Assembly: GCA_021807105.1 (NCBI GenBank)
Contig: JAKAPL010000010.1
Coordinates: 1-64,000 of the forward strand
DNA: 64,000 nt
Reading direction: 5' to 3'
Source of the DNA: Myxococcales bacterium
GTDB taxonomy: Bacteria > Myxococcota > Myxococcia > Myxococcales > JAKAPL01
The notes under the pieces were generated by a model. That model was not told the origin of the DNA, searched no databases, and worked only from the letters and a program-made list of their open reading frames with translations. Below are positions 1 to 64,000 of this stretch, in pieces. The position numbers and the translations under genes are program-made. The first letter of the stretch is position 1. Each line of letters begins with the position of its first letter.

Positions 1-1
1 C

Positions 2-1480
2 ACCTACGCCTACTTCGGCGAGCCCGTGTACGTCTACTCGCTCAAGGAGGGCATCAACGACGGCTTCCTCACGCCGTTCAAGGTCAAGCAGATCGCCACC
101 ACGCTCGACGAGTACGTCTACACGCCGGACGACGGCGAGCTCGGCGAGCAGCACCTGCGCGACTTCCAGGACAACGAGAAGGCCATCCCGACCGTCCTGA
201 CGACCTCGCAGAAGCTCTCGACCGGGGTAGACGCCCGCGCCATCCGCAACATCGTGCTCATGCGGCCGATCAACTCGATGATCGAGTTCAAGCAGATCAT
301 CGGACGCGGCACGCGCCTTTACGACGGCAAGGACTACTTCACGATCTACGACTTCGTGAACGCGCACCACCACTTCGGCGATCCCGAGTGGGACGGCGAG
401 CCGCTGGCGCCGGAGCCCAAGGTCAAGGATTACGAGGCCGCGCCACCCCATGATTCACCGCCGGACCAGGCCCGGAAGAACGCTCCGCGCCCGCGCAAGG
501 CGAAGATCAAGCTCGCCGACGGCAAGGCCCGCACCATCCAGCACATGGTCTCGACGACCTTCGGCTTCTACTTCCTCTCCGGGGCGATGGTCGGCGGCCT
601 CGCACTCACCATCGTCGCGATGGCCTGGGCCGATCGCCGGGGACTCGCGGGCAGGCCCCTCCCTCCGTCCCACTGGCACAACCTGGGCAAGCTCCTCTTC
701 GCCGCCGCCTGGCCGTTCCTCACCAGCCCGCCGAGCTCCACGGCCGCGCTCGCACGCGCCCTCGGCTTCCGGTACTCCTACGACCCGATCACGAAGAGCT
801 GGGCTCACGGCGCCCTCCTCTTCCTCCTCTCGCCGGCGGGGAAGATCAGCCGCTACCTCTACGGCGTCGACTTCCCGGCCTCGACCCTGCGCCTCGCGCT
901 CTCGGAGGCCGGCGCGCGCAAGGTCGTCGCCTCGATCGATCGGATCCTGCTCACCTGCTACCACTACGATCCCGCGAGCCGCCGCTACGGCCTCGGCCAC
1001 TCGATGATGCGGGCGGCCGTGGACGTCCTCCCGCCCGACCGCTTCGACGCCTGGCTCGCCGAGCAGCGCCGGGGGCTCGCCGCGCGCCAGGACTCGGGCG
1101 GCCCGCTCGGCACGCCGCCGGCGCGGACCGCGCTCGCGGAGGAGGGCGAGCGCGTGGCGGTAAAGGCCGGCTGCTTCAAGTGCCACACCATCGACGGCAC
1201 CTCCCACATCGGGCCCACCTGGCTCGGCCTCTACCACCGGAGGGAACCGCTCTCCGAAGGCCGCAGAGTCTACGTCGACGAGGCCTACCTCACCCGGTCG
1301 ATGATGGACCCGATGGCGGACATCGTCGCCGGGTTCGAGCCGGTCATGCCGACGTTCCAGGGGAAGCTCGACGCGCCGGAGGCCGCCGCCCTCGTCGAGC
1401 TCATCAAGTCGCTCCAGGATCGCGAGCGGCAAAGCCAGCCCGCCCCGCCGCCCGTCTATGGACCCCTCTTCCAGAAATAG
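2..1480 (+). CDS. Chimeric ORF: HsdR + ActF-like + Sco-like + CoxB/cytochrome c fragments (5' partial)
   Basis: The frame is open from the window edge, so the gene is 5' partial. Counting from the ORF-track Met at base 26, residues 1 to about 178 read as the C-terminal part of a type I restriction R subunit (IIGRGTRLYDGKDYF, LADGKARTIQHMVSTTF). Residues about 177-228 resemble the ActF quinol oxidoreductase membrane subunit (TFGFYFLSGAMVGG, HNLGKLLFA). Residues about 229-322 resemble an Sco copper chaperone (LTCYHYDPASRRYG). Residues about 323-484 resemble the end of CoxB with a cytochrome c domain (GHSMMRAAV, CFKCH). The CuA cysteines are absent. ActF-Sco-CoxB matches the known order of ACIII/caa3 operons, so this looks like a collapsed operon with in-frame joins. 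It could be true deletions or a misassembly; a working product is unlikely. Confidence 0.7.
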   Translation, partial: TYAYFGEPVYVYSLKEGINDGFLTPFKVKQIATTLDEYVYTPDDGELGEQHLRDFQDNEKAIPTVLTTSQKLSTGVDARAIRNIVLMRPINSMIEFKQIIGRGTRLYDGKDYFTIYDFVNAHHHFGDPEWDGEPLAPEPKVKDYEAAPPHDSPPDQARKNAPRPRKAKIKLADGKARTIQHMVSTTFGFYFLSGAMVGGLALTIVAMAWADRRGLAGRPLPPSHWHNLGKLLFAAAWPFLTSPPSSTAALARALGFRYSYDPITKSWAHGALLFLLSPAGKISRYLYGVDFPASTLRLALSEAGARKVVASIDRILLTCYHYDPASRRYGLGHSMMRAAVDVLPPDRFDAWLAEQRRGLAARQDSGGPLGTPPARTALAEEGERVAVKAGCFKCHTIDGTSHIGPTWLGLYHRREPLSEGRRVYVDEAYLTRSMMDPMADIVAGFEPVMPTFQGKLDAPEAAALVELIKSLQDRERQSQPAPPPVYGPLFQK

Positions 1481-1484
1481 CTCA

Positions 1485-1715
1485 GCCCGTCTTATTCACG
1501 GTACGGCGTAGCGAGGCGTTCGAGACCGCGAGCCGAGAAGGGCAAGCGAGAGCGACGACCGACGAGGCGTCGCGTAAAGCACCTCCCCCCAAGTCGTTTG
1601 GAGGGTGGCAAGCCCCCCGCAGGAGGAAGGAGCGAGCACGCCCCCCCATGTCGTTGTAGGGGTGGCAAGCCCCCCCTTCGGGAGGCGCGGGATCGGACGC
1701 CGCAGCAGCCGGACC

Positions 1716-1730
<15 letters not shown>
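1485..1730 (+). mobile_element. MITE-like element A, copy 1 (246 bp), inserted in the coxA 5' end
   Basis: Inverted ends read GCCCGTCTTATTCACGGT and ACCGTGAATAAGACGGGC. They are flanked by TCA on both sides (1482-1484 and 1731-1733), giving a 3-bp TNA duplication. The interior has two related sub-units, each containing GGGTGGCAAGCCCCCC. No transposase is encoded, so any movement would need one acting in trans. TNA duplications are reported for some IS5-family groups; that link is tentative. This copy separates the likely original coxA start at 1458 from the rest of the gene. Confidence 0.85.
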
Positions 1731-3202
<1,472 letters not shown>

Positions 3203-3206
<4 letters not shown>

Positions 3207-3853
3207 GCGTCGAGGTGATGGGGATCGGCGCGCGCGTCGAGGAACACTTCCAGGACTTCGCCCAGCAGGCGCACGCCGCGCGGCTCGGGATGTGGCTCTT
3301 CCTCGCAACCGAGTCGCTCCTCTTCGGCGTCCTGCTCATCGGCTATGCCTTCTACCGCTCGCTCTTCCCCGCGGTCTTCGCCCTGGCGAGCCGCCGGCTC
3401 GACATCACGCTCGGGACGGCCAACACGTTCGTCCTGATCACGAGCAGCTTCACGGTCGCGCTCGGCCTCCATCTCCTCCGCGCGGGCCGGCGGGCCCTCG
3501 CCGCGGCCGCGCTCTCGATCACCGTCGCCCTGGCCGTCACATTCCTCCTCGTCAAGGGCTTCGAGTGGGCCAACGACTTCCGCGAGGGGATCTACCCGGG
3601 GACCGGCTCCCCGCAGGCTCCCCTGACCGCCCCGGGGGCGGCACTGTTCTACACGCTCTATTTCCTGATGGGCGGGCTGCACGGCCTCCACGTCATGGTC
3701 GGCGCGGGCCTCCTCGCCTGGCTCGACGCGCGGACGATCCGGGGCAGCCTGACGCCGGAGTACACGACGCCTCTGGAGGTCGTCGCCCTGTACTGGCACC
3801 TCGTCGACATCATCTGGATCTTCCTCTACCCGTTGCTCTACCTGGTGACGTGA
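3203..3853 (+). CDS. coxC: Cytochrome c oxidase subunit III
   Basis: The 216-residue membrane protein has the multi-helix pattern of heme-copper oxidase subunit III. It opens with an amphipathic region (EEHFQDFAQQAHAARLGMWLF) and continues with family-typical segments (YTLYFLMGGLHGLHVMVG, LYWHLVDIIWIFLYPLLYL). The GTG start was chosen because it overlaps the coxA stop as GTGA and begins just ahead of the conserved helix I. Subunit III stabilises subunit I and the proton uptake path. Subunit IV follows nine bases downstream. The three genes are the intact part of a caa3-type operon whose upstream members are fragmented. Confidence 0.92.
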
Positions 3854-3862
3854 GGGCCCGCG

Positions 3863-4189
3863 ATGGAACAGGCCACCCACCCCTCCGCCGCGCGCGCCGT
3901 CGCCGTCTGGATCGCCCTGCTCGTCCTCACCGCGGCGACCTGGCGGCTCGCCTACGTCGACCGGGGCGCGTTCGGCTTCTTCGTGGGGATGGCCATCGCA
4001 CTCACCAAGGCCACCCTGGTCGCGCTCTTCTTCATGCACCTCTGGGACCAGCGCGCCACCCAGAGGCTCGTCTTCCTCGTCGCCCTCGCCTTCCTCGTGA
4101 TCCTGGGGGGCCTCACGCTGGCCGACGGGGTCGCCCGCTTCCCGCCCTCGATCGAGCGCGGGCCGCCGCTGCCGGTCCCGCGCCGCTGA
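3863..4189 (+). CDS. Cytochrome c oxidase subunit IV (COX4_pro type)
   Basis: This 108-residue protein has three predicted membrane helices (VAVWIALLVLTAATWRL, AFGFFVGMAIALTKATLVAL and VFLVALAFLVILGGLTLAD). Between the last two lies FFMHLWDQRA, typical of the small subunit IV of bacterial caa3/aa3 oxidases. It lies nine bases after coxC and ends the cluster; the next gene is on the opposite strand. Its role in the complex is structural and not well defined for the family. Confidence 0.85.
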   Translation: MEQATHPSAARAVAVWIALLVLTAATWRLAYVDRGAFGFFVGMAIALTKATLVALFFMHLWDQRATQRLVFLVALAFLVILGGLTLADGVARFPPSIERGPPLPVPRR

Positions 4190-4191
4190 CG

Positions 4192-5091
4192 CTACTGGAA
4201 GGTCGCGTTCGCGGTCACCATCGTCGAGGCCCGAAAGACGACGGTCCCGTTCGCAGGGGTCGCGCCGCCCGCGTTGACGCGCGCGACCGAGATCTGCCCC
4301 GCCTGGCCGGAGGTGAAGTTCGCGAGCAGCGTCGAATCGATGGTGACGGTGCCCGCGTCGTCGTCCGGCGTGCAGGTGATCGACCCGACGGGCGTGCCGC
4401 CGTCCGGGACGGAGACGCCCGGCGCCGCCCCGATCGTGATCTCGACGCTGTCGGCGCCGCCCGGCGCCCACGAGAGGGTCCACGAGCTGCCGGTCGGCAG
4501 GGTCACCCCGCCCGACAGGCTCGGCGAAAGGCCCGTGAAATCGACCGGCGCGTGGGTCTCGACCTCGAACGGCGCGACGACGTCGCCCGCCGCCCTCACG
4601 GTCAGCGAGTCGCCCCCGTCCCAGGAGACCGAGGTCAGCGTCCCATAGCCGTTCGTCGGGTCGAAGGGCATCGACGCGACGGCCGCCGCGTCGTCGAGGA
4701 GGGTGAGCGTGCCCGCGCTCACCGGCGCGCTCCCGCCGCCTCCGGAGGGAGGGAGGTAGCAGCAGGACCCGACGCCGATGCCGTCCGCGCAGCCGGAGCC
4801 GCCGGCCCCCACGTCGGGGTTGAAGAACGCGGTCACCGAGAAGCTGCGGGCGGGCGCGCCCCCGTCCGTCCCCGGAGCGATCAGCGAGACCGCCTCGATG
4901 TCCCCCTCGAACGTCGCCTGGGCGCCGGGGCCGCCGTCGCCCCCGCCGTCGTTCGTCCCGCCGGCCGCCGGGCCGCCGGCGTCTCCCGCGTCCACGCCCA
5001 CGCCCGCGTCCTGTCCGCCGTGCTGCACCGAGCCGCCGCTACAACCCGCGATCGCGGCCGCGATCCAGAGAAAACGAGAAGACGGCTTCAT
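4192..5091 (-). CDS. Predicted lipoprotein, Gly/Asp-rich, unknown function
   Basis: The 299-residue protein starts MKPSSRFLWIAAAIAGCSGG, a lipoprotein signal with Cys about residue 17. An Asp/Gly/Ala-rich spacer (VGVDAGDAGGPAAGG) follows, of a kind common on myxobacterial surface lipoproteins. The remainder is beta-rich without a recognised enzymatic motif. A pair of Cys occurs in SGCADGIGVGSCCYLPPSGGG. Its ATG overlaps the stop of the upstream M23-like gene by four bases, so the two are probably translated together. The 3' end lies two bases from the convergent cox operon end. Confidence 0.75.
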   Translation of the reverse strand: MKPSSRFLWIAAAIAGCSGGSVQHGGQDAGVGVDAGDAGGPAAGGTNDGGGDGGPGAQATFEGDIEAVSLIAPGTDGGAPARSFSVTAFFNPDVGAGGSGCADGIGVGSCCYLPPSGGGGSAPVSAGTLTLLDDAAAVASMPFDPTNGYGTLTSVSWDGGDSLTVRAAGDVVAPFEVETHAPVDFTGLSPSLSGGVTLPTGSSWTLSWAPGGADSVEITIGAAPGVSVPDGGTPVGSITCTPDDDAGTVTIDSTLLANFTSGQAGQISVARVNAGGATPANGTVVFRASTMVTANATFQ

Positions 5092-5687
5092 GATTGCTGA
5101 CCTCCCCGTGACGCCGGCGTTCTAGCCGCGCCGGGAGTCCCCGGCGGGCAGGCCCGCACCTCGGCAGGAAAGAGCTCCCCCACGTGCGTGTCTGCCTCCA
5201 CGCAGAGGTGCGCCCCCCGCGAACAGATCGTCCCGTCGCAGGCTGGCCGCTCGTAACCGGTGTCCCACGTGTCGCCGCCGGAGAGACCGACGATCGTCCC
5301 CGCCGCGTACGTCGCCCCCACCGCCGTCACGAGCTGCGCCTGGGGTCGCAGGTGGAGGAAGCGGAAGACATGGCCCCTCTCCCCGTCCACGAACGTCGGC
5401 TGCCAGCCCCACGGGTAGACCGCCTGCGACAGGAGCGTGGCGGCGCATGGGAGCTGGACGGGCGTTCCCGAGGGGACGGCGTAGTCGAGATCCCAGACCG
5501 TCGTCTCCCCCCCGGTGTCGTTCACCTCGCGCGCCTCCGCCGCCACCCGCGGCTGGTTCCACCAGAGGAGCGCGGCGCACGGGTCGGGCACGGCGACCGC
5601 GATCGCCCGCGGCGAGGCCCCGCAGGCGGGCAGGCCGGCGGCAAGCGCCGATGCGCGGAGGGCGACGCTCGCGAGGCGGCGGGTCAT
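5088..5687 (-). CDS. Secreted M23-like (LysM/LytM-fold) protein lacking catalytic His residues
   Basis: The protein has about 199 residues from ATG 5687; GTG 5699 would add four. The leader MTRRLASVALRASALAAGLPAC resembles a lipoprotein signal. The middle follows the M23 peptidase layout: TVWDLDYAVPSGTPVQL corresponds to the HxxxD block, FRFLHLRPQA to the YGHL block and GAHLCVEA to the final HLHFE block. The first zinc His is replaced by Val, and the last block has HLC instead of HLH. That argues for a non-catalytic binding domain rather than an endopeptidase, although other residues could still bind metal. It forms a two-gene unit with the downstream lipoprotein. Confidence 0.6.
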   Translation of the reverse strand: MTRRLASVALRASALAAGLPACGASPRAIAVAVPDPCAALLWWNQPRVAAEAREVNDTGGETTVWDLDYAVPSGTPVQLPCAATLLSQAVYPWGWQPTFVDGERGHVFRFLHLRPQAQLVTAVGATYAAGTIVGLSGGDTWDTGYERPACDGTICSRGAHLCVEADTHVGELFPAEVRACPPGTPGAARTPASRGGQQS

Positions 5688-5724
5688 GGGGTTTCCCACT
5701 CTAGCAGAAGCACGGACGGCTCGT

Positions 5725-6810
5725 TCACTCGGGCCGCTTCGGCGTCGTCCTCTTCGACAGGATCGTCCGGGCCTGCTTCTGGACGCCGGAGGGAACGTTG
5801 CGGTTGAACGAGAGTGCCCGGATGTCCGCGTCGTGGAGGAACGTCAGGAACTTCATCGCCGTCGGCAGCGGGACCTTGGGGTTCTTCACGAGGGCGAGCT
5901 TGAGCGGGTACGCCTTGATCCATTCGCGGTTGCGGCAGATGTAGCGGAGGACGTCGTCCGGCGCGGTCCGGCTGTTGGCCACCGTCAGGACCTCCGGCTC
6001 GGTGATGCGGGGGCTCTGGATCGCGGCCATCGCCACGACCGTGTTGCTGTCCCGCAGGAGGAGTCCGCGGGCCTCCTTGTTCCCGAGCAGCGCGAGCTTG
6101 ACCTTCTGCGCCACGCTCATCTGCACCACCTGCTGGGCGAGGGTGAGCCGCCGCGTCTGCTCGATCGGCCCGGCCCCCTCGTCGCCGACCGCGAACTCCT
6201 GGACGACGGCCTCGGCGGTGGGCGTCTGCTCGACCTCTCTCCCTTCGCCGAAGATGCGCCGGCGCGCCTCGACGAGGGCCGGAACGTCGTCGAGGCGCAC
6301 ACCGGACCGGACCGCGAAGTCCGCGGTCATGTCCACGGTCGACCGCGGCGCGCTCGGGTTGTCGAGCAGCGCCCGCAGCACCGCCTCCGACCGCAGCACG
6401 CGGAGCTGGTTCTGGGAGACGAGCTCGCAGATCCGCGCCGAGCCGGCGGCGGCGATCCGGGCCACCGTCTCGTCGGCGGTCGTGGTGTTGAGGCAGATCC
6501 ACTCGAGCGCCTCGTCCCTGCCCGCGCAGATCTGGCCGAAGAAGTCGAGCGTGTGCGGGCTCAGGTCGTCGTCGCGCAGCGCCGCGGACAGGACGGTGAC
6601 CGGCAGGGAGGCCGCGCTCGCCCTCGCCGCCGCCGCGATCTCCGCCTCCGCGTCGAAGGTGAGCATGAAGAGCGCCGTCGTGAGCGTCGACGGCGACATC
6701 GGCACGGTCCCCCGCGCCGCCATCGATCGGAGGACCGGCGGCGACGCGGGGTCGACGTGCTTGCGCAGGTTGGGCGGAAGGACATCGGGCGTCAAGGGGC
6801 AGTCGGGCAT
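5725..6810 (-). CDS. Hypothetical helical-repeat protein (HEAT/LRV-like)
   Basis: The 361-residue soluble protein has no signal peptide or membrane segment. It is mostly alpha-helical, with loosely repeated blocks of 20-30 residues ending in short Pro/Asp turns (QNQLRVLRSEAVLRALLDNP, IQSPRITEPEVLTVANSR, NREWIKAYPLKLALVKNPK). This resembles HEAT or leucine-rich-variant scaffolds used for protein binding. I do not recognise a specific family with certainty. The start ATG is preceded by TAGGAGAG, part of which overlaps the CTAG flank of element B, so that insertion lies in its leader. No functional partner is obvious nearby. Confidence 0.7.
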   Translation of the reverse strand: MPDCPLTPDVLPPNLRKHVDPASPPVLRSMAARGTVPMSPSTLTTALFMLTFDAEAEIAAAARASAASLPVTVLSAALRDDDLSPHTLDFFGQICAGRDEALEWICLNTTTADETVARIAAAGSARICELVSQNQLRVLRSEAVLRALLDNPSAPRSTVDMTADFAVRSGVRLDDVPALVEARRRIFGEGREVEQTPTAEAVVQEFAVGDEGAGPIEQTRRLTLAQQVVQMSVAQKVKLALLGNKEARGLLLRDSNTVVAMAAIQSPRITEPEVLTVANSRTAPDDVLRYICRNREWIKAYPLKLALVKNPKVPLPTAMKFLTFLHDADIRALSFNRNVPSGVQKQARTILSKRTTPKRPE

Positions 6811-6824
6811 CGAGGCTCTCCTAG

Positions 6825-7005
6825 GAGGCTAATGTGAAATGGCTGCCTGCTGCGAAAGCCGATCCCTTCGCTCGCGACGGGCGGCCTCGTCGCTTCGCTG
6901 CAAAACGTACTGCAAAGAGTACGTTTGACGCTCTGCACTCCTCGGGCGCCCGTCTCGCCTTAGGTCTCGGCGCTCTCGCGACGGCACCCATTTCACATTA
7001 GCCTC
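6825..7005. mobile_element. MITE-like element B, copy 1 (181 bp)
   Basis: Perfect inverted ends GAGGCTAATGTGAAATGG / CCATTTCACATTAGCCTC are flanked by CTAG on both sides (6821-6824 and 7006-7009). The interior contains the hairpin AAACGTACT-gcaaag-AGTACGTTT and other short inverted repeats, and no ORF. A second copy lies at 46338-46745. CTAG duplications are typical of IS5-group transposons, so a non-autonomous derivative is plausible. It separates the leader of the helical-repeat gene from the 3' end of coaX. Confidence 0.8.
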
Positions 7006-7013
7006 CTAGCGGC

Positions 7014-7781
7014 TCACGGGTTTCGTTCGTGGAGGATCCGCAGCCCTTCGAGGGTCAACATCTCGTCCACCTCCTCGATCAGCTCCGACTCGGCGGCGAC
7101 CAGGGGCGCCAGCCCGCCCGTGGCGACGACCTTCGGCCGCGGCTCCCCCATCTCGGCGATCATCCGGCGCGCGAGGCCGTCGCAGAGCGCGGCGTAGCCG
7201 TACAGCAGGCCCGACTGGAGGCTCGCGATCGTGTTCCGCCCGATCGCGCGGTCGGGCCGCACGAGCTCGACCCGCGGCAGCTTCGCCGCGTGGTGGAAGA
7301 GCGCATCCATCGAGACGTGCAGGCCGGGCGCGATGGCGCCGCCCAGATACTCCCCGGCCGCGCTCACACAGTCGAAGGTCGTCGCGGTGCCCAGATCGAC
7401 GATCACGAGCGCGGTCCGCCAGCGGTCGTAGGCCGCGACCGCGTCGACGATCCGGTCCGCCCCCACCTCGCGCGGGTTGTCGTAGAGGATCGGCATCCCG
7501 GTCCGCGTCCCCGGGCCGACGAACAGCGCGGGCTTGCCGAAGGTCCGCCGCGTGAACTCCTGGAGCGCGAACTGAAGCGGCGGCACCACGCTCGCGACCG
7601 CCGTCGCGTCGATCTCCCGCGACGAGATCCCCGCCTGCCCGAGCAGGCCGAGCGTCAGGATCGCGAATTCATCGGCGGTCCGGGACGGCGAGGTCGAGAG
7701 GCGCCAGTGCGCGAGCAGCTCCTTCCCCCGGAACACGCCCAGCACGACGTTCGTGTTGCCGACGTCGACCGCGAGGAGCAT
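7014..7781 (-). CDS. coaX: Type III pantothenate kinase
   Basis: The enzyme phosphorylates pantothenate with ATP, the first step of coenzyme A synthesis, in the cytoplasm. At 255 residues it is of normal family length. Motifs are the phosphate loop MLLAVDVGNTNVVLGVF, the catalytic and ADP region DLGTATTFDCVSAAGEYLGG, and AIAPGLHVSMDALFHHAAKL followed by NTIASLQSGLLYGY. The ORF is open for 59 codons further upstream, but conserved sequence begins at ATG 7781. A -10 hexamer lies six bases before that ATG, so the transcript is probably leaderless. Element B lies just beyond the stop. Confidence 0.93.
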   Translation of the reverse strand: MLLAVDVGNTNVVLGVFRGKELLAHWRLSTSPSRTADEFAILTLGLLGQAGISSREIDATAVASVVPPLQFALQEFTRRTFGKPALFVGPGTRTGMPILYDNPREVGADRIVDAVAAYDRWRTALVIVDLGTATTFDCVSAAGEYLGGAIAPGLHVSMDALFHHAAKLPRVELVRPDRAIGRNTIASLQSGLLYGYAALCDGLARRMIAEMGEPRPKVVATGGLAPLVAAESELIEEVDEMLTLEGLRILHERNP

Positions 7782-7787
7782 GGGACG

Positions 7788-7816
7788 ATGGTACCGGAGC
7801 GGCGGACGCCTCACAA
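7788..7816 (-). promoter_or_regulatory. Predicted coaX promoter, leaderless
   Basis: Minus-strand TTGTGA (7811-7816), a 17-bp spacer and TACCAT (7788-7793), then six bases to ATG 7781. Transcription would begin at or next to the A of the start codon. No Shine-Dalgarno sequence is visible, which agrees with a leaderless message. This is a consensus match only. Confidence 0.45.
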
Positions 7817-7998
7817 GCAACGCGATGCCGGTGTGGGTCGCGGCCCCCACGTTCCCTCCGCCGGCTCTCGTCTCTCCGGTCAGCCGGCGCGCGGACGGGC
7901 GATAGGCTCCCCTGGCGTTGCGACGCGAGGCGGGAGCTGGCAGGAGGGGTGCATCCACCCGGGCTGCCAGGGCGCGGGGGACAGCATGAGCTCCTTGA

Positions 7999-8242
7999 AC
8001 CCGTCTGATTCACGGTACGGCGTAGCGAGGCGTTCGAGACCGCAGCCGAGAAGGGCAAGCGAGAGCGACGACCTACGAAGCGTGCGTAAAGCACCTCCCC
8101 CCAAGTCGTTTGGAGGGTGGCAAGCCCCCCGCAGGAGGAAGGAGCGAGCACACCCCCCCCATGTCGTTGTAGGGGTGGCAAGCCCCCTCTTCGCAGGGGC
8201 GGGATCGGACGCCGCAGCAGCCGGACCCCGAAGCAGGCGGAG
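7999..8242 (+). mobile_element. MITE-like element A, copy 2 (decayed right end)
   Basis: The left end ACCCGTCTGATTCACGGT matches the family A end with two changes. The interior keeps both GGGTGGCAAGCCCCC sub-units, as in copy 1. The right end has decayed to ACCCCGAAGCAGGCGG. TGA precedes the left end. The copy lies in the 966-bp gene-free stretch 7782-8747 and about 45 bp before repeat C. Just upstream, 7937-7970 holds a stem-loop with arms CTGGCAG and CTGCCAG. Confidence 0.75.
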
Positions 8243-8285
8243 GAGCCAATGCCGGCCCCCCCTCTTCGCCCGCTGGCGGCTCGAT

Positions 8286-8590
8286 CACGCGGGTATCTCC
8301 GCGTCCTTGCTAGCGAATCCGGTTGTCCGTCACCGCGTTCCCTGGGGCCGACCTTCCCTCCGCTCTGATCGACCTCATCGCCGATCAGGTCGACCTCTTC
8401 GCCGATCAGGTCGACCTCATCGTCGATTAGGCCGACCTCTTCGTCGGTTAGGTCGACCTCTTCGCCGATCGGATCGACCTCATCGTGGGCAGAGGCCGGC
8501 GGGACGCCGGCGCTCCCAGGAAAATCTGTTGTCACGCTTTCCTCCGTCCAGGCGACCTTGAGAAGTGAGGTGCGAGAGGAGAACTCTCCT
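8286..8590. repeat. Dispersed repeat C, copy 1, with short 21-bp minisatellite
   Basis: This block is nearly identical to 52734-53240 at both flanks (GCGGGTATCTCCGCGTCCTT on the left; AATCTGTTGTCACGCTTTCC on the right). Between the flanks are about six 21-bp units related to GTCGACCTCTTCGTCGATTAG at about 8366-8486. On the minus strand an ORF begins GTG at 8535 behind GGAGGAAAGC and reads MTTDFPGSAGVPPA, then heptads such as EVDLIGEEVDLI. The ORF-like flank and SD site are conserved in both copies. Whether a protein is made is unknown. The rest of 8591-8747 shows only the predicted promoter. Confidence 0.75.
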
Positions 8591-8695
8591 CGCGATCGAG
8601 CCCGGAGGCCGTGGACGGCTGCGCGGCCGGCGTCTGATTCCAGCCGGCTGCGAAGCGGAGACCCCTGCTCCGAATCTCAGTCCACTGCTATCTGC

Positions 8696-8725
8696 TTGAT
8701 CTCCCCCCGGGCCCCCGGCTAGGAT
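8696..8725 (+). promoter_or_regulatory. Predicted promoter for the thiolase-like gene
   Basis: TTGATC (8696-8701), an 18-bp spacer and TAGGAT (8720-8725), then a 22-base leader containing CAGGAGGAG before ATG 8748. This is a consensus match only. Confidence 0.4.
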
Positions 8726-8747
8726 GCGGCTTCTTCAGGAGGAGTGC

Positions 8748-9992
8748 ATGAACAGAGTTGCGATCGTTGGCGCGGGCATCACCGATTGCCGGGGGCGCTG
8801 GGTCGAGGCGACCTACTGGGACCTCTTCCAGCAGGCCACGCGGAGAACTCTCGCCGACGCCCAGGTCAAGGCAGCCGAGGTCGATTCGGTCGTCTACGGC
8901 ATCTACAACGACATCTTCGAGCACCAGGCCATCCCCGAGAGCGCGCTCACGGGGATCCTCGGCATGGCGGAGAAGCCCGGCACCCGGGTGACCAGCGGCG
9001 GCGCCACCGGCTTTTACGCCATGCGCACGGCGATCATGGAGGTCGCCTCGGGCCTCTCCGACCTCGTCCTCTGCGTGGGCGGCGAGAAGGCCACCGACTG
9101 TTACGATCCGCAGTCGAAGACGGCGACCCCGATGGTCATCGACACCATCGCCAAGTCCTGGGACCCCTTCTTCGAGTACCCGCTCGGCGCCACCGCGAGC
9201 GATTCGTACATGCAGATGTGCATGGGGTACGACGACCGCTACCCCGGCGACATCGGCGACGGCCTCGTGCGGGCGAAGATCATCGAGATGCTCTGCCGGC
9301 AGGGAAACAAGAACCCATTCGGCCAGCGGCGCGACGAGACCGTCACCGCCGAGCAGGTCCTCGCCTCCCGCTGGATCATCGCCCCCTTCCTCCGCCTCCT
9401 CGAGGCCTGCATGTACACCGAGGGGGCCGCGGGCATCCTCTTCGCGAGCGAGAAGAAGGCCCGCGAGATCTCCGAGCGCACCGGCGTTCCGCCCATCTGG
9501 GTGAAGGGCGTCGGCGCGGCCAATGAGTCCTACCAGGTCGGGCGCGGCGGCAGCCACAAGCCGCTCCACTCGATCGTCTCCGACCGGGTCGCCGCCGAGC
9601 GGGCCTACGCGATGGCCGGCGTGCGTCCCTCCGACATCCCGCTCGTCGAGCTGCACGACGCCTTCGTCGCCCAGCTCATGGTCACCCTGGGCGAGATGGG
9701 GTTCGTGCCCCTCGGCAAGACCCGCAAGCTCGTCGACGACGGCGTCATGGCCGACATCCGGCAGCTCGGCGACGCCGGGCGTCCGGCGAAGGGCCAGGTG
9801 CTCATCAACCCCTCGGGGGGGCTCATCTTCGGCGGCCACTTCGTCGGCGGCTCCAACATGTTCTCCATGTGGTCGGCGCGGCGCGAGATGCTCCGGCGGG
9901 AGATCCCCCTCGCGCTCATCCACGGGACGGGGGCCATCAACGCGGTTTTCGGCGGCGCCATCGTCGTCGAATTCGAAGGAGGTGTGCGGTGA
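8748..9992 (+). CDS. Thiolase-superfamily protein without the nucleophilic Cys
   Basis: This 414-residue protein has the two-lobed thiolase layout: VAIVGAGITDCRG at the N terminus, VTSGGATGFYAMRTAI at the nucleophile turn, VGGEKATD, then ELHDAFVAQLM and NPSGGLIFGGHFVGG in the C-terminal half. The catalytic Cys of the usual C-x-S-G turn is replaced by Gly, as in SCP-2-thiolase-like and related proteins that pair with a DUF35 partner. It may bind or cleave acyl-CoA with its partner; the substrate is unknown. ATG 8748 was chosen over 8724 because of the AGGAGGAG site five bases upstream and the conserved MNRVAIVGAG start. It overlaps the next gene as GTGA. Confidence 0.8.
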   Translation: MNRVAIVGAGITDCRGRWVEATYWDLFQQATRRTLADAQVKAAEVDSVVYGIYNDIFEHQAIPESALTGILGMAEKPGTRVTSGGATGFYAMRTAIMEVASGLSDLVLCVGGEKATDCYDPQSKTATPMVIDTIAKSWDPFFEYPLGATASDSYMQMCMGYDDRYPGDIGDGLVRAKIIEMLCRQGNKNPFGQRRDETVTAEQVLASRWIIAPFLRLLEACMYTEGAAGILFASEKKAREISERTGVPPIWVKGVGAANESYQVGRGGSHKPLHSIVSDRVAAERAYAMAGVRPSDIPLVELHDAFVAQLMVTLGEMGFVPLGKTRKLVDDGVMADIRQLGDAGRPAKGQVLINPSGGLIFGGHFVGGSNMFSMWSARREMLRREIPLALIHGTGAINAVFGGAIVVEFEGGVR

Positions 9993-10978
9993 AGCAGGGA
10001 AACATCCTCGGCGAGGTCTGGAACCTCCCCCGCGGGACGAGCGAGATCGCGGGCAAGGACCCCGGCCGCTACCTCCAGTTCAACAGCCACATGGTGACGT
10101 TCTACCAGCAGACCTACGGGGAGCTGTCGCGCTTCTTCCTCGCCCTGCGCGAAGGCAAGCTCCTCGGCGCGCGCTGCCGGAAGTGCAAGCAGGTGCTCGT
10201 CCCCGCCTCGACCTGGCATTGCCCGACCTGCGACTTCGTCGAGATGGAGGAGGTCGACCTGCCCCACCGCGGCGTCCTCGCGGCCACGGCGCCGATCACC
10301 ATCTTCCCCTCGGCCTCGTTCATCGGGGAGGCGCCGTTCGCCCGCGGCTACGTCGACGTGGCCACTGACGCGCGCATCGCCTCCTTCCTGCCGTCGCGGC
10401 TGCGGACCACCACCGGCCTGCCCCGGCCCGGGATCTTCGTGAAGGGCGTCGAATTGAAGCTCGTCTTCGAGGACGATCGGATCGGCGCGATCCGGGACAT
10501 CTTCTGGGTCCCGATGAGCGAGGTCCCGGCGAGGCTGCGGCAGAAGAAGCCGCTCCTCGCTTCGGCCCTGAACTTCAAGAATCCACCCGCGCCCAAGGTC
10601 AGGAAGAGCCGCGAGGCCGCAGCGGCGCTCGGGGAGGCGCTCGCCGCCATGCGCGCGCTCGCCGGGAAGGTCACGAAGAGCCCGCGCGCGCAGAAGGACC
10701 TCGGCGGCCGCAAGCACGTCCTCGGCGTCACGACGGGCGGAGGCGGCTTCACCCTGAAGATCGAGAAGGGCGCGCTGCGCGTCGCCGCCGACCTCGCCAA
10801 GAAGACCGACTTCGTCCTAGTCGCGGAGGACCCCGCCGTCTTCTCCCGCTGGGTCGCCGACGGCTCCCTCACCGACGCCGCCGTCGAGGGCAAGCTCTGG
10901 CTCCCGAGCCGTGAGGCCTTCGGCGTCCTCCCCATCCTCGACCGGCTGCCCCGCTCGGTCCGCCGCGACGTGAAGTAG
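9989..10978 (+). CDS. Zn-ribbon/OB (DUF35) protein with C-terminal SCP2-like domain
   Basis: The 329-residue protein starts at GTG 9989 by four-base overlap with the thiolase-like gene. Residues about 55-80 form a rubredoxin-like zinc ribbon (ARCRKCKQVL, WHCPTCDFV), followed by an OB-fold region typical of the DUF35 acyl-CoA-associated family. After a basic linker (about residues 195-235), the last 90 residues (GGFTLKIEKGALRVAADLA, VADGSLTDAAVEGKLWLPS) resemble an SCP-2 sterol-carrier domain. DUF35 proteins form complexes with thiolase-like partners, which fits the coupling here. The SCP2 assignment is less certain than the ribbon. Confidence 0.7.
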   Translation: MKQGNILGEVWNLPRGTSEIAGKDPGRYLQFNSHMVTFYQQTYGELSRFFLALREGKLLGARCRKCKQVLVPASTWHCPTCDFVEMEEVDLPHRGVLAATAPITIFPSASFIGEAPFARGYVDVATDARIASFLPSRLRTTTGLPRPGIFVKGVELKLVFEDDRIGAIRDIFWVPMSEVPARLRQKKPLLASALNFKNPPAPKVRKSREAAAALGEALAAMRALAGKVTKSPRAQKDLGGRKHVLGVTTGGGGFTLKIEKGALRVAADLAKKTDFVLVAEDPAVFSRWVADGSLTDAAVEGKLWLPSREAFGVLPILDRLPRSVRRDVK

Positions 10979-11017
10979 CGGTCAGGCGGCCGCTCCGATC
11001 TCATCGGCTCCTAAAGG

Positions 11018-11034
11018 CCCCATCGAAGATGGGG
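11018..11034. terminator. Hairpin between convergent genes
   Basis: CCCCATC-gaa-GATGGGG forms a perfect seven-bp stem midway between the converging DUF35 gene and arsC. There is no T-tract, so it may be a bidirectional end point or RNA-stabilising hairpin rather than a classic terminator. The same stem occurs at 58715-58731 in the opposite sense. Confidence 0.4.
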
Positions 11035-11083
11035 ACCGGGTGGAGGGCAGAGCGTAGAAGGGGCGAGTGAGGTCAGCCGCTCG

Positions 11084-11485
11084 CTACCGCTGCCAGCCGC
11101 GCTCCTCGACGAGCCGCTGGACACGGCCCTGGATCTCGTCGCGGAGCGCGCGGACCCGCTCGATCGTCTGGCCCCTCGGGTCCACGAGCTGCCAGTCCTC
11201 GTGCGGCAGGCCGGGGACGTGCGGGCAGGCGTCGCCGCAGCCCATCGTGACGAGGAGCTGCGCCTGGCGCGCCAGCTCGTCGGTCAGCCGCCGGGGCACC
11301 GCGGCCGCGAGGTCGATGCCGATCTCGGCGAGGACGGCGACCACCTCCGGCTGTACCCGCTCGGCCGGCCGCGTCCCCGCCGACAGGGTGCAGGCCTTGG
11401 CCGGGTCGGCGGCGGCCGTGAAGAGCGCGGCCGCGAGCTGGGAGCGGCCGGCGTTGTGGACGCAGGCGAACAGGACGGTGGTCAC
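11084..11485 (-). CDS. arsC: Arsenate reductase, LMW-phosphatase/thioredoxin-coupled type
   Basis: The enzyme reduces arsenate to arsenite with a Cys relay, in the cytoplasm. The 133-residue protein opens [20 protein letters not shown], the CX5R phosphatase loop (CVHNAGR) of this class. [12 protein letters not shown] supplies the second and third redox Cys. The GTG start overlaps the acr3 stop as GTGA. It is the last gene of the arsenic operon. Enzymes of this type are re-reduced by thioredoxin; the operon's own thioredoxin-like protein appears membrane-anchored, so a housekeeping thioredoxin may serve instead. Confidence 0.93.
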
Positions 11486-12555
11486 GCGGGGGCCTCACGG
11501 GGGAAGCGACGCTCCAGCCGGAGCGCGACGTTGACGAGACCGATCAGGACGGGCACCTCCACGAGGGGGCCGATGATGGCCGCGAAGGCGGCGTCGCTGT
11601 GGACCCCGAACGTGCCGATGGCCACCGCGAGCGCGAGCTCGAAGTTGTTGGAGGCAGCCGTGAACGACAGGGTCGCGCACTGGGGGTAGCTCGCGCGTGC
11701 GCGCCGGCTCATCGCGAACGAAGCAGCGAACATCAGCACGAAGTAGAAGAGCAGCGGGAGCGCGACGCGGACGGCGTCGAGCGGCAGCCTCAGGATGGCC
11801 TCGCCCTGGAGCGAGAACATCACCACGATGGTGAAGAGCAACGCCACCAACGTGAGCGGCGCGATCCGGGGCGCGAAGACGCCGTCATACCACTCTGCCC
11901 CTCTGGCCGAGAGGAGGGTACGCCGCACGAGGAAGCCGGCGGCGAACGGGATCCCGAGGTAGACGGCCACGCTCCGCGCGATCTCGACGATGCCGATCGT
12001 ACCCGCCGCCCCGACCGCGGCCACGGGCAGCCCGAGCCAGCGCGGCAGGACGGTCGCGAAGAACCACGCGTAGGCCGAGAAGAAGACGAGCTGGAAGATC
12101 GAATTCAGCGCCACGAGGCCGGCCGCAAGCTCGCGATCGCCGTGCCCGAGATCGTTCCAGACGATCACCATCGCGATGCAGCGGGCGAGGCCGATGAGGA
12201 TGACGCCGGCCATGTAGCCCGGCTGGCCACGCAGGAAGAGGGCTGCGAGCGCGAACATCAGGATCGGCCCCACGATCCAGTTCTGGACGAGCGAGAGGGC
12301 GAGCACGCGCTGGTTGCGGAACACCAGCCCGAGCCGCTCGTAACGGACCCGGGCGAGCGGGGGGAACATCATCACGATCAGCCCCACCGCGATGGGGAGG
12401 GAGGTCGTCCCGACGCTCATCCGGTTCAGCGCCGGAGTCACCGACGGCGCGACATGGCTGATCCAGACGCCCGCACCCATGGCGAGGAAGATCCAGACCG
12501 TGAGGTAGCGGTCCAAGACACCCAACTTCTTGGCGGCGCCGTCGGGGTTCGTCAT
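11482..12555 (-). CDS. acr3: Arsenite efflux permease, ACR3 family
   Basis: A ten-helix carrier that exports arsenite across the inner membrane, driven by the proton motive force and possibly assisted by ArsA. The N terminus ([22 protein letters not shown]) and the helix with the family Cys and nearby polar residues ([31 protein letters not shown]) are typical of ACR3 rather than ArsB. The chosen ATG at 12555 has GGGAGGG just upstream and begins MTNPDG; the ORF-track GTG adds four codons. It lies 15 bases after ccdA. Length (357 residues) is normal. Confidence 0.92.
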
Positions 12556-12570
12556 CGTCCCTCCCACGGC

Positions 12571-13269
12571 TCATGCACGGTAGATGAGCAGCCCGGCGCC
12601 GAGCAGCAGCAGAAGGCCGCAGAGGCTCTTCACGGCGGCGAGCGCCTTCGAGCGCGCGTTCCATTTCAGATAGCGCTGCACCACGTCCGCCGACGACCCG
12701 GCGAGTCCGATCAGCCCGCAGTGTCCGACCCCGAAGGCAAGGAAGAGGGCCGCGGCGAGGATCGGCTCAGAGCCCGCGCGCCCGAAGGTCACCCCGAGGA
12801 CCGGGGCCAGGAACGCGAACGTGCACGGGCTCAAGCCGATTCCGAAGAGCGCGCCGAGCAGGGCGACGGCCAGGGCCCCTCCTCGGGGTCTCCCCTCGAT
12901 CGACAGGCCCCGAAACGGGAGGCGCACGACCCGGAGCAGATAGAGGCCCGACACGAGGAACAGCGCCGCGACGCCGTAGTTCGTCACGGCGCCGAGGCCC
13001 TGAACCGCGTAGCCCGCCGCGGCCACGACCAGGCCCAGCACAGCGAGCGCGACCAGCATCCCGCCCGCGAACGCGAAGGAAAGGCGTGCCGCGCGACCGG
13101 GCTCGTCCCCGTCCACCCCGGTCCCGACGAATCCGACGACGAGCGGGATCATCCCGAGGTGGCAGGGGCTCAGCAGCACGCTGAGGACCCCCCAGAGCAG
13201 CGACGCGCCGAGCGCCAACGCTGTAGAGGCCCCGAGGGCACCCGTCACCCTGAACACGAGGTCGTTCAT
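12571..13269 (-). CDS. CcdA/DsbD-type thiol-disulfide membrane transporter
   Basis: The 232-residue protein has six or more membrane segments and two characteristic Cys-Pro motifs, LLSPCHLGMIPLVVGFVG in helix 1 and IGLSPCTFAFLAPVLGV in helix 4. Proteins of this family carry electrons from cytoplasmic thioredoxin to periplasmic thiols. ATG 13269 starts the conserved region and overlaps the stop of the thioredoxin gene by four bases. CcdA-plus-thioredoxin pairs are seen in some arsenic operons and are thought to keep thiols reduced under arsenic stress; that role is inferred here. Confidence 0.85.
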   Translation of the reverse strand: MNDLVFRVTGALGASTALALGASLLWGVLSVLLSPCHLGMIPLVVGFVGTGVDGDEPGRAARLSFAFAGGMLVALAVLGLVVAAAGYAVQGLGAVTNYGVAALFLVSGLYLLRVVRLPFRGLSIEGRPRGGALAVALLGALFGIGLSPCTFAFLAPVLGVTFGRAGSEPILAAALFLAFGVGHCGLIGLAGSSADVVQRYLKWNARSKALAAVKSLCGLLLLLGAGLLIYRA

Positions 13270-13742
13270 GGCACGCGACCCGGCCGCGCTTTGCCGAGGC
13301 CGTAACCGAGCGCCGACCATTCGGCGACCACCGCATCGGTGGGCATGATGCCGACGTGGCGGAAAAGCTCCCTGCCATCGGGACTAAAGAAGATCTGTGT
13401 GGGGATCATCCGGATCCCGTACTTGTCCATGGCCTCCGGGTGCTCCGCCGTGTTCACGAACTCGGCCCGCAGGGCGTCTGGGTATTGCCGCTCGAGCTCG
13501 GACATCACCCCGATCATGACCTTGCACGGCGCGCAGCTCGTCATGCCGAAGTCCACGATCCGCGGCAAGGAGCGCCCGGCCGCCGCCGCGGTGCCCACCC
13601 CCGGCGAAGAGTGCCCCCCTCCCGGAGCGAGGAGTGGATGCGCCTTGAGCACCACGGGAACCGCCACGACCACCGCGCCGATCGAGAGCGCCGCGAGGAC
13701 GGACTTCGCGGACGTCGCGTGACGGGCCGACTCGTCAACCAT
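13266..13742 (-). CDS. Membrane-anchored thioredoxin-like protein
   Basis: This 158-residue protein has an N-terminal anchor or signal (SVLAALSIGAVVVAVPVVLKA) and a thioredoxin fold with the active site FGMTSCAPCKVMI. The cis-Pro loop reads GIRMIPTQIFF and is followed by SPDGRELFRHVG. The domain should face the periplasm, where the neighbouring CcdA-type protein could reduce it. Its start lies inside the end of arsA (ATGGTTGA, eight-base overlap), so translation is probably coupled. Confidence 0.88.
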   Translation of the reverse strand: MVDESARHATSAKSVLAALSIGAVVVAVPVVLKAHPLLAPGGGHSSPGVGTAAAAGRSLPRIVDFGMTSCAPCKVMIGVMSELERQYPDALRAEFVNTAEHPEAMDKYGIRMIPTQIFFSPDGRELFRHVGIMPTDAVVAEWSALGYGLGKARPGRVP

Positions 13743-15714
13743 GAAGGATCTCCTCGGACCGTGAATAAGACGGGCTCAGGGGTGTTGGGGCCTCTGGCGC
13801 GCCCGCTCGCCAGGCTTCGAGCACGAGACGAGGCGCATGGCGCGCGAGGTCGCGTAGAAACGGCGCCTCGTGCGCTCGCCGAGACCGCAGCACCGGGTCG
13901 CTCACGTCCAACGGGGTGAGACTCTGGTTCACGATCCAGGCGAAGGGCTGGATTTCCGCGCGCGAGAGGTCCCGCTCGAGCTGCATCGCCTCGTGAACCG
14001 GCGTCGCTTCCGGAAGCGTGACGAGGAGCACGCGGGTGTAGTCCGGGTCCCGCAGCCTGGGCAGGAGCCGTTGCACGGCGTCGGGGCTCCCGCTCGGCTT
14101 GCGCAGGACCTCGCGGTGGTAGGCCTCGGCGGCGTCGAGCAGGAGGAGCGTGTGGCCCGTCGGGGCCGTGTCGATGACCACGAATCGGTCCTCGCCCTGC
14201 GCCACCGTCTCGGCGAACGCACGGAACACCGCGATCTCCTCGGTGCAGGGGCTGCGAAGATCCTCTTCGAGCAACGCCTTGCCCTGCGCGTCGAGATCCC
14301 CGCCCGCCGCGGACAGCACCTCTTCGGTGTAGCGCCGGGTCTCTGCCGCGGGATCGATGCGTGTCACGTCGAGCCAGGACCCGGCGGGGCCCAGTTCCCG
14401 CGCGGCCTGCTCGACGTGGGCGGCCGGGTCCGTCGTGGTGAGCGTGACCGGATAGCCCCGGCGGGAGAGCTCGCCGGCGAGTCGAGCCGCGACGGTCGTC
14501 TTCCCGACGCCGCCCTTGCCCATCGTCATCACGACGCCCTTGCCCTGCCTCGCGATCGCGTCGACCAGCGCCTCGATTGAATACTCTGGCCTTTCGGCCT
14601 CCGCCCGTCGGCCGGCGGAGCCGGCCTCCTCCATTGGATGCTCCGGCCTTTCGGCCTCTGCCCGTCGGCCGGCGGAGCCGGCCTCCTCCATTGGATGCTC
14701 CGGCCTTTCGGCCTCTGCCCGTCGGCCGGCGGAGCCGGCCTCCTCCATTGGATGCTCCGGCCTTTCGGCCTCCGCCCGTCGGCCGGCGGAGCCGGCCTCC
14801 TCCATTGGATGCTCCGGCCTTTCGGCCTCCGCCCGCGTGCCCAGTTTGCGAAGCGCGTCGAGTCCTACGAGCCCGAACGGCAGCAGCGGGAGCTCGATCC
14901 GTGCCAGATCGCGCAAGCCCACGGGCAGTCCTCCGAGCGAGGCAGCGCCCCGGGCCTCCATGGCGACGGCCGTGGCGTCGCTCGCATCCCGCGCCCGGAA
15001 GACACCGTTCAGGACGAGTTGAACGTTCGCGACCCCCAGCAGGGCCAGTTCGGCCCGGGTGCGTTCAGCTTCGGCGAGGGAAGACCGCTCGGGCCGCGCG
15101 ACCAGCACCAACGTCGTCTGCGCGGGATCGCGGAGCGCGGCATTGGACGCCGCGTACAGCGCCCGTTGCGCGGTCAACCCGCCGAGCGGACCGAGACAGG
15201 AGGTTGCGCCGACGTTCGTGTCGATGAAGCTCGACCAGGCGGCCGGCAGCTCGAGCAGGCGCAGGGTATGCCCCGTCGGCGCGGTGTCGAAGAGGACGTG
15301 GTCGAACCCGGCCGTCGCAGTCTCGTCGCCGAGCAGCTTCGAGAACTCGTCGAACGCCGCGATCTCGACGGTGCAGGCGCCCGAGAGCTGCTCCTCGATG
15401 CTGGCCACGGCGGCTGCCGGCAAGACGCCACGGTACGGTCCGACCACACGTTCGCGGTATGCCTGCGCGGCCCGTTCGGGATCGACGTTCAGCGCCGAGA
15501 GGCCCCGCGCGCCCGGCACCTGCGTCGGGGCCGAGGTGAGCGTCACGCCGAGCACCTCATCGAGGTTCGAGGCCGGGTCAGTGCTTACGAGGAGCACCCG
15601 CCGGCCCGCGTCCGCGAGCCCCAGGGCCGTCGCGCAGGCCAGGGACGTCTTGCCGACGCCCCCTTTGCCTGTGAAGAAGAGGATGCGGGTCGGATTCTCG
15701 ACGAGAGAGGGCAT
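13735..15714 (-). CDS. arsA: Arsenite-stimulated ATPase, tandem-domain ArsA
   Basis: The 659-residue protein has two homologous ATPase halves. The first carries FFTGKGGVGKTSLACAT and DTAPTGHTLRLLELP; the second carries TMGKGGVGKTTVAARLA and DTAPTGHTLLLLDAAE. Metalloid-binding Cys equivalents are visible in SGACTVEIAAF, TSCLGPLGG and RSPCTEEIAVF, corresponding to the three Cys of the E. coli enzyme. ArsA receives arsenite from ArsD and energises export. The linker is expanded by four 19-residue repeats. The last residues before the stop come from a family A element end. It lies 12 bases after arsD and overlaps the thioredoxin gene. Confidence 0.95.
   Translation of the reverse strand: MPSLVENPTRILFFTGKGGVGKTSLACATALGLADAGRRVLLVSTDPASNLDEVLGVTLTSAPTQVPGARGLSALNVDPERAAQAYRERVVGPYRGVLPAAAVASIEEQLSGACTVEIAAFDEFSKLLGDETATAGFDHVLFDTAPTGHTLRLLELPAAWSSFIDTNVGATSCLGPLGGLTAQRALYAASNAALRDPAQTTLVLVARPERSSLAEAERTRAELALLGVANVQLVLNGVFRARDASDATAVAMEARGAASLGGLPVGLRDLARIELPLLPFGLVGLDALRKLGTRAEAERPEHPMEEAGSAGRRAEAERPEHPMEEAGSAGRRAEAERPEHPMEEAGSAGRRAEAERPEHPMEEAGSAGRRAEAERPEYSIEALVDAIARQGKGVVMTMGKGGVGKTTVAARLAGELSRRGYPVTLTTTDPAAHVEQAARELGPAGSWLDVTRIDPAAETRRYTEEVLSAAGGDLDAQGKALLEEDLRSPCTEEIAVFRAFAETVAQGEDRFVVIDTAPTGHTLLLLDAAEAYHREVLRKPSGSPDAVQRLLPRLRDPDYTRVLLVTLPEATPVHEAMQLERDLSRAEIQPFAWIVNQSLTPLDVSDPVLRSRRAHEAPFLRDLARHAPRLVLEAWRAGAPEAPTPLSPSYSRSEEILHG
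13755..13775. mobile_element. Solitary right end of element A inside arsA
   Basis: CGGACCGTGAATAAGACGGGC matches the terminal bases of element A copy 1 and is followed by TCAGG, as in copy 1. No other part of the element remains. Read on the minus strand it encodes part of the last residues of ArsA (SPSYSRS). It may be what is left after deletion of a full copy. Confidence 0.65.
14581..14837 (-). repeat. In-frame 57-bp tandem repeat in the ArsA linker
   Basis: Four near-identical 57-bp units begin at 14581, 14638, 14695 and 14752, with a partial unit at 14809. Each encodes a 19-residue block (AEAERPEHPMEEAGSAGRR) between the two ATPase halves. Differences are few (CCTCTG/CCTCCG), so the array is recent or homogenised. 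The period keeps the reading frame. Confidence 0.9.
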
Positions 15715-15726
15715 CGCGGCGCTCCT

Positions 15727-16353
15727 TCAGCAGCAGCTCTTCTTCTGCGCCGTCGCCCTCTCCGCGGTCGACGAACCGCAGCAACTGCCCGACTTGGCCT
15801 CGGCAACCGTGACCTCGCCCCCGCCACCGCCGAGGTACCGATCGATGAGCTCGCGCAGCGCCTTGGCCGGCGTCTCCCTCACGGTCTGCGCGACCATCGC
15901 CGCGCGGAGCATGTCGTCTCGCGACACGCCCAGCTTCCGGGCCGCGTCGTAGTGGAACCGGAAGCAGGGCTCACAACCGGAACCAATGGCCGCTCCGATG
16001 GCGACGAGTTCGGACACCGGCTCCGTGAAGAGACTCGGTGCGGGCAGGTCGACGCCAGCCCATCCGGCGAGCTCGGCGCGCGACGGATAGACACCGCTGC
16101 TCTTGATCTCACCGTTCACCTTCACGAGCGGCAGGCCTGCGTCGCCCTTTGTCTCCAGGACCGCCTTCACCGCGGCGTCCTCGGCGAACGCGCCCGGCTG
16201 CTGGCCGAGATTGAAGCGCTCGACAGCCGCCCCCTGACCCGCGAGCCAATCGAGGTCGGCCGCGAAACGGACGAGCTTCGGGTCGACGGAAGGACCACAG
16301 ACTCCGCTCGAGCAGCACATCGCGGGATCGAAGACACGAATCACGGCAGGCAT
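15727..16353 (-). CDS. arsD: ArsD metallochaperone fused to an AhpD/carboxymuconolactone decarboxylase-like domain
   Basis: This 208-residue protein begins MPAVIRVFDPAMCCSSGVCG, the ArsD arsenite site with a Cys pair plus a third Cys. The ArsD part runs to about residue 105 (GLPLVKVNGEIKSSGVYP). Residues about 110-175 are an AhpD-like domain with the redox motif GCEPCFRFHYDAARKLGV. The tail has two further Cys pairs (SCCGSS and KKSCC), seen in some ArsD proteins. ArsD passes arsenite to ArsA, whose gene is next. The added CxxC domain could give thiol-reductase or peroxidase activity. ATG 16353 is used because the upstream ORF extension is not conserved-looking. Confidence 0.88.
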   Translation of the reverse strand: MPAVIRVFDPAMCCSSGVCGPSVDPKLVRFAADLDWLAGQGAAVERFNLGQQPGAFAEDAAVKAVLETKGDAGLPLVKVNGEIKSSGVYPSRAELAGWAGVDLPAPSLFTEPVSELVAIGAAIGSGCEPCFRFHYDAARKLGVSRDDMLRAAMVAQTVRETPAKALRELIDRYLGGGGGEVTVAEAKSGSCCGSSTAERATAQKKSCC

Positions 16354-16382
16354 GGGGCTTCCTTTCGTCGTGAGGCGAGAGT

Positions 16383-16745
16383 TCACGAACACGCGCGCGG
16401 GCCCAGTTCGCGGGTCAGCCGCCCGACGATCGCCCGCGTCGACGCCGATCGCCGGAACCGGCGGACCAGAGCTCCGAGCTGAGCCGCGCAGGCGGGATCG
16501 GGCGGCCGCGCGAGCCGGTAGTGAATCCAGCGCTGGTTGCGGCGCGTCTCGACGATCCCCGCGGCGCGGAGGGTCCCGAGCTGGCGCGAGGTCGTCGATT
16601 GTGGCAGCCCGAGCGCCGCTTGGAGGTGGCAGACACAGAGCTCACGCTGGGCGAGCAGGGCCACCATGCCGAGTCGCACGGGGTCCCCGAGCGCCCTATG
16701 AAACTGCGCCAGCGGGCCCAGGTCGCCAATGGGGTGCGCATTCAC
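16383..16745 (-). CDS. arsR: ArsR-family metalloregulatory repressor
   Basis: The 120-residue winged-helix protein contains RELCVCHLQAALGLPQSTTS, the classic As(III)-binding CVCHL motif next to the recognition helix, and the wing RRNQRWIHYRL. It should repress the operon until arsenite binds. It is first in the operon, 29 bases upstream of arsD. The start is GTG 16745. A promoter whose -10 hexamer lies six bases before it implies a leaderless message. Confidence 0.93.
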   Translation of the reverse strand: MNAHPIGDLGPLAQFHRALGDPVRLGMVALLAQRELCVCHLQAALGLPQSTTSRQLGTLRAAGIVETRRNQRWIHYRLARPPDPACAAQLGALVRRFRRSASTRAIVGRLTRELGPRACS

Positions 16746-16751
16746 GTATTC

Positions 16752-16780
16752 AGTTTAACGGATGTAGCGTTCAGCGTCAA
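16752..16780 (-). promoter_or_regulatory. ars operon promoter, leaderless
   Basis: Minus-strand TTGACG (16775-16780), a 17-bp spacer and TAAACT (16752-16757), then six bases to GTG 16745. The +1 should coincide with the start codon. The region is locally AT-rich compared with its surroundings. An ArsR operator would be expected to overlap, but no clear dyad is seen. Confidence 0.6.
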
Positions 16781-16937
16781 GCCCCCGCTGGCCCCGGGCT
16801 CCGCTCGCCGCGAAATGTCCCCGGCGGGCCGCGGGCGTGACCCGCGGGGCCGCAGAGGCAGCCCGACGGGCCGGGATCCCCCAAGGCTCGGATCGACCTT
16901 TCGTCGTGCGTCCGCGGCCGTGTTATGACGGCGCACA

Positions 16938-17720
16938 ATGGTCGCCTACCTCCGACTCCTCGCCCGCGTCGCGGCCACTGCCGCGCGGCGATCACTCGCC
17001 GGCTGGCCGGTCGCGCTCTCCGTTTTCCTGTACGCGGCCATCCTGGTGGCGGCGGGTATGCTCTTCGGGCGGCTGGGACTTGCCGGGGGGTTCATCCTGG
17101 GATTCGTGGAGGCCGCCTGCGTCTCGGGCTACCTCTACCTCCTGTCGGTCGTCGTCTCCGGGAGCAGGCTCGCCTGGGGCGACGTGCGGGACGGATTCCT
17201 CGCGCTCCTCTGGGACGTCATCGGCGTCCTCTTCTTCCTCTGGCTGGCTTCGTTCGGCGTCGAGGCGCTCATCCGGATGGCGGGCCCGCACGGCGAGGCG
17301 GTCGGCGCGGGCTGGGGCCTGATCGTCGCCATTTTCCTGAACCCGATCCCCGAGCTGATCTACCAGCGGCGCGCTCCGGGCCGGACGGTCGATCGGCTCG
17401 TCGCGAGCGCCCGCTTCGTGCAGGACCATTGGATCGAGTGGTTCGTCCCGAACCTCCTGTTCGGCGTGGCCCTGCTCGGCCTCGTGTTCGGCGCGGGCGC
17501 GTACCAGGCACGCTTCCTGATCATCGCGCTGCCCTCTCTCTTCTCGCTCGAAGGCGCCTTCCAGCTCGCGCCGGCCCTGCTCGGCCGAGGCGACGCGCTC
17601 TGGGTGGCCCCGCTCGTCCTCGCGCTCTGCCACTACGCGATGGTCTTCCGCGGGCTCCTGTTCCAGGAGATCGCCCGCGGCGGCTGGCGAGCGCGGGCGC
17701 TGCGCGACGCCTGGCGGTGA
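16938..17720 (+). CDS. Hypothetical multi-pass membrane protein
   Basis: The 260-residue protein has about six hydrophobic segments (for example ALSVFLYAAILVAAGMLFG, GVLFFLWLASFGVEALI, LLFGVALLGLVFGAGAY) with short basic loops. There is no signal peptide or recognisable active-site motif. NPIPELIYQRR and VQDHWIEWFVPNL are the most distinctive polar stretches. The gene is divergent from the ars operon and lies three bases before the DedA-like gene, so the two are likely co-transcribed. I do not recognise the family. Confidence 0.75.
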   Translation: MVAYLRLLARVAATAARRSLAGWPVALSVFLYAAILVAAGMLFGRLGLAGGFILGFVEAACVSGYLYLLSVVVSGSRLAWGDVRDGFLALLWDVIGVLFFLWLASFGVEALIRMAGPHGEAVGAGWGLIVAIFLNPIPELIYQRRAPGRTVDRLVASARFVQDHWIEWFVPNLLFGVALLGLVFGAGAYQARFLIIALPSLFSLEGAFQLAPALLGRGDALWVAPLVLALCHYAMVFRGLLFQEIARGGWRARALRDAWR

Positions 17721-17723
17721 GCG

Positions 17724-18329
17724 GTGGTCCACCTCGCCGACCGCGTCCTCGCCTGGCTCGCCGCCTCGGGCCCGGTCGCGCCGCTCCTCGTCTTCGCGTT
17801 CGTCTTCGCGGAGAGCGGCCTGCTCCTCTTCGTCCCCGGGGAGACCGCGGTCGTCGCCGGGGGGGTGCTCTCCGCGTCGGGCGCGCTCCCGCTCTCGCAC
17901 GCGCTCGCCGCAGCGGTCGGTGGGGCGGTTCTCGGCGACGGCGCCGGCTACTACTGGGGGCGCGGGCCGGGACGGCGCCGCTTCGCGGCGAAGGGGCACT
18001 TCCTGCTCCTGCACGAGCGTCAGGTGCGGCGAGTCGAGGAGATCCTCGCGCGCTGGGGCGTGCCCGCGGTGCTCGGGGCGCGCTTCTTCCCGTTGGCGCG
18101 GGTGGCGGGCCCGTTCGTCTTCGGTCTGACGGGCCTTCCGCCGCGGCGGTTCTTCCCCTGGATGGCGATCGCGGACGTCGTCTGGGGGATCGCCTACACG
18201 CTGCTCGGCTGGCTGCTCGCGGACGCCTGGGAGGACCTCCACCCGTGGCTGACCCACGTTCGCTGGTTGGCGATCCTCTCGATCCTCGCGGCGGCGGGCG
18301 CGTGGCTCCTCTGGCGCCGCCGGCGATGA
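17724..18329 (+). CDS. DedA/SNARE-associated (VTT domain) membrane protein
   Basis: This 201-residue protein follows the DedA layout: FAFVFAESGLLLFVPGETAV near the N terminus with the family Glu and F-x-P-G-E motif, GGAVLGDGAGYYWGR, then LGARFFPLARVAGPFVFGLTG with the conserved Arg and Gly residues and a final membrane helix. DedA proteins are linked to lipid carrier flipping (undecaprenyl phosphate) and envelope homeostasis. Start GTG 17724 follows the previous stop by three bases. Confidence 0.88.
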   Translation: MVHLADRVLAWLAASGPVAPLLVFAFVFAESGLLLFVPGETAVVAGGVLSASGALPLSHALAAAVGGAVLGDGAGYYWGRGPGRRRFAAKGHFLLLHERQVRRVEEILARWGVPAVLGARFFPLARVAGPFVFGLTGLPPRRFFPWMAIADVVWGIAYTLLGWLLADAWEDLHPWLTHVRWLAILSILAAAGAWLLWRRRR

Positions 18330-18418
18330 CCCGGGGAGGCTTTCTCTGCCCGCGGCGCCTGCGCCCCCATCGCGCGACCCCTCTCTGCCGGCTGCGGCGA
18401 TGGAACCCGGGACTCGAA

Positions 18419-19363
18419 CTACATCAACCTCGGATTCCTCAACGTCCCGCCGAGCGGCAGGGTGTACGTCCCGTTGTGATCCGGCGGCTTGAGTGCGGAG
18501 AGGCCGAGGCCTAGATACGGAACCCGCTTGAGCAAGTCCGGGCCGAAGTGGACCTTGATCTGCCCGTGGAGCATGCTGAAGGCGAAGTTGCGGTTCAGCG
18601 TCAGCGAGACGCCGTCCCCGTGGAGGTCCACGTCGCCGCCCTCCATCGCGATCCGGCGCACGTCGACCTTGCCGCGGCCGGCGAGGATCTGGAGGTCGAC
18701 CTTGCCGAGCGCCACCTTGGGCAGGTCGTATTCGCCGAACCGCCCACCTTCGAGCGTCGCGTGGTCCAGGCCGGCGAGGACGTTCCCGTCGAGGGTCGCG
18801 AAGTCGCCGCCCTTGAACGCGAGATCGGCGCGCCCGGTCAGCGCGCCGGCGAGCTCCATCGCCCCGAGATCCATCCCCGCGAAGCGCCCGGCCACCGCGA
18901 ACAGGTCGTGCGATTTGTTCAGGTCGAGACGGCCGATCGATAGCGCCAGCCCCTGTTCCTTCTTCCCGAGCCGCACCTGGCCGGAGACCTCGCCCGACAC
19001 CAGCCGGGCGTGGAAGTCGACCGTCGGCCGGCGCCGGACGAGCGGCCACAGCTCGATTCGGACGGTCAGCTCCGGCACGATCAGGGTCGCGGGGGGCGCG
19101 TCCGGCGGGGCCGCTGGATCGCGGCTCACGATGACCAGGCGCTCGAAACGAAGGCCCGTGAACCAGGAGGGGCGCAGCTCCCCGATGGTCACCTGGAAGG
19201 TCGAGCGGTCCGGCCCCCGCAGCGACGACGAGAGCATGGTCTCCAGCCGATCCCGCACCGCGTTCCAAGGGAAGGTCAGGTAGGTAAACAGCAGCGTCGC
19301 CGCCGTGGAGACCACGGAGTAGAGCAGCGCGCGGCGGATCCGGGTGGGCAAGGGGTTCTTCAC
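18419..19363 (-). CDS. gspN: Type II secretion system protein N
   Basis: The 314-residue protein has one N-terminal membrane anchor (ALLYSVVSTAATLLFTYLTF) and a long periplasmic beta-rich part with AsmA-like repeats (GGDFATLDGNVLAGLDHATL, KVDVRRIAMEGGDVDLHGDG). This matches the deltaproteobacterial type GspN found at the 3' end of gsp operons. It overlaps gspM by four bases (ATGA). Its role in the secreton is accessory. It is the last gene of the operon; no terminator with a T-tract is visible after it. Confidence 0.85.
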   Translation of the reverse strand: MKNPLPTRIRRALLYSVVSTAATLLFTYLTFPWNAVRDRLETMLSSSLRGPDRSTFQVTIGELRPSWFTGLRFERLVIVSRDPAAPPDAPPATLIVPELTVRIELWPLVRRRPTVDFHARLVSGEVSGQVRLGKKEQGLALSIGRLDLNKSHDLFAVAGRFAGMDLGAMELAGALTGRADLAFKGGDFATLDGNVLAGLDHATLEGGRFGEYDLPKVALGKVDLQILAGRGKVDVRRIAMEGGDVDLHGDGVSLTLNRNFAFSMLHGQIKVHFGPDLLKRVPYLGLGLSALKPPDHNGTYTLPLGGTLRNPRLM

Positions 19364-19917
19364 GTCGTCGGGAGGGAGTAGGTGGCCACGGTGAGCGAAG
19401 CGTCCACCGAGTTCGGGTCGTCGAGGCGCGTGCGCAGCCGGATCTTCTTCACCTTCACGAGGTGCGGCCCGTGCTCGATCGCGTTCAGGAAGCCGGAGAG
19501 CTTGTCGAGGGTGAGCTTGTTCAGGTCGAAGTCGACGATCGACTCGTTGATCTTGTCCGGGCCGGCCGTAGTGCCCCGATCCTGCATGTCCCCGATCTCC
19601 ACGCCTTGCTTCTTGGAGACGTCGTCGATGAAGGTGAACAGCTTCACCGGCGCCCGCAGGCGTTCCTCGAGCTGGCGGCGGGTCGCGGCCCGCTCCCGGT
19701 AGGTGGCGGCGAGAGTCCCGATCTCGGAGAGCGCCTTGGTCTTGGTCTCGATCGACACCTCACGCCGCCGGACGGCGTGGGAGAAGCCGAGCACCGAGAG
19801 GGTGATCGTCCCCATGAGGAACGTGGCCGCGGCCAGGGCGACGAGCAACCGCTCGCGCGGGGAGAGCCGGCCCACGTACTGCTCGACCGAGGCCAGGAGG
19901 TTGCGGAATCGATTCAT
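19360..19917 (-). CDS. gspM: Type II secretion system protein M
   Basis: The 185-residue bitopic protein has a short cytoplasmic N terminus, a membrane helix (LLVALAAATFLMGTITLSVLGF), a periplasmic coiled-coil segment (LAATYRERAATRRQLEERLR) and a small alpha/beta domain ending in VKKIRLRTRLDDPN. It pairs with GspL in the inner-membrane platform. ATG 19917 gives a four-base overlap with gspL; the longer ORF in the track is an artefact of an open frame. Confidence 0.9.
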   Translation of the reverse strand: MNRFRNLLASVEQYVGRLSPRERLLVALAAATFLMGTITLSVLGFSHAVRRREVSIETKTKALSEIGTLAATYRERAATRRQLEERLRAPVKLFTFIDDVSKKQGVEIGDMQDRGTTAGPDKINESIVDFDLNKLTLDKLSGFLNAIEHGPHLVKVKKIRLRTRLDDPNSVDASLTVATYSLPTT

Positions 19918-21455
19918 TTTCCCCTCGAAGAGGCGCAGGCATTGCGCGCCTGGAGATTGAACTCGACCGTCTTCCCGTCGCGGGCCTTCTGGACGCGCCC
20001 GCGCTGGACCTCCTGGAAACAGCGCCAGCCCTTGAGCGCGGCGACGACCTTGTCGACGGTCTCGAAGCTGTCCGCCTCGCCACGCAGGTCGACCTGCCCC
20101 GTGCCGACGTCCAGCTCGGTGACCTTGGCCCCCTCGACGTCGAGCCGCTTCGCCGTCTCGGAGAGCAGGTCGAGCGCGGAGTAGCGGGGGATGGTGCCGC
20201 CCGCGGCCGCGCCGCCCGCGAGGCTCGATCGGGCCATGTTGATGTCCTTGACGCACCGGCCGATCGCCTGCTTCGTGGCCGCGCAGACGGCGTCGTCGAT
20301 CGCCATCTCGCGCCGGGACAGCTCGTGGATCTGGGTGTAGCCGCGCACACCGGCGAGCAGGACCAGGGAGGCGGCGAGCGCGCCGACCTGACCGAGCTTG
20401 CCCCGCAACTTCGCGAAGTCTCCCTGGAAGCTCTGGTCGCCGCGGCGCAGGTTGAAGCGCGCCCGCCCATGGGCCCCGAGGGCCAGGGAGACCGCGAGCG
20501 CCGCCGGCGAATCCGCGGGCGTCCCCTCCTCGCCGCCGACGCGCGGCAGCGGCAATGGCTCGACGCTGCCGCCCAGGTCGCGCTCGAGCAGCTCCGGAAG
20601 GCCGGCGAGCTTGCCCCCGCCGCCCGCGAGCCAGATCTTGGCGAGCGGTCGGGGCGAACCGGCCGAGACCATCTTCAGCGTCTGGCGCAGCTCGCGCAGG
20701 AGCGGCTGCAGGGCCCCGGCGAGCGGCAGGACGAGCGCAGGATCGCCGTCCGCGAGCAGCGAACCCCGGCCGCGCTTCTGCACCTCGGCGGCCGCGAAGT
20801 CGAGCTTCAGCTCCTGGGCTACGGCTCGGGTGAGCGAGGCCCCGCCGCCATCGAACGCGCGGGCGAAGAGCAGCCGGCCGCGCTCGCGGACCACGACGCA
20901 GGTGCGCTCCTTGCCGATGTCGAGGAGCAGCTCGTGCCCCTCGGGCGGCGGCTCCCCGGCGGGGAAGAGTCCCGCGAGCGAGAACGGCGCGAGCGTCACC
21001 GTGCGCGGATCCAGTCCCGCGTCGCGCAGCGCCGCCAGCACGTCGAGGAGCAGCGGCCGGCGCGCGAGGCCCACGAGGAGCCGCGCCTTGCCATCCTGCT
21101 CATCGAGAGGCTGGTGATCGTAGGCCACATCGGACAGTTCGAACGGGATGAGCCCCTCGACCTCGAAGGCCAGCGCCTGCTCGATCCTCTTGCGATCCAC
21201 CTGGGGCAGGGTGACGAGGTGGGCGGCCGCGCCCGAGCCGGGAAGGGCGGCGACGACGACGTCCGGGCGGGCCTGCGCCGCCGCGACCAGCGTCGCGAGC
21301 GCGGCCTTCTGCGCGGCGAGGAGCGGGACGCCGGGCCCGGCGCGGACCGGTTCGGCATCCACCCGCTCGATGGTGAAGCCACGGAAGCGGGACTGGAGCA
21401 CGCAGACCTTGACCGAGTCGGCCCCGAGATCGACGCCCCAGATCCGAACCGCCAT
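19914..21455 (-). CDS. gspL: Type II secretion system protein L
   Basis: The 513-residue protein has an N-terminal actin-like (PilM/FtsA-type) cytoplasmic domain starting AVRIWGVDLGADSVKVCVL, with GHELLLDIGKERTCVVVRERG as the phosphate-2 region and AKIWLAGGGGKLAGLPELL. A single membrane helix (VGALAASLVLLAGVRGYTQI) at about residue 375 leads to a periplasmic ferredoxin-like domain. GspL recruits the GspE ATPase to the membrane and binds GspM. It lies three bases after gspK. Confidence 0.92.
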   Translation of the reverse strand: MAVRIWGVDLGADSVKVCVLQSRFRGFTIERVDAEPVRAGPGVPLLAAQKAALATLVAAAQARPDVVVAALPGSGAAAHLVTLPQVDRKRIEQALAFEVEGLIPFELSDVAYDHQPLDEQDGKARLLVGLARRPLLLDVLAALRDAGLDPRTVTLAPFSLAGLFPAGEPPPEGHELLLDIGKERTCVVVRERGRLLFARAFDGGGASLTRAVAQELKLDFAAAEVQKRGRGSLLADGDPALVLPLAGALQPLLRELRQTLKMVSAGSPRPLAKIWLAGGGGKLAGLPELLERDLGGSVEPLPLPRVGGEEGTPADSPAALAVSLALGAHGRARFNLRRGDQSFQGDFAKLRGKLGQVGALAASLVLLAGVRGYTQIHELSRREMAIDDAVCAATKQAIGRCVKDINMARSSLAGGAAAGGTIPRYSALDLLSETAKRLDVEGAKVTELDVGTGQVDLRGEADSFETVDKVVAALKGWRCFQEVQRGRVQKARDGKTVEFNLQARNACASSRGK

Positions 21456-21458
21456 CGC

Positions 21459-22859
21459 CTACTCCTCCCTCCAGTAAAGAAGCTTGCCGAGCTGGTCGTC
21501 GTAGCGGATGACCGCGGTGATCCGACTCTCGACATCGCCCACCTGGGCCGTCGCCCGGATCTTGAAGGTCTGGCTGGTGTCGCCGAGGAAGGCGTTGGGG
21601 CTATTGGGCGTCGACAGGAAGGGGTTGATCGGTAGGCCGTTGGCGGCGAGCACGGCGAGGAAGCTCTGCACCGACAGGCCGAGGAACGAGAAGGAACGGA
21701 GCACCTGGATCTCGGCGAGCACCGTCTGGAGGAGCATCGGGCTGCCGAGGAGCTGCTGGACGATCGTCGGATCACGGGTCGTATCGAGCGAGACCACGAT
21801 GTTCACGAGCTGCTGGCTCGGGTCGTCGGTGTTCACGTTGAGCTGCGAGTTGGGCGCGGAGTACACGGTCAGGCGGTCGCCAAACGCAGCCATCCACCGG
21901 TCGGTCACGCCGTGGACCATGTGGAGCTCGTCGACCGTGTCGAACGGCGCGTTCTTCGCCCGATAGCGGGGATCGAGCTGCTGGTAGAACTCGTCCTCGT
22001 CCCCGAAGCCCGTGGCGAAGGGGTCGGAGAAGTTGGCGAGGGCGAGCGGGTTGAACGTCGAGGTCGCGTTGTCGGTGTCGATCCAGTCGTGGAGGTTGAT
22101 GAGCACGTCCTCGCGCCGGATCTGCAGGTGCCGGTCGTCGGTGTCCTCGTCCTGGAAGAGGAAGTCATACTTCTGGTCCTTCCAGTGCATCAGGGTCATC
22201 ATCTCCATGGAGGTCGCCGCGGCGAGGGCCGAGAGTTGGTTCAGCGCGTTCACGTTGATCTTCGATTCCTCGTCGCTGATCTCGGCGTGGAAGCTCCCTT
22301 CGAAGTCGCCGAACGCACGGTTGGGACCCACGAGCTTGAACTCGGTCCCGTGCGGCCCGCTCCGCCCGAGGGGCACCGGGGGCGGCGGGGGCTCCGCGTC
22401 CGCGTCCGGGAAGTCGGAGGCGAGCGCATCCTGGGCGGGGCCGATGAAGAGCTGGAGGCTGCCGCTGTCCACCGGGATGATGTCCCAGAGCCGGAGGTGC
22501 ATCGAGCCGCCCTGGGCGCCAGCGAGCGACGACGGGAGCTGCGGCATCCCTCCGGCCATGCCCGGGATCGCGCCGCCCATGCCGCCCCCGAGCAGCCCCC
22601 CGAGCATCGACGTGATGTTCGGGAGCTGGATGGAGTCGACCTGGCGCTGGAAGTGGAGGACCAGGCGCGCAAGGTTCACGGCGGAGCGGGCGAGGTAGTA
22701 GGCGCGGAGCCGGTCGCGCGCGTTGGCCGCGAGCCGCGCCTCGACGCGGGTGCGGTACGAGAACTCCACCGCGACCGCGGTGAGGATGGCGATGGCGGTG
22801 ATGACCATCAGGAGCGCGACGCCCCGCCGCGCGTGGGCCGGTCCGGCGACGCGGGTCAT
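21459..22859 (-). CDS. gspK: Type II secretion minor pseudopilin K
   Basis: The 466-residue protein starts MTRVAGPAHARRGVALLMVI, a prepilin leader and hydrophobic helix with the atypical residue pattern of GspK. The large globular domain includes a low-complexity GGLLGGGMGGAIPGMAGG insert near residue 90. GspK caps the pseudopilus tip with GspI and GspJ. It is longer than the usual 300-350 residues. ATG 22859 overlaps the gspJ stop (ATGA). Confidence 0.88.
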   Translation of the reverse strand: MTRVAGPAHARRGVALLMVITAIAILTAVAVEFSYRTRVEARLAANARDRLRAYYLARSAVNLARLVLHFQRQVDSIQLPNITSMLGGLLGGGMGGAIPGMAGGMPQLPSSLAGAQGGSMHLRLWDIIPVDSGSLQLFIGPAQDALASDFPDADAEPPPPPVPLGRSGPHGTEFKLVGPNRAFGDFEGSFHAEISDEESKINVNALNQLSALAAATSMEMMTLMHWKDQKYDFLFQDEDTDDRHLQIRREDVLINLHDWIDTDNATSTFNPLALANFSDPFATGFGDEDEFYQQLDPRYRAKNAPFDTVDELHMVHGVTDRWMAAFGDRLTVYSAPNSQLNVNTDDPSQQLVNIVVSLDTTRDPTIVQQLLGSPMLLQTVLAEIQVLRSFSFLGLSVQSFLAVLAANGLPINPFLSTPNSPNAFLGDTSQTFKIRATAQVGDVESRITAVIRYDDQLGKLLYWREE

Positions 22860-23530
22860 TGGGTCCGATCCAGGGGCTGAGGGAGGTAGAGCCAGGTCTG
22901 GGTCGGGTAAGCGGTCGGCGTATCGCCCGCCTCGCCGACGAGCAACGTGATCTCCACGCGGAACGGCAAGGTGTTCGCGCGATCCACGTCCTGGGTGTTC
23001 CAGTCCTCCACCCACTCCTTCTTCACCGGATCCCAGTAGCGCAACCGCAGCCCCTGGATGTTCTCGCAGAGGATCTCCTCGTCCCCTCCCCGATCGGGTT
23101 CATCGTCGATCACCGTCTTCTCCCGGCGGACGAGGTCGAGCTGGCCGGACTTCTCGGGATCGGGATCCTCGACCACCTTGTACTGGATGAGCGACTGGTC
23201 CGACTCGAAGGCGTTCTCGTAGAGCCGCTGGTGGGAGAGCGAGGTGAAGGTCAGGGTGTCCCGGTCGCCGGCGTTGTGGACGCCGGAGAAGAACGTGATC
23301 ATCTGACGGTAGCGGACCTTGTCGTAGTCGTTCGACAGGAAGGCCATCGAGATCTCGCGAGCCATCCGGTCGACGGCGCCCCGGATCTCGATGTCCCGGT
23401 CGGCCTGCGCCTCGACCGCCTCCTTGAGCGCGTAGCTCGGCCCGAACGTCGCCCAGACGAGGCCGCCCATCATCGCGATGATCGCGATGGCGATGAGCGC
23501 CTCCAGGAGCGTGAACCCGCGGGACCTCAG
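22856..23530 (-). CDS. gspJ: Type II secretion minor pseudopilin J, probable CTG start
   Basis: The mature helix SRGFTLLEALIAIAIIAMMG has the Glu5 and cleavage Gly of type IV pilin-like proteins and is followed by a typical GspJ globular domain (224 residues in all). No ATG, GTG or TTG lies close upstream in frame. CTG at 23528-23530 gives (M)RSRGFTLLE and overlaps the gspI stop as CTGA, matching the four-base overlaps at neighbouring junctions. AGGG lies a few bases upstream. The 411-aa ORF in the track extends through gspI in another frame and is not credible. Confidence 0.82.
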   Translation of the reverse strand: MRSRGFTLLEALIAIAIIAMMGGLVWATFGPSYALKEAVEAQADRDIEIRGAVDRMAREISMAFLSNDYDKVRYRQMITFFSGVHNAGDRDTLTFTSLSHQRLYENAFESDQSLIQYKVVEDPDPEKSGQLDLVRREKTVIDDEPDRGGDEEILCENIQGLRLRYWDPVKKEWVEDWNTQDVDRANTLPFRVEITLLVGEAGDTPTAYPTQTWLYLPQPLDRTQ

Positions 23531-24345
23531 GGGATCAACCCTCCGCCCATGACCGGCATCGCGCCGCCCAGGGTGCCCGGCTGCCCCGGGGTTCCGCTGC
23601 CCATGGGGTTCGTCGACTGGCCGTTGGGCGCCGCTCCGGCGGCGCTGGTCCCGGGCCCGGTGGCGTTGAGCACCACGAGGTGGGTCGTCACGGTCAAGCT
23701 GTCTTCCTTCTTGCCGTCCATCCAGCTCACGGTGAGGCGGACCTCCCGCACGCCCTGCTGGATCTGGTTCACGAGGATCTGCACCTGGGATTGGATCAAC
23801 CCGTTGGCCGCCGAACCGAGGAGACCGCCGAGCCCGGCTCCGGTCGGATTGGACGGCGCGGAGCTCGCGGAGGAGCCGGCCGGCGAGGAGAGGCTCTCGG
23901 GGAGCTGAAGGCCGGAGAGGAGCGAAGACTGCCCGAGCAGCGACGCGAGGGGATTGCCGGCGAGGGGGTTCCCCCCGCTCCCGGAGGCTCCGCCAGCGCC
24001 CGGCGCGCCGCCCCCCATCGCGCCAGTGATCAGCGCGGTGAGCTGATCCACGGACTTCGTGAGGTCGGGCTTCAGGATCTGGGCCTTCCACTTGATGTCG
24101 GGGTGCTGCTCCTCGTCGAAGGCGCCGTCGATCTCCTTGTCGAAGTCGGAGAAGCCCTCCTCGTTGAGCTGCTCTTCCAGATCGACCATCTTGCTCCGGG
24201 CGAGCAGCGTGGCGAGGGTGAGATGGGAGCTGGCCTCGTGCAGCCGGGCCGCGCTGGCGTTGATGTCCTCGATCGCCACCAGGCCGAGTGCGAGGACGGC
24301 GAGCGCGACGGTGACCTCGAGCAGGGTGAAGCCGGCGGGCCTCAT
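23527..24345 (-). CDS. gspI: Type II secretion minor pseudopilin I
   Basis: MRPAGFTLLEVTVALAVLAL is a short prepilin leader plus helix. At 272 residues it is about twice the usual GspI length. The excess is a Gly/Ser/Pro/Ala-rich insert (about residues 105-180, with GGAPGAGGASGSGGNPLAGN) and a Gly/Pro-rich tail. The insert splits the globular domain, whose later part includes EVRLTVSWMDGKKEDSLTVT. Start ATG 24345 overlaps the gspH stop (ATGA). Confidence 0.88.
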   Translation of the reverse strand: MRPAGFTLLEVTVALAVLALGLVAIEDINASAARLHEASSHLTLATLLARSKMVDLEEQLNEEGFSDFDKEIDGAFDEEQHPDIKWKAQILKPDLTKSVDQLTALITGAMGGGAPGAGGASGSGGNPLAGNPLASLLGQSSLLSGLQLPESLSSPAGSSASSAPSNPTGAGLGGLLGSAANGLIQSQVQILVNQIQQGVREVRLTVSWMDGKKEDSLTVTTHLVVLNATGPGTSAAGAAPNGQSTNPMGSGTPGQPGTLGGAMPVMGGGLIP

Positions 24346-24980
24346 TCCTTGGGCACCTCGTCCTCGCCCGGGTCGATCCGCACCTTGCCGGTCAGCGGGC
24401 TCACCGCCAGGGTGAGTGCATCGTCGCCGTGCGCGAGCGCGATGTAGGCGCGCTCGACGTTGCCCTGGGGGAAGAAATACACGTAGGCGTCGCCGGCGGT
24501 GTACTTCTGCGTCTGGTGCGGGGTCCAGATCCAGGCGAAGTTCACCTCCGGCGGGAGCTGGACGCGGTGCACGTCCTCGTCCTGGTAACGGGCGAACGGG
24601 GTCTTGGCCTCGATCTTGGCCTCGATCGGGTTGTCGCGCTGCAATTCCTCCATCCGCTCCTGCTCCCGCTGCACGGCGGTCGCGTCCACGAAACGCTTGC
24701 CGTCCCGGCTCTCCTCCTGGATGGACGAGATGCGGGCCGCGCCGGCCGCGCACTCGGGCCAATAGGTCCGCGCGTCGAGGTCGAACGCCATCCGGCACGT
24801 CTGGCCCGAGAGGGCCGAGTGATCGTAGAGCGCGCGCAGCGAGCCGGCCAGCTCGCCGGCCGACGAGCGCATCCGCGCCCCGGTCACCGACTCGAGCCCC
24901 GGGACGACGATCCCCAGGGCCAGGACGAGGAGCGCCAGCGTGATCACGATCTCGAGCAGCGTAAAGCCGGAGCGCGACAT
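24342..24980 (-). CDS. gspH: Type II secretion minor pseudopilin H
   Basis: The 212-residue protein begins MSRSGFTLLEIVITLALLVL with a class III prepilin leader and a Glu5 helix. It then shows the GspH/FimT-like pattern (ELAGSLRALYDHSALSGQTC). The C-terminal part includes PEVNFAWIW and ends with a charged tail. It joins the core pseudopilus to the GspI-J-K tip. It lies three bases after gspG. Confidence 0.88.
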   Translation of the reverse strand: MSRSGFTLLEIVITLALLVLALGIVVPGLESVTGARMRSSAGELAGSLRALYDHSALSGQTCRMAFDLDARTYWPECAAGAARISSIQEESRDGKRFVDATAVQREQERMEELQRDNPIEAKIEAKTPFARYQDEDVHRVQLPPEVNFAWIWTPHQTQKYTAGDAYVYFFPQGNVERAYIALAHGDDALTLAVSPLTGKVRIDPGEDEVPKE

Positions 24981-24983
24981 CCG

Positions 24984-25394
24984 TCAGTTGCTGATGTCCG
25001 CGTCTTCGCCGTCGCCGCCGGGCTTGCCATCGGCGCCGTAGGACATGATGTCGTAGGTGTCCGGGTGCTTGGTCCCGGGCGAGACGTAGACGTAGTCGTT
25101 GCCCCAGGGGTCCTTCTTCTGATCGCCTTCGAGGAAGCCCTCCTGGTAGAGGGCCCCGAGCCCCTCGGCGGTGGTGGGGAACCGGCTGTGCTTGAGCTTG
25201 AAGAGGCGCAGTCCGTCGGCGAACCCTTTGATGTCCAGGGTCGCGGTCTGGACCTTGGCCTCCTGGAAGCGTCCCATGACCGCGACGCCGACCACCCCGG
25301 CGATCATGCCCAGGATGGCCACCACCACCATGATCTCGATGAGGGTCATGCCGCGGGCGGCCCGCGCTCCCTCGTACCTTCGTCTCCTTGCCAC
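24984..25394 (-). CDS. gspG: Type II secretion major pseudopilin G
   Basis: The protein has about 136 residues. The leader ARRRRYEGARAARG is cleaved before MTLIEIMVVVAILGMIAGVV. The conserved pseudopilin region RFPTTAEGLGALY and the calcium-site-like WGNDYVYVSPG follow. GTG 25394 is preferred because AAAGGAGAAGCAC precedes it. GTG 25460 is an alternative that overlaps the upstream stop as GTGA and adds 22 residues. It polymerises into the pseudopilus after cleavage by a prepilin peptidase, which is not in this window. Confidence 0.92.
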   Translation of the reverse strand: MARRRRYEGARAARGMTLIEIMVVVAILGMIAGVVGVAVMGRFQEAKVQTATLDIKGFADGLRLFKLKHSRFPTTAEGLGALYQEGFLEGDQKKDPWGNDYVYVSPGTKHPDTYDIMSYGADGKPGGDGEDADISN

Positions 25395-25456
25395 GTGCTT
25401 CTCCTTTCGGGTCACGCCGGACCCTTCCGCATTCTCCTGCCGCTTCGAGCTCGCTG

Positions 25457-25591
25457 TCACGGGACCTCCAGCCAGAGCCCGAGCGCCACCAGGACCCCGG
25501 CGAGCGCCACCAGGGCGAACGCCCCCGCCGCGCGGAGCCGCCGCTCGAGCTTGCCCCCGAACCGGTCCTGTCCGCTCGCGTCCAGGGGCAT
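25457..25591 (-). CDS. Small single-span membrane protein between gspF and gspG
   Basis: A 44-residue ORF (MPLDASGQDRFGGKLERRLR, then AAGAFALVALAGVLVALGLW). It is below the ORF-track cutoff. Its ATG overlaps the gspF stop (ATGA) and its TGA overlaps a possible gspG GTG, the pattern used throughout this operon. It has a basic amphipathic N-terminal half and one membrane helix, suggesting N-in topology. I do not recognise a family. Confidence 0.55.
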   Translation of the reverse strand: MPLDASGQDRFGGKLERRLRAAGAFALVALAGVLVALGLWLEVP

Positions 25592-26820
25592 CAGTGGGCC
25601 GCCATGGTGTTCATCTGGAGGATGGGGAGGAGGATCGACATGACGATGAACGCGACCACGCCGCCCATCGCGACGATCATGACCGGTTCGAGCAGCGAGG
25701 TCAGCGCCGTCATCCGGGTCTCCACCTGCGCGTCGTAGGCATTGGCGACGTTCAGGAGCATCTCCTCGAGCTGGCCGGAGCGCTCGCCGATCGCCACCAT
25801 GTGGTAGACCATCGGCGGGAATTCGCCGGAGCGGCGCAGGGGGGCCGCGATGCTCTCGCCCTCCTTGATCGCCTCGCGCGACTCCTCGATCACCCCCGAG
25901 AGGACCGTGTTCGTCACGATCGCCTTGACGATGTCCATCGAGGTGAGGAGCGGGACGCCGCTCTTGAGCAGCGTCGACAGCGTCCGCGAGAAGCGGGCGA
26001 TGGCCAGCAGCCGGATGATCTTGCCGAAGATCGGCAGGTGCAGCGTGGTCCGGTCCCACCACGCCCTCCCCTTCTTGCCGCGGATGTAGGCCAAGAAGCC
26101 CCAGACGGAGAGCACCGCCAGGGTGAGGAGCGCGTACCAGTAGTCCCGCGCCGTGTCGGAGACGAAGATCAGGATTCGGGTGGGCAGCGGCAGGACCATC
26201 CTCATGTCCTGGAACATCGCGGTGACCTTGGGCACCACCACCGTCATCAGGATCCCCATGATGATCGTGCCGACGATCACCATGATGATCGGGTAGGCCA
26301 TGGTCCCGATCACCTTCGATCGCAGGCGGGCCTGGGCCTCGGTGAAGTCGGCGAGCCGGATCAGCACGACGTGGAGGGCGCCCGAGTGCTCGCCGGCCCG
26401 GATCATGTTCACGAACAGGGTGCTGAAGACCTTCGGGTGCTGCGCCATCGCGTCCGCGAGGGTGGACCCCTCGTTGACCCTGTCCTTGACCGCCGAGACG
26501 ACCCGCTTGAGTCGCTCGTGATCCACCTGTTCGATGAGCGCGGTCATCGCCTCGACGAGCGGGATGCCGGCGCCGACCAGCGTCGCGAGCTGCCGGGTCA
26601 TCACCGCGATGTCGTCGGCGCTGATGCGGCCGGTGATGAACCGCTTCACGTCGACCTCGCCCGTGGCGCGGGCGTTCTTCTCCTGCTCCGCGGTCACCTC
26701 GGAGAGGAAGATCCCCTCCTTGCGCAGGAGGGCGCGCAGCCCCTTCGCGCTGTCCGCCTCGCGGATCCCGGCGACCGACTTGCCGGCGTCGGTCACGCCC
26801 TTGTACTCGAAGACCGGCAT
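25591..26820 (-). CDS. gspF: Type II secretion inner-membrane platform protein F
   Basis: This 409-residue protein has two homologous cytoplasmic helical domains and three membrane spans. It begins MPVFEYKGVTDAGKSVAG and has the paired motifs QLATLVGAGIPLVEAM and TLSTLLKSGVPLLTSM, one per domain. LAMINMVAVGERSG-type segments appear as YHMVAIGERSGQLEEML. GspF links the GspE motor to pseudopilus assembly. It lies three bases after gspE. Length and motif set are normal. Confidence 0.95.
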   Translation of the reverse strand: MPVFEYKGVTDAGKSVAGIREADSAKGLRALLRKEGIFLSEVTAEQEKNARATGEVDVKRFITGRISADDIAVMTRQLATLVGAGIPLVEAMTALIEQVDHERLKRVVSAVKDRVNEGSTLADAMAQHPKVFSTLFVNMIRAGEHSGALHVVLIRLADFTEAQARLRSKVIGTMAYPIIMVIVGTIIMGILMTVVVPKVTAMFQDMRMVLPLPTRILIFVSDTARDYWYALLTLAVLSVWGFLAYIRGKKGRAWWDRTTLHLPIFGKIIRLLAIARFSRTLSTLLKSGVPLLTSMDIVKAIVTNTVLSGVIEESREAIKEGESIAAPLRRSGEFPPMVYHMVAIGERSGQLEEMLLNVANAYDAQVETRMTALTSLLEPVMIVAMGGVVAFIVMSILLPILQMNTMAAH

Positions 26821-26823
26821 GGC

Positions 26824-28680
26824 CTAGACGATGTCTTCCTGGGTCACCGACAGGAGCTCGGCGATGGACGTGCTCCCGCGCAGGACCTTGGACGCGCCGT
26901 CCTGGATGAGGGTGCGCATCCCCTGGGCGATGGCCGTCTTCTTGATCGTGCCGGAGTCGACCTTGCGCAGGATGAGCTGGCGCACCTCGTCGGTGACCAG
27001 CATCATCTCGTAGATGCCGATGCGGCCCCGGTAGCCCGTGCCGTTGCAGGCCGGGCACCCCTTCTCCCGGTAGAGGCGGTCGACGCCGGCCTCGCGCAGC
27101 GAGTCGGGGCCGAGCCCGATCTCGGCGAGCGCCTCGGCCGTCGGCGCGTAGGCCTCGCGGCACTCCTTGCAGAGGACCCGGACGAGCCGCTGCGCGACAC
27201 AGCCCATGAGGGACGAGGCGACGAGGAACGGCTCGACGCCCATGTCCACGAGCCGGGTCACCGCGCCGGGGGCGTCGTTCGTGTGGACGGTGGAGAAGAC
27301 CAGGTGGCCGGTGAGCGACGCCTGGATGGCGATCTCCGCCGTCTCCAGATCGCGGATCTCGCCGACCATGATCACGTCCGGGTCCTGCCGCAGGAAGCTG
27401 CGCAGCCCCGAGGCGAACGTCAGGTCGATCTTCGGGTTCACCTGGACCTGGCCGATGCCCTTGATCTGGATCTCGACCGGGTCCTCCACGGTCAGGATGT
27501 TCAGCTCGGGGGTGTTGATCTGGGAGAGCGCCGCGTAGAGCGTCGTGCTCTTGCCCGAGCCCGTCGGCCCGGTGACCAGGATGATCCCGTGACTCCGGTG
27601 GATCAGGGAGTCCATGACCTCGAGCTGCTCGGTCGAGAAGCCCAGCTCGCCGAGGTCGAGCAGGACCGCGCTCTTGTCGAGCAGCCGCATGACGAGCCGT
27701 TCGCCGTGGGAGGTGGGCACGGTCGAGAGTCGGATGTCGATGTCGCGGCCGGCGAGCTTGATCCGGATCCGGCCGTCCTGGGGGAGGCGCGTCTCGGCGA
27801 TGTTCAGGTTCCCCATGATCTTGACGCGCGAGGCGATGGCTTTCTGGAACCGCTTGGGGGGCTTGATCTTCTCCCGCAGGACGCCGTCCACCCGGAAGCG
27901 CACCGACAGCTCCCGCTCGAACGGCTCGATGTGGATGTCGGAGGCCCGCTCCTTCGCCGCCTGGAAGAGCAACGAGTTGACGAGCTTGATGATCGGCGCC
28001 TCGTCCTCCCCCGCGTCCAGGAGGTCCTGCGGCTCCTCCAACTCGTGGGCGAGGCTCGCGAGGTCTTCGCCCGCCATGTCGTCCATGAGCCGCTCGGCCT
28101 CGTTGGCGGCCCGGTCGTAGACCTGGTTGATGGCGTCGAGGACGGCCTGCGGGGGGGCGACGTGGGGCGAGACCGGCGCCTCCAGCAGCATCCGCGCCTC
28201 GTCGAGCAACGCGGTGTCGAGCGGATCGCCGGTCGCGAGCACGATCGTCTCCCCCTCGCGGCGCAGCGGCAGCACCTTCGCCTGCTTGGCGAAGTTGATC
28301 GGCAGCTTCTGGATCAGGTCCGTGGGGACCGCGTCGATCGGCAGGCGCGCCGAGAACGGCAGGTCGAGCTGGAGGGCGAGCGCGGAGAGGACCTGCTCCT
28401 CGGTGACCACCTTGAGGCCCACCAAGAGCTCCCCCAGCCGGCCGCCCTTCTCCGCCTGCTGCGCGAGCGCCTCGTCGAGCTTCTCCCGCGACAGCCCCGC
28501 CGTCTCGACGAGGATCTCGCCGAGCGGCCGGCTGCACGGCGAAGGCGGCGGCGGGATCGGCCGGACCTCCCGCATCCCGGGCGCCGTCCCGCCCGCTTCC
28601 ATCGGGATCGAGCCGGGCATCTCCACGTTCGTGACAACCTCCGCGGCCACGCCGCCGTTCCGCTGCGTCTTAGTAACCAC
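26824..28680 (-). CDS. gspE: Type II secretion ATPase E
   Basis: The 618-residue hexameric motor ATPase has an N-terminal MshEN-like region (about residues 50-190), Walker A GPTGSGKSTT at about 371-380, Asp-box and Walker B (RQDPDVIMVGEIRD), His box (LTGHLVFSTVHTNDA) and a tetra-Cys zinc domain (VLCKECREAY, GCPACNGTGYRGR). It powers pseudopilus assembly from the cytoplasmic face. GTG 28680 overlaps the gspD end by 11 bases. A Met at residue 21 (MPGSIPMEAGG) is another possible start. Confidence 0.95.
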   Translation of the reverse strand: MVTKTQRNGGVAAEVVTNVEMPGSIPMEAGGTAPGMREVRPIPPPPSPCSRPLGEILVETAGLSREKLDEALAQQAEKGGRLGELLVGLKVVTEEQVLSALALQLDLPFSARLPIDAVPTDLIQKLPINFAKQAKVLPLRREGETIVLATGDPLDTALLDEARMLLEAPVSPHVAPPQAVLDAINQVYDRAANEAERLMDDMAGEDLASLAHELEEPQDLLDAGEDEAPIIKLVNSLLFQAAKERASDIHIEPFERELSVRFRVDGVLREKIKPPKRFQKAIASRVKIMGNLNIAETRLPQDGRIRIKLAGRDIDIRLSTVPTSHGERLVMRLLDKSAVLLDLGELGFSTEQLEVMDSLIHRSHGIILVTGPTGSGKSTTLYAALSQINTPELNILTVEDPVEIQIKGIGQVQVNPKIDLTFASGLRSFLRQDPDVIMVGEIRDLETAEIAIQASLTGHLVFSTVHTNDAPGAVTRLVDMGVEPFLVASSLMGCVAQRLVRVLCKECREAYAPTAEALAEIGLGPDSLREAGVDRLYREKGCPACNGTGYRGRIGIYEMMLVTDEVRQLILRKVDSGTIKKTAIAQGMRTLIQDGASKVLRGSTSIAELLSVTQEDIV

Positions 28681-31252
28681 CGCCCGGCGCGGGCGCCGGA
28701 GGCGGCGCGGGCTCGAAGACCGCCCCCGGGTGCCGCCGGGCCTTCGGGTGGATGGTCCGCTCGCCGGCCTCGTCTCCGGAACCGCCGTTCTCGACCTTGT
28801 TCTCCTCCTTGCGCAGGCGCACGGTCATCTCCCCGAGCGGGCCGCTCTTGCGCTCGTAGTCGATCGGCACGTGGTAGACCGACGACTCGCCGTAGAAGCG
28901 CTCCACGAACTCCTGCCGTTCCTGGAGCTTCCTTTCGAAGATCTTCCGGAAGTCCGAGGAGTCACGGATGATGTAGGGGGTCAGGAAGAGGAGCAGGTTG
29001 ACCTTCTGCTTCTTCGTCGTGTCGTAGCGGAAGAGCCAGCCCAGGACGGGGATGTCCCCCAGGACCGGCGTCTTGTTCGACGAGGTGACCACCCGGTCCT
29101 GCATCAGGCCGCCGATCACCACGGTCTCCTGGTCCTTGGCGACGATCACCGTCTTGGCCGCGCGCTTGGAGGTCGTCGGCCCAAGGATGGGATCGGTGCT
29201 CGCGATCTCCTCGGTCGACTCGTCCACGGTCAGCCGGACGAAGTCGCCGGCGTTGATCTGCGGCTTCAGCTTGAGCTTCAGCTCGACGTTCGTCCGCTGG
29301 ATCTGCCCCATCGGCAAGGCGCCGCCGAGGGCGCCCAGGCCGCCCATCATCCCGAGCCCGCCCATCCCGCCGAGGCCGCCCATCCCGCCGAGCCCCCCCA
29401 GGCCGCCGAGCCCGCCCATGCCGGCCATGCCGAGCGCCGGGTTCATCCCGACCCCCGGCGCCCCGCCCAAGCCCCCGAGCCCGCCCATCCCGCCGAGCCC
29501 GCCCATCATCCCGAGCCCCCCGAGCCCGAAGCTGAAGCCGGACTGGAACGGCACGTTCTGGCCGACGGTGATTTCCGCCTCCTCGTTGTTCGTGGTCAGG
29601 ATGTGCGGGGTCGAGATGACGTTGCTGTCGCTGCTCGTCTCCAGGGCCTGGAGCAGGATCGCGAAGGAGGGCAGCGGGAACCCGATGGCCTGACCGATGG
29701 CGGTGTTCGCCGGTCCCTGCAGGCCGGTCAAGAAGCCGCCAAGCGAGGCGAGCCCGGAGACGCCGAAGAGCGAGTTGATCCCCTGCGTGAGCGGGAACGG
29801 CTCGGCGCCGATCGGGATCGGGATGGGCTGACCGCCGTTGACTCCAGGGATGGTGGGGGTCGCGATGTAGTGGGAGGCGCCCCCGAAGTTCATGTCGTGC
29901 TCGAGGTTGACCTCCATGATGACCGCCTCGACGAACACCTGCCGCTGCGGCCGGTCGAGCTTCCCGATCACCTTCTCCAGGCTGTCGAAGTCGTTCGGGC
30001 CGGCGACGATCACCAGGGCGTTCGCCTGCTTGTCGGGGCTGATCTTCACCTGCCCCTCGAAGACCGATTGCTGGCCCTGGCCCGGCGGGCCGATCCGCCG
30101 GCCCTGCGAGACCCCGGAGATCAGGTTGGTGAGCGTCTGCGAGAGCTTCTCCGCCTCGGCGTTCTCCAGGTAGACGACGTGGATCTGTCCCTCGCCGGGG
30201 ACCGGCACGTCGAGCTGCTGCACGAGCGCTTCGATCTGGTCGAAGGACTCCGCGCTCGCGATGACGACGAGCTTGTTGGTCCTCTCGTCGGGGATGATCT
30301 TCGTCAGGCGGACCGTCCTCTCGGTGGCCTTGCCGGGGGGCAGCGTCTCGCCGTGGACGCCATACGGCACGGTGATCGGCGAGGGGCGGTTCGCGCCCGG
30401 CCCCATCCGCCCCTTGTTCTGGGCCTGGAAGATGTTCTGGAGCTTGTCCGCGAGGTCCTGGGCCGAGCCGTAGACCACCTGGATGAGCCGGACCTCGTCC
30501 CCTCCGGAGGGGAGATCGAGCTGCTGGATGATCGTCTCCAGCCGGTGCATGTTGAGCGCCATGTCGGTGACGATCAGGAGGTCCGGCTGGTAGGTGCGGA
30601 TCATCCCGTCCGGCCCCATCAGCTCCTGGAGGATCGGGTTCACCGCGTCGGGGTCGACGTGCTTGAGCCGGAAGAGCCGGGTCACGTACTGCTCGGTCTC
30701 GGGGTAGGCCTGATCGCCGACGAACGTCGGGACGGGCTTGCGCCGCGCGTCCCGCTTCTCGACGATCTTGTAGTACTTGCCGGTCTGGTAGATCGCGAGG
30801 TTGTTCGCGTCGAGGACGGCCAGGAAGGCGGCGAAGACCTCGTCGGCGGTGATGAACTCGGTGCCGTGCTTGGGGCCGATCAGGGTAATCCGGCCGTGGA
30901 TGTTCTCCGGCACGATGAAGAGCTTGCCGGTGATGTCCGCGATCTGTTGGACGAGGTCGGCGATCTCGGCCTTGTCGAAGTTGAGCTGGTACTTGTGATC
31001 CTTGCGGATCACCTTGTCCTTGCCCTTCTCCTTGGGGTCCCCCGGGGAGGAGGAGGAGGGCCCGATCAGGGTGCCGGGCGGCGGGGGCCGGCTCGTGTCC
31101 ACGGAGATGCCGGTCGGGAGCCGCGGCGGGAAGAAGCGCGTCCGCGGGGCGCGCAACGCCTGCCCCACCGCTTGCGCCCGCGCCGCCGCCGGGGAGGCCG
31201 CCACGCCGAGGAGGAGGAGGACGGCCGCCGCCGCGGACTTACTGGATCGCAT
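28670..31252 (-). CDS. gspD: Type II secretion secretin D
   Basis: The 860-residue outer-membrane secretin has N0 and N1-N3 domains (LNFDKAEIADLVQQIADITG, TNKLVVIASAESFDQIEALV) and the secretin core (VPFQSGFSF, VVIGGLMQDRVVTSSNKTPV, LGDIPVLGWLFR). Within the core, about residues 574-641, lies a Gly/Met/Leu-rich insert made of GGLGGMGGLGGL-type repeats, which is unusual. The signal peptide begins MRSSKSAAAAVLLLLGVAAS. It overlaps gspC by 14 bases and gspE by 11. Confidence 0.95.
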   Translation of the reverse strand: MRSSKSAAAAVLLLLGVAASPAAARAQAVGQALRAPRTRFFPPRLPTGISVDTSRPPPPGTLIGPSSSSPGDPKEKGKDKVIRKDHKYQLNFDKAEIADLVQQIADITGKLFIVPENIHGRITLIGPKHGTEFITADEVFAAFLAVLDANNLAIYQTGKYYKIVEKRDARRKPVPTFVGDQAYPETEQYVTRLFRLKHVDPDAVNPILQELMGPDGMIRTYQPDLLIVTDMALNMHRLETIIQQLDLPSGGDEVRLIQVVYGSAQDLADKLQNIFQAQNKGRMGPGANRPSPITVPYGVHGETLPPGKATERTVRLTKIIPDERTNKLVVIASAESFDQIEALVQQLDVPVPGEGQIHVVYLENAEAEKLSQTLTNLISGVSQGRRIGPPGQGQQSVFEGQVKISPDKQANALVIVAGPNDFDSLEKVIGKLDRPQRQVFVEAVIMEVNLEHDMNFGGASHYIATPTIPGVNGGQPIPIPIGAEPFPLTQGINSLFGVSGLASLGGFLTGLQGPANTAIGQAIGFPLPSFAILLQALETSSDSNVISTPHILTTNNEEAEITVGQNVPFQSGFSFGLGGLGMMGGLGGMGGLGGLGGAPGVGMNPALGMAGMGGLGGLGGLGGMGGLGGMGGLGMMGGLGALGGALPMGQIQRTNVELKLKLKPQINAGDFVRLTVDESTEEIASTDPILGPTTSKRAAKTVIVAKDQETVVIGGLMQDRVVTSSNKTPVLGDIPVLGWLFRYDTTKKQKVNLLLFLTPYIIRDSSDFRKIFERKLQERQEFVERFYGESSVYHVPIDYERKSGPLGEMTVRLRKEENKVENGGSGDEAGERTIHPKARRHPGAVFEPAPPPAPAPGGGY

Positions 31253-32183
31253 AGTGGTAGTTCGTGCTCTGGCCGCCCCGCTCGATCTGGAGGTCGAGCG
31301 CGCCGGCGTTGCGCAGCTTGGTGTACGCTTCGAGGGCCTTGTCTGGGCTGTCCATGTCGTAGCCGTTGATCCTCTGGATCACGTCGCCGTTCTGGATGCC
31401 GATCTTCGAGTAGAGGCTGTCCGGGCGGACGGAGAAGAGCTTGAACCCGTTGGCCCGTCCGTTCTTGAACGACGGCACGATCCGGGCCTGCATCGCGAGG
31501 TCGTTCAGGTTCGCGAGCGCGTTGTTCACGGTCGAGCGCTCGATCTGGTAATGGCGGTCGTCGATCCGGCGGATGCCCGCGCCGAGGTCCGCGGACTTCC
31601 CTCCCGCCGGCGCGGCCGGACGGCCCCAGGCAGGCCGCGCGCTCCCCGTGCCGGAGGGCTGGTTGTCGATGAACTCACGCCGGCCGTCGTTCATGACGAT
31701 CACCCAGGGCGTGTCCGGGTGCTCGTCGGCCGGCCCCTCGATGTCGACCACGGTCGCCCCCATGAACGGGTCGCCGACCATGTAGACGGAGGTCTGGTTC
31801 TGATCGAGGTCGCGCAGGCTGGCGAGCGACCACTGGGGCCGGTTCGCGAGGGCGGTGCCCATGAGCTGCGAGTGGAGGCTCGTCCGGACGGGGGCCGAGG
31901 AGTTGTCGACGTCCTTGGCCTTCTCGGCGGCGTCCTTCTCGACCTCCGCCGCCTCGGGCAGCTTCATGCCCATCATCCTCGCGAAGGCCTCTTGCGAGAT
32001 CGGCTCGGACACGAGGGCGCTCACCGGCGCGCGGTAGTCGAGGACCGCGTGCGGGGGAGGGCGGATCTTCTCGGCGGCGACGAGGTTGACGGTCCGCGCG
32101 GACAGGTAGCTCCCCGCAAGCAGGAACGACAACGTCACGGTCCAGAAGTAGCGTTCGAGGCCGACTTGGAGGGCTCTGGGCAT
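31239..32183 (-). CDS. gspC: Type II secretion protein C
   Basis: The 314-residue inner-membrane protein links the platform to the secretin. A membrane helix (FWTVTLSFLLAGSYLSARTV) follows a short cytoplasmic N terminus. A charged linker leads to an HR-like domain (SLRDLDQNQTSVYMVGDPFM) and a C-terminal PDZ-like domain (SLYSKIGIQNGDVIQRINGY). ATG 32183 has AAGGAG upstream and begins before the anchor; the longer ORF in the track has no support. First gene of the operon. Confidence 0.92.
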   Translation of the reverse strand: MPRALQVGLERYFWTVTLSFLLAGSYLSARTVNLVAAEKIRPPPHAVLDYRAPVSALVSEPISQEAFARMMGMKLPEAAEVEKDAAEKAKDVDNSSAPVRTSLHSQLMGTALANRPQWSLASLRDLDQNQTSVYMVGDPFMGATVVDIEGPADEHPDTPWVIVMNDGRREFIDNQPSGTGSARPAWGRPAAPAGGKSADLGAGIRRIDDRHYQIERSTVNNALANLNDLAMQARIVPSFKNGRANGFKLFSVRPDSLYSKIGIQNGDVIQRINGYDMDSPDKALEAYTKLRNAGALDLQIERGGQSTNYHYAIQ

Positions 32184-32313
32184 GGCTCCTTCTGCCGACG
32201 AAGCAAGCAACGTGCCAGCGGCCGGCGCAGCTAGGAAATGGCGCGGGTCGAACCAATTCCCGCGATCGTCCATTCCAGGCCCCCTTCCGGCCAGGGATCG
32301 CCCGGCCCCCCCA

Positions 32314-32370
32314 CCGCCATTTTGTCAGCCCCTCTCGGATCGCCCGCCGGCCCCGCTGCCAAAATGGCAG
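32314..32370. promoter_or_regulatory. Paired 15-bp operator-like dyads upstream of gspC
   Basis: CTGCCAAAATGGCAG (32356-32370) is a perfect dyad with 6-bp arms and a 3-bp centre. CCGCCATTTTGTCAG (32314-32328) is a second match with two changes. Their centres are 42 bp apart, four helical turns. They lie about 130-190 bp upstream of gspC, beyond the stop of the winged-helix gene. The regulator is unknown. Confidence 0.45.
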
Positions 32371-32393
32371 ACGACCGGCAGCGAACGGGAGGT

Positions 32394-32828
32394 CTACGCC
32401 GCGGCCCACTTCGACAGCGCCCCCCTGCCCCGGGGACTGCCGACCCGCCGCAGTCTCGGGATCTTCGCGTCGCGCGCCTGGAAGATGGCCGACGAGATGA
32501 CCGCCGGCTTGCGAGAGGCCAGCTCCGGGTAGGTCGCCGTCATCCGTTTCTTGATCTCCGCCACCGTCAGGGCGCGGGGCGCCGCGCCCTGGAGCACCTC
32601 GATGATCGCGTCCATCAGGCCGATCTTCCGGCCGACGACGCCACCGGCCGCGGGGCCGGCGGCGGGCCGCGGCGCCGGGGTCGCGGCCGGGCGGGCCGGC
32701 TCGGGCCTCGCGCCGGCGACGCCGAGGACCGCGCGCAGCAGCGTCCTCTCGCCCTCCAGCGCGCCGATCTCCCCCTCGATCTCCGTGATCCGTGCCGCCG
32801 CCTTCACTCGATCGATCCATCCGTACAT
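32394..32828 (-). CDS. Small winged-helix-like protein
   Basis: The 144-residue protein starts at ATG 32828 behind GAGGAGGG. It has an N-terminal coiled-coil (RVKAAARITEIEGEIGALEG), a Pro/Ala-rich linker (about residues 50-70) and a C-terminal domain with a helix-turn-helix-like pattern (ALTVAEIKKRMTATYPELAS, AVISSAIFQARDAKIPRLRR). This resembles HARE-HTH-type DNA-binding modules. The coiled coil suggests a dimer. It lies 47 bases after tRNA-Ala on the same strand and just before the gspC upstream region, so it could regulate gsp or itself; that is speculation. Confidence 0.65.
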   Translation of the reverse strand: MYGWIDRVKAAARITEIEGEIGALEGERTLLRAVLGVAGARPEPARPAATPAPRPAAGPAAGGVVGRKIGLMDAIIEVLQGAAPRALTVAEIKKRMTATYPELASRKPAVISSAIFQARDAKIPRLRRVGSPRGRGALSKWAAA

Positions 32829-32875
32829 GAAACCCTCCTCAAGGTGCAGGTGCCTCCGTGACCCAACCCAACCGG

Positions 32876-32948
32876 TGGAGCTGAACGGGATCGAACCGTC
32901 GACCTCCTGAATGCCATTCAGGCGCTCTCCCATCTGAGCTACAGCCCC
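32876..32948 (-). tRNA. tRNA-Ala (GGC)
   Basis: The minus strand reads GGGGCTGTAGCTCAGATGGG and folds as a 73-nt cloverleaf. The anticodon stem is CCTGA/TCAGG around ATGGCAT (anticodon GGC), the T arm contains GGTTCGATCC, and the acceptor stem GGGGCTG pairs with CAGCTCC, with discriminator A. CCA is not encoded. It lies seven bases after the upstream 101-aa gene and 47 before the winged-helix gene, on the same strand. Confidence 0.95.
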
Positions 32949-32955
32949 AAGAACT

Positions 32956-33261
32956 CTACCTCGCCGCGTCCAGCCCTTCGCGGAGGATCGCGTCGACCTG
33001 CCGGCTCTCCGCTTCGATCCGTCCCTCCGTCTCCCGAATCCGCCGGACGAGCCCCGAGAGCTCCTCGGGGACGGGGAGCCGATCGGCGAGCATCAGGTTC
33101 AGCGCCTCCTCACCCAGTTCGAGGACGAGCCGCTCGCGGTCCTTGCGCAGGAAGGTGGAATCGAGCTTGATCTTCCCGATCTGCGACGAGCGGACCACCG
33201 CGTCGCGGACCCTCCCGAGCGCGCCCGCCATCCGTCCAAACAGGTCGTCTTTCTTCTCCAC
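32956..33261 (-). CDS. Small coiled-coil protein, unknown
   Basis: This 101-residue cytoplasmic protein is highly charged and helical (IKLDSTFLRKDRERLVLELG, EELSGLVRRIRETEGRIEAE). It has no signal or membrane segment. The start ATG is preceded by GTGGAGAAGAAAG-like purines on its own strand. It sits immediately upstream of tRNA-Ala and may share its transcript. I do not recognise the family, although its pattern resembles small envelope- or cytoskeleton-associated coiled-coil proteins. Confidence 0.7.
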   Translation of the reverse strand: MEKKDDLFGRMAGALGRVRDAVVRSSQIGKIKLDSTFLRKDRERLVLELGEEALNLMLADRLPVPEELSGLVRRIRETEGRIEAESRQVDAILREGLDAAR

Positions 33262-33599
33262 GGGCGCGTTTCGTAACAGAGGGAGGGCGACTCGTCAATT
33301 GGGCTCTTCGGCGCAAGCAGTGGCTCGCTGACCCTTATGAAACCATGAGACCTGCGGGGAGAGCCTCCGCTTTGCGCCTCCTGGCTTCCTGCGGGTCTCT
33401 TCGATGGCCATTCCCTTTCCGAGCGGTGAACGGCTGCCGCCGCGCGGCCCGCGCGCGGTGAACGGTTCCGCACAACGGACCCATTGGATCTTTTTGAGCC
33501 TTCATGGATGGAGGTGGGGTGAAAACGGGATCCCGTGACAGCCATCGTGGAGGAGACAGACAAGCGCCTGGAATCACGGGCGAATCCGGCCGTCGCGGC

Positions 33600-33850
33600 G
33601 CCGGCCCGAAGCGACGCGGAGGCGGATCGAAGCGATCCCGAGGTTGATCGAAGCCATGCGGCGGTGGATCGAAGCCATGCGGCGCCGGATCGAAGCCATG
33701 CGGCGCCGGATCGAAGCCATGCGGCGGTTGATCGAAGCCATGCGGCGGTTGATCGAAGCCATGCGGCGGTTGATCGAAGCCATGCGGCGGCGCATCGAAG
33801 CCATGCGGCGCCGGATCGAAGCGATCCCACGCCGGATCGAGACGATCCAC
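33600..33850 (+). repeat. 21-bp minisatellite (ATCGAAGCCATGCGGCGGTTG type)
   Basis: About ten 21-bp units run from about 33626 to 33840, within the gene-free stretch 33262-33991. All frames stay open. One reads heptads IEAMRRL (coiled-coil-like) and another VDRSHAA. A GTG at 33535 begins an ORF (MTAIVEETDKRLESRANPAV) that enters the array, but that frame then runs on through the next gene as a shadow, so coding is doubtful. The unit length and the I-D/E heptad match repeat C elsewhere, although the flanks differ. Confidence 0.75.
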
Positions 33851-33991
33851 CCCGGGATACGCCGCGCGCGGGAGGAGCTCGGCCCCCCCGACCGCGCGTC
33901 AGGCGCCATCCGGCGCTCCGCCATCGCCCCAGGGAGCCGGCAGCCCTAGGGCCCTTGACCTCGCCCCCTCCGGCGCGGGACGCTCATCGCC

Positions 33992-36913
33992 ATGGAGCCC
34001 GCGGACCTCGTCTTCTGGCGCCTGCTCCTCCTCGGCGCCGCCACCGGGACTTTCCAGACGCTCTTCGCCCGCGAGTACCTCGCGGCGTTCGCGGGGAACG
34101 AGTCCGCGCTCGCTTCGCTGCTCGGGCCCTGGCTCGCGCTGACCGCGCTCGGGGTCGCGATCGGGCGGCGCACGGGCTCGCTCGCGCGGGGGGAGCCTGC
34201 CCCTCCCCGCGACGGTTCCGCCTGGTTCTTCGCGGTGGGGCCGCTCTCGGCGCTGGCCCTCGCCGGCGCGCGGCTCCTGCCGCGGCTCTTCACGGGGGGC
34301 GCCGCGCCGGGCGGGCTCTGGGCGCTCTCCTCGGCGGCGCTCCTGCTCGCCCCGGCCTGCCTCTCTGCGGGCGCGGCCTTCGGGGCGGCCACCTCCCGGG
34401 CCTCGCCGGGGCCGCGGGCGGCCGAGACGCTCGGGCGCGGCTACGTCGGCGAGGCGATCGGCAGCGCGGCCGCGGGCGCGGCGCTCTCGCTCCTCCTGCT
34501 CGGCCGCGTGCCGCCCTTCGCGCTCGCGGGCGGCGCGGTCGCGCTCTCGACGGCCGCGGCGGTCCTCGGGTCGTCCCGCGCCCTCGCGCTCCCGGGGGTC
34601 GCACTCGCCGCCGCCCTCCTGCCCGCGGGCCCCTTCCTCCTCCGCCACCAGGCGAGCTTCCTGGCCGGCGCGACCGAGGAGCCGTCGGCGTACGGATCCG
34701 TCGTCATCGCGAAGCACGACGGGCAGACGACGGTCTTCGCCGACCGCCTGCCCGCCGGATCGAGCGGGGAGCGGTTCGCAGCGGAGGAGGCGGCGCTGCC
34801 GCTCGCCTTCGTCGGCGACCCCGGCAGGGTCGCCCTCATCGGGACGGCGCCGATCGGGACGGTCCGGCAGGCGCTGCGCCAGGGGGCCCGGCGCGTGGAC
34901 GTGCTCGTCGAGGATCCGGCGCTCGCGGCGGCGCTCCGGTCGGCGTTCCCGGACGAGTACGCGGACCCGCGCGTGCGCCTCCTCGCCGGCGACGCGCGCC
35001 GCTTCCTCGTCGCGGCCGGCCACGCCTTCGACGCGATCCTCCTGCGCACCCCCGAGCCCTCGACCGCGCAGCAGAACCGCTTCTACACCGCGGAGTTCTT
35101 CGCCGCCGCCCGCGACGCGCTCCGCCCGGGCGGCCTCTTCGCGCTCGCCCTGCCGGGCTTCTCCGAGTACGCGGCCCTCCCCCGCCGGCGGCTCTACTCC
35201 TCGGTCCGCGCGACGCTCGGCACGGCCTTTCGCTCGGTGCGCCTGCTCCCCGCGGGCGAGACGCTCTTCCTGGCCGCGCCCGAGGAGGGGCGACTCGCGC
35301 GGCCCGACCCGGCCGGCGCGATCTCCGCCGTGCTCGCCCGCCGCGGGGTCGCCCCCGTCCACGTGACGCCCGCGACGCTCGCCGTCCTCCTCTCCCCCGA
35401 GCGGCTCGCGGAGGCGGCCCGCTGGTCCTCGCTCGCCGAGCCGATCAACCGCGACCTGCGGCCGACGACCTACCGCCTCGCGCTCGATCGGATCCTCGAC
35501 GAATTCGGCGACCTCGGGGAGGGCGCGCTCCTCGTGCTGGCCGCCGCCCTCGCCCTCGGCGCGCTGCTCGCCTTCGGCCCGCGCTCGCGGCCGGTGGAGC
35601 TCGCGGTGCTGACGAGCGGCGCCGCGGGCCTCTCGGTCGAGCTGATCTCGATGCTCGCCTACCAGATCGCGACCGGCGCGCTCTACCGCGAGCTGGGGCT
35701 CCTGCTCGCCGCGTTCATGGCCGGCGCGGCCGCCGGGGCCCGCCTCTTCGCGCGCCGCGGCCGCTTCCTCCTCGCGGGCGACGCGCTCCAGGGGCTCCTC
35801 GCGGCGGGGCTCGCGCTGCTGCTCCCGCGCCTCGTCGGGAGCCCCCTCGCGGCCCGCGTCGCGCTGCCGGCCGCCGTCGCCGCCGCGGGGTTCTTCGCCG
35901 GCGGGCAGTTCGCCGCGGCCTCCCGCGCGCTCGCGCAGCCGCGCTCGCTCTACGCCGCCGACCTGCTCGGCGCGGCCGTCGCGGCGCTCGTGACGCTCCT
36001 GTTTCTCGTCCCGGCGCTGGGGCTGCCCGGCGCCCTGGTCGCGGTGGCGGCGATCAAGGTCGGGAGCGGCGCGGCGCTCCTCTCGGCGCGGCCCCGCGCG
36101 GCGGCGGGGGGCAGCCCCCTCGCGCCGCTCGTCCCGCTCTCCCTCGCCGGCTTCGTCCTCGCCGTCGCGGCCGACCCCACGGAGGTCCCGCTCTACGCCG
36201 CGGCGTTCAGCGTCGGCTACCGGGCGGCGGCGTGCGCCCTCCTCGCGGGCGTCCTGCTCGCCGCGTTCACGCCGCGCCGCGCGCGGGCCGCCTTCGCCGC
36301 GCTCGCCCGCCGCCTGGAGCCGCTGCGGCGCGCGACGGGCCTCGCGTGGGCGCGCCTCGCGACGTTCGTCCTGCTCCTGCCCATCGCCGCCTTCCCCGTG
36401 GGCCGCTGCTACTTCCAGATCCCCTTCCTCTTCTGCCACGTCTGCCCGCGCCGCTGCCCGTTCGGGGTCTTCCGCCCGTATGCCGTGCCCGTCGCGCTCC
36501 TCGGGAACCTCGGCGACCGCCGCTTCTGCGAGCGGGTCTGCCCCCTGGGGAGCGCGCAGGCGGCCGTCGAGAGCGTCCGCCCCGGGCGGGCGCGCCGGCG
36601 GCCGGCGCTCGCGAAGGTGCGGCTCGCCGTCCTCGTCTTCGCCGCCGTGGCCTACTTCCTCGTCGAGCGCGGCCACGGCCCGGGCCTCGAAGGGACCGGG
36701 CTCTACGCCGTGCTGGCCCGCGGCGCGTTCCTCCCGTCCCTCTGGGTGATCACCGCCATGGCCCTGCTCCTGCTCCTCGCCCTGTTCGTGCGCCGCCCGT
36801 TCTGCGACGCCCTCTGCCCCATCGGCGCGGCCTCCTCGCTCCTCGCCCCGGTCGAGGAGGGGCTCGTCCGCCTCCGCCTCCCGCGGCGCGAGCCCGCCCC
36901 GGAGGGGCCATGA
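33992..36913 (+). CDS. Integral-membrane spermidine-synthase-like protein fused to a polyferredoxin-like domain
   Basis: The 973-residue protein has several N-terminal helices (about residues 1-220). An SpeE-like Rossmann domain follows at about 225-430 (GSVVIAKHDGQTTVFADRLP, DAILLRTPEPSTAQQNRFYT). More helices span about 500-790 (GAAGLSVELISMLAYQIATG). The C-terminal part is NapH-like, with Cys clusters FCHVCPRRCPFGVF, CERVCPLGS and CDALCPIGA that could bind iron-sulfur clusters. Catalytic residues of spermidine synthase are not clear, so the domain may be a binding or methyltransferase-like module. The stop overlaps the radical SAM start (ATGA), implying a joint function, perhaps electron supply. 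Confidence 0.78.
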   Translation: MEPADLVFWRLLLLGAATGTFQTLFAREYLAAFAGNESALASLLGPWLALTALGVAIGRRTGSLARGEPAPPRDGSAWFFAVGPLSALALAGARLLPRLFTGGAAPGGLWALSSAALLLAPACLSAGAAFGAATSRASPGPRAAETLGRGYVGEAIGSAAAGAALSLLLLGRVPPFALAGGAVALSTAAAVLGSSRALALPGVALAAALLPAGPFLLRHQASFLAGATEEPSAYGSVVIAKHDGQTTVFADRLPAGSSGERFAAEEAALPLAFVGDPGRVALIGTAPIGTVRQALRQGARRVDVLVEDPALAAALRSAFPDEYADPRVRLLAGDARRFLVAAGHAFDAILLRTPEPSTAQQNRFYTAEFFAAARDALRPGGLFALALPGFSEYAALPRRRLYSSVRATLGTAFRSVRLLPAGETLFLAAPEEGRLARPDPAGAISAVLARRGVAPVHVTPATLAVLLSPERLAEAARWSSLAEPINRDLRPTTYRLALDRILDEFGDLGEGALLVLAAALALGALLAFGPRSRPVELAVLTSGAAGLSVELISMLAYQIATGALYRELGLLLAAFMAGAAAGARLFARRGRFLLAGDALQGLLAAGLALLLPRLVGSPLAARVALPAAVAAAGFFAGGQFAAASRALAQPRSLYAADLLGAAVAALVTLLFLVPALGLPGALVAVAAIKVGSGAALLSARPRAAAGGSPLAPLVPLSLAGFVLAVAADPTEVPLYAAAFSVGYRAAACALLAGVLLAAFTPRRARAAFAALARRLEPLRRATGLAWARLATFVLLLPIAAFPVGRCYFQIPFLFCHVCPRRCPFGVFRPYAVPVALLGNLGDRRFCERVCPLGSAQAAVESVRPGRARRRPALAKVRLAVLVFAAVAYFLVERGHGPGLEGTGLYAVLARGAFLPSLWVITAMALLLLLALFVRRPFCDALCPIGAASSLLAPVEEGLVRLRLPRREPAPEGP

Positions 36914-38061
36914 GGCGCGCCTTCCTCAAGAAGTGCGCCGCGGCCGGCGGCCTCGCGCTGCTCGGCCCCTCCGCGTGGAAGGAGCTCTTCATGGGCGAAG
37001 GCGCGCCGGGGCTCGACATGGGGTTTCGCGACGACGCGCCCGAGAAGCTCGACCGCTTCTCGCGGCCGGCGGCCTTCGCCGTGCGCAGGGGGAGGCTCGT
37101 CCAGTGCGTGCTCTGCCCCCACGCCTGCATCCTCGGCGAGAACGATCGCGGCTACTGCCGCACGCGGGTCGTGAAGGACGGCGTGCTCCAGACCGTCGCC
37201 TACGGCAACCTCTGCACCGCGGCCCTCGACCCGGTGGAGAAGAAGCCGCTCTACCACTTTCTGCCTGGCCGGCCGATCCTCTCGGTGGCCATCGGCGGCT
37301 GCAACCTGCGCTGCCTCAACTGCCAGAACTGGGAGATCTCGCAGAGGCGGCCCGCGGAGGTGGCCGAGCAGGAGGCGTTCCCCGAGGAGCTGGTGGAGCT
37401 CGCCGTCCGGCGGAAGATCCCGCTGCTCGCCTACACCTACTCCGAGCCGATCGTCTGGTACGAGTACGTCCGCGACACGGCGGCGCTCGCGCGCAGACGG
37501 GGGCTGCGCAACGTCCTGGTGACCGCGGGGTTCATCCATCCGCGGCCGCTGCGCGAGCTCTGCCCGTCCATCGACGCGGTGACGCTCGACGTGAAGGCGC
37601 TCACCCCCGCGCTCTTCCGCCGGATCTCGACCGCCCGCGTCGAGCCGGTCCTGCGCGCCCTCCGGATCCTCCGGGAGGAGGGGGTCTGGGTCGAGGTGAG
37701 CTTCCTGATGGTGCCGACGCTCTCCGACTCGCCGGACGAGATCGGCCGCTTCGCCGGCTGGGTCGCCGAGAACCTCGGACCGGGGACGCCGCTGCACCTC
37801 CTCCGTTTCCATCCGGCGAACCGACTCCTGCAGCTCCCGCCGACGCCGATCGAGGAGATGGAGCAGGCGCGGCGGCGGGCCCGCGAGTCCGGCCTCGACT
37901 TCGTCTACCTGGGCAACGTGGCGGGCCGCGAGGCCGGCTCGACCTACTGCCCCCGCGACGGCCGGCTCCTCATCGAGCGCGACGGCATGGAGGTCGTCGA
38001 GAACCACCTCGTCGGCGGCCGCTGCCCCTGCGGCGAGGTCATCCCCGGCGTCTTCACCTAA
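36910..38061 (+). CDS. AmmeMemoRadiSam-type radical SAM enzyme with Tat-like leader
   Basis: The 383-residue protein begins MRRAFLKKCAAAGGLALLGP, a twin-arginine-like signal. The N-terminal Cys motif VLCPHACILGENDRGYCRTR precedes the radical SAM cluster GGCNLRCLNCQNWE (CxxxCxxC). The barrel continues with AYTYSEPIVWYEYV and LVTAGFIHPRPLRELCPS. The tail has a rubredoxin-like Cys set (STYCPRDGRLLI, GRCPCGEVIPG). This matches the PflA-like enzyme of the AmmeMemoRadiSam group, whose reaction I cannot state. A Tat leader implies export of a folded iron-sulfur protein. It overlaps the upstream membrane protein and precedes AMMECR1. Confidence 0.88.
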   Translation: MRRAFLKKCAAAGGLALLGPSAWKELFMGEGAPGLDMGFRDDAPEKLDRFSRPAAFAVRRGRLVQCVLCPHACILGENDRGYCRTRVVKDGVLQTVAYGNLCTAALDPVEKKPLYHFLPGRPILSVAIGGCNLRCLNCQNWEISQRRPAEVAEQEAFPEELVELAVRRKIPLLAYTYSEPIVWYEYVRDTAALARRRGLRNVLVTAGFIHPRPLRELCPSIDAVTLDVKALTPALFRRISTARVEPVLRALRILREEGVWVEVSFLMVPTLSDSPDEIGRFAGWVAENLGPGTPLHLLRFHPANRLLQLPPTPIEEMEQARRRARESGLDFVYLGNVAGREAGSTYCPRDGRLLIERDGMEVVENHLVGGRCPCGEVIPGVFT

Positions 38062-38080
38062 CCCCTCAAGGAGCCATCGG

Positions 38081-38896
38081 ATGGAGCCCACGAGACCGAA
38101 CGCGCCGGAGCGCCGGGAGGCAGGCTCCCTCTCCATCGATCGCCTCCCGCCTCTGCGCCCCTGCGCGCCGTCCCACCTCCGGGGAGGCGCCCGGCCGCCC
38201 CGGCGCCTCCCCGGCCTGCTCCTCGCGCTCCTCGGCCTCGCCTGCAGCCGCCAGAAGGCCGCCGCCGCGCCCTCCGGTCCCCGGCTCGATCGGACCCTTT
38301 CGGCCCCCGAGGGACGCTTCGAGCTGCTCGCGGGCGAGCAGGAGGCGCTCCTCGGGCTCGCCCGCCGGGCCGTCGCCGCCGCGGCCGCCGGCGGCGAGCC
38401 GGTCGCGCCCGACGCCGAGCTCCTCCGCCGCTTCCCGCGGCTCGCCGCGACGCGGGCGGCGTTCGTGACCCTCAAGGAGGGGGGGGAGCTGCGCGGCTGC
38501 ATCGGGAGCCTCGTCGCGCACGAGCCGCTCGCCGCGGACGTCGCCCAGAACGCCCTCTTCGCGGCGCGCTACGACAGCCGCTTCACGCCGGTCCGCCCCG
38601 AGGAGGTGGCGGGGATCGAGATCTCGATCTCGGTCCTCGACGTCCCGCGGCCGCTCCCGCTCGCGGGGGAGGCCTTGCTCGTCGCCCTCGCGAAGGACCA
38701 TCCCGGCGTCATCCTCGACGTCGGCGGCCGCCGCTCGACGTTCCTCCCCGAGGTCTGGGAGGAGCTCCCCGCGCCGGCGCCGTTCCTCGCCGCCCTCTGC
38801 CGCAAGCAGGGCTCGCCGGAGGATTGCTGGCGGCGGCCGGAGGCGCGCTTCCAGAGCTACGGCGCGCAGTACTTCGGGGAGGAGAGGAGGCGATGA
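38081..38896 (+). CDS. AMMECR1-domain protein with signal-like leader
   Basis: The 271-residue protein starts at ATG 38081 behind AAGGAG. After a long basic N-terminal region comes LPGLLLALLGLACSRQKA, a hydrophobic segment ending in Cys; the lipobox is imperfect. Residues about 80-270 are an AMMECR1 domain with the signature LRGCIGSLVAHEPLAADVAQ, followed by SRFTPVRPEE and RRSTFLPEVWEELP. AMMECR1, Memo and a radical SAM enzyme often cluster; no Memo gene is present here. The leader suggests it acts outside the cytoplasm, as does the Tat-like leader of its neighbour. Confidence 0.85.
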   Translation: MEPTRPNAPERREAGSLSIDRLPPLRPCAPSHLRGGARPPRRLPGLLLALLGLACSRQKAAAAPSGPRLDRTLSAPEGRFELLAGEQEALLGLARRAVAAAAAGGEPVAPDAELLRRFPRLAATRAAFVTLKEGGELRGCIGSLVAHEPLAADVAQNALFAARYDSRFTPVRPEEVAGIEISISVLDVPRPLPLAGEALLVALAKDHPGVILDVGGRRSTFLPEVWEELPAPAPFLAALCRKQGSPEDCWRRPEARFQSYGAQYFGEERRR

Positions 38897-38968
38897 GCGC
38901 CGGGCCCCTGGAAACCCCTCCGGCCCTCCGCTACATTCCCGGGCTCCCCCGTCCTCCCCTGGTGAACC

Positions 38969-39814
38969 ATGCAGCCTGGACCTGAAGCTCGTCTCCTCGC
39001 GCCGCTCCTCCTGAGCCTCTCCGGCTGTTGGGTGAGCTCCCAGCACGGCGACATCATCGATCAGCGCCTCCAGGCGCTCGAGGCCGACAGCCAGGACCAG
39101 AGGAAGGCCATCGCCGATCAGGAGCGGCGGCTCCTCGCGAAGATCGAGCAGACGCGGGCGGCGCTCGACCGGCTCAACAGCGGGACGCATCGCTCGGGCG
39201 CCGACCTCGACGCGCGGCTCGACGATCTGACCGAGAAGCTCCACGAGCTGCAAGGGGAGCTCTCCGAGGCGCTCCACCACCTCCAGGGTCTCGCCGCGGC
39301 CCAGAAGGCCAACTCGACCGAGGTGGACCAGAAGCTCGCCGCGGCGCTGGGATCACAGGCCCTCGCGCAGGTCGACGCCCGGGAGAAGGCGATGAAGCTC
39401 GCGCCGCCGGACCGCGCGGGGCTGTTCGCGGTCGCCTTCCAGCAGTACGGGGCGGGCGCTTACGAGGTGGCCGGGCAGCTCTTCCAGGAGTACCTGCGGC
39501 GCTATCCGAAGGACGCGAAGGACGGGGACGCGCAGTTCTTCGTCGCGGAGTCGTCGTTCCACGCCGGGCAGTACAAGCAGGCCGCCCTGGGGTACCAGAA
39601 GGTCGTCGACGCGTATGGCCGGAGCGACAAGGTCTGCGACGCCCGCCTCGGTCTGGGCGCGAGCCTCGCGGCGCTGAAGATGCGCCCGGAGGCGAAGCTC
39701 GCGTATCAGGAGACCTTGCGGCGCTGCGGCGGGAAGATCGCGGTGGCGAGGCAGGCCCGGCACGCCCTGGCCGCCCTGGGGAGCCATCGGTCCGCCAAGC
39801 ACCGGCGGCGCTGA
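38969..39814 (+). CDS. CpoB/YbgF-like periplasmic TPR protein
   Basis: This 281-residue protein has a lipoprotein-type leader (APLLLSLSGCWVSS), a long coiled coil (about residues 28-115, QRLQALEADSQDQRKAIADQ) and C-terminal TPR repeats (AFQQYGAGAYEVAGQLFQEY, YLRRYPKDAKDGDAQFFVAE, FHAGQYKQAALGYQKVVDAY). This is the architecture of CpoB, which coordinates cell wall synthesis with Tol-Pal constriction. The tol-pal genes themselves are not in the window, so the specific role is inferred from layout. A promoter for the next gene overlaps its 3' end. Confidence 0.75.
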   Translation: MQPGPEARLLAPLLLSLSGCWVSSQHGDIIDQRLQALEADSQDQRKAIADQERRLLAKIEQTRAALDRLNSGTHRSGADLDARLDDLTEKLHELQGELSEALHHLQGLAAAQKANSTEVDQKLAAALGSQALAQVDAREKAMKLAPPDRAGLFAVAFQQYGAGAYEVAGQLFQEYLRRYPKDAKDGDAQFFVAESSFHAGQYKQAALGYQKVVDAYGRSDKVCDARLGLGASLAALKMRPEAKLAYQETLRRCGGKIAVARQARHALAALGSHRSAKHRRR

Positions 39815-39840
39815 CCTCGCGGCGCGGATCGGCGTAGAAT
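39811..39840 (+). promoter_or_regulatory. Predicted promoter for the PAS-HisKA gene
   Basis: CTGACC (39811-39816), an 18-bp spacer and TAGAAT (39835-39840), ten bases before ATG 39851. The 5' leader would be very short. This is a consensus match only. Confidence 0.4.
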
Positions 39841-39850
39841 CTCCTCACGG

Positions 39851-40585
39851 ATGAACGAGACGGAGCAGGACGGGCTGTCGCGCCTGGGCGACGGGGCGGG
39901 GGATCGCCTGCTGCGGCACCTGCTCCACGCCGCGCACGACGGGATCGTCGTCGCGGGCCCGGACGACGTCGTGCAGATCTTCAACCCGGCGGCCGAACGG
40001 CTGTTCGGCCGGCCTGCCTCCGGCGTCATCGGGTCGCTCCCGCTCGATCGGCTCTTCCCCCCGGGGGCGTGGACCCACCTGCGCCGCCATCTCTCGCGCG
40101 CGAGCGGCGGCCCGATCGAGGCCGAGGCGCTCGACGCCTCCGGCGATCGCGTCCCGATCGACCTGTCGCTCCAGCCGCTGGCCGGCGCCGGCATGGCCTG
40201 GATCGTCTGTGGCCTGCACGATCGGCGCCCCCGGGCCGCGCTCGAGGAACGTCTCGCCCGCGCCGAGACGCAGCTCCGGATGGGGCTGCGCCCGGCGATG
40301 CTCTCCGAGCTGGCGGCGGCGGTGGCCCACGAGCTGAACCAGCCGCTCACCGCGATCTATGGGAACGCGGAGCTGGTCCGGCGGAAGATGGTCGAGGGGA
40401 CGCCGGAGGCCGCGCGGCTCGACTCGCTGCTGGCGGAGGCGGACCGGATGGCGGAGGCGATCCGCAGGATCGGCAGCGTCACGCGGTACGCGACGAAACC
40501 CTACGTCGGCCAGTCGCGGATCATGGATCTCGACCGGCCTGGCGACACGGGGCCGCGAGACCCTCCGGACGGCGAGGAGCCGTAG
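39851..40585 (+). CDS. PAS-HisKA protein lacking a HATPase domain
   Basis: The 244-residue cytoplasmic protein has a PAS domain (about residues 20-135; LLHAAHDGIVVAGPDDVVQI, AAERLFGRPASGVIG) and a HisKA dimerisation helix with the phospho-acceptor His in AAAVAHELNQPLTAIYGNAE. It ends about 70 residues later, after TKPYVGQSRIMDLDR, with no N, G1, F or G2 boxes. The downstream reading frames show none either, so this looks like a native short form rather than a frameshift. It may receive phosphate from another kinase or act as a dimeric adaptor. The sigma-54 activator follows 96 bases downstream. Confidence 0.78.
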   Translation: MNETEQDGLSRLGDGAGDRLLRHLLHAAHDGIVVAGPDDVVQIFNPAAERLFGRPASGVIGSLPLDRLFPPGAWTHLRRHLSRASGGPIEAEALDASGDRVPIDLSLQPLAGAGMAWIVCGLHDRRPRAALEERLARAETQLRMGLRPAMLSELAAAVAHELNQPLTAIYGNAELVRRKMVEGTPEAARLDSLLAEADRMAEAIRRIGSVTRYATKPYVGQSRIMDLDRPGDTGPRDPPDGEEP

Positions 40586-40669
40586 GCGATCGTCGCGCTC
40601 GGCCCGGGCCCCCTGGCGGGCTCCTGCCCCCCGGCGTTCCCCCGATCGGCTTCCCCCGGTCAACCCGGG

Positions 40670-40675
40670 TATACT
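40670..40675 (+). promoter_or_regulatory. -10 element for the FHA/sigma-54 activator, leaderless
   Basis: TATACT lies six bases before GTG 40682, so transcription would start at the codon. No good -35 hexamer is seen 16-18 bp upstream. The same six-base spacing occurs at coaX and arsR. Confidence 0.4.
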
Positions 40676-40681
40676 CCCCCG

Positions 40682-42124
<1,443 letters not shown>

Positions 42125-42222
42125 GCCCGCCGGGGCGGCCTGCGGGCTGTCCCCCTCTCTTCACGCGGCGAGGCGGCGGCGCGATCCCCGAACGGGATCC
42201 TCGACCGGAGGCGGGCTCCTCC

Positions 42223-43650
42223 TCACGGCCCCCGCCGCAGGATGAGCGGGTCCGCGCCCATGGCCTCCCCGGTGATCGCCCCCGCCGCGTAGAGGCCGGC
42301 GTCCGCGCCCCCCGCGATCGCGTGGATCGAGAGCGTCAGGATCGGCAGCGGCTCCGGCGTGTAATAACCGTCCAGCCCGTCGAGGAGGGTCGGATCCGCC
42401 GGGCAGTACGCCGGGTTCGGGCAGGAGGCGATCGCGATCGCGTCGCACTGGGCTTGCCCGAGGATCGACGCCGCGAGGACGCGGCCGGTCTCGGGCTCGG
42501 CGACCGCGGTGAGCGCCGCGGCCGCGGGGAACCCGGGCAGCGGGGCGAGCCCGCCGTCCGCGAGCGCATACGCCGTCGCGTTGCCGCAGCCGTCGTCGCC
42601 GACCACGACGAGGTCGCCCGCCGGCCCCTCCGCGAGGTCGGAGAGCTGCCCGCCGTCGAGCGCCGCGATCTCCTCGTAGCCGCCGTCCCCCCGGACGAGC
42701 AGCCGCGGCCCACCCGTCCCCTGCGCGAGCAGGTAGACCGGCCCGCCCGCCGCCCCCACCAGCCGGAACGGCCGCGCGATGTCCGCCGGCAGCCCCTCCG
42801 CGACCACGCCCCCGTCCGGGATCACGTGCAAGGCGACGCCATGGGTGAAGGTCGGGTCGACGCCGACCGCGACCTCCTCGCCGGGCGCGAGCCGGAGGAC
42901 GGAGAGGAGCGAGCCGGTCGCCGGGCCGCCGTCGAGCGCCACCGGGACGAGACCTCCATCGATCGTCCCGGCGAGCAGAAGCCCCGTGCCCGCGTCCGAC
43001 CGGCCGGCCGCGAGCAGGTCGCCCGCCGTGTTCGCCCAGACCCCGTAGAGCGCCTCCGAGACCTCGCTGCCCGCGACCGGCGTCCACGCGGGGGCCGGGC
43101 CGGCCGAGCGCGTGACCACCACGCCGTGGCCCTTGCCGTTGCCGGCCGCGACGAGCACCTGCGCGCAGGGCGCGGCCAGCGAGTACAGCTCGGAGACCTC
43201 GCCCGTGACGACCTCCTCGACCCACGGGCCCGGGGGCGGCGATCCGCCGTCCCCGGAGGAGGCACCGCCGCTCGCGCCCCCGCTGCTCCCGCCGCTCGCG
43301 CCCCCGCTGCTCCCGCCGGACACGCAGGGGTCGCCCGCGTCCGTCTCCAGAAAGAGCGGCAGGCAGAGCCCCGAGGTCGGGTCGCAGGTCGCGACCGTGT
43401 ACTCGACGCCGTTCGGACAGGTCACCGTGCAGCAGGGGACCGTCACCGAGCAGGAATCGCCCTCGTTCGCGCACGACGCGCCGCTGCTCCCTGACGAAGA
43501 GGAGGATCCCACGTCGGGGAGCCCCGCGTCCCCGGCCGGCGCCGCCCCCGCGTCGCCGCCGGGGGCTCCCCCCGGCGCGTAGCCTCCGGTGCAGCCGGTG
43601 AGGGTGAAGGCTCCGAGGAGGGCGATGGAAGAGGCGACGGATCGAATCAT
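42223..43650 (-). CDS. Cell-surface lipoprotein, unknown
   Basis: The 475-residue protein starts MIRSVASSIALLGAFTLTGC, a clear lipobox. A Ser/Gly/Ala-rich spacer, a Cys cluster (SCSVTVPCCTVTCPNGVEYT) and a second linker (GGSSGGASGGSSGGASGG) follow. The C-terminal 300 residues form repeated beta blades of the type LYSLAAPCAQVLVAAGNGKG and LYGVWANTAGDLLAAGRSDA, suggesting a beta-propeller. ATG 43650 was chosen over upstream starts because the signal begins there. TAGGAT lies eight bases upstream on its strand. Function is unknown. Confidence 0.78.
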   Translation of the reverse strand: MIRSVASSIALLGAFTLTGCTGGYAPGGAPGGDAGAAPAGDAGLPDVGSSSSSGSSGASCANEGDSCSVTVPCCTVTCPNGVEYTVATCDPTSGLCLPLFLETDAGDPCVSGGSSGGASGGSSGGASGGASSGDGGSPPPGPWVEEVVTGEVSELYSLAAPCAQVLVAAGNGKGHGVVVTRSAGPAPAWTPVAGSEVSEALYGVWANTAGDLLAAGRSDAGTGLLLAGTIDGGLVPVALDGGPATGSLLSVLRLAPGEEVAVGVDPTFTHGVALHVIPDGGVVAEGLPADIARPFRLVGAAGGPVYLLAQGTGGPRLLVRGDGGYEEIAALDGGQLSDLAEGPAGDLVVVGDDGCGNATAYALADGGLAPLPGFPAAAALTAVAEPETGRVLAASILGQAQCDAIAIASCPNPAYCPADPTLLDGLDGYYTPEPLPILTLSIHAIAGGADAGLYAAGAITGEAMGADPLILRRGP

Positions 43651-43883
43651 GTCGGGCCATCCTAGTCGCCCTTGGAAGAGAACGAAAACCGGCGAGGCGC
43701 GGGAGGCTCGTCGCGCGTCGATCCCCGCGCTCGCCCGTGGTCTGCCTGCCGGGCGCCGCTGGAGGGCCGCCTCCGCGCGCGACGCCGCCCGGCCCCGCGG
43801 CCCGCGGGATCCCATGGGCGAGGGTTTGACGGGGGGCCGGCGCGGGGCTCGCCCGGTGGTCATGCCCACCCGCGGTCCAGGCA

Positions 43884-46337
43884 ATGGGCCGCCCCCTCGC
43901 CTGGAAGCAGTTGACCCCGGCGGCCCCGGCAGCCGATGATTCCCCCGTGAGCCCATGGATGCCCGCCGAGGCGCCGCCTCTCGCCCCTCGCTGGGCTGGG
44001 GTGCGCCGTTTCGCCTCGAAGACGGCGGCCGTGGCCATACTCGCGGGCGTCGGGGTGGGCGCCGGAGCCCTGCTCACGCCGGGCCTCGCGGGGCAGCGCA
44101 TCCCGTACGACGACCGGAGTCTCGGCCAGATTGCGACGACCACCGTCAAGGCGACCCGGGACTACGACATCCCCGACGAGGAGACGACGGCGAAGAAGCG
44201 CGAGGACGCCGTCGCCCAGGTCCGACCCGTCTACGACCTCGACGGCACGGTCCTCCCGGAGGTCGACAGCCGCGTCCGCGACGCCTTCACGTCCATGCGC
44301 GCCGCCCTCGCTCCGGCGCCGGCCGGTGCGGCCACCGACGCGCCGGAGAAGCCCGTTCGGCGGCCCGCGCCCCCCCCGCCGGCCGTCCTCGAAGCGCTGC
44401 GCGGCGCGTTCGTCGCCAAGCTCCAGGCGTCGGTCGACCCGCGCGACTTCGAGATCCTGGCGCGCGAGGGCTTCTCCCCGGACGCCGAGAGGATGGTGCT
44501 GGACCTCGTGGCCCGCGAGATGGCGGTGCGGCCCGACGTGGCGCGGCTGCTCGTCTCGGACCGGGATCTCCTCGGCAACGACCGCGAGCGCGGCATCTTC
44601 GTGCGGCCGCTGCCGGGGGGGGCGCCGGGGGGGGAGGTGGTCACCGACCTCGATTCGATCCGCGACCTCGCCGCCGCGCGGGTGGACCTCGAACGGGCGG
44701 CGTTCGACCTCCCCGGCACGTTCACCCCTGCGGTGCGCCGGGCGCTCGCGCGCCTCTCGCGCGGGGCGCTCCGGCCGAACTTGACCTACGACTCGGCGGA
44801 GACCGAGCGGCGGCGGCAGGACGCCTTCCACGGGGTCAAGCCCGTGGTCATCCAGATCAAGAAGGGGGAGAAGATCATCGGGGACGGAGAGCGGATCGAG
44901 GAGCGCCACCTCCTCGAGTTCCGCGGCATGCGCGCCCAGGCCCGGCCGGAGGACATCGCCCAGGCGCGGCTCGGCGGCGGCCTCTTCGCGGCGCTGCTCG
45001 TGCTGCTCGCCTACCGCTTCGGCCGGCGGCAGCTCCGCCGCTTCGCCCCGCGGCGCAAGGACGCGCTCTTCCTTGGGCTGCTCCTCCTGTCGAGCCTGCT
45101 CCTCGCCGCGCTGCTGACGACGGCCGGTCAGACGGTCACGGGGCGCGCGGGCTGGCTGCCGGTCGACGCCTTCGTCTACGCCATCCCGGTGGCCGCGGGG
45201 GCGATGCTCGTGCGCCTATGCCTCGGCCCCGAGCTGGCCCTGCTCTTCGCGGTCGTCGCCGGCGCGCTCTTCGGGATCCTGGAAGGGGCGTCGCTCTCCT
45301 TCGCCCTGTTCGCGATGGCGGGTTCGATCCTGGCCGCCGACCGGGTGGGGCGGGCGGCGAGCCGGGCCGGCGTGATGCGCGCGGGGCTGTGGGCGGGGGT
45401 GGGCAACAGCGGGCTGATCGCCTGCTTCGCCCTCTTTGGCGGGAGGCTCTGGACGCCGGGCGCCGGGGCCGAGATGGCGGCCGGGCTCGTCGGCGGCGCG
45501 ATCCTCTCCCCGATCCTGACCCTCGCCCTCATCCCCGCTGCGGAGGGGATCTTCGCCTACACGACCGATCTGCGGCTCGCCCGGCTCGCCAACCTGAACC
45601 ACCCGGCGCTCAAGGAGCTCATCGTCAAGGCGCCGGGCACCTACCACCACAGCATCATCCTCGGCAGCCTCGTCGAGGCGGCGGCGGAGGCCATCGGCGC
45701 GAACCCGCTCCTCGCCCGCGTCTGCGCCTACTACCACGACATCGGCAAGGGCAAGAACCCGCTCGCCTTCGGCGAGAACCTCAAGGGAGAAGGGCGGCAC
45801 GAATCGCTCTCGCCCGAGGAGAGCGCCGACCTCATCCGCAAGCACGTCCAGGACGGCCTGGACCTCGCGAGGCAGCACCGGCTGCCGCGGGCCGTCGCCG
45901 ACGCCATCCGCCAGCACCACGGGACGCGGCTCGTCGGGGACTTCCTGGAGCGCGCGCGGGAGCGGCGCGGCACGTCCGAGGTGGATGCCGGCCCCTTCCG
46001 GTACGACGGCCCCAAGCCGTCGACCCGGGAGACGGCGCTCGTGATGCTCGGCGACGGGGTCGAGGCGGCGAGCCGCTCCCTGCCACGCACGGGCGGCGAG
46101 GAGCTGGCCGCCCTCGTCCGCGAGGTCATCCGCGACGTCGTGGCCGACGGGCAGCTCGATGGCAGCGACCTGACGCTGGGCGAGCTGGAGTCGATCGGGC
46201 GCAGCTTCACGCAGACGCTCGCCGAGCTGCAGCACGCGCGCCCGACCGCAGGGGCCGGTCCGCAGCGCCAGGCCGAGTTGCCGCTTCCGCTGCCGCCGAC
46301 GCGGATCGCGGGTACGGGGCGCCTCCACTTGAACTAG
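43884..46337 (+). CDS. 7TM-HD phosphohydrolase (PgpH-like)
   Basis: The 817-residue protein has a first membrane helix near residues 50-70, a periplasmic 7TMR-HDED domain to about 365, seven membrane helices (about 370-550) and an HD hydrolase domain with APGTYHHSIILGSL, CAYYHDIGKGKNPLA and IRQHHGTRL. Family members hydrolyse cyclic di-AMP. ATG 43884 has no clear SD; ATG 43959 (MPAEAPPLAP) is an alternative. The TAG stop lies in the CTAG flank of element B and originally overlapped the convergent stop of the next gene. Confidence 0.88.
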   Translation: MGRPLAWKQLTPAAPAADDSPVSPWMPAEAPPLAPRWAGVRRFASKTAAVAILAGVGVGAGALLTPGLAGQRIPYDDRSLGQIATTTVKATRDYDIPDEETTAKKREDAVAQVRPVYDLDGTVLPEVDSRVRDAFTSMRAALAPAPAGAATDAPEKPVRRPAPPPPAVLEALRGAFVAKLQASVDPRDFEILAREGFSPDAERMVLDLVAREMAVRPDVARLLVSDRDLLGNDRERGIFVRPLPGGAPGGEVVTDLDSIRDLAAARVDLERAAFDLPGTFTPAVRRALARLSRGALRPNLTYDSAETERRRQDAFHGVKPVVIQIKKGEKIIGDGERIEERHLLEFRGMRAQARPEDIAQARLGGGLFAALLVLLAYRFGRRQLRRFAPRRKDALFLGLLLLSSLLLAALLTTAGQTVTGRAGWLPVDAFVYAIPVAAGAMLVRLCLGPELALLFAVVAGALFGILEGASLSFALFAMAGSILAADRVGRAASRAGVMRAGLWAGVGNSGLIACFALFGGRLWTPGAGAEMAAGLVGGAILSPILTLALIPAAEGIFAYTTDLRLARLANLNHPALKELIVKAPGTYHHSIILGSLVEAAAEAIGANPLLARVCAYYHDIGKGKNPLAFGENLKGEGRHESLSPEESADLIRKHVQDGLDLARQHRLPRAVADAIRQHHGTRLVGDFLERARERRGTSEVDAGPFRYDGPKPSTRETALVMLGDGVEAASRSLPRTGGEELAALVREVIRDVVADGQLDGSDLTLGELESIGRSFTQTLAELQHARPTAGAGPQRQAELPLPLPPTRIAGTGRLHLN

Positions 46338-46745
46338 GAGGCTGGTGTGAAATGGCGGCCTACTGCGAAAGCCGATCCCTTCGCTGCGACGGGCGGCCTC
46401 GTCGCTTCGCGGCGCAACGTGCTGCAAAGTACTGCTAAAGAGTCCGTTTCCGCCGCGCACTCCTCGGGCGCCCCTCTCGCCTTAGCCCGTCTTATTCACG
46501 GTACGGCGTAGCGAGGCGTTCGAGACCGCAGCCGAGAAGGGCAAGCGAGAGCGACGACCGACGAGGCGTCGCGTAAAGCACCTCCCCCCCAAGTCGTTTG
46601 GAGGGTGGCAAGCCCCCCGCGAGGAGGTACGGAGCGAGCAGGCCCTTCGGGAGGCGCGGGATCGGACGTCGCAGCAGCCGGACCGTGAATAAGACGGGCT
46701 TAGGTCTCGGCTTTCTCGCGACGGCGCCCATGGGACACCAGCCTC
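46338..46745. mobile_element. MITE-like element B, copy 2, interrupted by element A
   Basis: Inverted ends GAGGCTGGTGT / ACACCAGCCTC are flanked by CTAG (46334-46337 and 46746-46749). Without the inserted element and its TTA duplication it would be 190 bp. Relative to copy 1 the paired positions changed together (AATGT/ACATT to GGTGT/ACACC), so the stem pairing is kept. Internal hairpin sequences are more degraded than in copy 1. Confidence 0.8.
46485..46699 (+). mobile_element. MITE-like element A, copy 3 (215 bp), nested in element B
   Basis: The ends GCCCGTCTTATTCACGGT / ACCGTGAATAAGACGGGC are intact and flanked by TTA on both sides (46482-46484 and 46700-46702). Removing the element and one TTA restores the GCCTTAGGTCTCGG found uninterrupted in element B copy 1. 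One of the two internal sub-units is reduced. Confidence 0.88.
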
Positions 46746-47366
46746 CTAGAAGTTCACGCCGGCGAGGAGCAGCGCCTGCGCGCGAAAAGGGTGGAGCCCC
46801 GTCGAGAACAGGTTATTGAAGGTCGACATCGAGCTGAAGCTCGCGATCCACGCGTAGCGCGCGTCGAGGCTGAACTGGCCGAGACGGAGCCGGAGGCCGA
46901 CGCCGTAGGGCAGCGTCCAGCCGTCCGGGGACGCGCCGACGGTGGCGATCGGGGAGGAGTACCAGTCCCGGCCCACGCCGGCGAACACGTAAGGCTTGAT
47001 GTCCGTGATGTCCTGCGGGTCCACGGGGAAGCTGTAGCCTGGGGTCAGGATGGCGTATCCACCATTCCGGTCGATGTCCCCGCCGCCGACGGCCGAAGAG
47101 ATCATCGCCCCGCTGTATCCGACCTCGATCCCGAGGAAGCGCAACGGTTCGGCCTGCAAGCTAAGGCCATAGGTCAAGGCGGGAGACTTGGCGGCGACGA
47201 GCCCCGACCGATACCACTCCGCCCCACCCTGCACGCTCAGGGTCAACGGGTGGCCAAGGAGAACGGGATCCGGCTCCACGACCGGCGCGGCCAGCTCCTC
47301 GCCCATCGCCCGGCCGGCGAGCAGGATCGATGTCACCGCCACTGTGGCCAACATCCAGCGCAGCAT
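46746..47366 (-). CDS. Outer-membrane beta-barrel-like protein
   Basis: The 206-residue protein starts MLRWMLATVAVTSILLAGRA behind GGAGGGAGACC. A signal peptide is followed by alternating hydrophobic strands ending in an aromatic residue (LTLSVQGGAEWYRSGLVAAK, PYVFAGVGRDWYSS, LPYGVGLRLRLGQFSLDARY, ALLLAGVNF). This resembles the eight-stranded OmpA/OmpW-type barrels. Its TAG stop lies in the CTAG flank of element B. Upstream of ATG 47366 nothing conserved is seen in the longer ORF of the track. Confidence 0.75.
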   Translation of the reverse strand: MLRWMLATVAVTSILLAGRAMGEELAAPVVEPDPVLLGHPLTLSVQGGAEWYRSGLVAAKSPALTYGLSLQAEPLRFLGIEVGYSGAMISSAVGGGDIDRNGGYAILTPGYSFPVDPQDITDIKPYVFAGVGRDWYSSPIATVGASPDGWTLPYGVGLRLRLGQFSLDARYAWIASFSSMSTFNNLFSTGLHPFRAQALLLAGVNF

Positions 47367-47465
47367 GGTCTCTCCCTCCGTCTGAATGGTGCCTTCGTTT
47401 CTGAAGCTGTGGACACCACCGGTCCGGTGGCAGGCGTTGACCGCTCCGGGGTGGCGGTGCTTTGA

Positions 47466-47990
47466 ATGCGCGCCGTGCGGATGATGGCCCTGCCCCTCGC
47501 ATGCCTCCTCTGGTGGCCGCTCGACTGCGCGCACGGGGCGCCGCGCGCGCCGGAGCCGCCCGACGCGGGGACGCCGCCGGACGCTGGAACGGCCGCCCGC
47601 GCAGAGCCGCTGGGCTGCGCCGCGGATCTCTCCGGCGAGTGGGAACACCAGGACGATCCCTCGTACCGCTACGCGGCGCGCGACGATGGCCACCGAGTGA
47701 CGCTGCGCCCGTATCGCGTCCAGGACGACGGCGGAGCGCTCCCCACGCCGGAGGGGATGCGCATCGAGCTGGCGCGCTTACCCTCGGGCTTCGCCGGCGA
47801 CTTCGAGATGGTCGAGGACGTGGACGGGCGGAAGTGCCCCGCGTCGTTCGACGCCCGCGTGGTTGCCTGCGCGAAGGACCGCCTGACGCTCCGGATCGAG
47901 CAGTCCTACGCGGTCGGCCAGGATTGCAAGCGGGTCGACGCCGGCGGCCCGGACATCGCCGACCATGTCCTCATCCGAAGCCCTCGCTGA
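47466..47990 (+). CDS. Secreted protein, unknown
   Basis: This 174-residue protein has a signal peptide (VRMMALPLACLLWWPLDCAHGA), a Pro/Asp/Gly/Ala linker and a beta-rich domain with four Cys (PLGCAADLSGEWEHQDDPSY, GRKCPASFDARVVACAKDRL). SGEWEH and TLRPY suggest a lipocalin-like or META-like small barrel; this is a weak impression. It is divergent from the barrel-protein gene. I do not recognise the family. Confidence 0.65.
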   Translation: MRAVRMMALPLACLLWWPLDCAHGAPRAPEPPDAGTPPDAGTAARAEPLGCAADLSGEWEHQDDPSYRYAARDDGHRVTLRPYRVQDDGGALPTPEGMRIELARLPSGFAGDFEMVEDVDGRKCPASFDARVVACAKDRLTLRIEQSYAVGQDCKRVDAGGPDIADHVLIRSPR

Positions 47991-48102
47991 CGCGGACCGG
48001 TGCCGCAAGGGGCGACGGGGTTGCCGGGTCGCTCCGGGACCGTGCTAGTATCTCACAGCCTGGCGAGGCCCTTCGCCCGCCCGGCCTACGAAGGAGCAGC
48101 GC

Positions 48103-50433
48103 ATGGTCGACATCCGCCACTGGGTCGTCTTCGTCGGCGCACTGGGCGTCTCCGCGTGCAACTGCCACGGGACCCCGGTCGTCACGAACAGCACGACGGA
48201 TTCGGGATCGTCGGGCGTGAGCAGCGGCAACGGCCGGGACTCGGGTGCGCCGGACCCCTGCGCCTCCCTCTCCGACCTCTGCATCCCCGACGCGGGCGCC
48301 GGCCAGCCGGGCGCCTGCGCCGACCACGACTACTGCGATCCGGTTCACAAGACCGATCCCGCTTTCTCGAAGGCCGTAGCAGCCTGCCACCGCTGCTACT
48401 TCGAGCCGCGCCAGTGCAAGACGGACAGCGACTGTTGCCCCGGCCAGCGCTGCAACCCGAGCCTCGACCTCTGCTTCGACTGCTACAACCTCGACCCGAG
48501 CGGCGCTTGCGGGCAGAGCGACTGCACGACCGACGACGACTGCGTCTCCTCGCTCGGCCCCGGCCATGTCTGCCTTCCGTACAACTCCCCGGACGGCGGC
48601 CCGCCGCAGATCCAGGGCGAGCCTCCCTCGATGCGCTGCACCTACCCGACCTGTAAGTCGAATCAGGACTGCGCGACCGGCGCCACCTGCTTCCCGGAGG
48701 ACGCGGGGACGACCGGCTACTGCGTGCTCACGCCGCCCTGCGGCGGCTCCTGCGCCCAGGGGACGGCCTGCTCGATCCCGGATGACCTCTGCTCCGCGGT
48801 CCCCCCGGGCAAGGCGGGCTGCCAGCAGAGCTGCGCGCCGGGGACGATGCTCGTGTTCAAGGACGAATCGGTCCCGACCGGGATCTATGATGCCTGCAAC
48901 CGGCCGGCGGTCGACTGCACCTGCGCGACGCTGCCGCCCCTTCGCTCGCGCGACCTCGGCCGCTACTCGTCGCTCGCCGCGGCGAACGGCCAAGTCTGGG
49001 TCTCGGCGTACGACGGCCAATATGGCGATCTCGTGGTCTACCACTTCCAAGGCGATGGCACGCTCGTGGATCTCGAGTACGTCGATGGCGTCCCCTCGAC
49101 GGGCAAGGTCGTCGGCGACCCGAACGGCCCGCGCCACGGCATCGCGGACCCCGGGCCCAACGTCGGCCTCTGGACCTCGATTGCGCTCGGCTCGGACGGC
49201 GAACCGCGGGTGAGCTACTACGACGTGGACCACAAGTCGCTCAAGTTTGCGGTCCGGGCCTCCAACGGCGCCTGGACGATCTCCTGGGTGGACGGATGGG
49301 ATGGCAGCGGCACCAGCGACGGCAGCGACGTGGGGCAATACACCTCGATCGCGATGCAGCCCAACGGCAACCCGGCGATCACGTACTTCCAGGCCGCGGG
49401 GCCGGAGAAGACGGCCCCCTGGACGACCGCCGCCAAGATTGCGATCGGCAGGACGCCGAATCCGGCTGGTCCGTCCGATTGGACGCTCGGCGTCGTCGAC
49501 GCGGCCGACCGCCCTGCGCCGCCTTGCGGGGGAGCGTGCGGTTCCTCCCAGGTCTGCGTGGGGACCCCGCCGGCGAACGACGGCGGCCCGACGGTGTTGC
49601 CCGACGGCGGCTGCCTGCCCCCCGGGCCAGTGACCCTCGGCGGAACCTGCGAGGATGCCTGCGGGGCCGGTGACGCCGGCTGCGGGAGCGGGACCGCCTG
49701 CGTGGCGACCGACGCCGGCGCCTCCTGCCAGCCGGTCCTCGCCTCGGCGGCCACGGGCTTCGTCGATCTGCCCGAGGGCGTCGGGCTCTTCACCTCGCTC
49801 GCCTTCACGTCGGACGGCACGGCGCTCGTCGCGTACTACGATCGGCTGCACGGAGACCTCCGGCTCGCCGTCGGAAACGGATCGGGCTTCACGGCCACCA
49901 CGATCGACGGCAGCGCCCCAGGGACCTGCGCGGACACCGGCGACGTCGGCCTCTTCCCGAGCCTGAAGGTGAACCCGACGAACGGGGCGATCTCGATCGC
50001 CTACCAGGACAGCACAGACCAGACGCTGCTCTACTGGACCGGCAAGACCGCGACGCCCATCGCCCCCGCCCAGCGGATCGTCGTCGATACGGGGACGATC
50101 CAGCCGCCCGATGGCGGTCCCGAGGACTGGCCGATGTTCGTCGGCGCGAGCGCCTCGCTCGCCTTCGGCCAGTCGGGAGCGGCTTATCTCGCCTACCAGA
50201 ACCAGACCCAGGTCTCGCTGCGTCTTTCGAGCGAGCCCGCGGGCTGCGCGACCGCGACGCCGGCAAGCTGCCAGCCCTCGGTGGTGAACGAGTGGGCATC
50301 GACCACGGAGGGGTTCTACGCGCAGGTCGCCATCGACGGATCGAACGGGTACGTGTCGAGCGCGCAGATCAAGGCGCTCGCGAACGGCGTCGACAACCAG
50401 CTCCTGCTGGAGGGGCCGATCCCCCTCAAGTAG
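48103..50433 (+). CDS. Large Cys-rich surface lipoprotein with BNR/propeller-like repeats
   Basis: The 776-residue protein starts MVDIRHWVVFVGALGVSACN behind AAGGAGCAGC; SAC-N is a lipobox-like site. Residues about 45-260 carry repeated Cys motifs (CKTDSDCCPGQRCNPSLDLC, CKSNQDCATGATC) like those of myxobacterial surface proteins. From about residue 285, repeats of the type GRYSSLAAANGQVWVSAYDG, GLWTSIALGSDGEPRVSYYD and GLFTSLAFTSDGTALVAYYD suggest a beta-propeller. A weak promoter (TTGCCG-19-TAGTAT) lies at 48021-48051. Function is unknown. Confidence 0.8.
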   Translation: MVDIRHWVVFVGALGVSACNCHGTPVVTNSTTDSGSSGVSSGNGRDSGAPDPCASLSDLCIPDAGAGQPGACADHDYCDPVHKTDPAFSKAVAACHRCYFEPRQCKTDSDCCPGQRCNPSLDLCFDCYNLDPSGACGQSDCTTDDDCVSSLGPGHVCLPYNSPDGGPPQIQGEPPSMRCTYPTCKSNQDCATGATCFPEDAGTTGYCVLTPPCGGSCAQGTACSIPDDLCSAVPPGKAGCQQSCAPGTMLVFKDESVPTGIYDACNRPAVDCTCATLPPLRSRDLGRYSSLAAANGQVWVSAYDGQYGDLVVYHFQGDGTLVDLEYVDGVPSTGKVVGDPNGPRHGIADPGPNVGLWTSIALGSDGEPRVSYYDVDHKSLKFAVRASNGAWTISWVDGWDGSGTSDGSDVGQYTSIAMQPNGNPAITYFQAAGPEKTAPWTTAAKIAIGRTPNPAGPSDWTLGVVDAADRPAPPCGGACGSSQVCVGTPPANDGGPTVLPDGGCLPPGPVTLGGTCEDACGAGDAGCGSGTACVATDAGASCQPVLASAATGFVDLPEGVGLFTSLAFTSDGTALVAYYDRLHGDLRLAVGNGSGFTATTIDGSAPGTCADTGDVGLFPSLKVNPTNGAISIAYQDSTDQTLLYWTGKTATPIAPAQRIVVDTGTIQPPDGGPEDWPMFVGASASLAFGQSGAAYLAYQNQTQVSLRLSSEPAGCATATPASCQPSVVNEWASTTEGFYAQVAIDGSNGYVSSAQIKALANGVDNQLLLEGPIPLK

Positions 50434-50572
50434 GATCGCCGGTCGCCGCCCCGCCCCCCCGCGAGATCCCGTTCGCCGCCCGCGGGGGACCTCGCGTGTC
50501 GGGAACGATGAGCGTTGCGAAGCGGCGCGACTCCGAGGAGGATCGAGGGCGATCCTCCTCCCCCGGAAACAC

Positions 50573-50607
50573 GAAGGCCCCGAACGCGGGAAGCGTCCGG
50601 GGCCTTC
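50573..50607 (-). terminator. Hairpin downstream of cspA
   Basis: GAAGGCCCC and GGGGCCTTC form a nine-bp stem around a partly paired loop, 24 bases past the cspA stop on its strand and also downstream of the convergent lipoprotein gene. The following minus-strand sequence GTGTTTCC has only a short T-run, so termination strength is uncertain. The rest of 50434-50630 shows no gene. Confidence 0.6.
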
Positions 50608-50630
50608 GCTCTAGCGATCGTAGCTTCCGA

Positions 50631-50834
50631 CTAGCCGACCTTCTGCACGTTCGCCGCCTGGAGCCCCTTGGGGCCCTGGACGACATCGAACGACACCTGC
50701 TGGCCTTCGGCAAGCGACTTGAAACCATCGGCCTGGATCGCGGAGAAGTGGACGAACACGTCCTCCCCACCTTCCTGCTCGATGAAGCCAAACCCCTTCG
50801 CGTCGTTGAACCACTTCACACGTCCTTGTGCCAT
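50631..50834 (-). CDS. cspA: Cold-shock protein
   Basis: The 67-residue single cold-shock domain begins [20 protein letters not shown] and contains RNP1 (KGFGFI) and RNP2 (VFVHFSAI). It binds single-stranded RNA and DNA in the cytoplasm. ATG 50834 is the conserved start; the longer ORF of the track is leader sequence. A predicted promoter gives a leader of about 70 bases with AGAAGGAGCAGG near the start. Confidence 0.95.
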
Positions 50835-50912
50835 TTGCGTTCCTGCTCCTTCTATTGCGGCCGGGTCCATCCCGGCGTCTGCCGGTCTCATTCGCCGGCA
50901 AGCGGACGCGCA

Positions 50913-50941
50913 TACTCCGCGAACACGGGTCAAGAGTCAAG
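50913..50941 (-). promoter_or_regulatory. Possible cspA promoter
   Basis: Minus-strand TTGACT (50936-50941), a 17-bp spacer and GAGTAT (50913-50918). The -35 is good and the -10 weak. It would leave a leader of about 70 nt, shorter than the long leaders of thermoregulated csp genes. The rest of 50942-51137 shows only the SD of the next gene. Confidence 0.35.
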
Positions 50942-51137
50942 TCGGGGCTGGCAGCCTGAGGCGGGGGTTGCCGGGGAGGGCACGCGGGCGGCGAGTCGGA
51001 GGAGAGGCGGGGAAGTCAGAGCGGCAGGTCGGCCGCGGGGGGTTGGCAGCGGGCGGCCCCATGCCCACTCTGCCTGCCGCCGCGCGTTTCGGACGAGGCT
51101 CCGGAGCACGGCGATCGACATCCCATAAGGAGAAGCC

Positions 51138-51350
51138 ATGAACGAGCAGAAGATCGGAGAGCTGGCGGGGCAGGTCTGGCGCTACCTCGAGACCCACGGG
51201 GGGCAGGCGGACTGGAACACCATCCGGCGGCAGGTCGGCAGCTTCGACGGCATCCCGGTGGACATGGGCGTGGGCTGGCTCGCCCGCGAGGGCAAGCTGC
51301 ACTTCACGACCGACGGCGACGCGATCCGCATGGCGCTGCGCCGCAACTAG
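51138..51350 (+). CDS. Small winged-helix protein (DUF10582-like)
   Basis: The 70-residue protein has AAGGAGAAGCC before ATG 51138. Its sequence (KIGELAGQVWRYLETHGGQA, WNTIRRQVGSFDGIPVDMGV, GWLAREGKLHFTT) resembles small winged helix-turn-helix proteins that consist of little more than the wHTH fold. It probably binds nucleic acid or protein. The following regulator gene starts 75 bases downstream. Confidence 0.8.
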   Translation: MNEQKIGELAGQVWRYLETHGGQADWNTIRRQVGSFDGIPVDMGVGWLAREGKLHFTTDGDAIRMALRRN

Positions 51351-51425
51351 CACCGTTCGAAAGGCGCCCGGCGGCTCGACCGGCTGTCCGGGCGCTGCTT
51401 TCCCCCCCTCGGCCCGGAGTCCTCC

Positions 51426-52418
51426 ATGCTCACGCCCGCCTCGGAAGCCTTCCCCCGCGATCTCGTCCCGATTCCCCACGGCGCACGTGAGAGCGCGTTG
51501 GTCAAGAGCCTCGTCGAGCGGTGCGGAGCCGACGGCGCGGCCCTGCTCCTCCTGCGCGGTGGCCTGCTCGGCGCCAGCGACGCGGCCGCCAGCGGCGCCG
51601 CGGCCAGCCACTGTCTCGCGGCCCTCGGCCGCCGGTCGTACCCGCTCCCCGAGGCGCCGCCCAACGGAGGCGCCGCCGCCGTTCCCGCCGGCAGCGGACC
51701 GGATGGCTCGGGGCGCCTCTGGATTGCGGCGCTCTACGATCCCCACAGCCGGCCGACCGCCGTCGTGGCCGCGACCTCGCCCCGCGCCGACGACGATTTC
51801 GGCGCAGCCCTGGTGAGCGTGATCGAGACGACCTTCGGCCCGGCGCCCGGAGCGCCGCCCGAGGGGACGTGGCGCGGCGAGCTGGACCTGCTCGCCGGAC
51901 TGGGGCAGGCCAGCAACCTCCTCGCGGCCGCCGTAGCCGCGAGCGGTGAGGTCCTGCACCTCACCCCATCCCTGTGCGAGGCGGCGGGGATCGGCGGCCC
52001 GGCCGTCGGGCCGAGCGTCGTGGATCTCACGCACGGCGACGAACTGGCGGCCCGGCTCCGGGCCCTCGCCGCGGGAGGCGAGGACCCGGTGGGGGCCTTC
52101 ACCACCGCCTTCCGGGAGAGTCTCGACGACGGGACGGTCGTCCTCGCCCTGCGCGAGTTGGACGCGGCGCGCATCGAACGCATGCTCCTCTCCTTCTCCG
52201 CCCGCAACCGGCTGACCGGGGCTGAGCGCGCGGCCTTGCAGGACATCGCCCGCGGGCTGTCGGCCAAAGAGTCGGCGCAGCGGCTGAACCTCTCTCCGGA
52301 GACGGTCCGCGCCCGCCGCAAGCGGATCTTCCGCAAGGTGGGCGCGGACGGCTGCGGCTCGGTCATGGCGCAGCTCCTCGGCAGCGCCCCGGCCAGGTCG
52401 CGCACGCCGGCTGGCTGA
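51426..52418 (+). CDS. LuxR-type HTH transcriptional regulator
   Basis: This 330-residue protein ends with a LuxR/GerE helix-turn-helix (LTGAERAALQDIARGLSAKE, SAQRLNLSPETVRARRKRIF) at about residues 258-320. The N-terminal 250 residues are Ala/Gly-rich with no receiver Asp pattern and no autoinducer domain that I can identify; a PAS/GAF-like sensor is possible. ATG 51426 follows GGAGTCCTCC, which gives only partial SD support. Two element insertions lie just beyond its stop. Confidence 0.75.
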   Translation: MLTPASEAFPRDLVPIPHGARESALVKSLVERCGADGAALLLLRGGLLGASDAAASGAAASHCLAALGRRSYPLPEAPPNGGAAAVPAGSGPDGSGRLWIAALYDPHSRPTAVVAATSPRADDDFGAALVSVIETTFGPAPGAPPEGTWRGELDLLAGLGQASNLLAAAVAASGEVLHLTPSLCEAAGIGGPAVGPSVVDLTHGDELAARLRALAAGGEDPVGAFTTAFRESLDDGTVVLALRELDAARIERMLLSFSARNRLTGAERAALQDIARGLSAKESAQRLNLSPETVRARRKRIFRKVGADGCGSVMAQLLGSAPARSRTPAG

Positions 52419-52456
52419 ACGCAAGCCCGTCCCCACGACGGTTCGTCTCTACCTGA

Positions 52457-52645
52457 GCCCGTCTTATTCACGGTCCGGCTGCTGCGGCGTCCGATCCCGC
52501 GCCTCCCGAAGGGGGGGCTTGCCACCCTCCAAACGACTTGGGGGGGAGGTGCTCTACGCGACGCCTCGTCGGTCGTCGCTCTCGCTTGCCCTTCTCGGCT
52601 GCGGTCAAAAACGCCTCGCTACGCCGTACCGTGAATAAGACGGGC
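52457..52645 (-). mobile_element. MITE-like element A, copy 4 (189 bp, minus orientation)
   Basis: Both inverted ends are intact. Flanks are TGA (52454-52456) and TAA (52646-52648), consistent with TNA but not identical. The interior has only one GGGTGGCAAGCCCCC sub-unit, as if the two had recombined. It abuts repeat C copy 2 and its end supplies the stop of the repeat C minus-strand ORF. Confidence 0.85.
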
Positions 52646-52733
52646 TAAATCATGTTCATGGCGGAAGATCGGTGCCTTTCTGCCGGCGAACCGGTCGTTC
52701 CATGCCGGATCACCCCTTCCCAGACGCAGGAGC

Positions 52734-53240
52734 CACGCGGGTATCTCCGCGTCCTTGCTGGCGAATCCGGTTGTCCGTCACCGCGTTCCCTGGGGCCGAC
52801 CTTCCCTCCGCTCTGATCGACCTGATCGGCGAAGAGGTCGACCTCATCGTCGATCAGGTCGACCTCTTCGTCGATTAAGTCGACCTCATCGTCGATTAGG
52901 CCGACCTCTTCGTCGATTAGGCCGACCTCTTCGTCGATTAAGTCGACCTCTTCGTCGATTAGGCCGACCTCTTCGTCGATTAAGTCGACCTCTTCGTCGA
53001 TTAGGCCGACCTCTTCGCCGATCCGATCGACCTCTTCGTCGATCTGATCGACCTCATCGTCGATCCGATCGACCTCATCGTCGATTAGGCCGACCTGATC
53101 GGCGATCGGATCGACCTCATCGCGGGCGGGGGCCGGCGGGACGCCGGCGCTCCCAGGAAAATCTGTTGTCACGCTTTCCTCCGTCCAGGCGACCTTGAGA
53201 AGTGAAGTAAGGAGGTGCGAGAGGACAACTCTCCTCTCCA
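52734..53240. repeat. Dispersed repeat C, copy 2, with long 21-bp minisatellite
   Basis: The flanks match copy 1 almost base for base. The array at about 52818-53127 has about 14 units of 21 bp (consensus CGACCTCTTCGTCGATTAGGC), more than twice copy 1. On the minus strand an ORF starts GTG 53172 behind GGAGGAAAGC and encodes MTTDFPGSAGVPPAPA, then heptads VGLIDEEVDLIDEE, and ends in element A. The V/I spacing suits a coiled coil. With element A it fills the gene-free stretch 52419-53405; 52649-52733 and 53241-53405 show nothing else. Confidence 0.8.
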
Positions 53241-53405
53241 GCGTTAAGGAAACACGTTTGCAGCCGTAGGACCCGTCGTTCCAGCATGAATGAGCCCCCC
53301 TCGCGATCGAGCCGGGAGGCCGTGGGCGGCTGCGGGCTCAGCGCGAGATTGACTCCCGCCGGGCAATCGGCTGTAACGGAACCTTCGCTTCCCGGAGGCC
53401 CCTCC

Positions 53406-55268
53406 ATGCGCTTCGTATTCTCGCTTCTCGCTGCCGTGATCGCCGCAGCCTGCTCGACCCCGTCCCCCTCCTTCTCGGACGCTGGGCAGCACTACGGCCT
53501 GCCCGTGAGCAAGGATGGGGGCGGCTCCGCCGACGGCGGCGGCGCTCCCGACGGCGGCGTCACGGCGAACGACGGAGGCCCCGCCGGAGCGTGCCTCGCG
53601 GGCTCCGACTGCACGCTCGCCGGGAAACAGGCGGGTATCTGCTGCAACGGCACCTGCGTGGATCCGAATGGTGACCCCAGCAACTGCGGCTTCTGCGGCG
53701 ACGCCTGCGGGAAGGGGCAGTCCTGCGTCGCGGGCGGCTGCGGCTTCTCCTCTTGCGTGGGCGCGCCGGCCAACGACCCCTGCCCGCTCGCCGACGGCGG
53801 CTCGGGCTACTGCTGCGGGGACGCCTGCGCCGATCCGAACAGCGCCTTCGCGTCCGACACCGAGAATTGCGGCGGCTGCGGCGCCATCTGCCCCACGGGC
53901 TCGACCTGCCAGGCCGGGATCTGCGCACTTGCCGACGGCGGCCCGTCGCCGTGCGTCGATGGCGGCTGCCCATCTTCGTACGCGTGCTATTCCCTCCAGG
54001 GATCGTTCATCTGCCTCATCGCCGCCTGCCCGACCGGCGCCGATCACGCCACGTGCACCCGCGGAGTCTCGCCCGGGACCTGCTGCGGCGGGAGCTGCAT
54101 CGACACCAGCGCTGACAACAGGAACTGCGGCGACTGCGGGGCCGCGTGTGCCACCGGCCAGTTCTGCGACAACGGGACCTGCGAGGCGAACACGGCCTGC
54201 ACGCCGGCGACCCAGATGGCCGCTTGCCCCCTCGCGGCGAGCGGCATCGGCGCCTGCTGCGGGACGGCCTGCGTGGACATTCAGAACGACGATACGAACT
54301 GCGGCCTGTGCGGGAACGTCTGCCCCACTGGGTCGGCGTGCGTGCTCGGAGCGTGCGCCTGGCCCGACGGCGGGACCGCGACATGCAACCCCGGGAACCC
54401 GCAGGGATGCCCGGCGGGCCTCACCTGCAACGGCGCGGGGGGATGCTCGCCATTCTCCTGTGACGGCGGGGCGACGAGCTGCATCTTCGGCCAGGGCGAC
54501 TACCTCGGCATGTGCTGCAACGGCGTCTGCGTGGACCCGACGCAGGATCCGGCGAACTGCGGGACCTGCGGCGCGACGTGCGGGAGCGGCCTCTGCGCGG
54601 CGCCATTCCTGAAGAACGGCACTTGCGTGCCCGAGGGGAAGGCGGGGGCGGGCTGCGCCGCCGAAGGCGGCTGCCCGGGAAGCGACGTCTGCGTGGACGG
54701 CATGTGCCTCCCCACCGACTGCTCGACGGCGACCTTCTGCGCGCTCGCCAGGCCGGACGGCGGGGCCGCGATCGGCTTCTGCTGCGGCGGGCTCTTCTCC
54801 GCGCCGACCTGCGCCGACCTCGCGAGCGACTCCCAGAACTGCGGCGGGTGCGGCGTGACCTGCCCGGGCAGCTCGACCTGCGTGAACGGCGTTTGCACCG
54901 GCACGCCCGCGGGTTGCGGCGTGGGAAGAGACATGGCGTTCTGCGATCTCGACGCGGGGCAGGCCCTGGTCTGCTGCCCGGGCGAAGGGTGCGTGGACTC
55001 CACCAGCCTGCACGACTGTGGCGCCTGCGGCAACGACTGCACCCAGGCGGGGCCCGGACAGGTCTGCCTCGGAGGCCAGACGTGCGGCGTGACCGCCTGC
55101 GCGGCCACGATGGACGGGGGCGAGACATGCCCGCTCGGAGACGGCGGCAACCTCGGCGGTTGCTGCTCGGGCCGGTGCGTGGACCTCAACTCGGACAACG
55201 ATAACTGCGGCGGGTGCGACAGCCCGTGCGCGGGCGGAACGACCTGCCAGGGCGGCTCCTGCCAGTAG
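53406..55268 (+). CDS. Surface lipoprotein with eight Cys-rich repeats
   Basis: The 620-residue protein starts MRFVFSLLAAVIAAACSTPS, a lipoprotein signal. After an Asp/Gly-rich spacer it carries about eight repeats of the form CCxGxCVDxxxDxxNCGxCGxxC (for example TCVDPNGDPSNCGFCGDACG, SCIDTSADNRNCGDCGAACA, RCVDLNSDNDNCGGCDSPCA), each about 60-80 residues. Such disulfide-rich modules are common in secreted proteins of Myxococcota and are probably structural or adhesive. ATG 53406 starts the signal; the ORF extends upstream without support. Confidence 0.85.
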   Translation: MRFVFSLLAAVIAAACSTPSPSFSDAGQHYGLPVSKDGGGSADGGGAPDGGVTANDGGPAGACLAGSDCTLAGKQAGICCNGTCVDPNGDPSNCGFCGDACGKGQSCVAGGCGFSSCVGAPANDPCPLADGGSGYCCGDACADPNSAFASDTENCGGCGAICPTGSTCQAGICALADGGPSPCVDGGCPSSYACYSLQGSFICLIAACPTGADHATCTRGVSPGTCCGGSCIDTSADNRNCGDCGAACATGQFCDNGTCEANTACTPATQMAACPLAASGIGACCGTACVDIQNDDTNCGLCGNVCPTGSACVLGACAWPDGGTATCNPGNPQGCPAGLTCNGAGGCSPFSCDGGATSCIFGQGDYLGMCCNGVCVDPTQDPANCGTCGATCGSGLCAAPFLKNGTCVPEGKAGAGCAAEGGCPGSDVCVDGMCLPTDCSTATFCALARPDGGAAIGFCCGGLFSAPTCADLASDSQNCGGCGVTCPGSSTCVNGVCTGTPAGCGVGRDMAFCDLDAGQALVCCPGEGCVDSTSLHDCGACGNDCTQAGPGQVCLGGQTCGVTACAATMDGGETCPLGDGGNLGGCCSGRCVDLNSDNDNCGGCDSPCAGGTTCQGGSCQ

Positions 55269-55275
55269 CCCTCTC

Positions 55276-55296
55276 CCGGCGATTGACAATCGCCGG
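55276..55296. terminator. Perfect hairpin before kdsB
   Basis: CCGGCGATT-gac-AATCGCCGG, a nine-bp perfect stem eight bases after the lipoprotein stop. No T-tract follows. TTGACA (55283-55288) within it could also be a -35; ACTCAT lies 18 bp on and six bases before GTG 55319. Terminator or overlapping promoter is undecided. Confidence 0.4.
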
Positions 55297-55318
55297 TCGA
55301 TAGACGACTCATGCGCCC

Positions 55319-57761
<2,443 letters not shown>

Positions 57762-58592
57762 ATGAGCGTGCCCGTCCGGATCTCCTTCGCGGGGCACGAG
57801 GTCGGTGACGGCCGCCCTCTTCTTCTCATCGCTGGCCCGTGCATCGTGACCACCCGTGAAGAGGTCCTTCGCAACGCCCGGCAGGTCCAGGACCTGGCCC
57901 TGCGGCACGGCGTCCCGGTCGTCTTCAAGGCTTCCTGGGACAAGGCCAACCGGACGACGACCGGGGGATACCGGGGACCAGGGATGACCGACGCGCTCGC
58001 GATCCTCGCGGCGGTCAAGGCCGAGGTCGGACTGCCGGTGCTGACCGACGTGCACGAGCCGGGTCAGGTCGAGCGAGTGGCCGAAGTCGCCGACGCGCTC
58101 CAGATCCCCGCGTTCCTCTGCAAGCAGACGGACCTTGTGCTCGCCGCCGCGCGGACGGGCAAGGCGCTCAACGTCAAGAAGGGGCAGTTCCTCGCCCCGG
58201 AGGACATGCACGGTCCGCTCCAGAAAGCACGGGCCGCGGGGAACAACAACGTCCTCCTGACCGAGCGGGGTGCCTGCCTCGGGTACCACGACCTCGTGGT
58301 GGACATGCGGGGGCTCGCCGTGATGCGCGAGCTCCCGGCGCCGGTCTGCATGGATGCCACCCACGCGGTCCAGCGGCCCGGCGCCGGGAAGGACGGCCGC
58401 AACACGGGCGACCGGCGGTTCGTGCCGCTGCTCGCGCGCGCGGCGGCCGCAGCCGGCATCGACGCCCTCTTCTGCGAGGTGCACGAGGATCCCATGACGG
58501 CGCGCTCGGACGGCGAGAACGCCTGCGACTTCCCGATGCTGGATCGGATCCTGCGCGAGGTCCTCGCGGTGCGCGGGGCCCTCGCGCGGTAG
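57762..58592 (+). CDS. kdsA: 3-deoxy-8-phosphooctulonate synthase
   Basis: The enzyme condenses phosphoenolpyruvate with arabinose 5-phosphate to give Kdo 8-phosphate. The 276-residue TIM barrel shows LLIAGPCIVTTREEVL, VVFKASWDKANRTT, the PEP-site LTERGACLGYHDLVVDMR and a CMDATHAVQRPG loop. It starts directly after the pyrG stop. The C-rather-than-N residue of metal-dependent members may be GPC, but the class cannot be decided safely here. Confidence 0.95.
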   Translation: MSVPVRISFAGHEVGDGRPLLLIAGPCIVTTREEVLRNARQVQDLALRHGVPVVFKASWDKANRTTTGGYRGPGMTDALAILAAVKAEVGLPVLTDVHEPGQVERVAEVADALQIPAFLCKQTDLVLAAARTGKALNVKKGQFLAPEDMHGPLQKARAAGNNNVLLTERGACLGYHDLVVDMRGLAVMRELPAPVCMDATHAVQRPGAGKDGRNTGDRRFVPLLARAAAAAGIDALFCEVHEDPMTARSDGENACDFPMLDRILREVLAVRGALAR

Positions 58593-58615
58593 GTGGCGCC
58601 GGCCCCTCAGGGTGT

Positions 58616-59731
58616 GTGAATGAATCTCCGGATCGAGCTCGGCCGTCGAGGCGGGTCCAGATACGAGGCGCGGCGACGAGCCATCCCCACTGGAGGATGG
58701 TGCAGTTGACCCATCCCCATCTTCGATGGGGCCCCGGACGCAGATGGGCCCGGATCGGCGGCCCGGCGGCGGGAGGGGATTCGTCCAGACGCCCTCAGCC
58801 CACACCGGCCGGAGTCCCGCTTCGCAAGCGATTCCGGCGGGCGATCCGGTACCCGGTGCTTCGCCTGCTCCTCGGGCTCGCCGCGTCTCTCCCGATCGGG
58901 GTCGCGCTGCGGGTAGGCGCGACCCTCGGCCGACTCGCCTTCCGGCTGCTCCGCTCGCAGCGCAGCCTCGCGCTCGACCACCTCGCGCTGGCCTTCCCGG
59001 ACAAGACGGCGTCGGAGCGGTGGGCGCTCGCCGAGGCTTGTTTCGCCGAGCTGGGTCGGTGCGGGCTGGAGGCCTGCGCCGCGGGAAAAATCCAGCCCCG
59101 CCTGCGCGACTACGTCCGGTGGCCCGACGAAGAGATCGAGAGCTTACGGATGGATCTCGCGGGCGGAGGAGGGGGCATCTTCGTCACCGGACACCTGGGC
59201 AACTGGGAGCTCCTGGCCCGGCGAATCGCCGCCGAGGGCTTCGACCACGCGGTCGTGGTCCGCGATTCGGGGGATCCGAGGCTCTCCGACCTCGTCCGGA
59301 GGTTCCGGTCGGCCGGCGGCGTGCGGACCGTCGGGCGCGGACAGGGCCTCGCCCCCGTACGCGAGATGCTCTCTGCCTTCCGGCGGGGCGCGCTGATTGC
59401 TTTCCTCATCGACCAGGACACGCGGGTCCAGGGCGTGCAGGTGCCTTTCTTCGGGCGGCTCGCTCATACGCCGACCGTGGCGGAGGACCTCGCCCGGCGG
59501 ACGGGCGCTCCGGTCTTCGTGGGGTTCGTACACCGACATCCCGACGGGGGACACCGGATGCACACGGAGCGGGTGCCCTGGGATGCCAGCATGCCGCCGC
59601 TGACCGCCCTGCTCACCCGGCGGATCGAAGAGGAGATTCGCAGCCACCCGACCGACTGGGTCTGGATGCACCGCCGCTGGAAGCGAGGAGCGGTTCAACC
59701 CACGGAGAACACTGTCTTATCTTCGGCATAG
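58616..59731 (+). CDS. LpxL/HtrB-family lipid A acyltransferase-like protein
   Basis: The protein has up to 371 residues. The conserved part starts near residue 65 (RKRFRRAIRYPVLRLLLGLA) with one membrane anchor. The catalytic H-x4-E motif is GIFVTGHLGNWELLARRIAA, followed by GALIAFLIDQDTRVQGVQVP and TGAPVFVGFVHRHPDGGHRM. It probably adds a secondary acyl chain to lipid A. The first 60 residues (GTG 58616) are atypical and include the hairpin at 58715, so the true start may be further in. It takes the place where kdsD and kdsC stand in related operons. Confidence 0.8.
   Translation: MNESPDRARPSRRVQIRGAATSHPHWRMVQLTHPHLRWGPGRRWARIGGPAAGGDSSRRPQPTPAGVPLRKRFRRAIRYPVLRLLLGLAASLPIGVALRVGATLGRLAFRLLRSQRSLALDHLALAFPDKTASERWALAEACFAELGRCGLEACAAGKIQPRLRDYVRWPDEEIESLRMDLAGGGGGIFVTGHLGNWELLARRIAAEGFDHAVVVRDSGDPRLSDLVRRFRSAGGVRTVGRGQGLAPVREMLSAFRRGALIAFLIDQDTRVQGVQVPFFGRLAHTPTVAEDLARRTGAPVFVGFVHRHPDGGHRMHTERVPWDASMPPLTALLTRRIEEEIRSHPTDWVWMHRRWKRGAVQPTENTVLSSA
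58715..58731. repeat. CCCCATC/GATGGGG hairpin, second copy
   Basis: CCCCATC-ttc-GATGGGG, the reverse complement of the stem at 11018-11034. It lies in the leader or 5' part of the acyltransferase gene. The shared core is CCCCATCTTCGATGGGG, so this may be a small dispersed hairpin repeat. Confidence 0.4.
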
Positions 59732-59758
59732 CAAGTAACATACCATTCGCTCTCTGGA

Positions 59759-59788
59759 TTGAAGCACGCGGGAAAAGAATGGTAAGAT
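59759..59788 (+). promoter_or_regulatory. Predicted promoter of the lpt-rpoN operon
   Basis: TTGAAG (59759-59764), an 18-bp spacer and TAAGAT (59783-59788), nine bases before ATG 59798. The 66-bp gap after the acyltransferase gene is AT-rich for this genome. The leader would be two to three bases. Confidence 0.5.
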
Positions 59789-59797
59789 CGCTCGCGT

Positions 59798-60325
59798 ATG
59801 CGGCCCATTGCCCTCCTGCTTGCCGTCCCGGCGACCCTCCTCGCCTGCCGGCCTCCGGCGCGGGGGAGCGAGACGACGGCGCCCCCATCCATCGAGCTGT
59901 TCGGCGCCGAGAGCTTCGAGTTTCGCGAGGGAGCCCTGCGAGCCCATGGCCGTGCCTCCCACGTGTACTACCGCCGCGACACCGGGGATGCATGGGCCGA
60001 GAATCCCGAGGTGGACTTCCCGGATCGCCGGACGAGCGGCCGTCCGAGTGGCCAGGTCCATCTGCGGGCGCCGCACGCCCACGGAAATCCGTTCGCCCAG
60101 GAGGTCGAGGCGGACGGCACGGTACGTCTATCGGCTGACAACGGCGAGCAGGGGCTGACGGAGCGAGCCGCGTATCACGGCCGGCAGGCGCTGGCCTCGG
60201 GCGACCGGCCCGTCCATCTCTGGGCGGCCGCCTTCGATCTCGAGGCGCCGGGCTTCCGCCTCGACACCTTCCACGACCTCCTGGATCTCGGCCCGGCCAG
60301 GCTGGTCGCCCGCGGGGCACCATGA
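59798..60325 (+). CDS. lptC: LptC-like LPS export protein, lipoprotein form
   Basis: The 175-residue protein precedes lptA and shows the LptC-type pattern of short beta-repeats (IELFGAESFEFREGALRAHG, GNPFAQEVEADGTVRLSADN, GFRLDTFHDLLDL). LptC passes LPS from the LptBFG extractor to LptA. Instead of the usual N-terminal membrane helix it begins MRPIALLLAVPATLLACRPP, a lipobox, so it may be lipid-anchored. It overlaps lptA by four bases. Assignment rests partly on position. Confidence 0.75.
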   Translation: MRPIALLLAVPATLLACRPPARGSETTAPPSIELFGAESFEFREGALRAHGRASHVYYRRDTGDAWAENPEVDFPDRRTSGRPSGQVHLRAPHAHGNPFAQEVEADGTVRLSADNGEQGLTERAAYHGRQALASGDRPVHLWAAAFDLEAPGFRLDTFHDLLDLGPARLVARGAP

Positions 60326-60852
60326 CCGCCTTCCTGCTCGGCGTCCTCCTAGGGGCGGCCCCCACGGCGGCGCGGCCGACCCGCCCCGAGATCCCGGTGC
60401 AGGTCCGGTGCGACGACATGGTCGTCGAGGACAGGCACGCGCTGGCTCGCTGCACCGGCCACGTCGTGGCCATCCGGCAGAACGTGACCTTGACCTGCGA
60501 TCGCGCCGTGGCGAGCTACGACGGCAGCGGCCGGGTCCGAAACCTCACCTGCCTGGGGCGGGTCCACGTGGTCCAGCGCATCGCCGTCGCGAAATCGCCC
60601 CCCGCCCCCTCCCAAGCGGCCGCACCCCCGAGCGAGCGGATCGCCGACGGAGACAAGGGTGTCTACCGCGAGGAGAGCCGGACGCTGACCTTGACGGGCC
60701 ACGCGACGCTCGTCCAGGGCGCGGACCGGCTGGCCGGAGAACCCATCGTCTTCTATGTCGACGAGGATCGCGTCGTCGCGGAAGGGGCGAAGCTCGTGGG
60801 TCGGGCGGAGGACGCGGTGGTCACGCGCCACGCCGACGGCGGGACACCATGA
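60322..60852 (+). CDS. lptA: LPS export periplasmic protein LptA
   Basis: The 176-residue protein has a signal peptide (MTAFLLGVLLGAAPTAARP) and an OstA-like beta-jellyroll (VRCDDMVVEDRHALARCTGH, VVAIRQNVTLTCDRAVASYD, VYREESRTLTLTGHATLVQG). LptA bridges the periplasm and carries LPS from LptC to the outer-membrane LptD. It carries an Ala/Pro-rich insert (about residues 91-107). It overlaps both neighbours by ATGA. Confidence 0.88.
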   Translation: MTAFLLGVLLGAAPTAARPTRPEIPVQVRCDDMVVEDRHALARCTGHVVAIRQNVTLTCDRAVASYDGSGRVRNLTCLGRVHVVQRIAVAKSPPAPSQAAAPPSERIADGDKGVYREESRTLTLTGHATLVQGADRLAGEPIVFYVDEDRVVAEGAKLVGRAEDAVVTRHADGGTP

Positions 60853-61628
60853 TCGCGCTCGCGACGGCCGGCGCTCCGGACGGCCCGCTGCCGATCGGGG
60901 CCAAGGCCGTGCTCGCCGCCGATCGGCTGGTCAAACGATTCGGACGGCGAACGGTGGTCGGGGGGGCGTCTTTCGAGGTCCGTTCCGGCGAAGTCGTCGG
61001 CCTCCTCGGCCCCAACGGCGCGGGGAAGACGACCTGCTTCCGCATGATCGTCGGCTTGTGCGCCGCCGACGCGGGGCGGGTCACGCTCGGGGAGCGGGAC
61101 ATCACCCGCCTGCCCATGCATCGCCGTTGCCGTCTGGGCCTGGGGTACCTCCCGCAGGAGGCGTCGATCTTCCGCCGCCTGACCGTCCGCGAGAACTTCC
61201 TCGCCGTGCTCGAGCTCACGGGCTGCCCGCGCCCCCTCCGGGAAGCGCGGGCTCGCGCGCTCCTCGACGAATTCGATCTCGGACGGGTGGCCGACAGCCT
61301 CGGCGAGAGCCTCTCGGGGGGGGAGCGGCGCCGGGCCGAGATCGCCCGGAGCTTGATCGCGGGTCCGCAGTTCATCCTGTTCGACGAGCCCTTCGCAGGC
61401 ATCGATCCCCTGGCGGTGGGCGAGATCCAACGGCTGATCGCCACGCTCCGGGGGCGGGGGATCGGCGTTCTTCTCTCCGACCACAACGCCCGCGACACGC
61501 TGGGCGTCTGCGATCGGGCCTACCTGATCGCGGAAGGAGGGATCCTCGAGACAGGGACCCCGCGAGCGATCGCCGCGAGCGCCCGGGCGCGGGCCGTGTA
61601 CCTGGGCGAAGCTTTTCGGTTAGACTGA
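60849..61628 (+). CDS. lptB: LPS export ABC transporter ATPase LptB
   Basis: The 259-residue ATPase has Walker A LLGPNGAGKTTCFRMIVG, Q-loop YLPQEASIFRRLTV, signature ESLSGGERRRAEIARS, Walker B FILFDEPFAGIDPLAV and H-loop VLLSDHNARDTL, all close to LptB. It powers LPS extraction with LptF/G, which are not in the window. An extra N-terminal 20 residues precede the conserved start AADRLVKRFGRRTVV. The ATG overlaps lptA. rpoN follows 15 bases downstream. Confidence 0.95.
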   Translation: MIALATAGAPDGPLPIGAKAVLAADRLVKRFGRRTVVGGASFEVRSGEVVGLLGPNGAGKTTCFRMIVGLCAADAGRVTLGERDITRLPMHRRCRLGLGYLPQEASIFRRLTVRENFLAVLELTGCPRPLREARARALLDEFDLGRVADSLGESLSGGERRRAEIARSLIAGPQFILFDEPFAGIDPLAVGEIQRLIATLRGRGIGVLLSDHNARDTLGVCDRAYLIAEGGILETGTPRAIAASARARAVYLGEAFRLD

Positions 61629-61643
61629 AGAGGAACTCCCATC

Positions 61644-63149
61644 ATGTCGCTCGAGCTCAAGCCCAACCTCCGCCTCTCGCAGCAGCTCGTCATGACGCCG
61701 CAGCTCCAGCAGGCGATCAAGCTGCTGCAGCTCTCGCGGATGGAGCTGCAAGACCTCATCCGCGACGAGATGATGCAGAACCCGGTGCTCGAAGAACCGC
61801 AGGAAGGGGAGGACACCGAGGGAGCGGGCGAGGACGCGAAGGCCGCCGAGAAGAACCAACCCCTGCTCGAGACGGAGGAGCCCCCTCCCGAGGCGCAGAA
61901 GCCCTCGGAAAAGATGGAGGAGGTCAAGGGCGAGGGGCAGAACGAGATCGACTGGGACGACTACCTGAACAACTACCAGATCACCCGCACCGCGCCCTCG
62001 GGCGGGCGCCCCTCCCCGGAAGATCTGCCGAGCTACGAAGCGACGCTCACGAAGAAGGTCTCCCTTTTCGACCACCTGCTCTGGCAGATCAAGCTCTCGC
62101 CGTTCACCCCCGAGGAGAAGCGGGTGGCGATGCTGATCATCGGGAACCTCGACGACGACGGCTACCTCCAGGTCGAGGGGGAGCAAGGCGATCCCCTCCT
62201 GGCGATCGCCGCGGACGCCGGCGTCTCCATCGAGGTCGCGGGACGGACGCTGCGCAAGATCCAGATGCTCGACCCGGTGGGCGTCGCCGCGCGGGACCTC
62301 CCGGAGTGCCTGCTCCTCCAGTCCCGTCACCTCGGTGTCGAGGGAAGCCTGGTGGGCGCGATCATCAACCGGCACCTGCGCCACGTGGAGAGCAAGAACT
62401 ATCCGGCGATCGCGCGCGACCTGAAGGTCCCCCTCGAGGCGGTGGTCGCCGCCGTCCGGGTCATCTCGCAGATGGAGCCCAAGCCCGGGCGGGCGTACGC
62501 CGGCGAAGATCCGCAGTACATCACCCCCGACATCTACGTCTACAAGGTCGGCGAGGAGTACCTGACGGTGCTCAACGACGACGGCCTCTCCAAGCTGCGG
62601 ATCTCCAACATCTATCGCAGCAAGCTTAAGAACGGGGGGGCGAACGGGGACGGCGCCAGGGAGTACATCCAGGAGAAGCTCCGTTCGGCCGTCTGGCTGA
62701 TTCGATCGATCCACCAGCGGCAGCGGACGATCTTCAAGGTCACCGAGAGCATCGTAAAGTTCCAGCGGGAGTTCTTGGACAAGGGCGTCGCGTTCCTCAA
62801 GCCACTCGTCCTGCGCGACGTGGCCGAGGACATCGGGATGCACGAGTCCACGGTCTCGCGGGTGACCTCGAACAAGTTCGTCCACACGCCGCAGGGGATC
62901 TACGAGCTCAAGTACTTCTTCAACTCGTCCATCGGCAGCGTGGGCGGAGGCGAGGATCTGGCCAGTGCGGCGGTCAAGAACCACCTGCGCCAGATCGTCG
63001 CCGACGAGGATCCGAAGGAGCCGTACAGCGACCAGAAGATCGTCGAGTTGATGCGGGCGAGAGGCATCGAGATCGCGCGCCGGACGGTGGCCAAGTACCG
63101 CGAGGTACTCGGAATCCTTCCATCCGCCAAACGGCGCCGTTATTTCTAG
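61644..63149 (+). CDS. rpoN: RNA polymerase sigma-54 factor
   Basis: The 501-residue sigma factor has region I (LRLSQQLVMTPQLQQAIKLL), an acidic region II (about residues 50-115), the core-binding region (LLWQIKLSPFTPEEKRVAML) and a C-terminal DNA-binding part ending in the RpoN box IARRTVAKYREVLGILPS. It recognises -24/-12 promoters and needs AAA+ activators such as the FHA protein at 40682. The lptB-rpoN-hpf-ptsN order is widely conserved. ATG 61644 follows GAGGAACTCCC. Confidence 0.97.
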   Translation: MSLELKPNLRLSQQLVMTPQLQQAIKLLQLSRMELQDLIRDEMMQNPVLEEPQEGEDTEGAGEDAKAAEKNQPLLETEEPPPEAQKPSEKMEEVKGEGQNEIDWDDYLNNYQITRTAPSGGRPSPEDLPSYEATLTKKVSLFDHLLWQIKLSPFTPEEKRVAMLIIGNLDDDGYLQVEGEQGDPLLAIAADAGVSIEVAGRTLRKIQMLDPVGVAARDLPECLLLQSRHLGVEGSLVGAIINRHLRHVESKNYPAIARDLKVPLEAVVAAVRVISQMEPKPGRAYAGEDPQYITPDIYVYKVGEEYLTVLNDDGLSKLRISNIYRSKLKNGGANGDGAREYIQEKLRSAVWLIRSIHQRQRTIFKVTESIVKFQREFLDKGVAFLKPLVLRDVAEDIGMHESTVSRVTSNKFVHTPQGIYELKYFFNSSIGSVGGGEDLASAAVKNHLRQIVADEDPKEPYSDQKIVELMRARGIEIARRTVAKYREVLGILPSAKRRRYF

Positions 63150-63176
63150 CCGTTACCTTCCACCGAGGAGATCGGC

Positions 63177-63734
63177 ATGCAGACGAACATCACTTTCCGC
63201 AACCTGGAGGCGAGCGAGGCCATCAAGAGCTACGCTCGCGAGAAGGTAGACCGCGTCAACAAGTACCTGGACAAGGCCAGCGAGGCCCACGTCGTCCTGG
63301 CCCTCGAGCGCCACCTGCACCACGCCGACATCACCGTGCACGCCGGGCCCTTCTTCCTGCGGGGACGCGAGAAGAGCGAGGACATGTACGCCTCGATCGA
63401 CCTCGCCATGGACAAGATCGAGCGCCAGCTCAAGCGTTACAAGGAGAAGCTGAAGAGCCACCGCGCCCTGCCCCACCACGCCGAGGTCGCGACGGTGACG
63501 GTCCGCCACGATGTCGTCGCGGTCAGCGGGCCGGAGGCGCCGCCGGCGCCGCCCCGCGTCGTCCGCACCGACGAGTTCCACGCCAAGCCGATGTCGGTCG
63601 AGGAGGCGATCCTGCAGCTCGATCTCGTCGAGAGCAGCTTCCTCGTCTTCACCAACGCGGCCAGCCGCGAGGTGAACGTCGTGTACCGGCGTCAGGACGG
63701 CAACTACGGGCTCATCGAGGCGCGCCCGCGGTAG
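63177..63734 (+). CDS. hpf: Long-form ribosome hibernation promoting factor
   Basis: The 185-residue protein has an N-terminal S30AE domain (MQTNITFRNLEASEAIKSYA, DLAMDKIERQLKRYKEKLKS) and, after a linker, the C-terminal dimerisation domain (KPMSVEEAILQLDLVESSFL, VVYRRQDGNYGLIEARPR) of the long HPF type that makes 100S ribosomes. It is located between rpoN and ptsN, as in many proteobacteria. ATG 63177 has ACCGAGGAGATC upstream. Confidence 0.93.
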   Translation: MQTNITFRNLEASEAIKSYAREKVDRVNKYLDKASEAHVVLALERHLHHADITVHAGPFFLRGREKSEDMYASIDLAMDKIERQLKRYKEKLKSHRALPHHAEVATVTVRHDVVAVSGPEAPPAPPRVVRTDEFHAKPMSVEEAILQLDLVESSFLVFTNAASREVNVVYRRQDGNYGLIEARPR

Positions 63735-63770
63735 CGAGCGGCCTCGTCCCCGGCCCCCCCGGAAGGACCG

Positions 63771-64000
63771 ATGAACATCAGGCAGTTCCTGGAGCCGTCC
63801 GCGGTCCTCGCGGACCTGCGCGGCCGGAATAAGCACGACGTGCTCGCGGAGCTTTGCGAGCCGGTCTCGCGGCTGCACCCGGCCCTGCGGCAGGAGCGGC
63901 TGCTCGCGACCCTGCTGGAGCGGGAAGGGCTCAGCTCGACCGGGCTGGAGGGGGGGGTCGCCGTGCCCCACGGCAAGCTCCCCGGCCTTCCGGCCATCGT
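63771..64000 (+). CDS. ptsN: PTS IIA-Ntr protein (3' partial)
   Basis: The first 76 codons (MNIRQFLEPSAVLADLRGRN) lead to the phospho-His motif GGVAVPHGKLPG, and the window ends there. PtsN is the output protein of the nitrogen-related phosphotransferase system and often modulates potassium transport and stress functions. GGAAGGACCG precedes the ATG. Position after hpf supports the call. Confidence 0.9.
   Translation, partial: MNIRQFLEPSAVLADLRGRNKHDVLAELCEPVSRLHPALRQERLLATLLEREGLSSTGLEGGVAVPHGKLPGLPAI

Follow-up and report, generated by a model that had tools for sequence, protein, structure and literature searches.

A widespread and apparently undescribed form of the arsenic metallochaperone ArsD carrying an AhpD-like domain

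Introduction

Carriers of As(III) are usually viewed as passive thiol shuttles. The locus described here raises the question of why such a carrier would hold an AhpD-like domain within the same polypeptide, and what that domain might do for it. The gene lies in the window, i.e., the whole stretch of 64,000 nucleotides that was analysed from a Myxococcales contig. The original prediction, made from the letters and their open reading frames, described an ArsD metallochaperone that continues in one frame into an AhpD-like domain with a CxxC motif (referred to here as CMD) and a tail with two cysteine pairs. It further proposed that the fusion joins arsenite delivery to a thiol redox module in an operon that also encodes a thioredoxin and CcdA.

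Results

The one-frame fusion was confirmed, and its predicted coordinates proved exact. The gene, arsD-CMD (15727..16353, minus strand), starts with an ATG at 16353, ends with a stop codon at 15727-15729 that is included in these coordinates, and encodes 208 amino acids with neither internal stops nor in-frame TGA codons. A Shine-Dalgarno sequence (AAAGGAAG; 16358-16365, minus strand) lies ahead of the ATG, and the genome (a 3.76-Mb assembly of 129 contigs) contains one copy of the gene. Pfam assigned residues 5-104 to ArsD (PF06953; 1.5e-40, 138.7 bits against a cut-off of 27) and residues 114-164 to CMD (PF02627; 4.7e-9, 36.5 bits against a cut-off of 23). In NCBIfam, the first half matched the chaperon_ArsD equivalog NF033727 (2.9e-35; 120.7 bits, cut-off 90), while matches to the second half were led by ArsM_AhpD_UU (7.6e-8), followed by MduS (8.7e-7) and ahpD_dom (2.1e-5). 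In a sequence search of the PDB, the first half retrieved ArsD structures, and the second gave only weak CMD matches. Both Pfam families were found (CMD at E<=0.01) in all 41 fusions of the alignment termed A2, which excludes a chance combination of the two domains. A frameshift or assembly artefact is ruled out by the recurrence of this in-frame fusion across independent genomes (44 of 80 loci).

The ArsD core (residues 1-104; 16042..16353, minus strand) has a thioredoxin-like fold and corresponds by both sequence and fold to 3mwh, 3kgk and 3ktb (Foldseek TM-scores, normalised to the target, of 0.87-0.90). It is followed by the all-helical CMD/AhpD-like domain (residues 105-176; 15826..16041, minus strand), the fold of which resembles 3bey, 2cwq, 1vke and RclX (7y4r), and by a disordered tail that carries two pairs of vicinal cysteines (15730..15825, minus strand; pLDDT about 50-57). 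The AlphaFold2 model, which was built from alignment A2, confidently predicts two folded domains, one ArsD-like and one CMD-like, plus a flexible tail (mean pLDDT 88; both domains mostly >90; last 30 residues disordered). The orientation and packing of the domains are uncertain given a pTM of 0.63.

Alignment of 45 fusions showed that Cys13, Cys14 and Cys19 of the ArsD core are invariant. These residues make up the As(III) trithiol, Cys13-Cys14-x4-Cys19 (16297..16317, minus strand), and are equivalent to the cysteines used for chaperoning by R773 ArsD, namely Cys12, Cys13 and Cys18 (PMC4562236, citing Lin et al. 2007). In the CMD domain, Cys127 and His134 were present in all 45 fusions and Glu115 and Cys130 in 44 (15952..16011, minus strand). 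Their spacing (12, 3, 4) is the same as that of Glu118, Cys130, Cys133 and His137 of Mtb AhpD, and is also seen in PA0269 (PMC3141380). Judged by this alignment, all but one of the five residues of the AhpD proton relay are retained, and their near-invariance at AhpD spacing argues that the active site has been kept, beyond the mere fold. The AhpD-likeness of the second half, on which the original prediction depended, thus withstood a profile search, with CMD over its cut-off and most of the relay in place. The fifth relay position (His132 or Tyr in AhpD) is Pro129 in the window protein and Pro in 36 of the 45 fusions, which would speak against strong peroxidase activity. A few fusions depart from the pattern: one CMD cysteine is lost in L044 and L186 (CEPG in each), both are lost in L179, and the tail cysteines are absent from L025 and L032. 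The site is therefore dispensable in some fusions.

The tail with two Cys pairs is present as predicted, but it is not part of the added module. When aligned with the nearest CMD-less ArsDs, the terminal Cys pairs match the ordinary ArsD tail, and the CMD domain has therefore been inserted between the ArsD core and this tail. Both pairs are found in 23 of the 44 fused tails and in 23 of the 42 tails of plain ArsD. The tail of R773 ArsD, a protein that is also a weak repressor, carries Cys112-113 and Cys119-120, and these have been linked to its repressor role (PMC4562236).

arsD-CMD is the second gene of a tightly packed operon on the minus strand with the order arsR-arsD-arsA-trx-ccdA-acr3-arsC. 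A single promoter-like, sigma-70-like site (16752-16780) was found directly upstream of arsR (16383..16745), which encodes an ArsR/SmtB repressor with an ELCVC motif (NF033788, 1.8e-23). Starting 12 nt downstream of arsD-CMD, arsA (13735..15714) encodes a two-domain arsenite pump ATPase of 659 aa (TIGR04291, 1.2e-222). The next genes encode a thioredoxin-like protein with an N-terminal membrane anchor and CAPC as its CxxC (13266..13742; Pfam Thioredoxin, 1.1e-9) and a CcdA/DsbD transmembrane protein whose likely start is the ATG at 13269 (12571..13320; Pfam DsbD_TM, 3.7e-10). The operon ends with the arsenite efflux permease gene acr3 (11482..12567; TIGR00832, 1.1e-127) and arsC (11084..11485), which encodes an arsenate reductase of the LMW-phosphatase type (Pfam LMWPc, 3.5e-17; TIGR02689, 2.5e-18, below its cut-off). 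Within arsA, a 57-bp tandem repeat (14571-14835; 4.6 copies, 97% match) runs in frame, and its 19-aa unit (RAEAERPEHPMEEAGSAGR) lies in the linker joining the two ATPase halves.

The thioredoxin and CcdA were correctly predicted to be in the operon, as Pfam and NCBIfam both indicate, but a specific tie to the fusion did not hold. Homologues of the two adjoin 5 of the 44 fused ArsD loci and 7 of the 36 plain ones (Fisher p 0.36). The fusion does not follow these genes, and a dedicated partnership was rejected as non-specific. Both proteins have been reported in ars operons in the passages on this subject by Castillo and Saier 2010 (PMC2963123). Within the fetched stretch, arsA was present at 36 of the 44 fused loci, and arsC at 23 of the 44 fused and 18 of the 36 plain loci (p = 1.0). 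The frequencies of arsA, acr3 and arsC did not differ significantly between the 44 fused and 36 plain loci, in a comparison that is coarse because contig ends truncate some loci.

To survey the distribution of the fusion, one genome per species was scanned for about 85,000 species, and the 80 best ArsD loci were taken and translated. The search for further fusions, as the original prediction had suggested, was productive: the CMD domain was present in 44 of these 80 loci and in about 11 phyla, although the frequency is biased because the scan patterns came from the window's own alignment. The 44 fused loci belong to Myxococcota (14), Acidobacteriota (12), Planctomycetota (5), Actinomycetota (5) and Spirochaetota (2), with one each in Nitrospirota, Verrucomicrobiota, Pseudomonadota, Atribacterota, Thermodesulfobacteriota and a Riflebacteria MAG. 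Since most source genomes are MAGs, single-phylum records could be binning errors. Isolates with the fusion are Geothrix SG195, SG12 and SG184 and Anaeromyxobacter sp. PSR-1. Among 60 relatives, G003, G053, G057 and, with two copies, G031 have the fusion, and a phylum-wide search with a fusion profile added G150, G070 and G116. Plasmid carriage is unsupported: no place in PLSDB covers 80% of the ArsD-CMD query, and none of 2127 ArsD-bearing plasmid records has the full fusion. The genome paper of Anaeromyxobacter sp. PSR-1 lists these genes simply as arsD (PMC4432346), an example of how genome annotation conceals the CMD fusion. On a PSR-1 contig (G031), two more copies of ArsD (L015 and L016) bear another C-terminal extension (KLEECRAALSEGKLL...) with no clear Pfam match.

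In a tree of ArsD cores, fused and plain rows are interleaved, with 18 changes of state, at least four of which are forced by well-supported branches. Two Anaeromyxobacteraceae copies (L007, L009) lack the CMD helices in frame and keep the linker and tail; they are apparent recent losses of the domain, judging from their sequences. An apparent TGA in L007 turned out to be the normal stop between arsD and arsA. In the CMD tree, which has few columns and weak support, the fused domains mostly cluster (5 changes, compared with 33 in shuffles). The core and CMD distances are correlated (Mantel r 0.57, a value reached in 0 of 2000 permutations). Taken together, these results fit best with a single joining of one CMD lineage to ArsD that was later passed on and lost several times; repeated domain shuffling could also have produced them.

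A CMD profile returned ten strong matches from 189 Myxococcota genomes, eight of them fused to ArsD. With the copy in G150 as the ninth, 9 of the 11 distinct copies of this subfamily in Myxococcota are ArsD-fused, the others being L014 and L010. In L014 (1318-1857), a single frame contains the C-terminus of an ECF sigma factor, an ArsD end, CMD and the tail, and is either a recombination product or a new architecture. L010 is a standalone CMD in an arsR-acr3-arsC locus, and its neighbours include an ECF sigma factor as well as an ArsP permease; a TAG at this locus is the stop codon of the standalone CMD. In 14 fusion-bearing genomes from many phyla, the strongest CMD match was the fused copy, and it was the sole strong match except in Geothrix. 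Acidobacteriota have standalone CMD relatives as well, some of them without CxxC, and three (L160, L162, L163) adjoin an ECF sigma factor. Along with L010, these three same-lineage proteins end in a Cys pair (CC or CCG), which suggests that the CMD dithiol and a Cys-pair tail may cooperate.

Other arrangements were seen among the relatives. At L207 (4568-7744), as at L160, L162 and L163, the ECF sigma factor beside CMD has a Cys-bearing C-terminus; L207 also has an ArsP permease next to the two genes, together with an arsR-acr3-arsC locus. Standalone CMD and ECF sigma factor are a possible metalloid-sensing pair. In paralogous CMDs of L029 (5959-6297) and of Holophagaceae (L166-L183), NAERAFRAH replaces CxxC and the tail is very Cys-rich; in Geothrix, a CxxC-less paralogue sits between arsR and arsD-CMD. 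L195 and L175 each have a tandem pair of CMD matches and a Cys-rich end.

Discussion

Our studies indicate that ArsD-CMD is a real, widespread and apparently undescribed variant of ArsD. With ArsD of the R773 type (3mwh/3kgk; NF033727, PF06953), the window protein has in common the core fold, the trithiol, the Cys-pair tail, an arsA neighbour and a position after arsR; it differs by the additional AhpD-like domain of about 70 aa between core and tail. No description of an ArsD-CMD or ArsD-AhpD fusion was found in the open-access literature; domain databases may list the architecture. The ars operon of Castillo and Saier (PMC2963123) likewise has Trx and CcdA with arsA and arsC in the passages describing it, and these passages report no ArsD fusion; the word carboxymuconolactone does not occur in that paper.

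What, then, does the inserted domain do? We tentatively favor a built-in dithiol/disulfide module that serves the chaperone's own thiols. The ArsD core would hold As(III) on its three cysteines and then hand it to ArsA. The CMD dithiol would engage in thiol-disulfide exchange with cysteines of the chaperone itself, i.e., those of the trithiol and/or the flexible tail, and could be reduced by lipoamide, thioredoxin, glutathione or another dithiol donor of the cell. ArsD would thereby stay reduced and able to bind As(III), so that delivery to ArsA and Acr3 might persist under thiol oxidation. Several observations are consistent with such a module: the four relay residues are as well conserved as the trithiol (44-45 of 45), both domains are confidently folded in the AlphaFold2 model next to a flexible tail, standalone CMDs of the same lineage also end in a Cys pair, the Myxococcota subfamily is nearly always attached to ArsD (9/11), and domains of this type are also seen joined to ArsM (NF041537) and in arsenosugar clusters (TIGR04169). 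It is less easily reconciled with the proline at the fifth relay position in 36 of 45 fusions, if strong peroxidase activity were expected, with the cysteine losses from CMD (L044, L186, L179) and tail (L025, L032), with the many close ArsD relatives that function without CMD, or with the uncertain packing of the domains (pTM 0.63). Tight binding of As(III) is established for vicinal or CxxC dithiols, and another possibility, nearly as likely, is that the CxxC of CMD is an extra hand-over site through which As(III) from cellular dithiols or from the ArsC product would reach the ArsD trithiol and then ArsA, perhaps by way of the swinging Cys-pair tail. The recurrence of the domain in arsenic proteins (ArsM_AhpD, arsenosugar-linked TIGR04169) and the Cys-pair tails present even on standalone CMDs would agree with hand-over. 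However, Glu115 and His134, which function in a proton relay rather than as As ligands, are conserved like the cysteines. Catalysis fits this better, and we favor thiol-disulfide chemistry over As(III) carriage for this reason.

The remaining explanations appear unlikely. CMD proteins are usually oligomers, and the domain could be mainly structural, as an oligomerization unit or a dispensable passenger; the four or more losses or moves required by the ArsD tree, the in-frame deletions in Anaeromyxobacteraceae (L007, L009) and the existence of a Cys-less fusion (L179) point in this direction, but a passenger would not be expected to keep the Glu, the His and both Cys nearly invariant in about 11 phyla, and we consider this role improbable. 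Slightly less probable still is that CMD acts as the reductant for the operon's ArsC, with As(III) thus made beside the chaperone. An arsC gene is indeed present in the window operon and at 23 of 44 fused loci; it is equally frequent, however, beside plain ArsD (18/36, p = 1.0), and the operon has its own thioredoxin, though apparently a membrane-anchored one. AhpD of Mycobacterium is reduced by dihydrolipoamide, a classical As(III) target, and it is conceivable, if doubtful, that CMD docks an arsenic-bound lipoyl arm and strips As(III) via its CxxC for transfer to ArsD, ArsA and Acr3, so that lipoyl enzymes are de-poisoned. If so, ArsD would combine the work of a cytosolic carrier with that of a repair chaperone. 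Finally, a regulatory role in which CMD senses the redox or metalloid state seems very improbable. The standalone relatives encoded beside an ECF sigma factor whose C-terminal end bears Cys (L010/L207, L160, L162, L163) and the weak repressor activity of R773 ArsD (PMC4562236) would suit a sensor, but the repressor at the fused loci is an ordinary ArsR, and the window operon showed no ECF sigma factor.

From its sequence, an arsenite carrier found in many phyla appears to bear a covalently attached dithiol module with an intact AhpD-type site. If the module acts on the carrier's cysteines or itself hands on As(III), it would offer a testable route for As(III) loading and retention, and would account for the repeated appearance of AhpD-like domains in arsenic proteins (ArsD, ArsM, arsenosugar clusters).

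Compared with AhpD/CMD proteins in general (PF02627, TIGR00778; Mtb AhpD, PA0269, 3bey, RclX), the window protein shares the helical CMD core and E-x11-C-x2-C-x3-H, but has the catalytic helices alone (profile positions 25-75 of 84), has Pro in place of His132/Tyr, is joined to ArsD and is encoded in an operon without a peroxidase partner. It does not belong to AhpD proper, the alkylhydroperoxidase of the AhpC system: TIGR00777 gave 13.2 bits against a cut-off of 191.95, and Pro129 is the His132 equivalent. The GSU3128 family and TIGR04169 (arsenosugar-associated, peroxidase-like) are also small AhpD-like proteins, but they stand alone and are not joined to ArsD; of ten CMD members tested, all ten matched GSU3128_fam and four matched TIGR04169. 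The arsenite methyltransferase/AhpD selenoprotein ArsM_AhpD_UU (NF041537) likewise joins AhpD to an arsenic protein. There, unlike in ArsD-CMD, the partner is ArsM and the AhpD motif is CxxU with selenocysteine (PMC13188914). The window protein falls outside this family, scoring 31.5 bits (cut-off 510) over the AhpD part alone and having no in-frame TGA as a Sec codon, and no selenocysteine version of ArsD-CMD was seen among the fusions examined. A search of 189 Myxococcota genomes with NF041537 gave no match over the cut-off; the matches were confined to methyltransferase domains and are therefore uninformative on the AhpD part. Several ArsM-like genes of Myxococcota (L118-L125, L127) contain one in-frame TGA each and are candidate selenocysteine ArsMs. 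At L208 (11584-15269), what look like an Fe-S protein and a large molybdopterin-type oxidoreductase are encoded near an ars operon with arsM, and possibly take part in respiratory arsenic metabolism.
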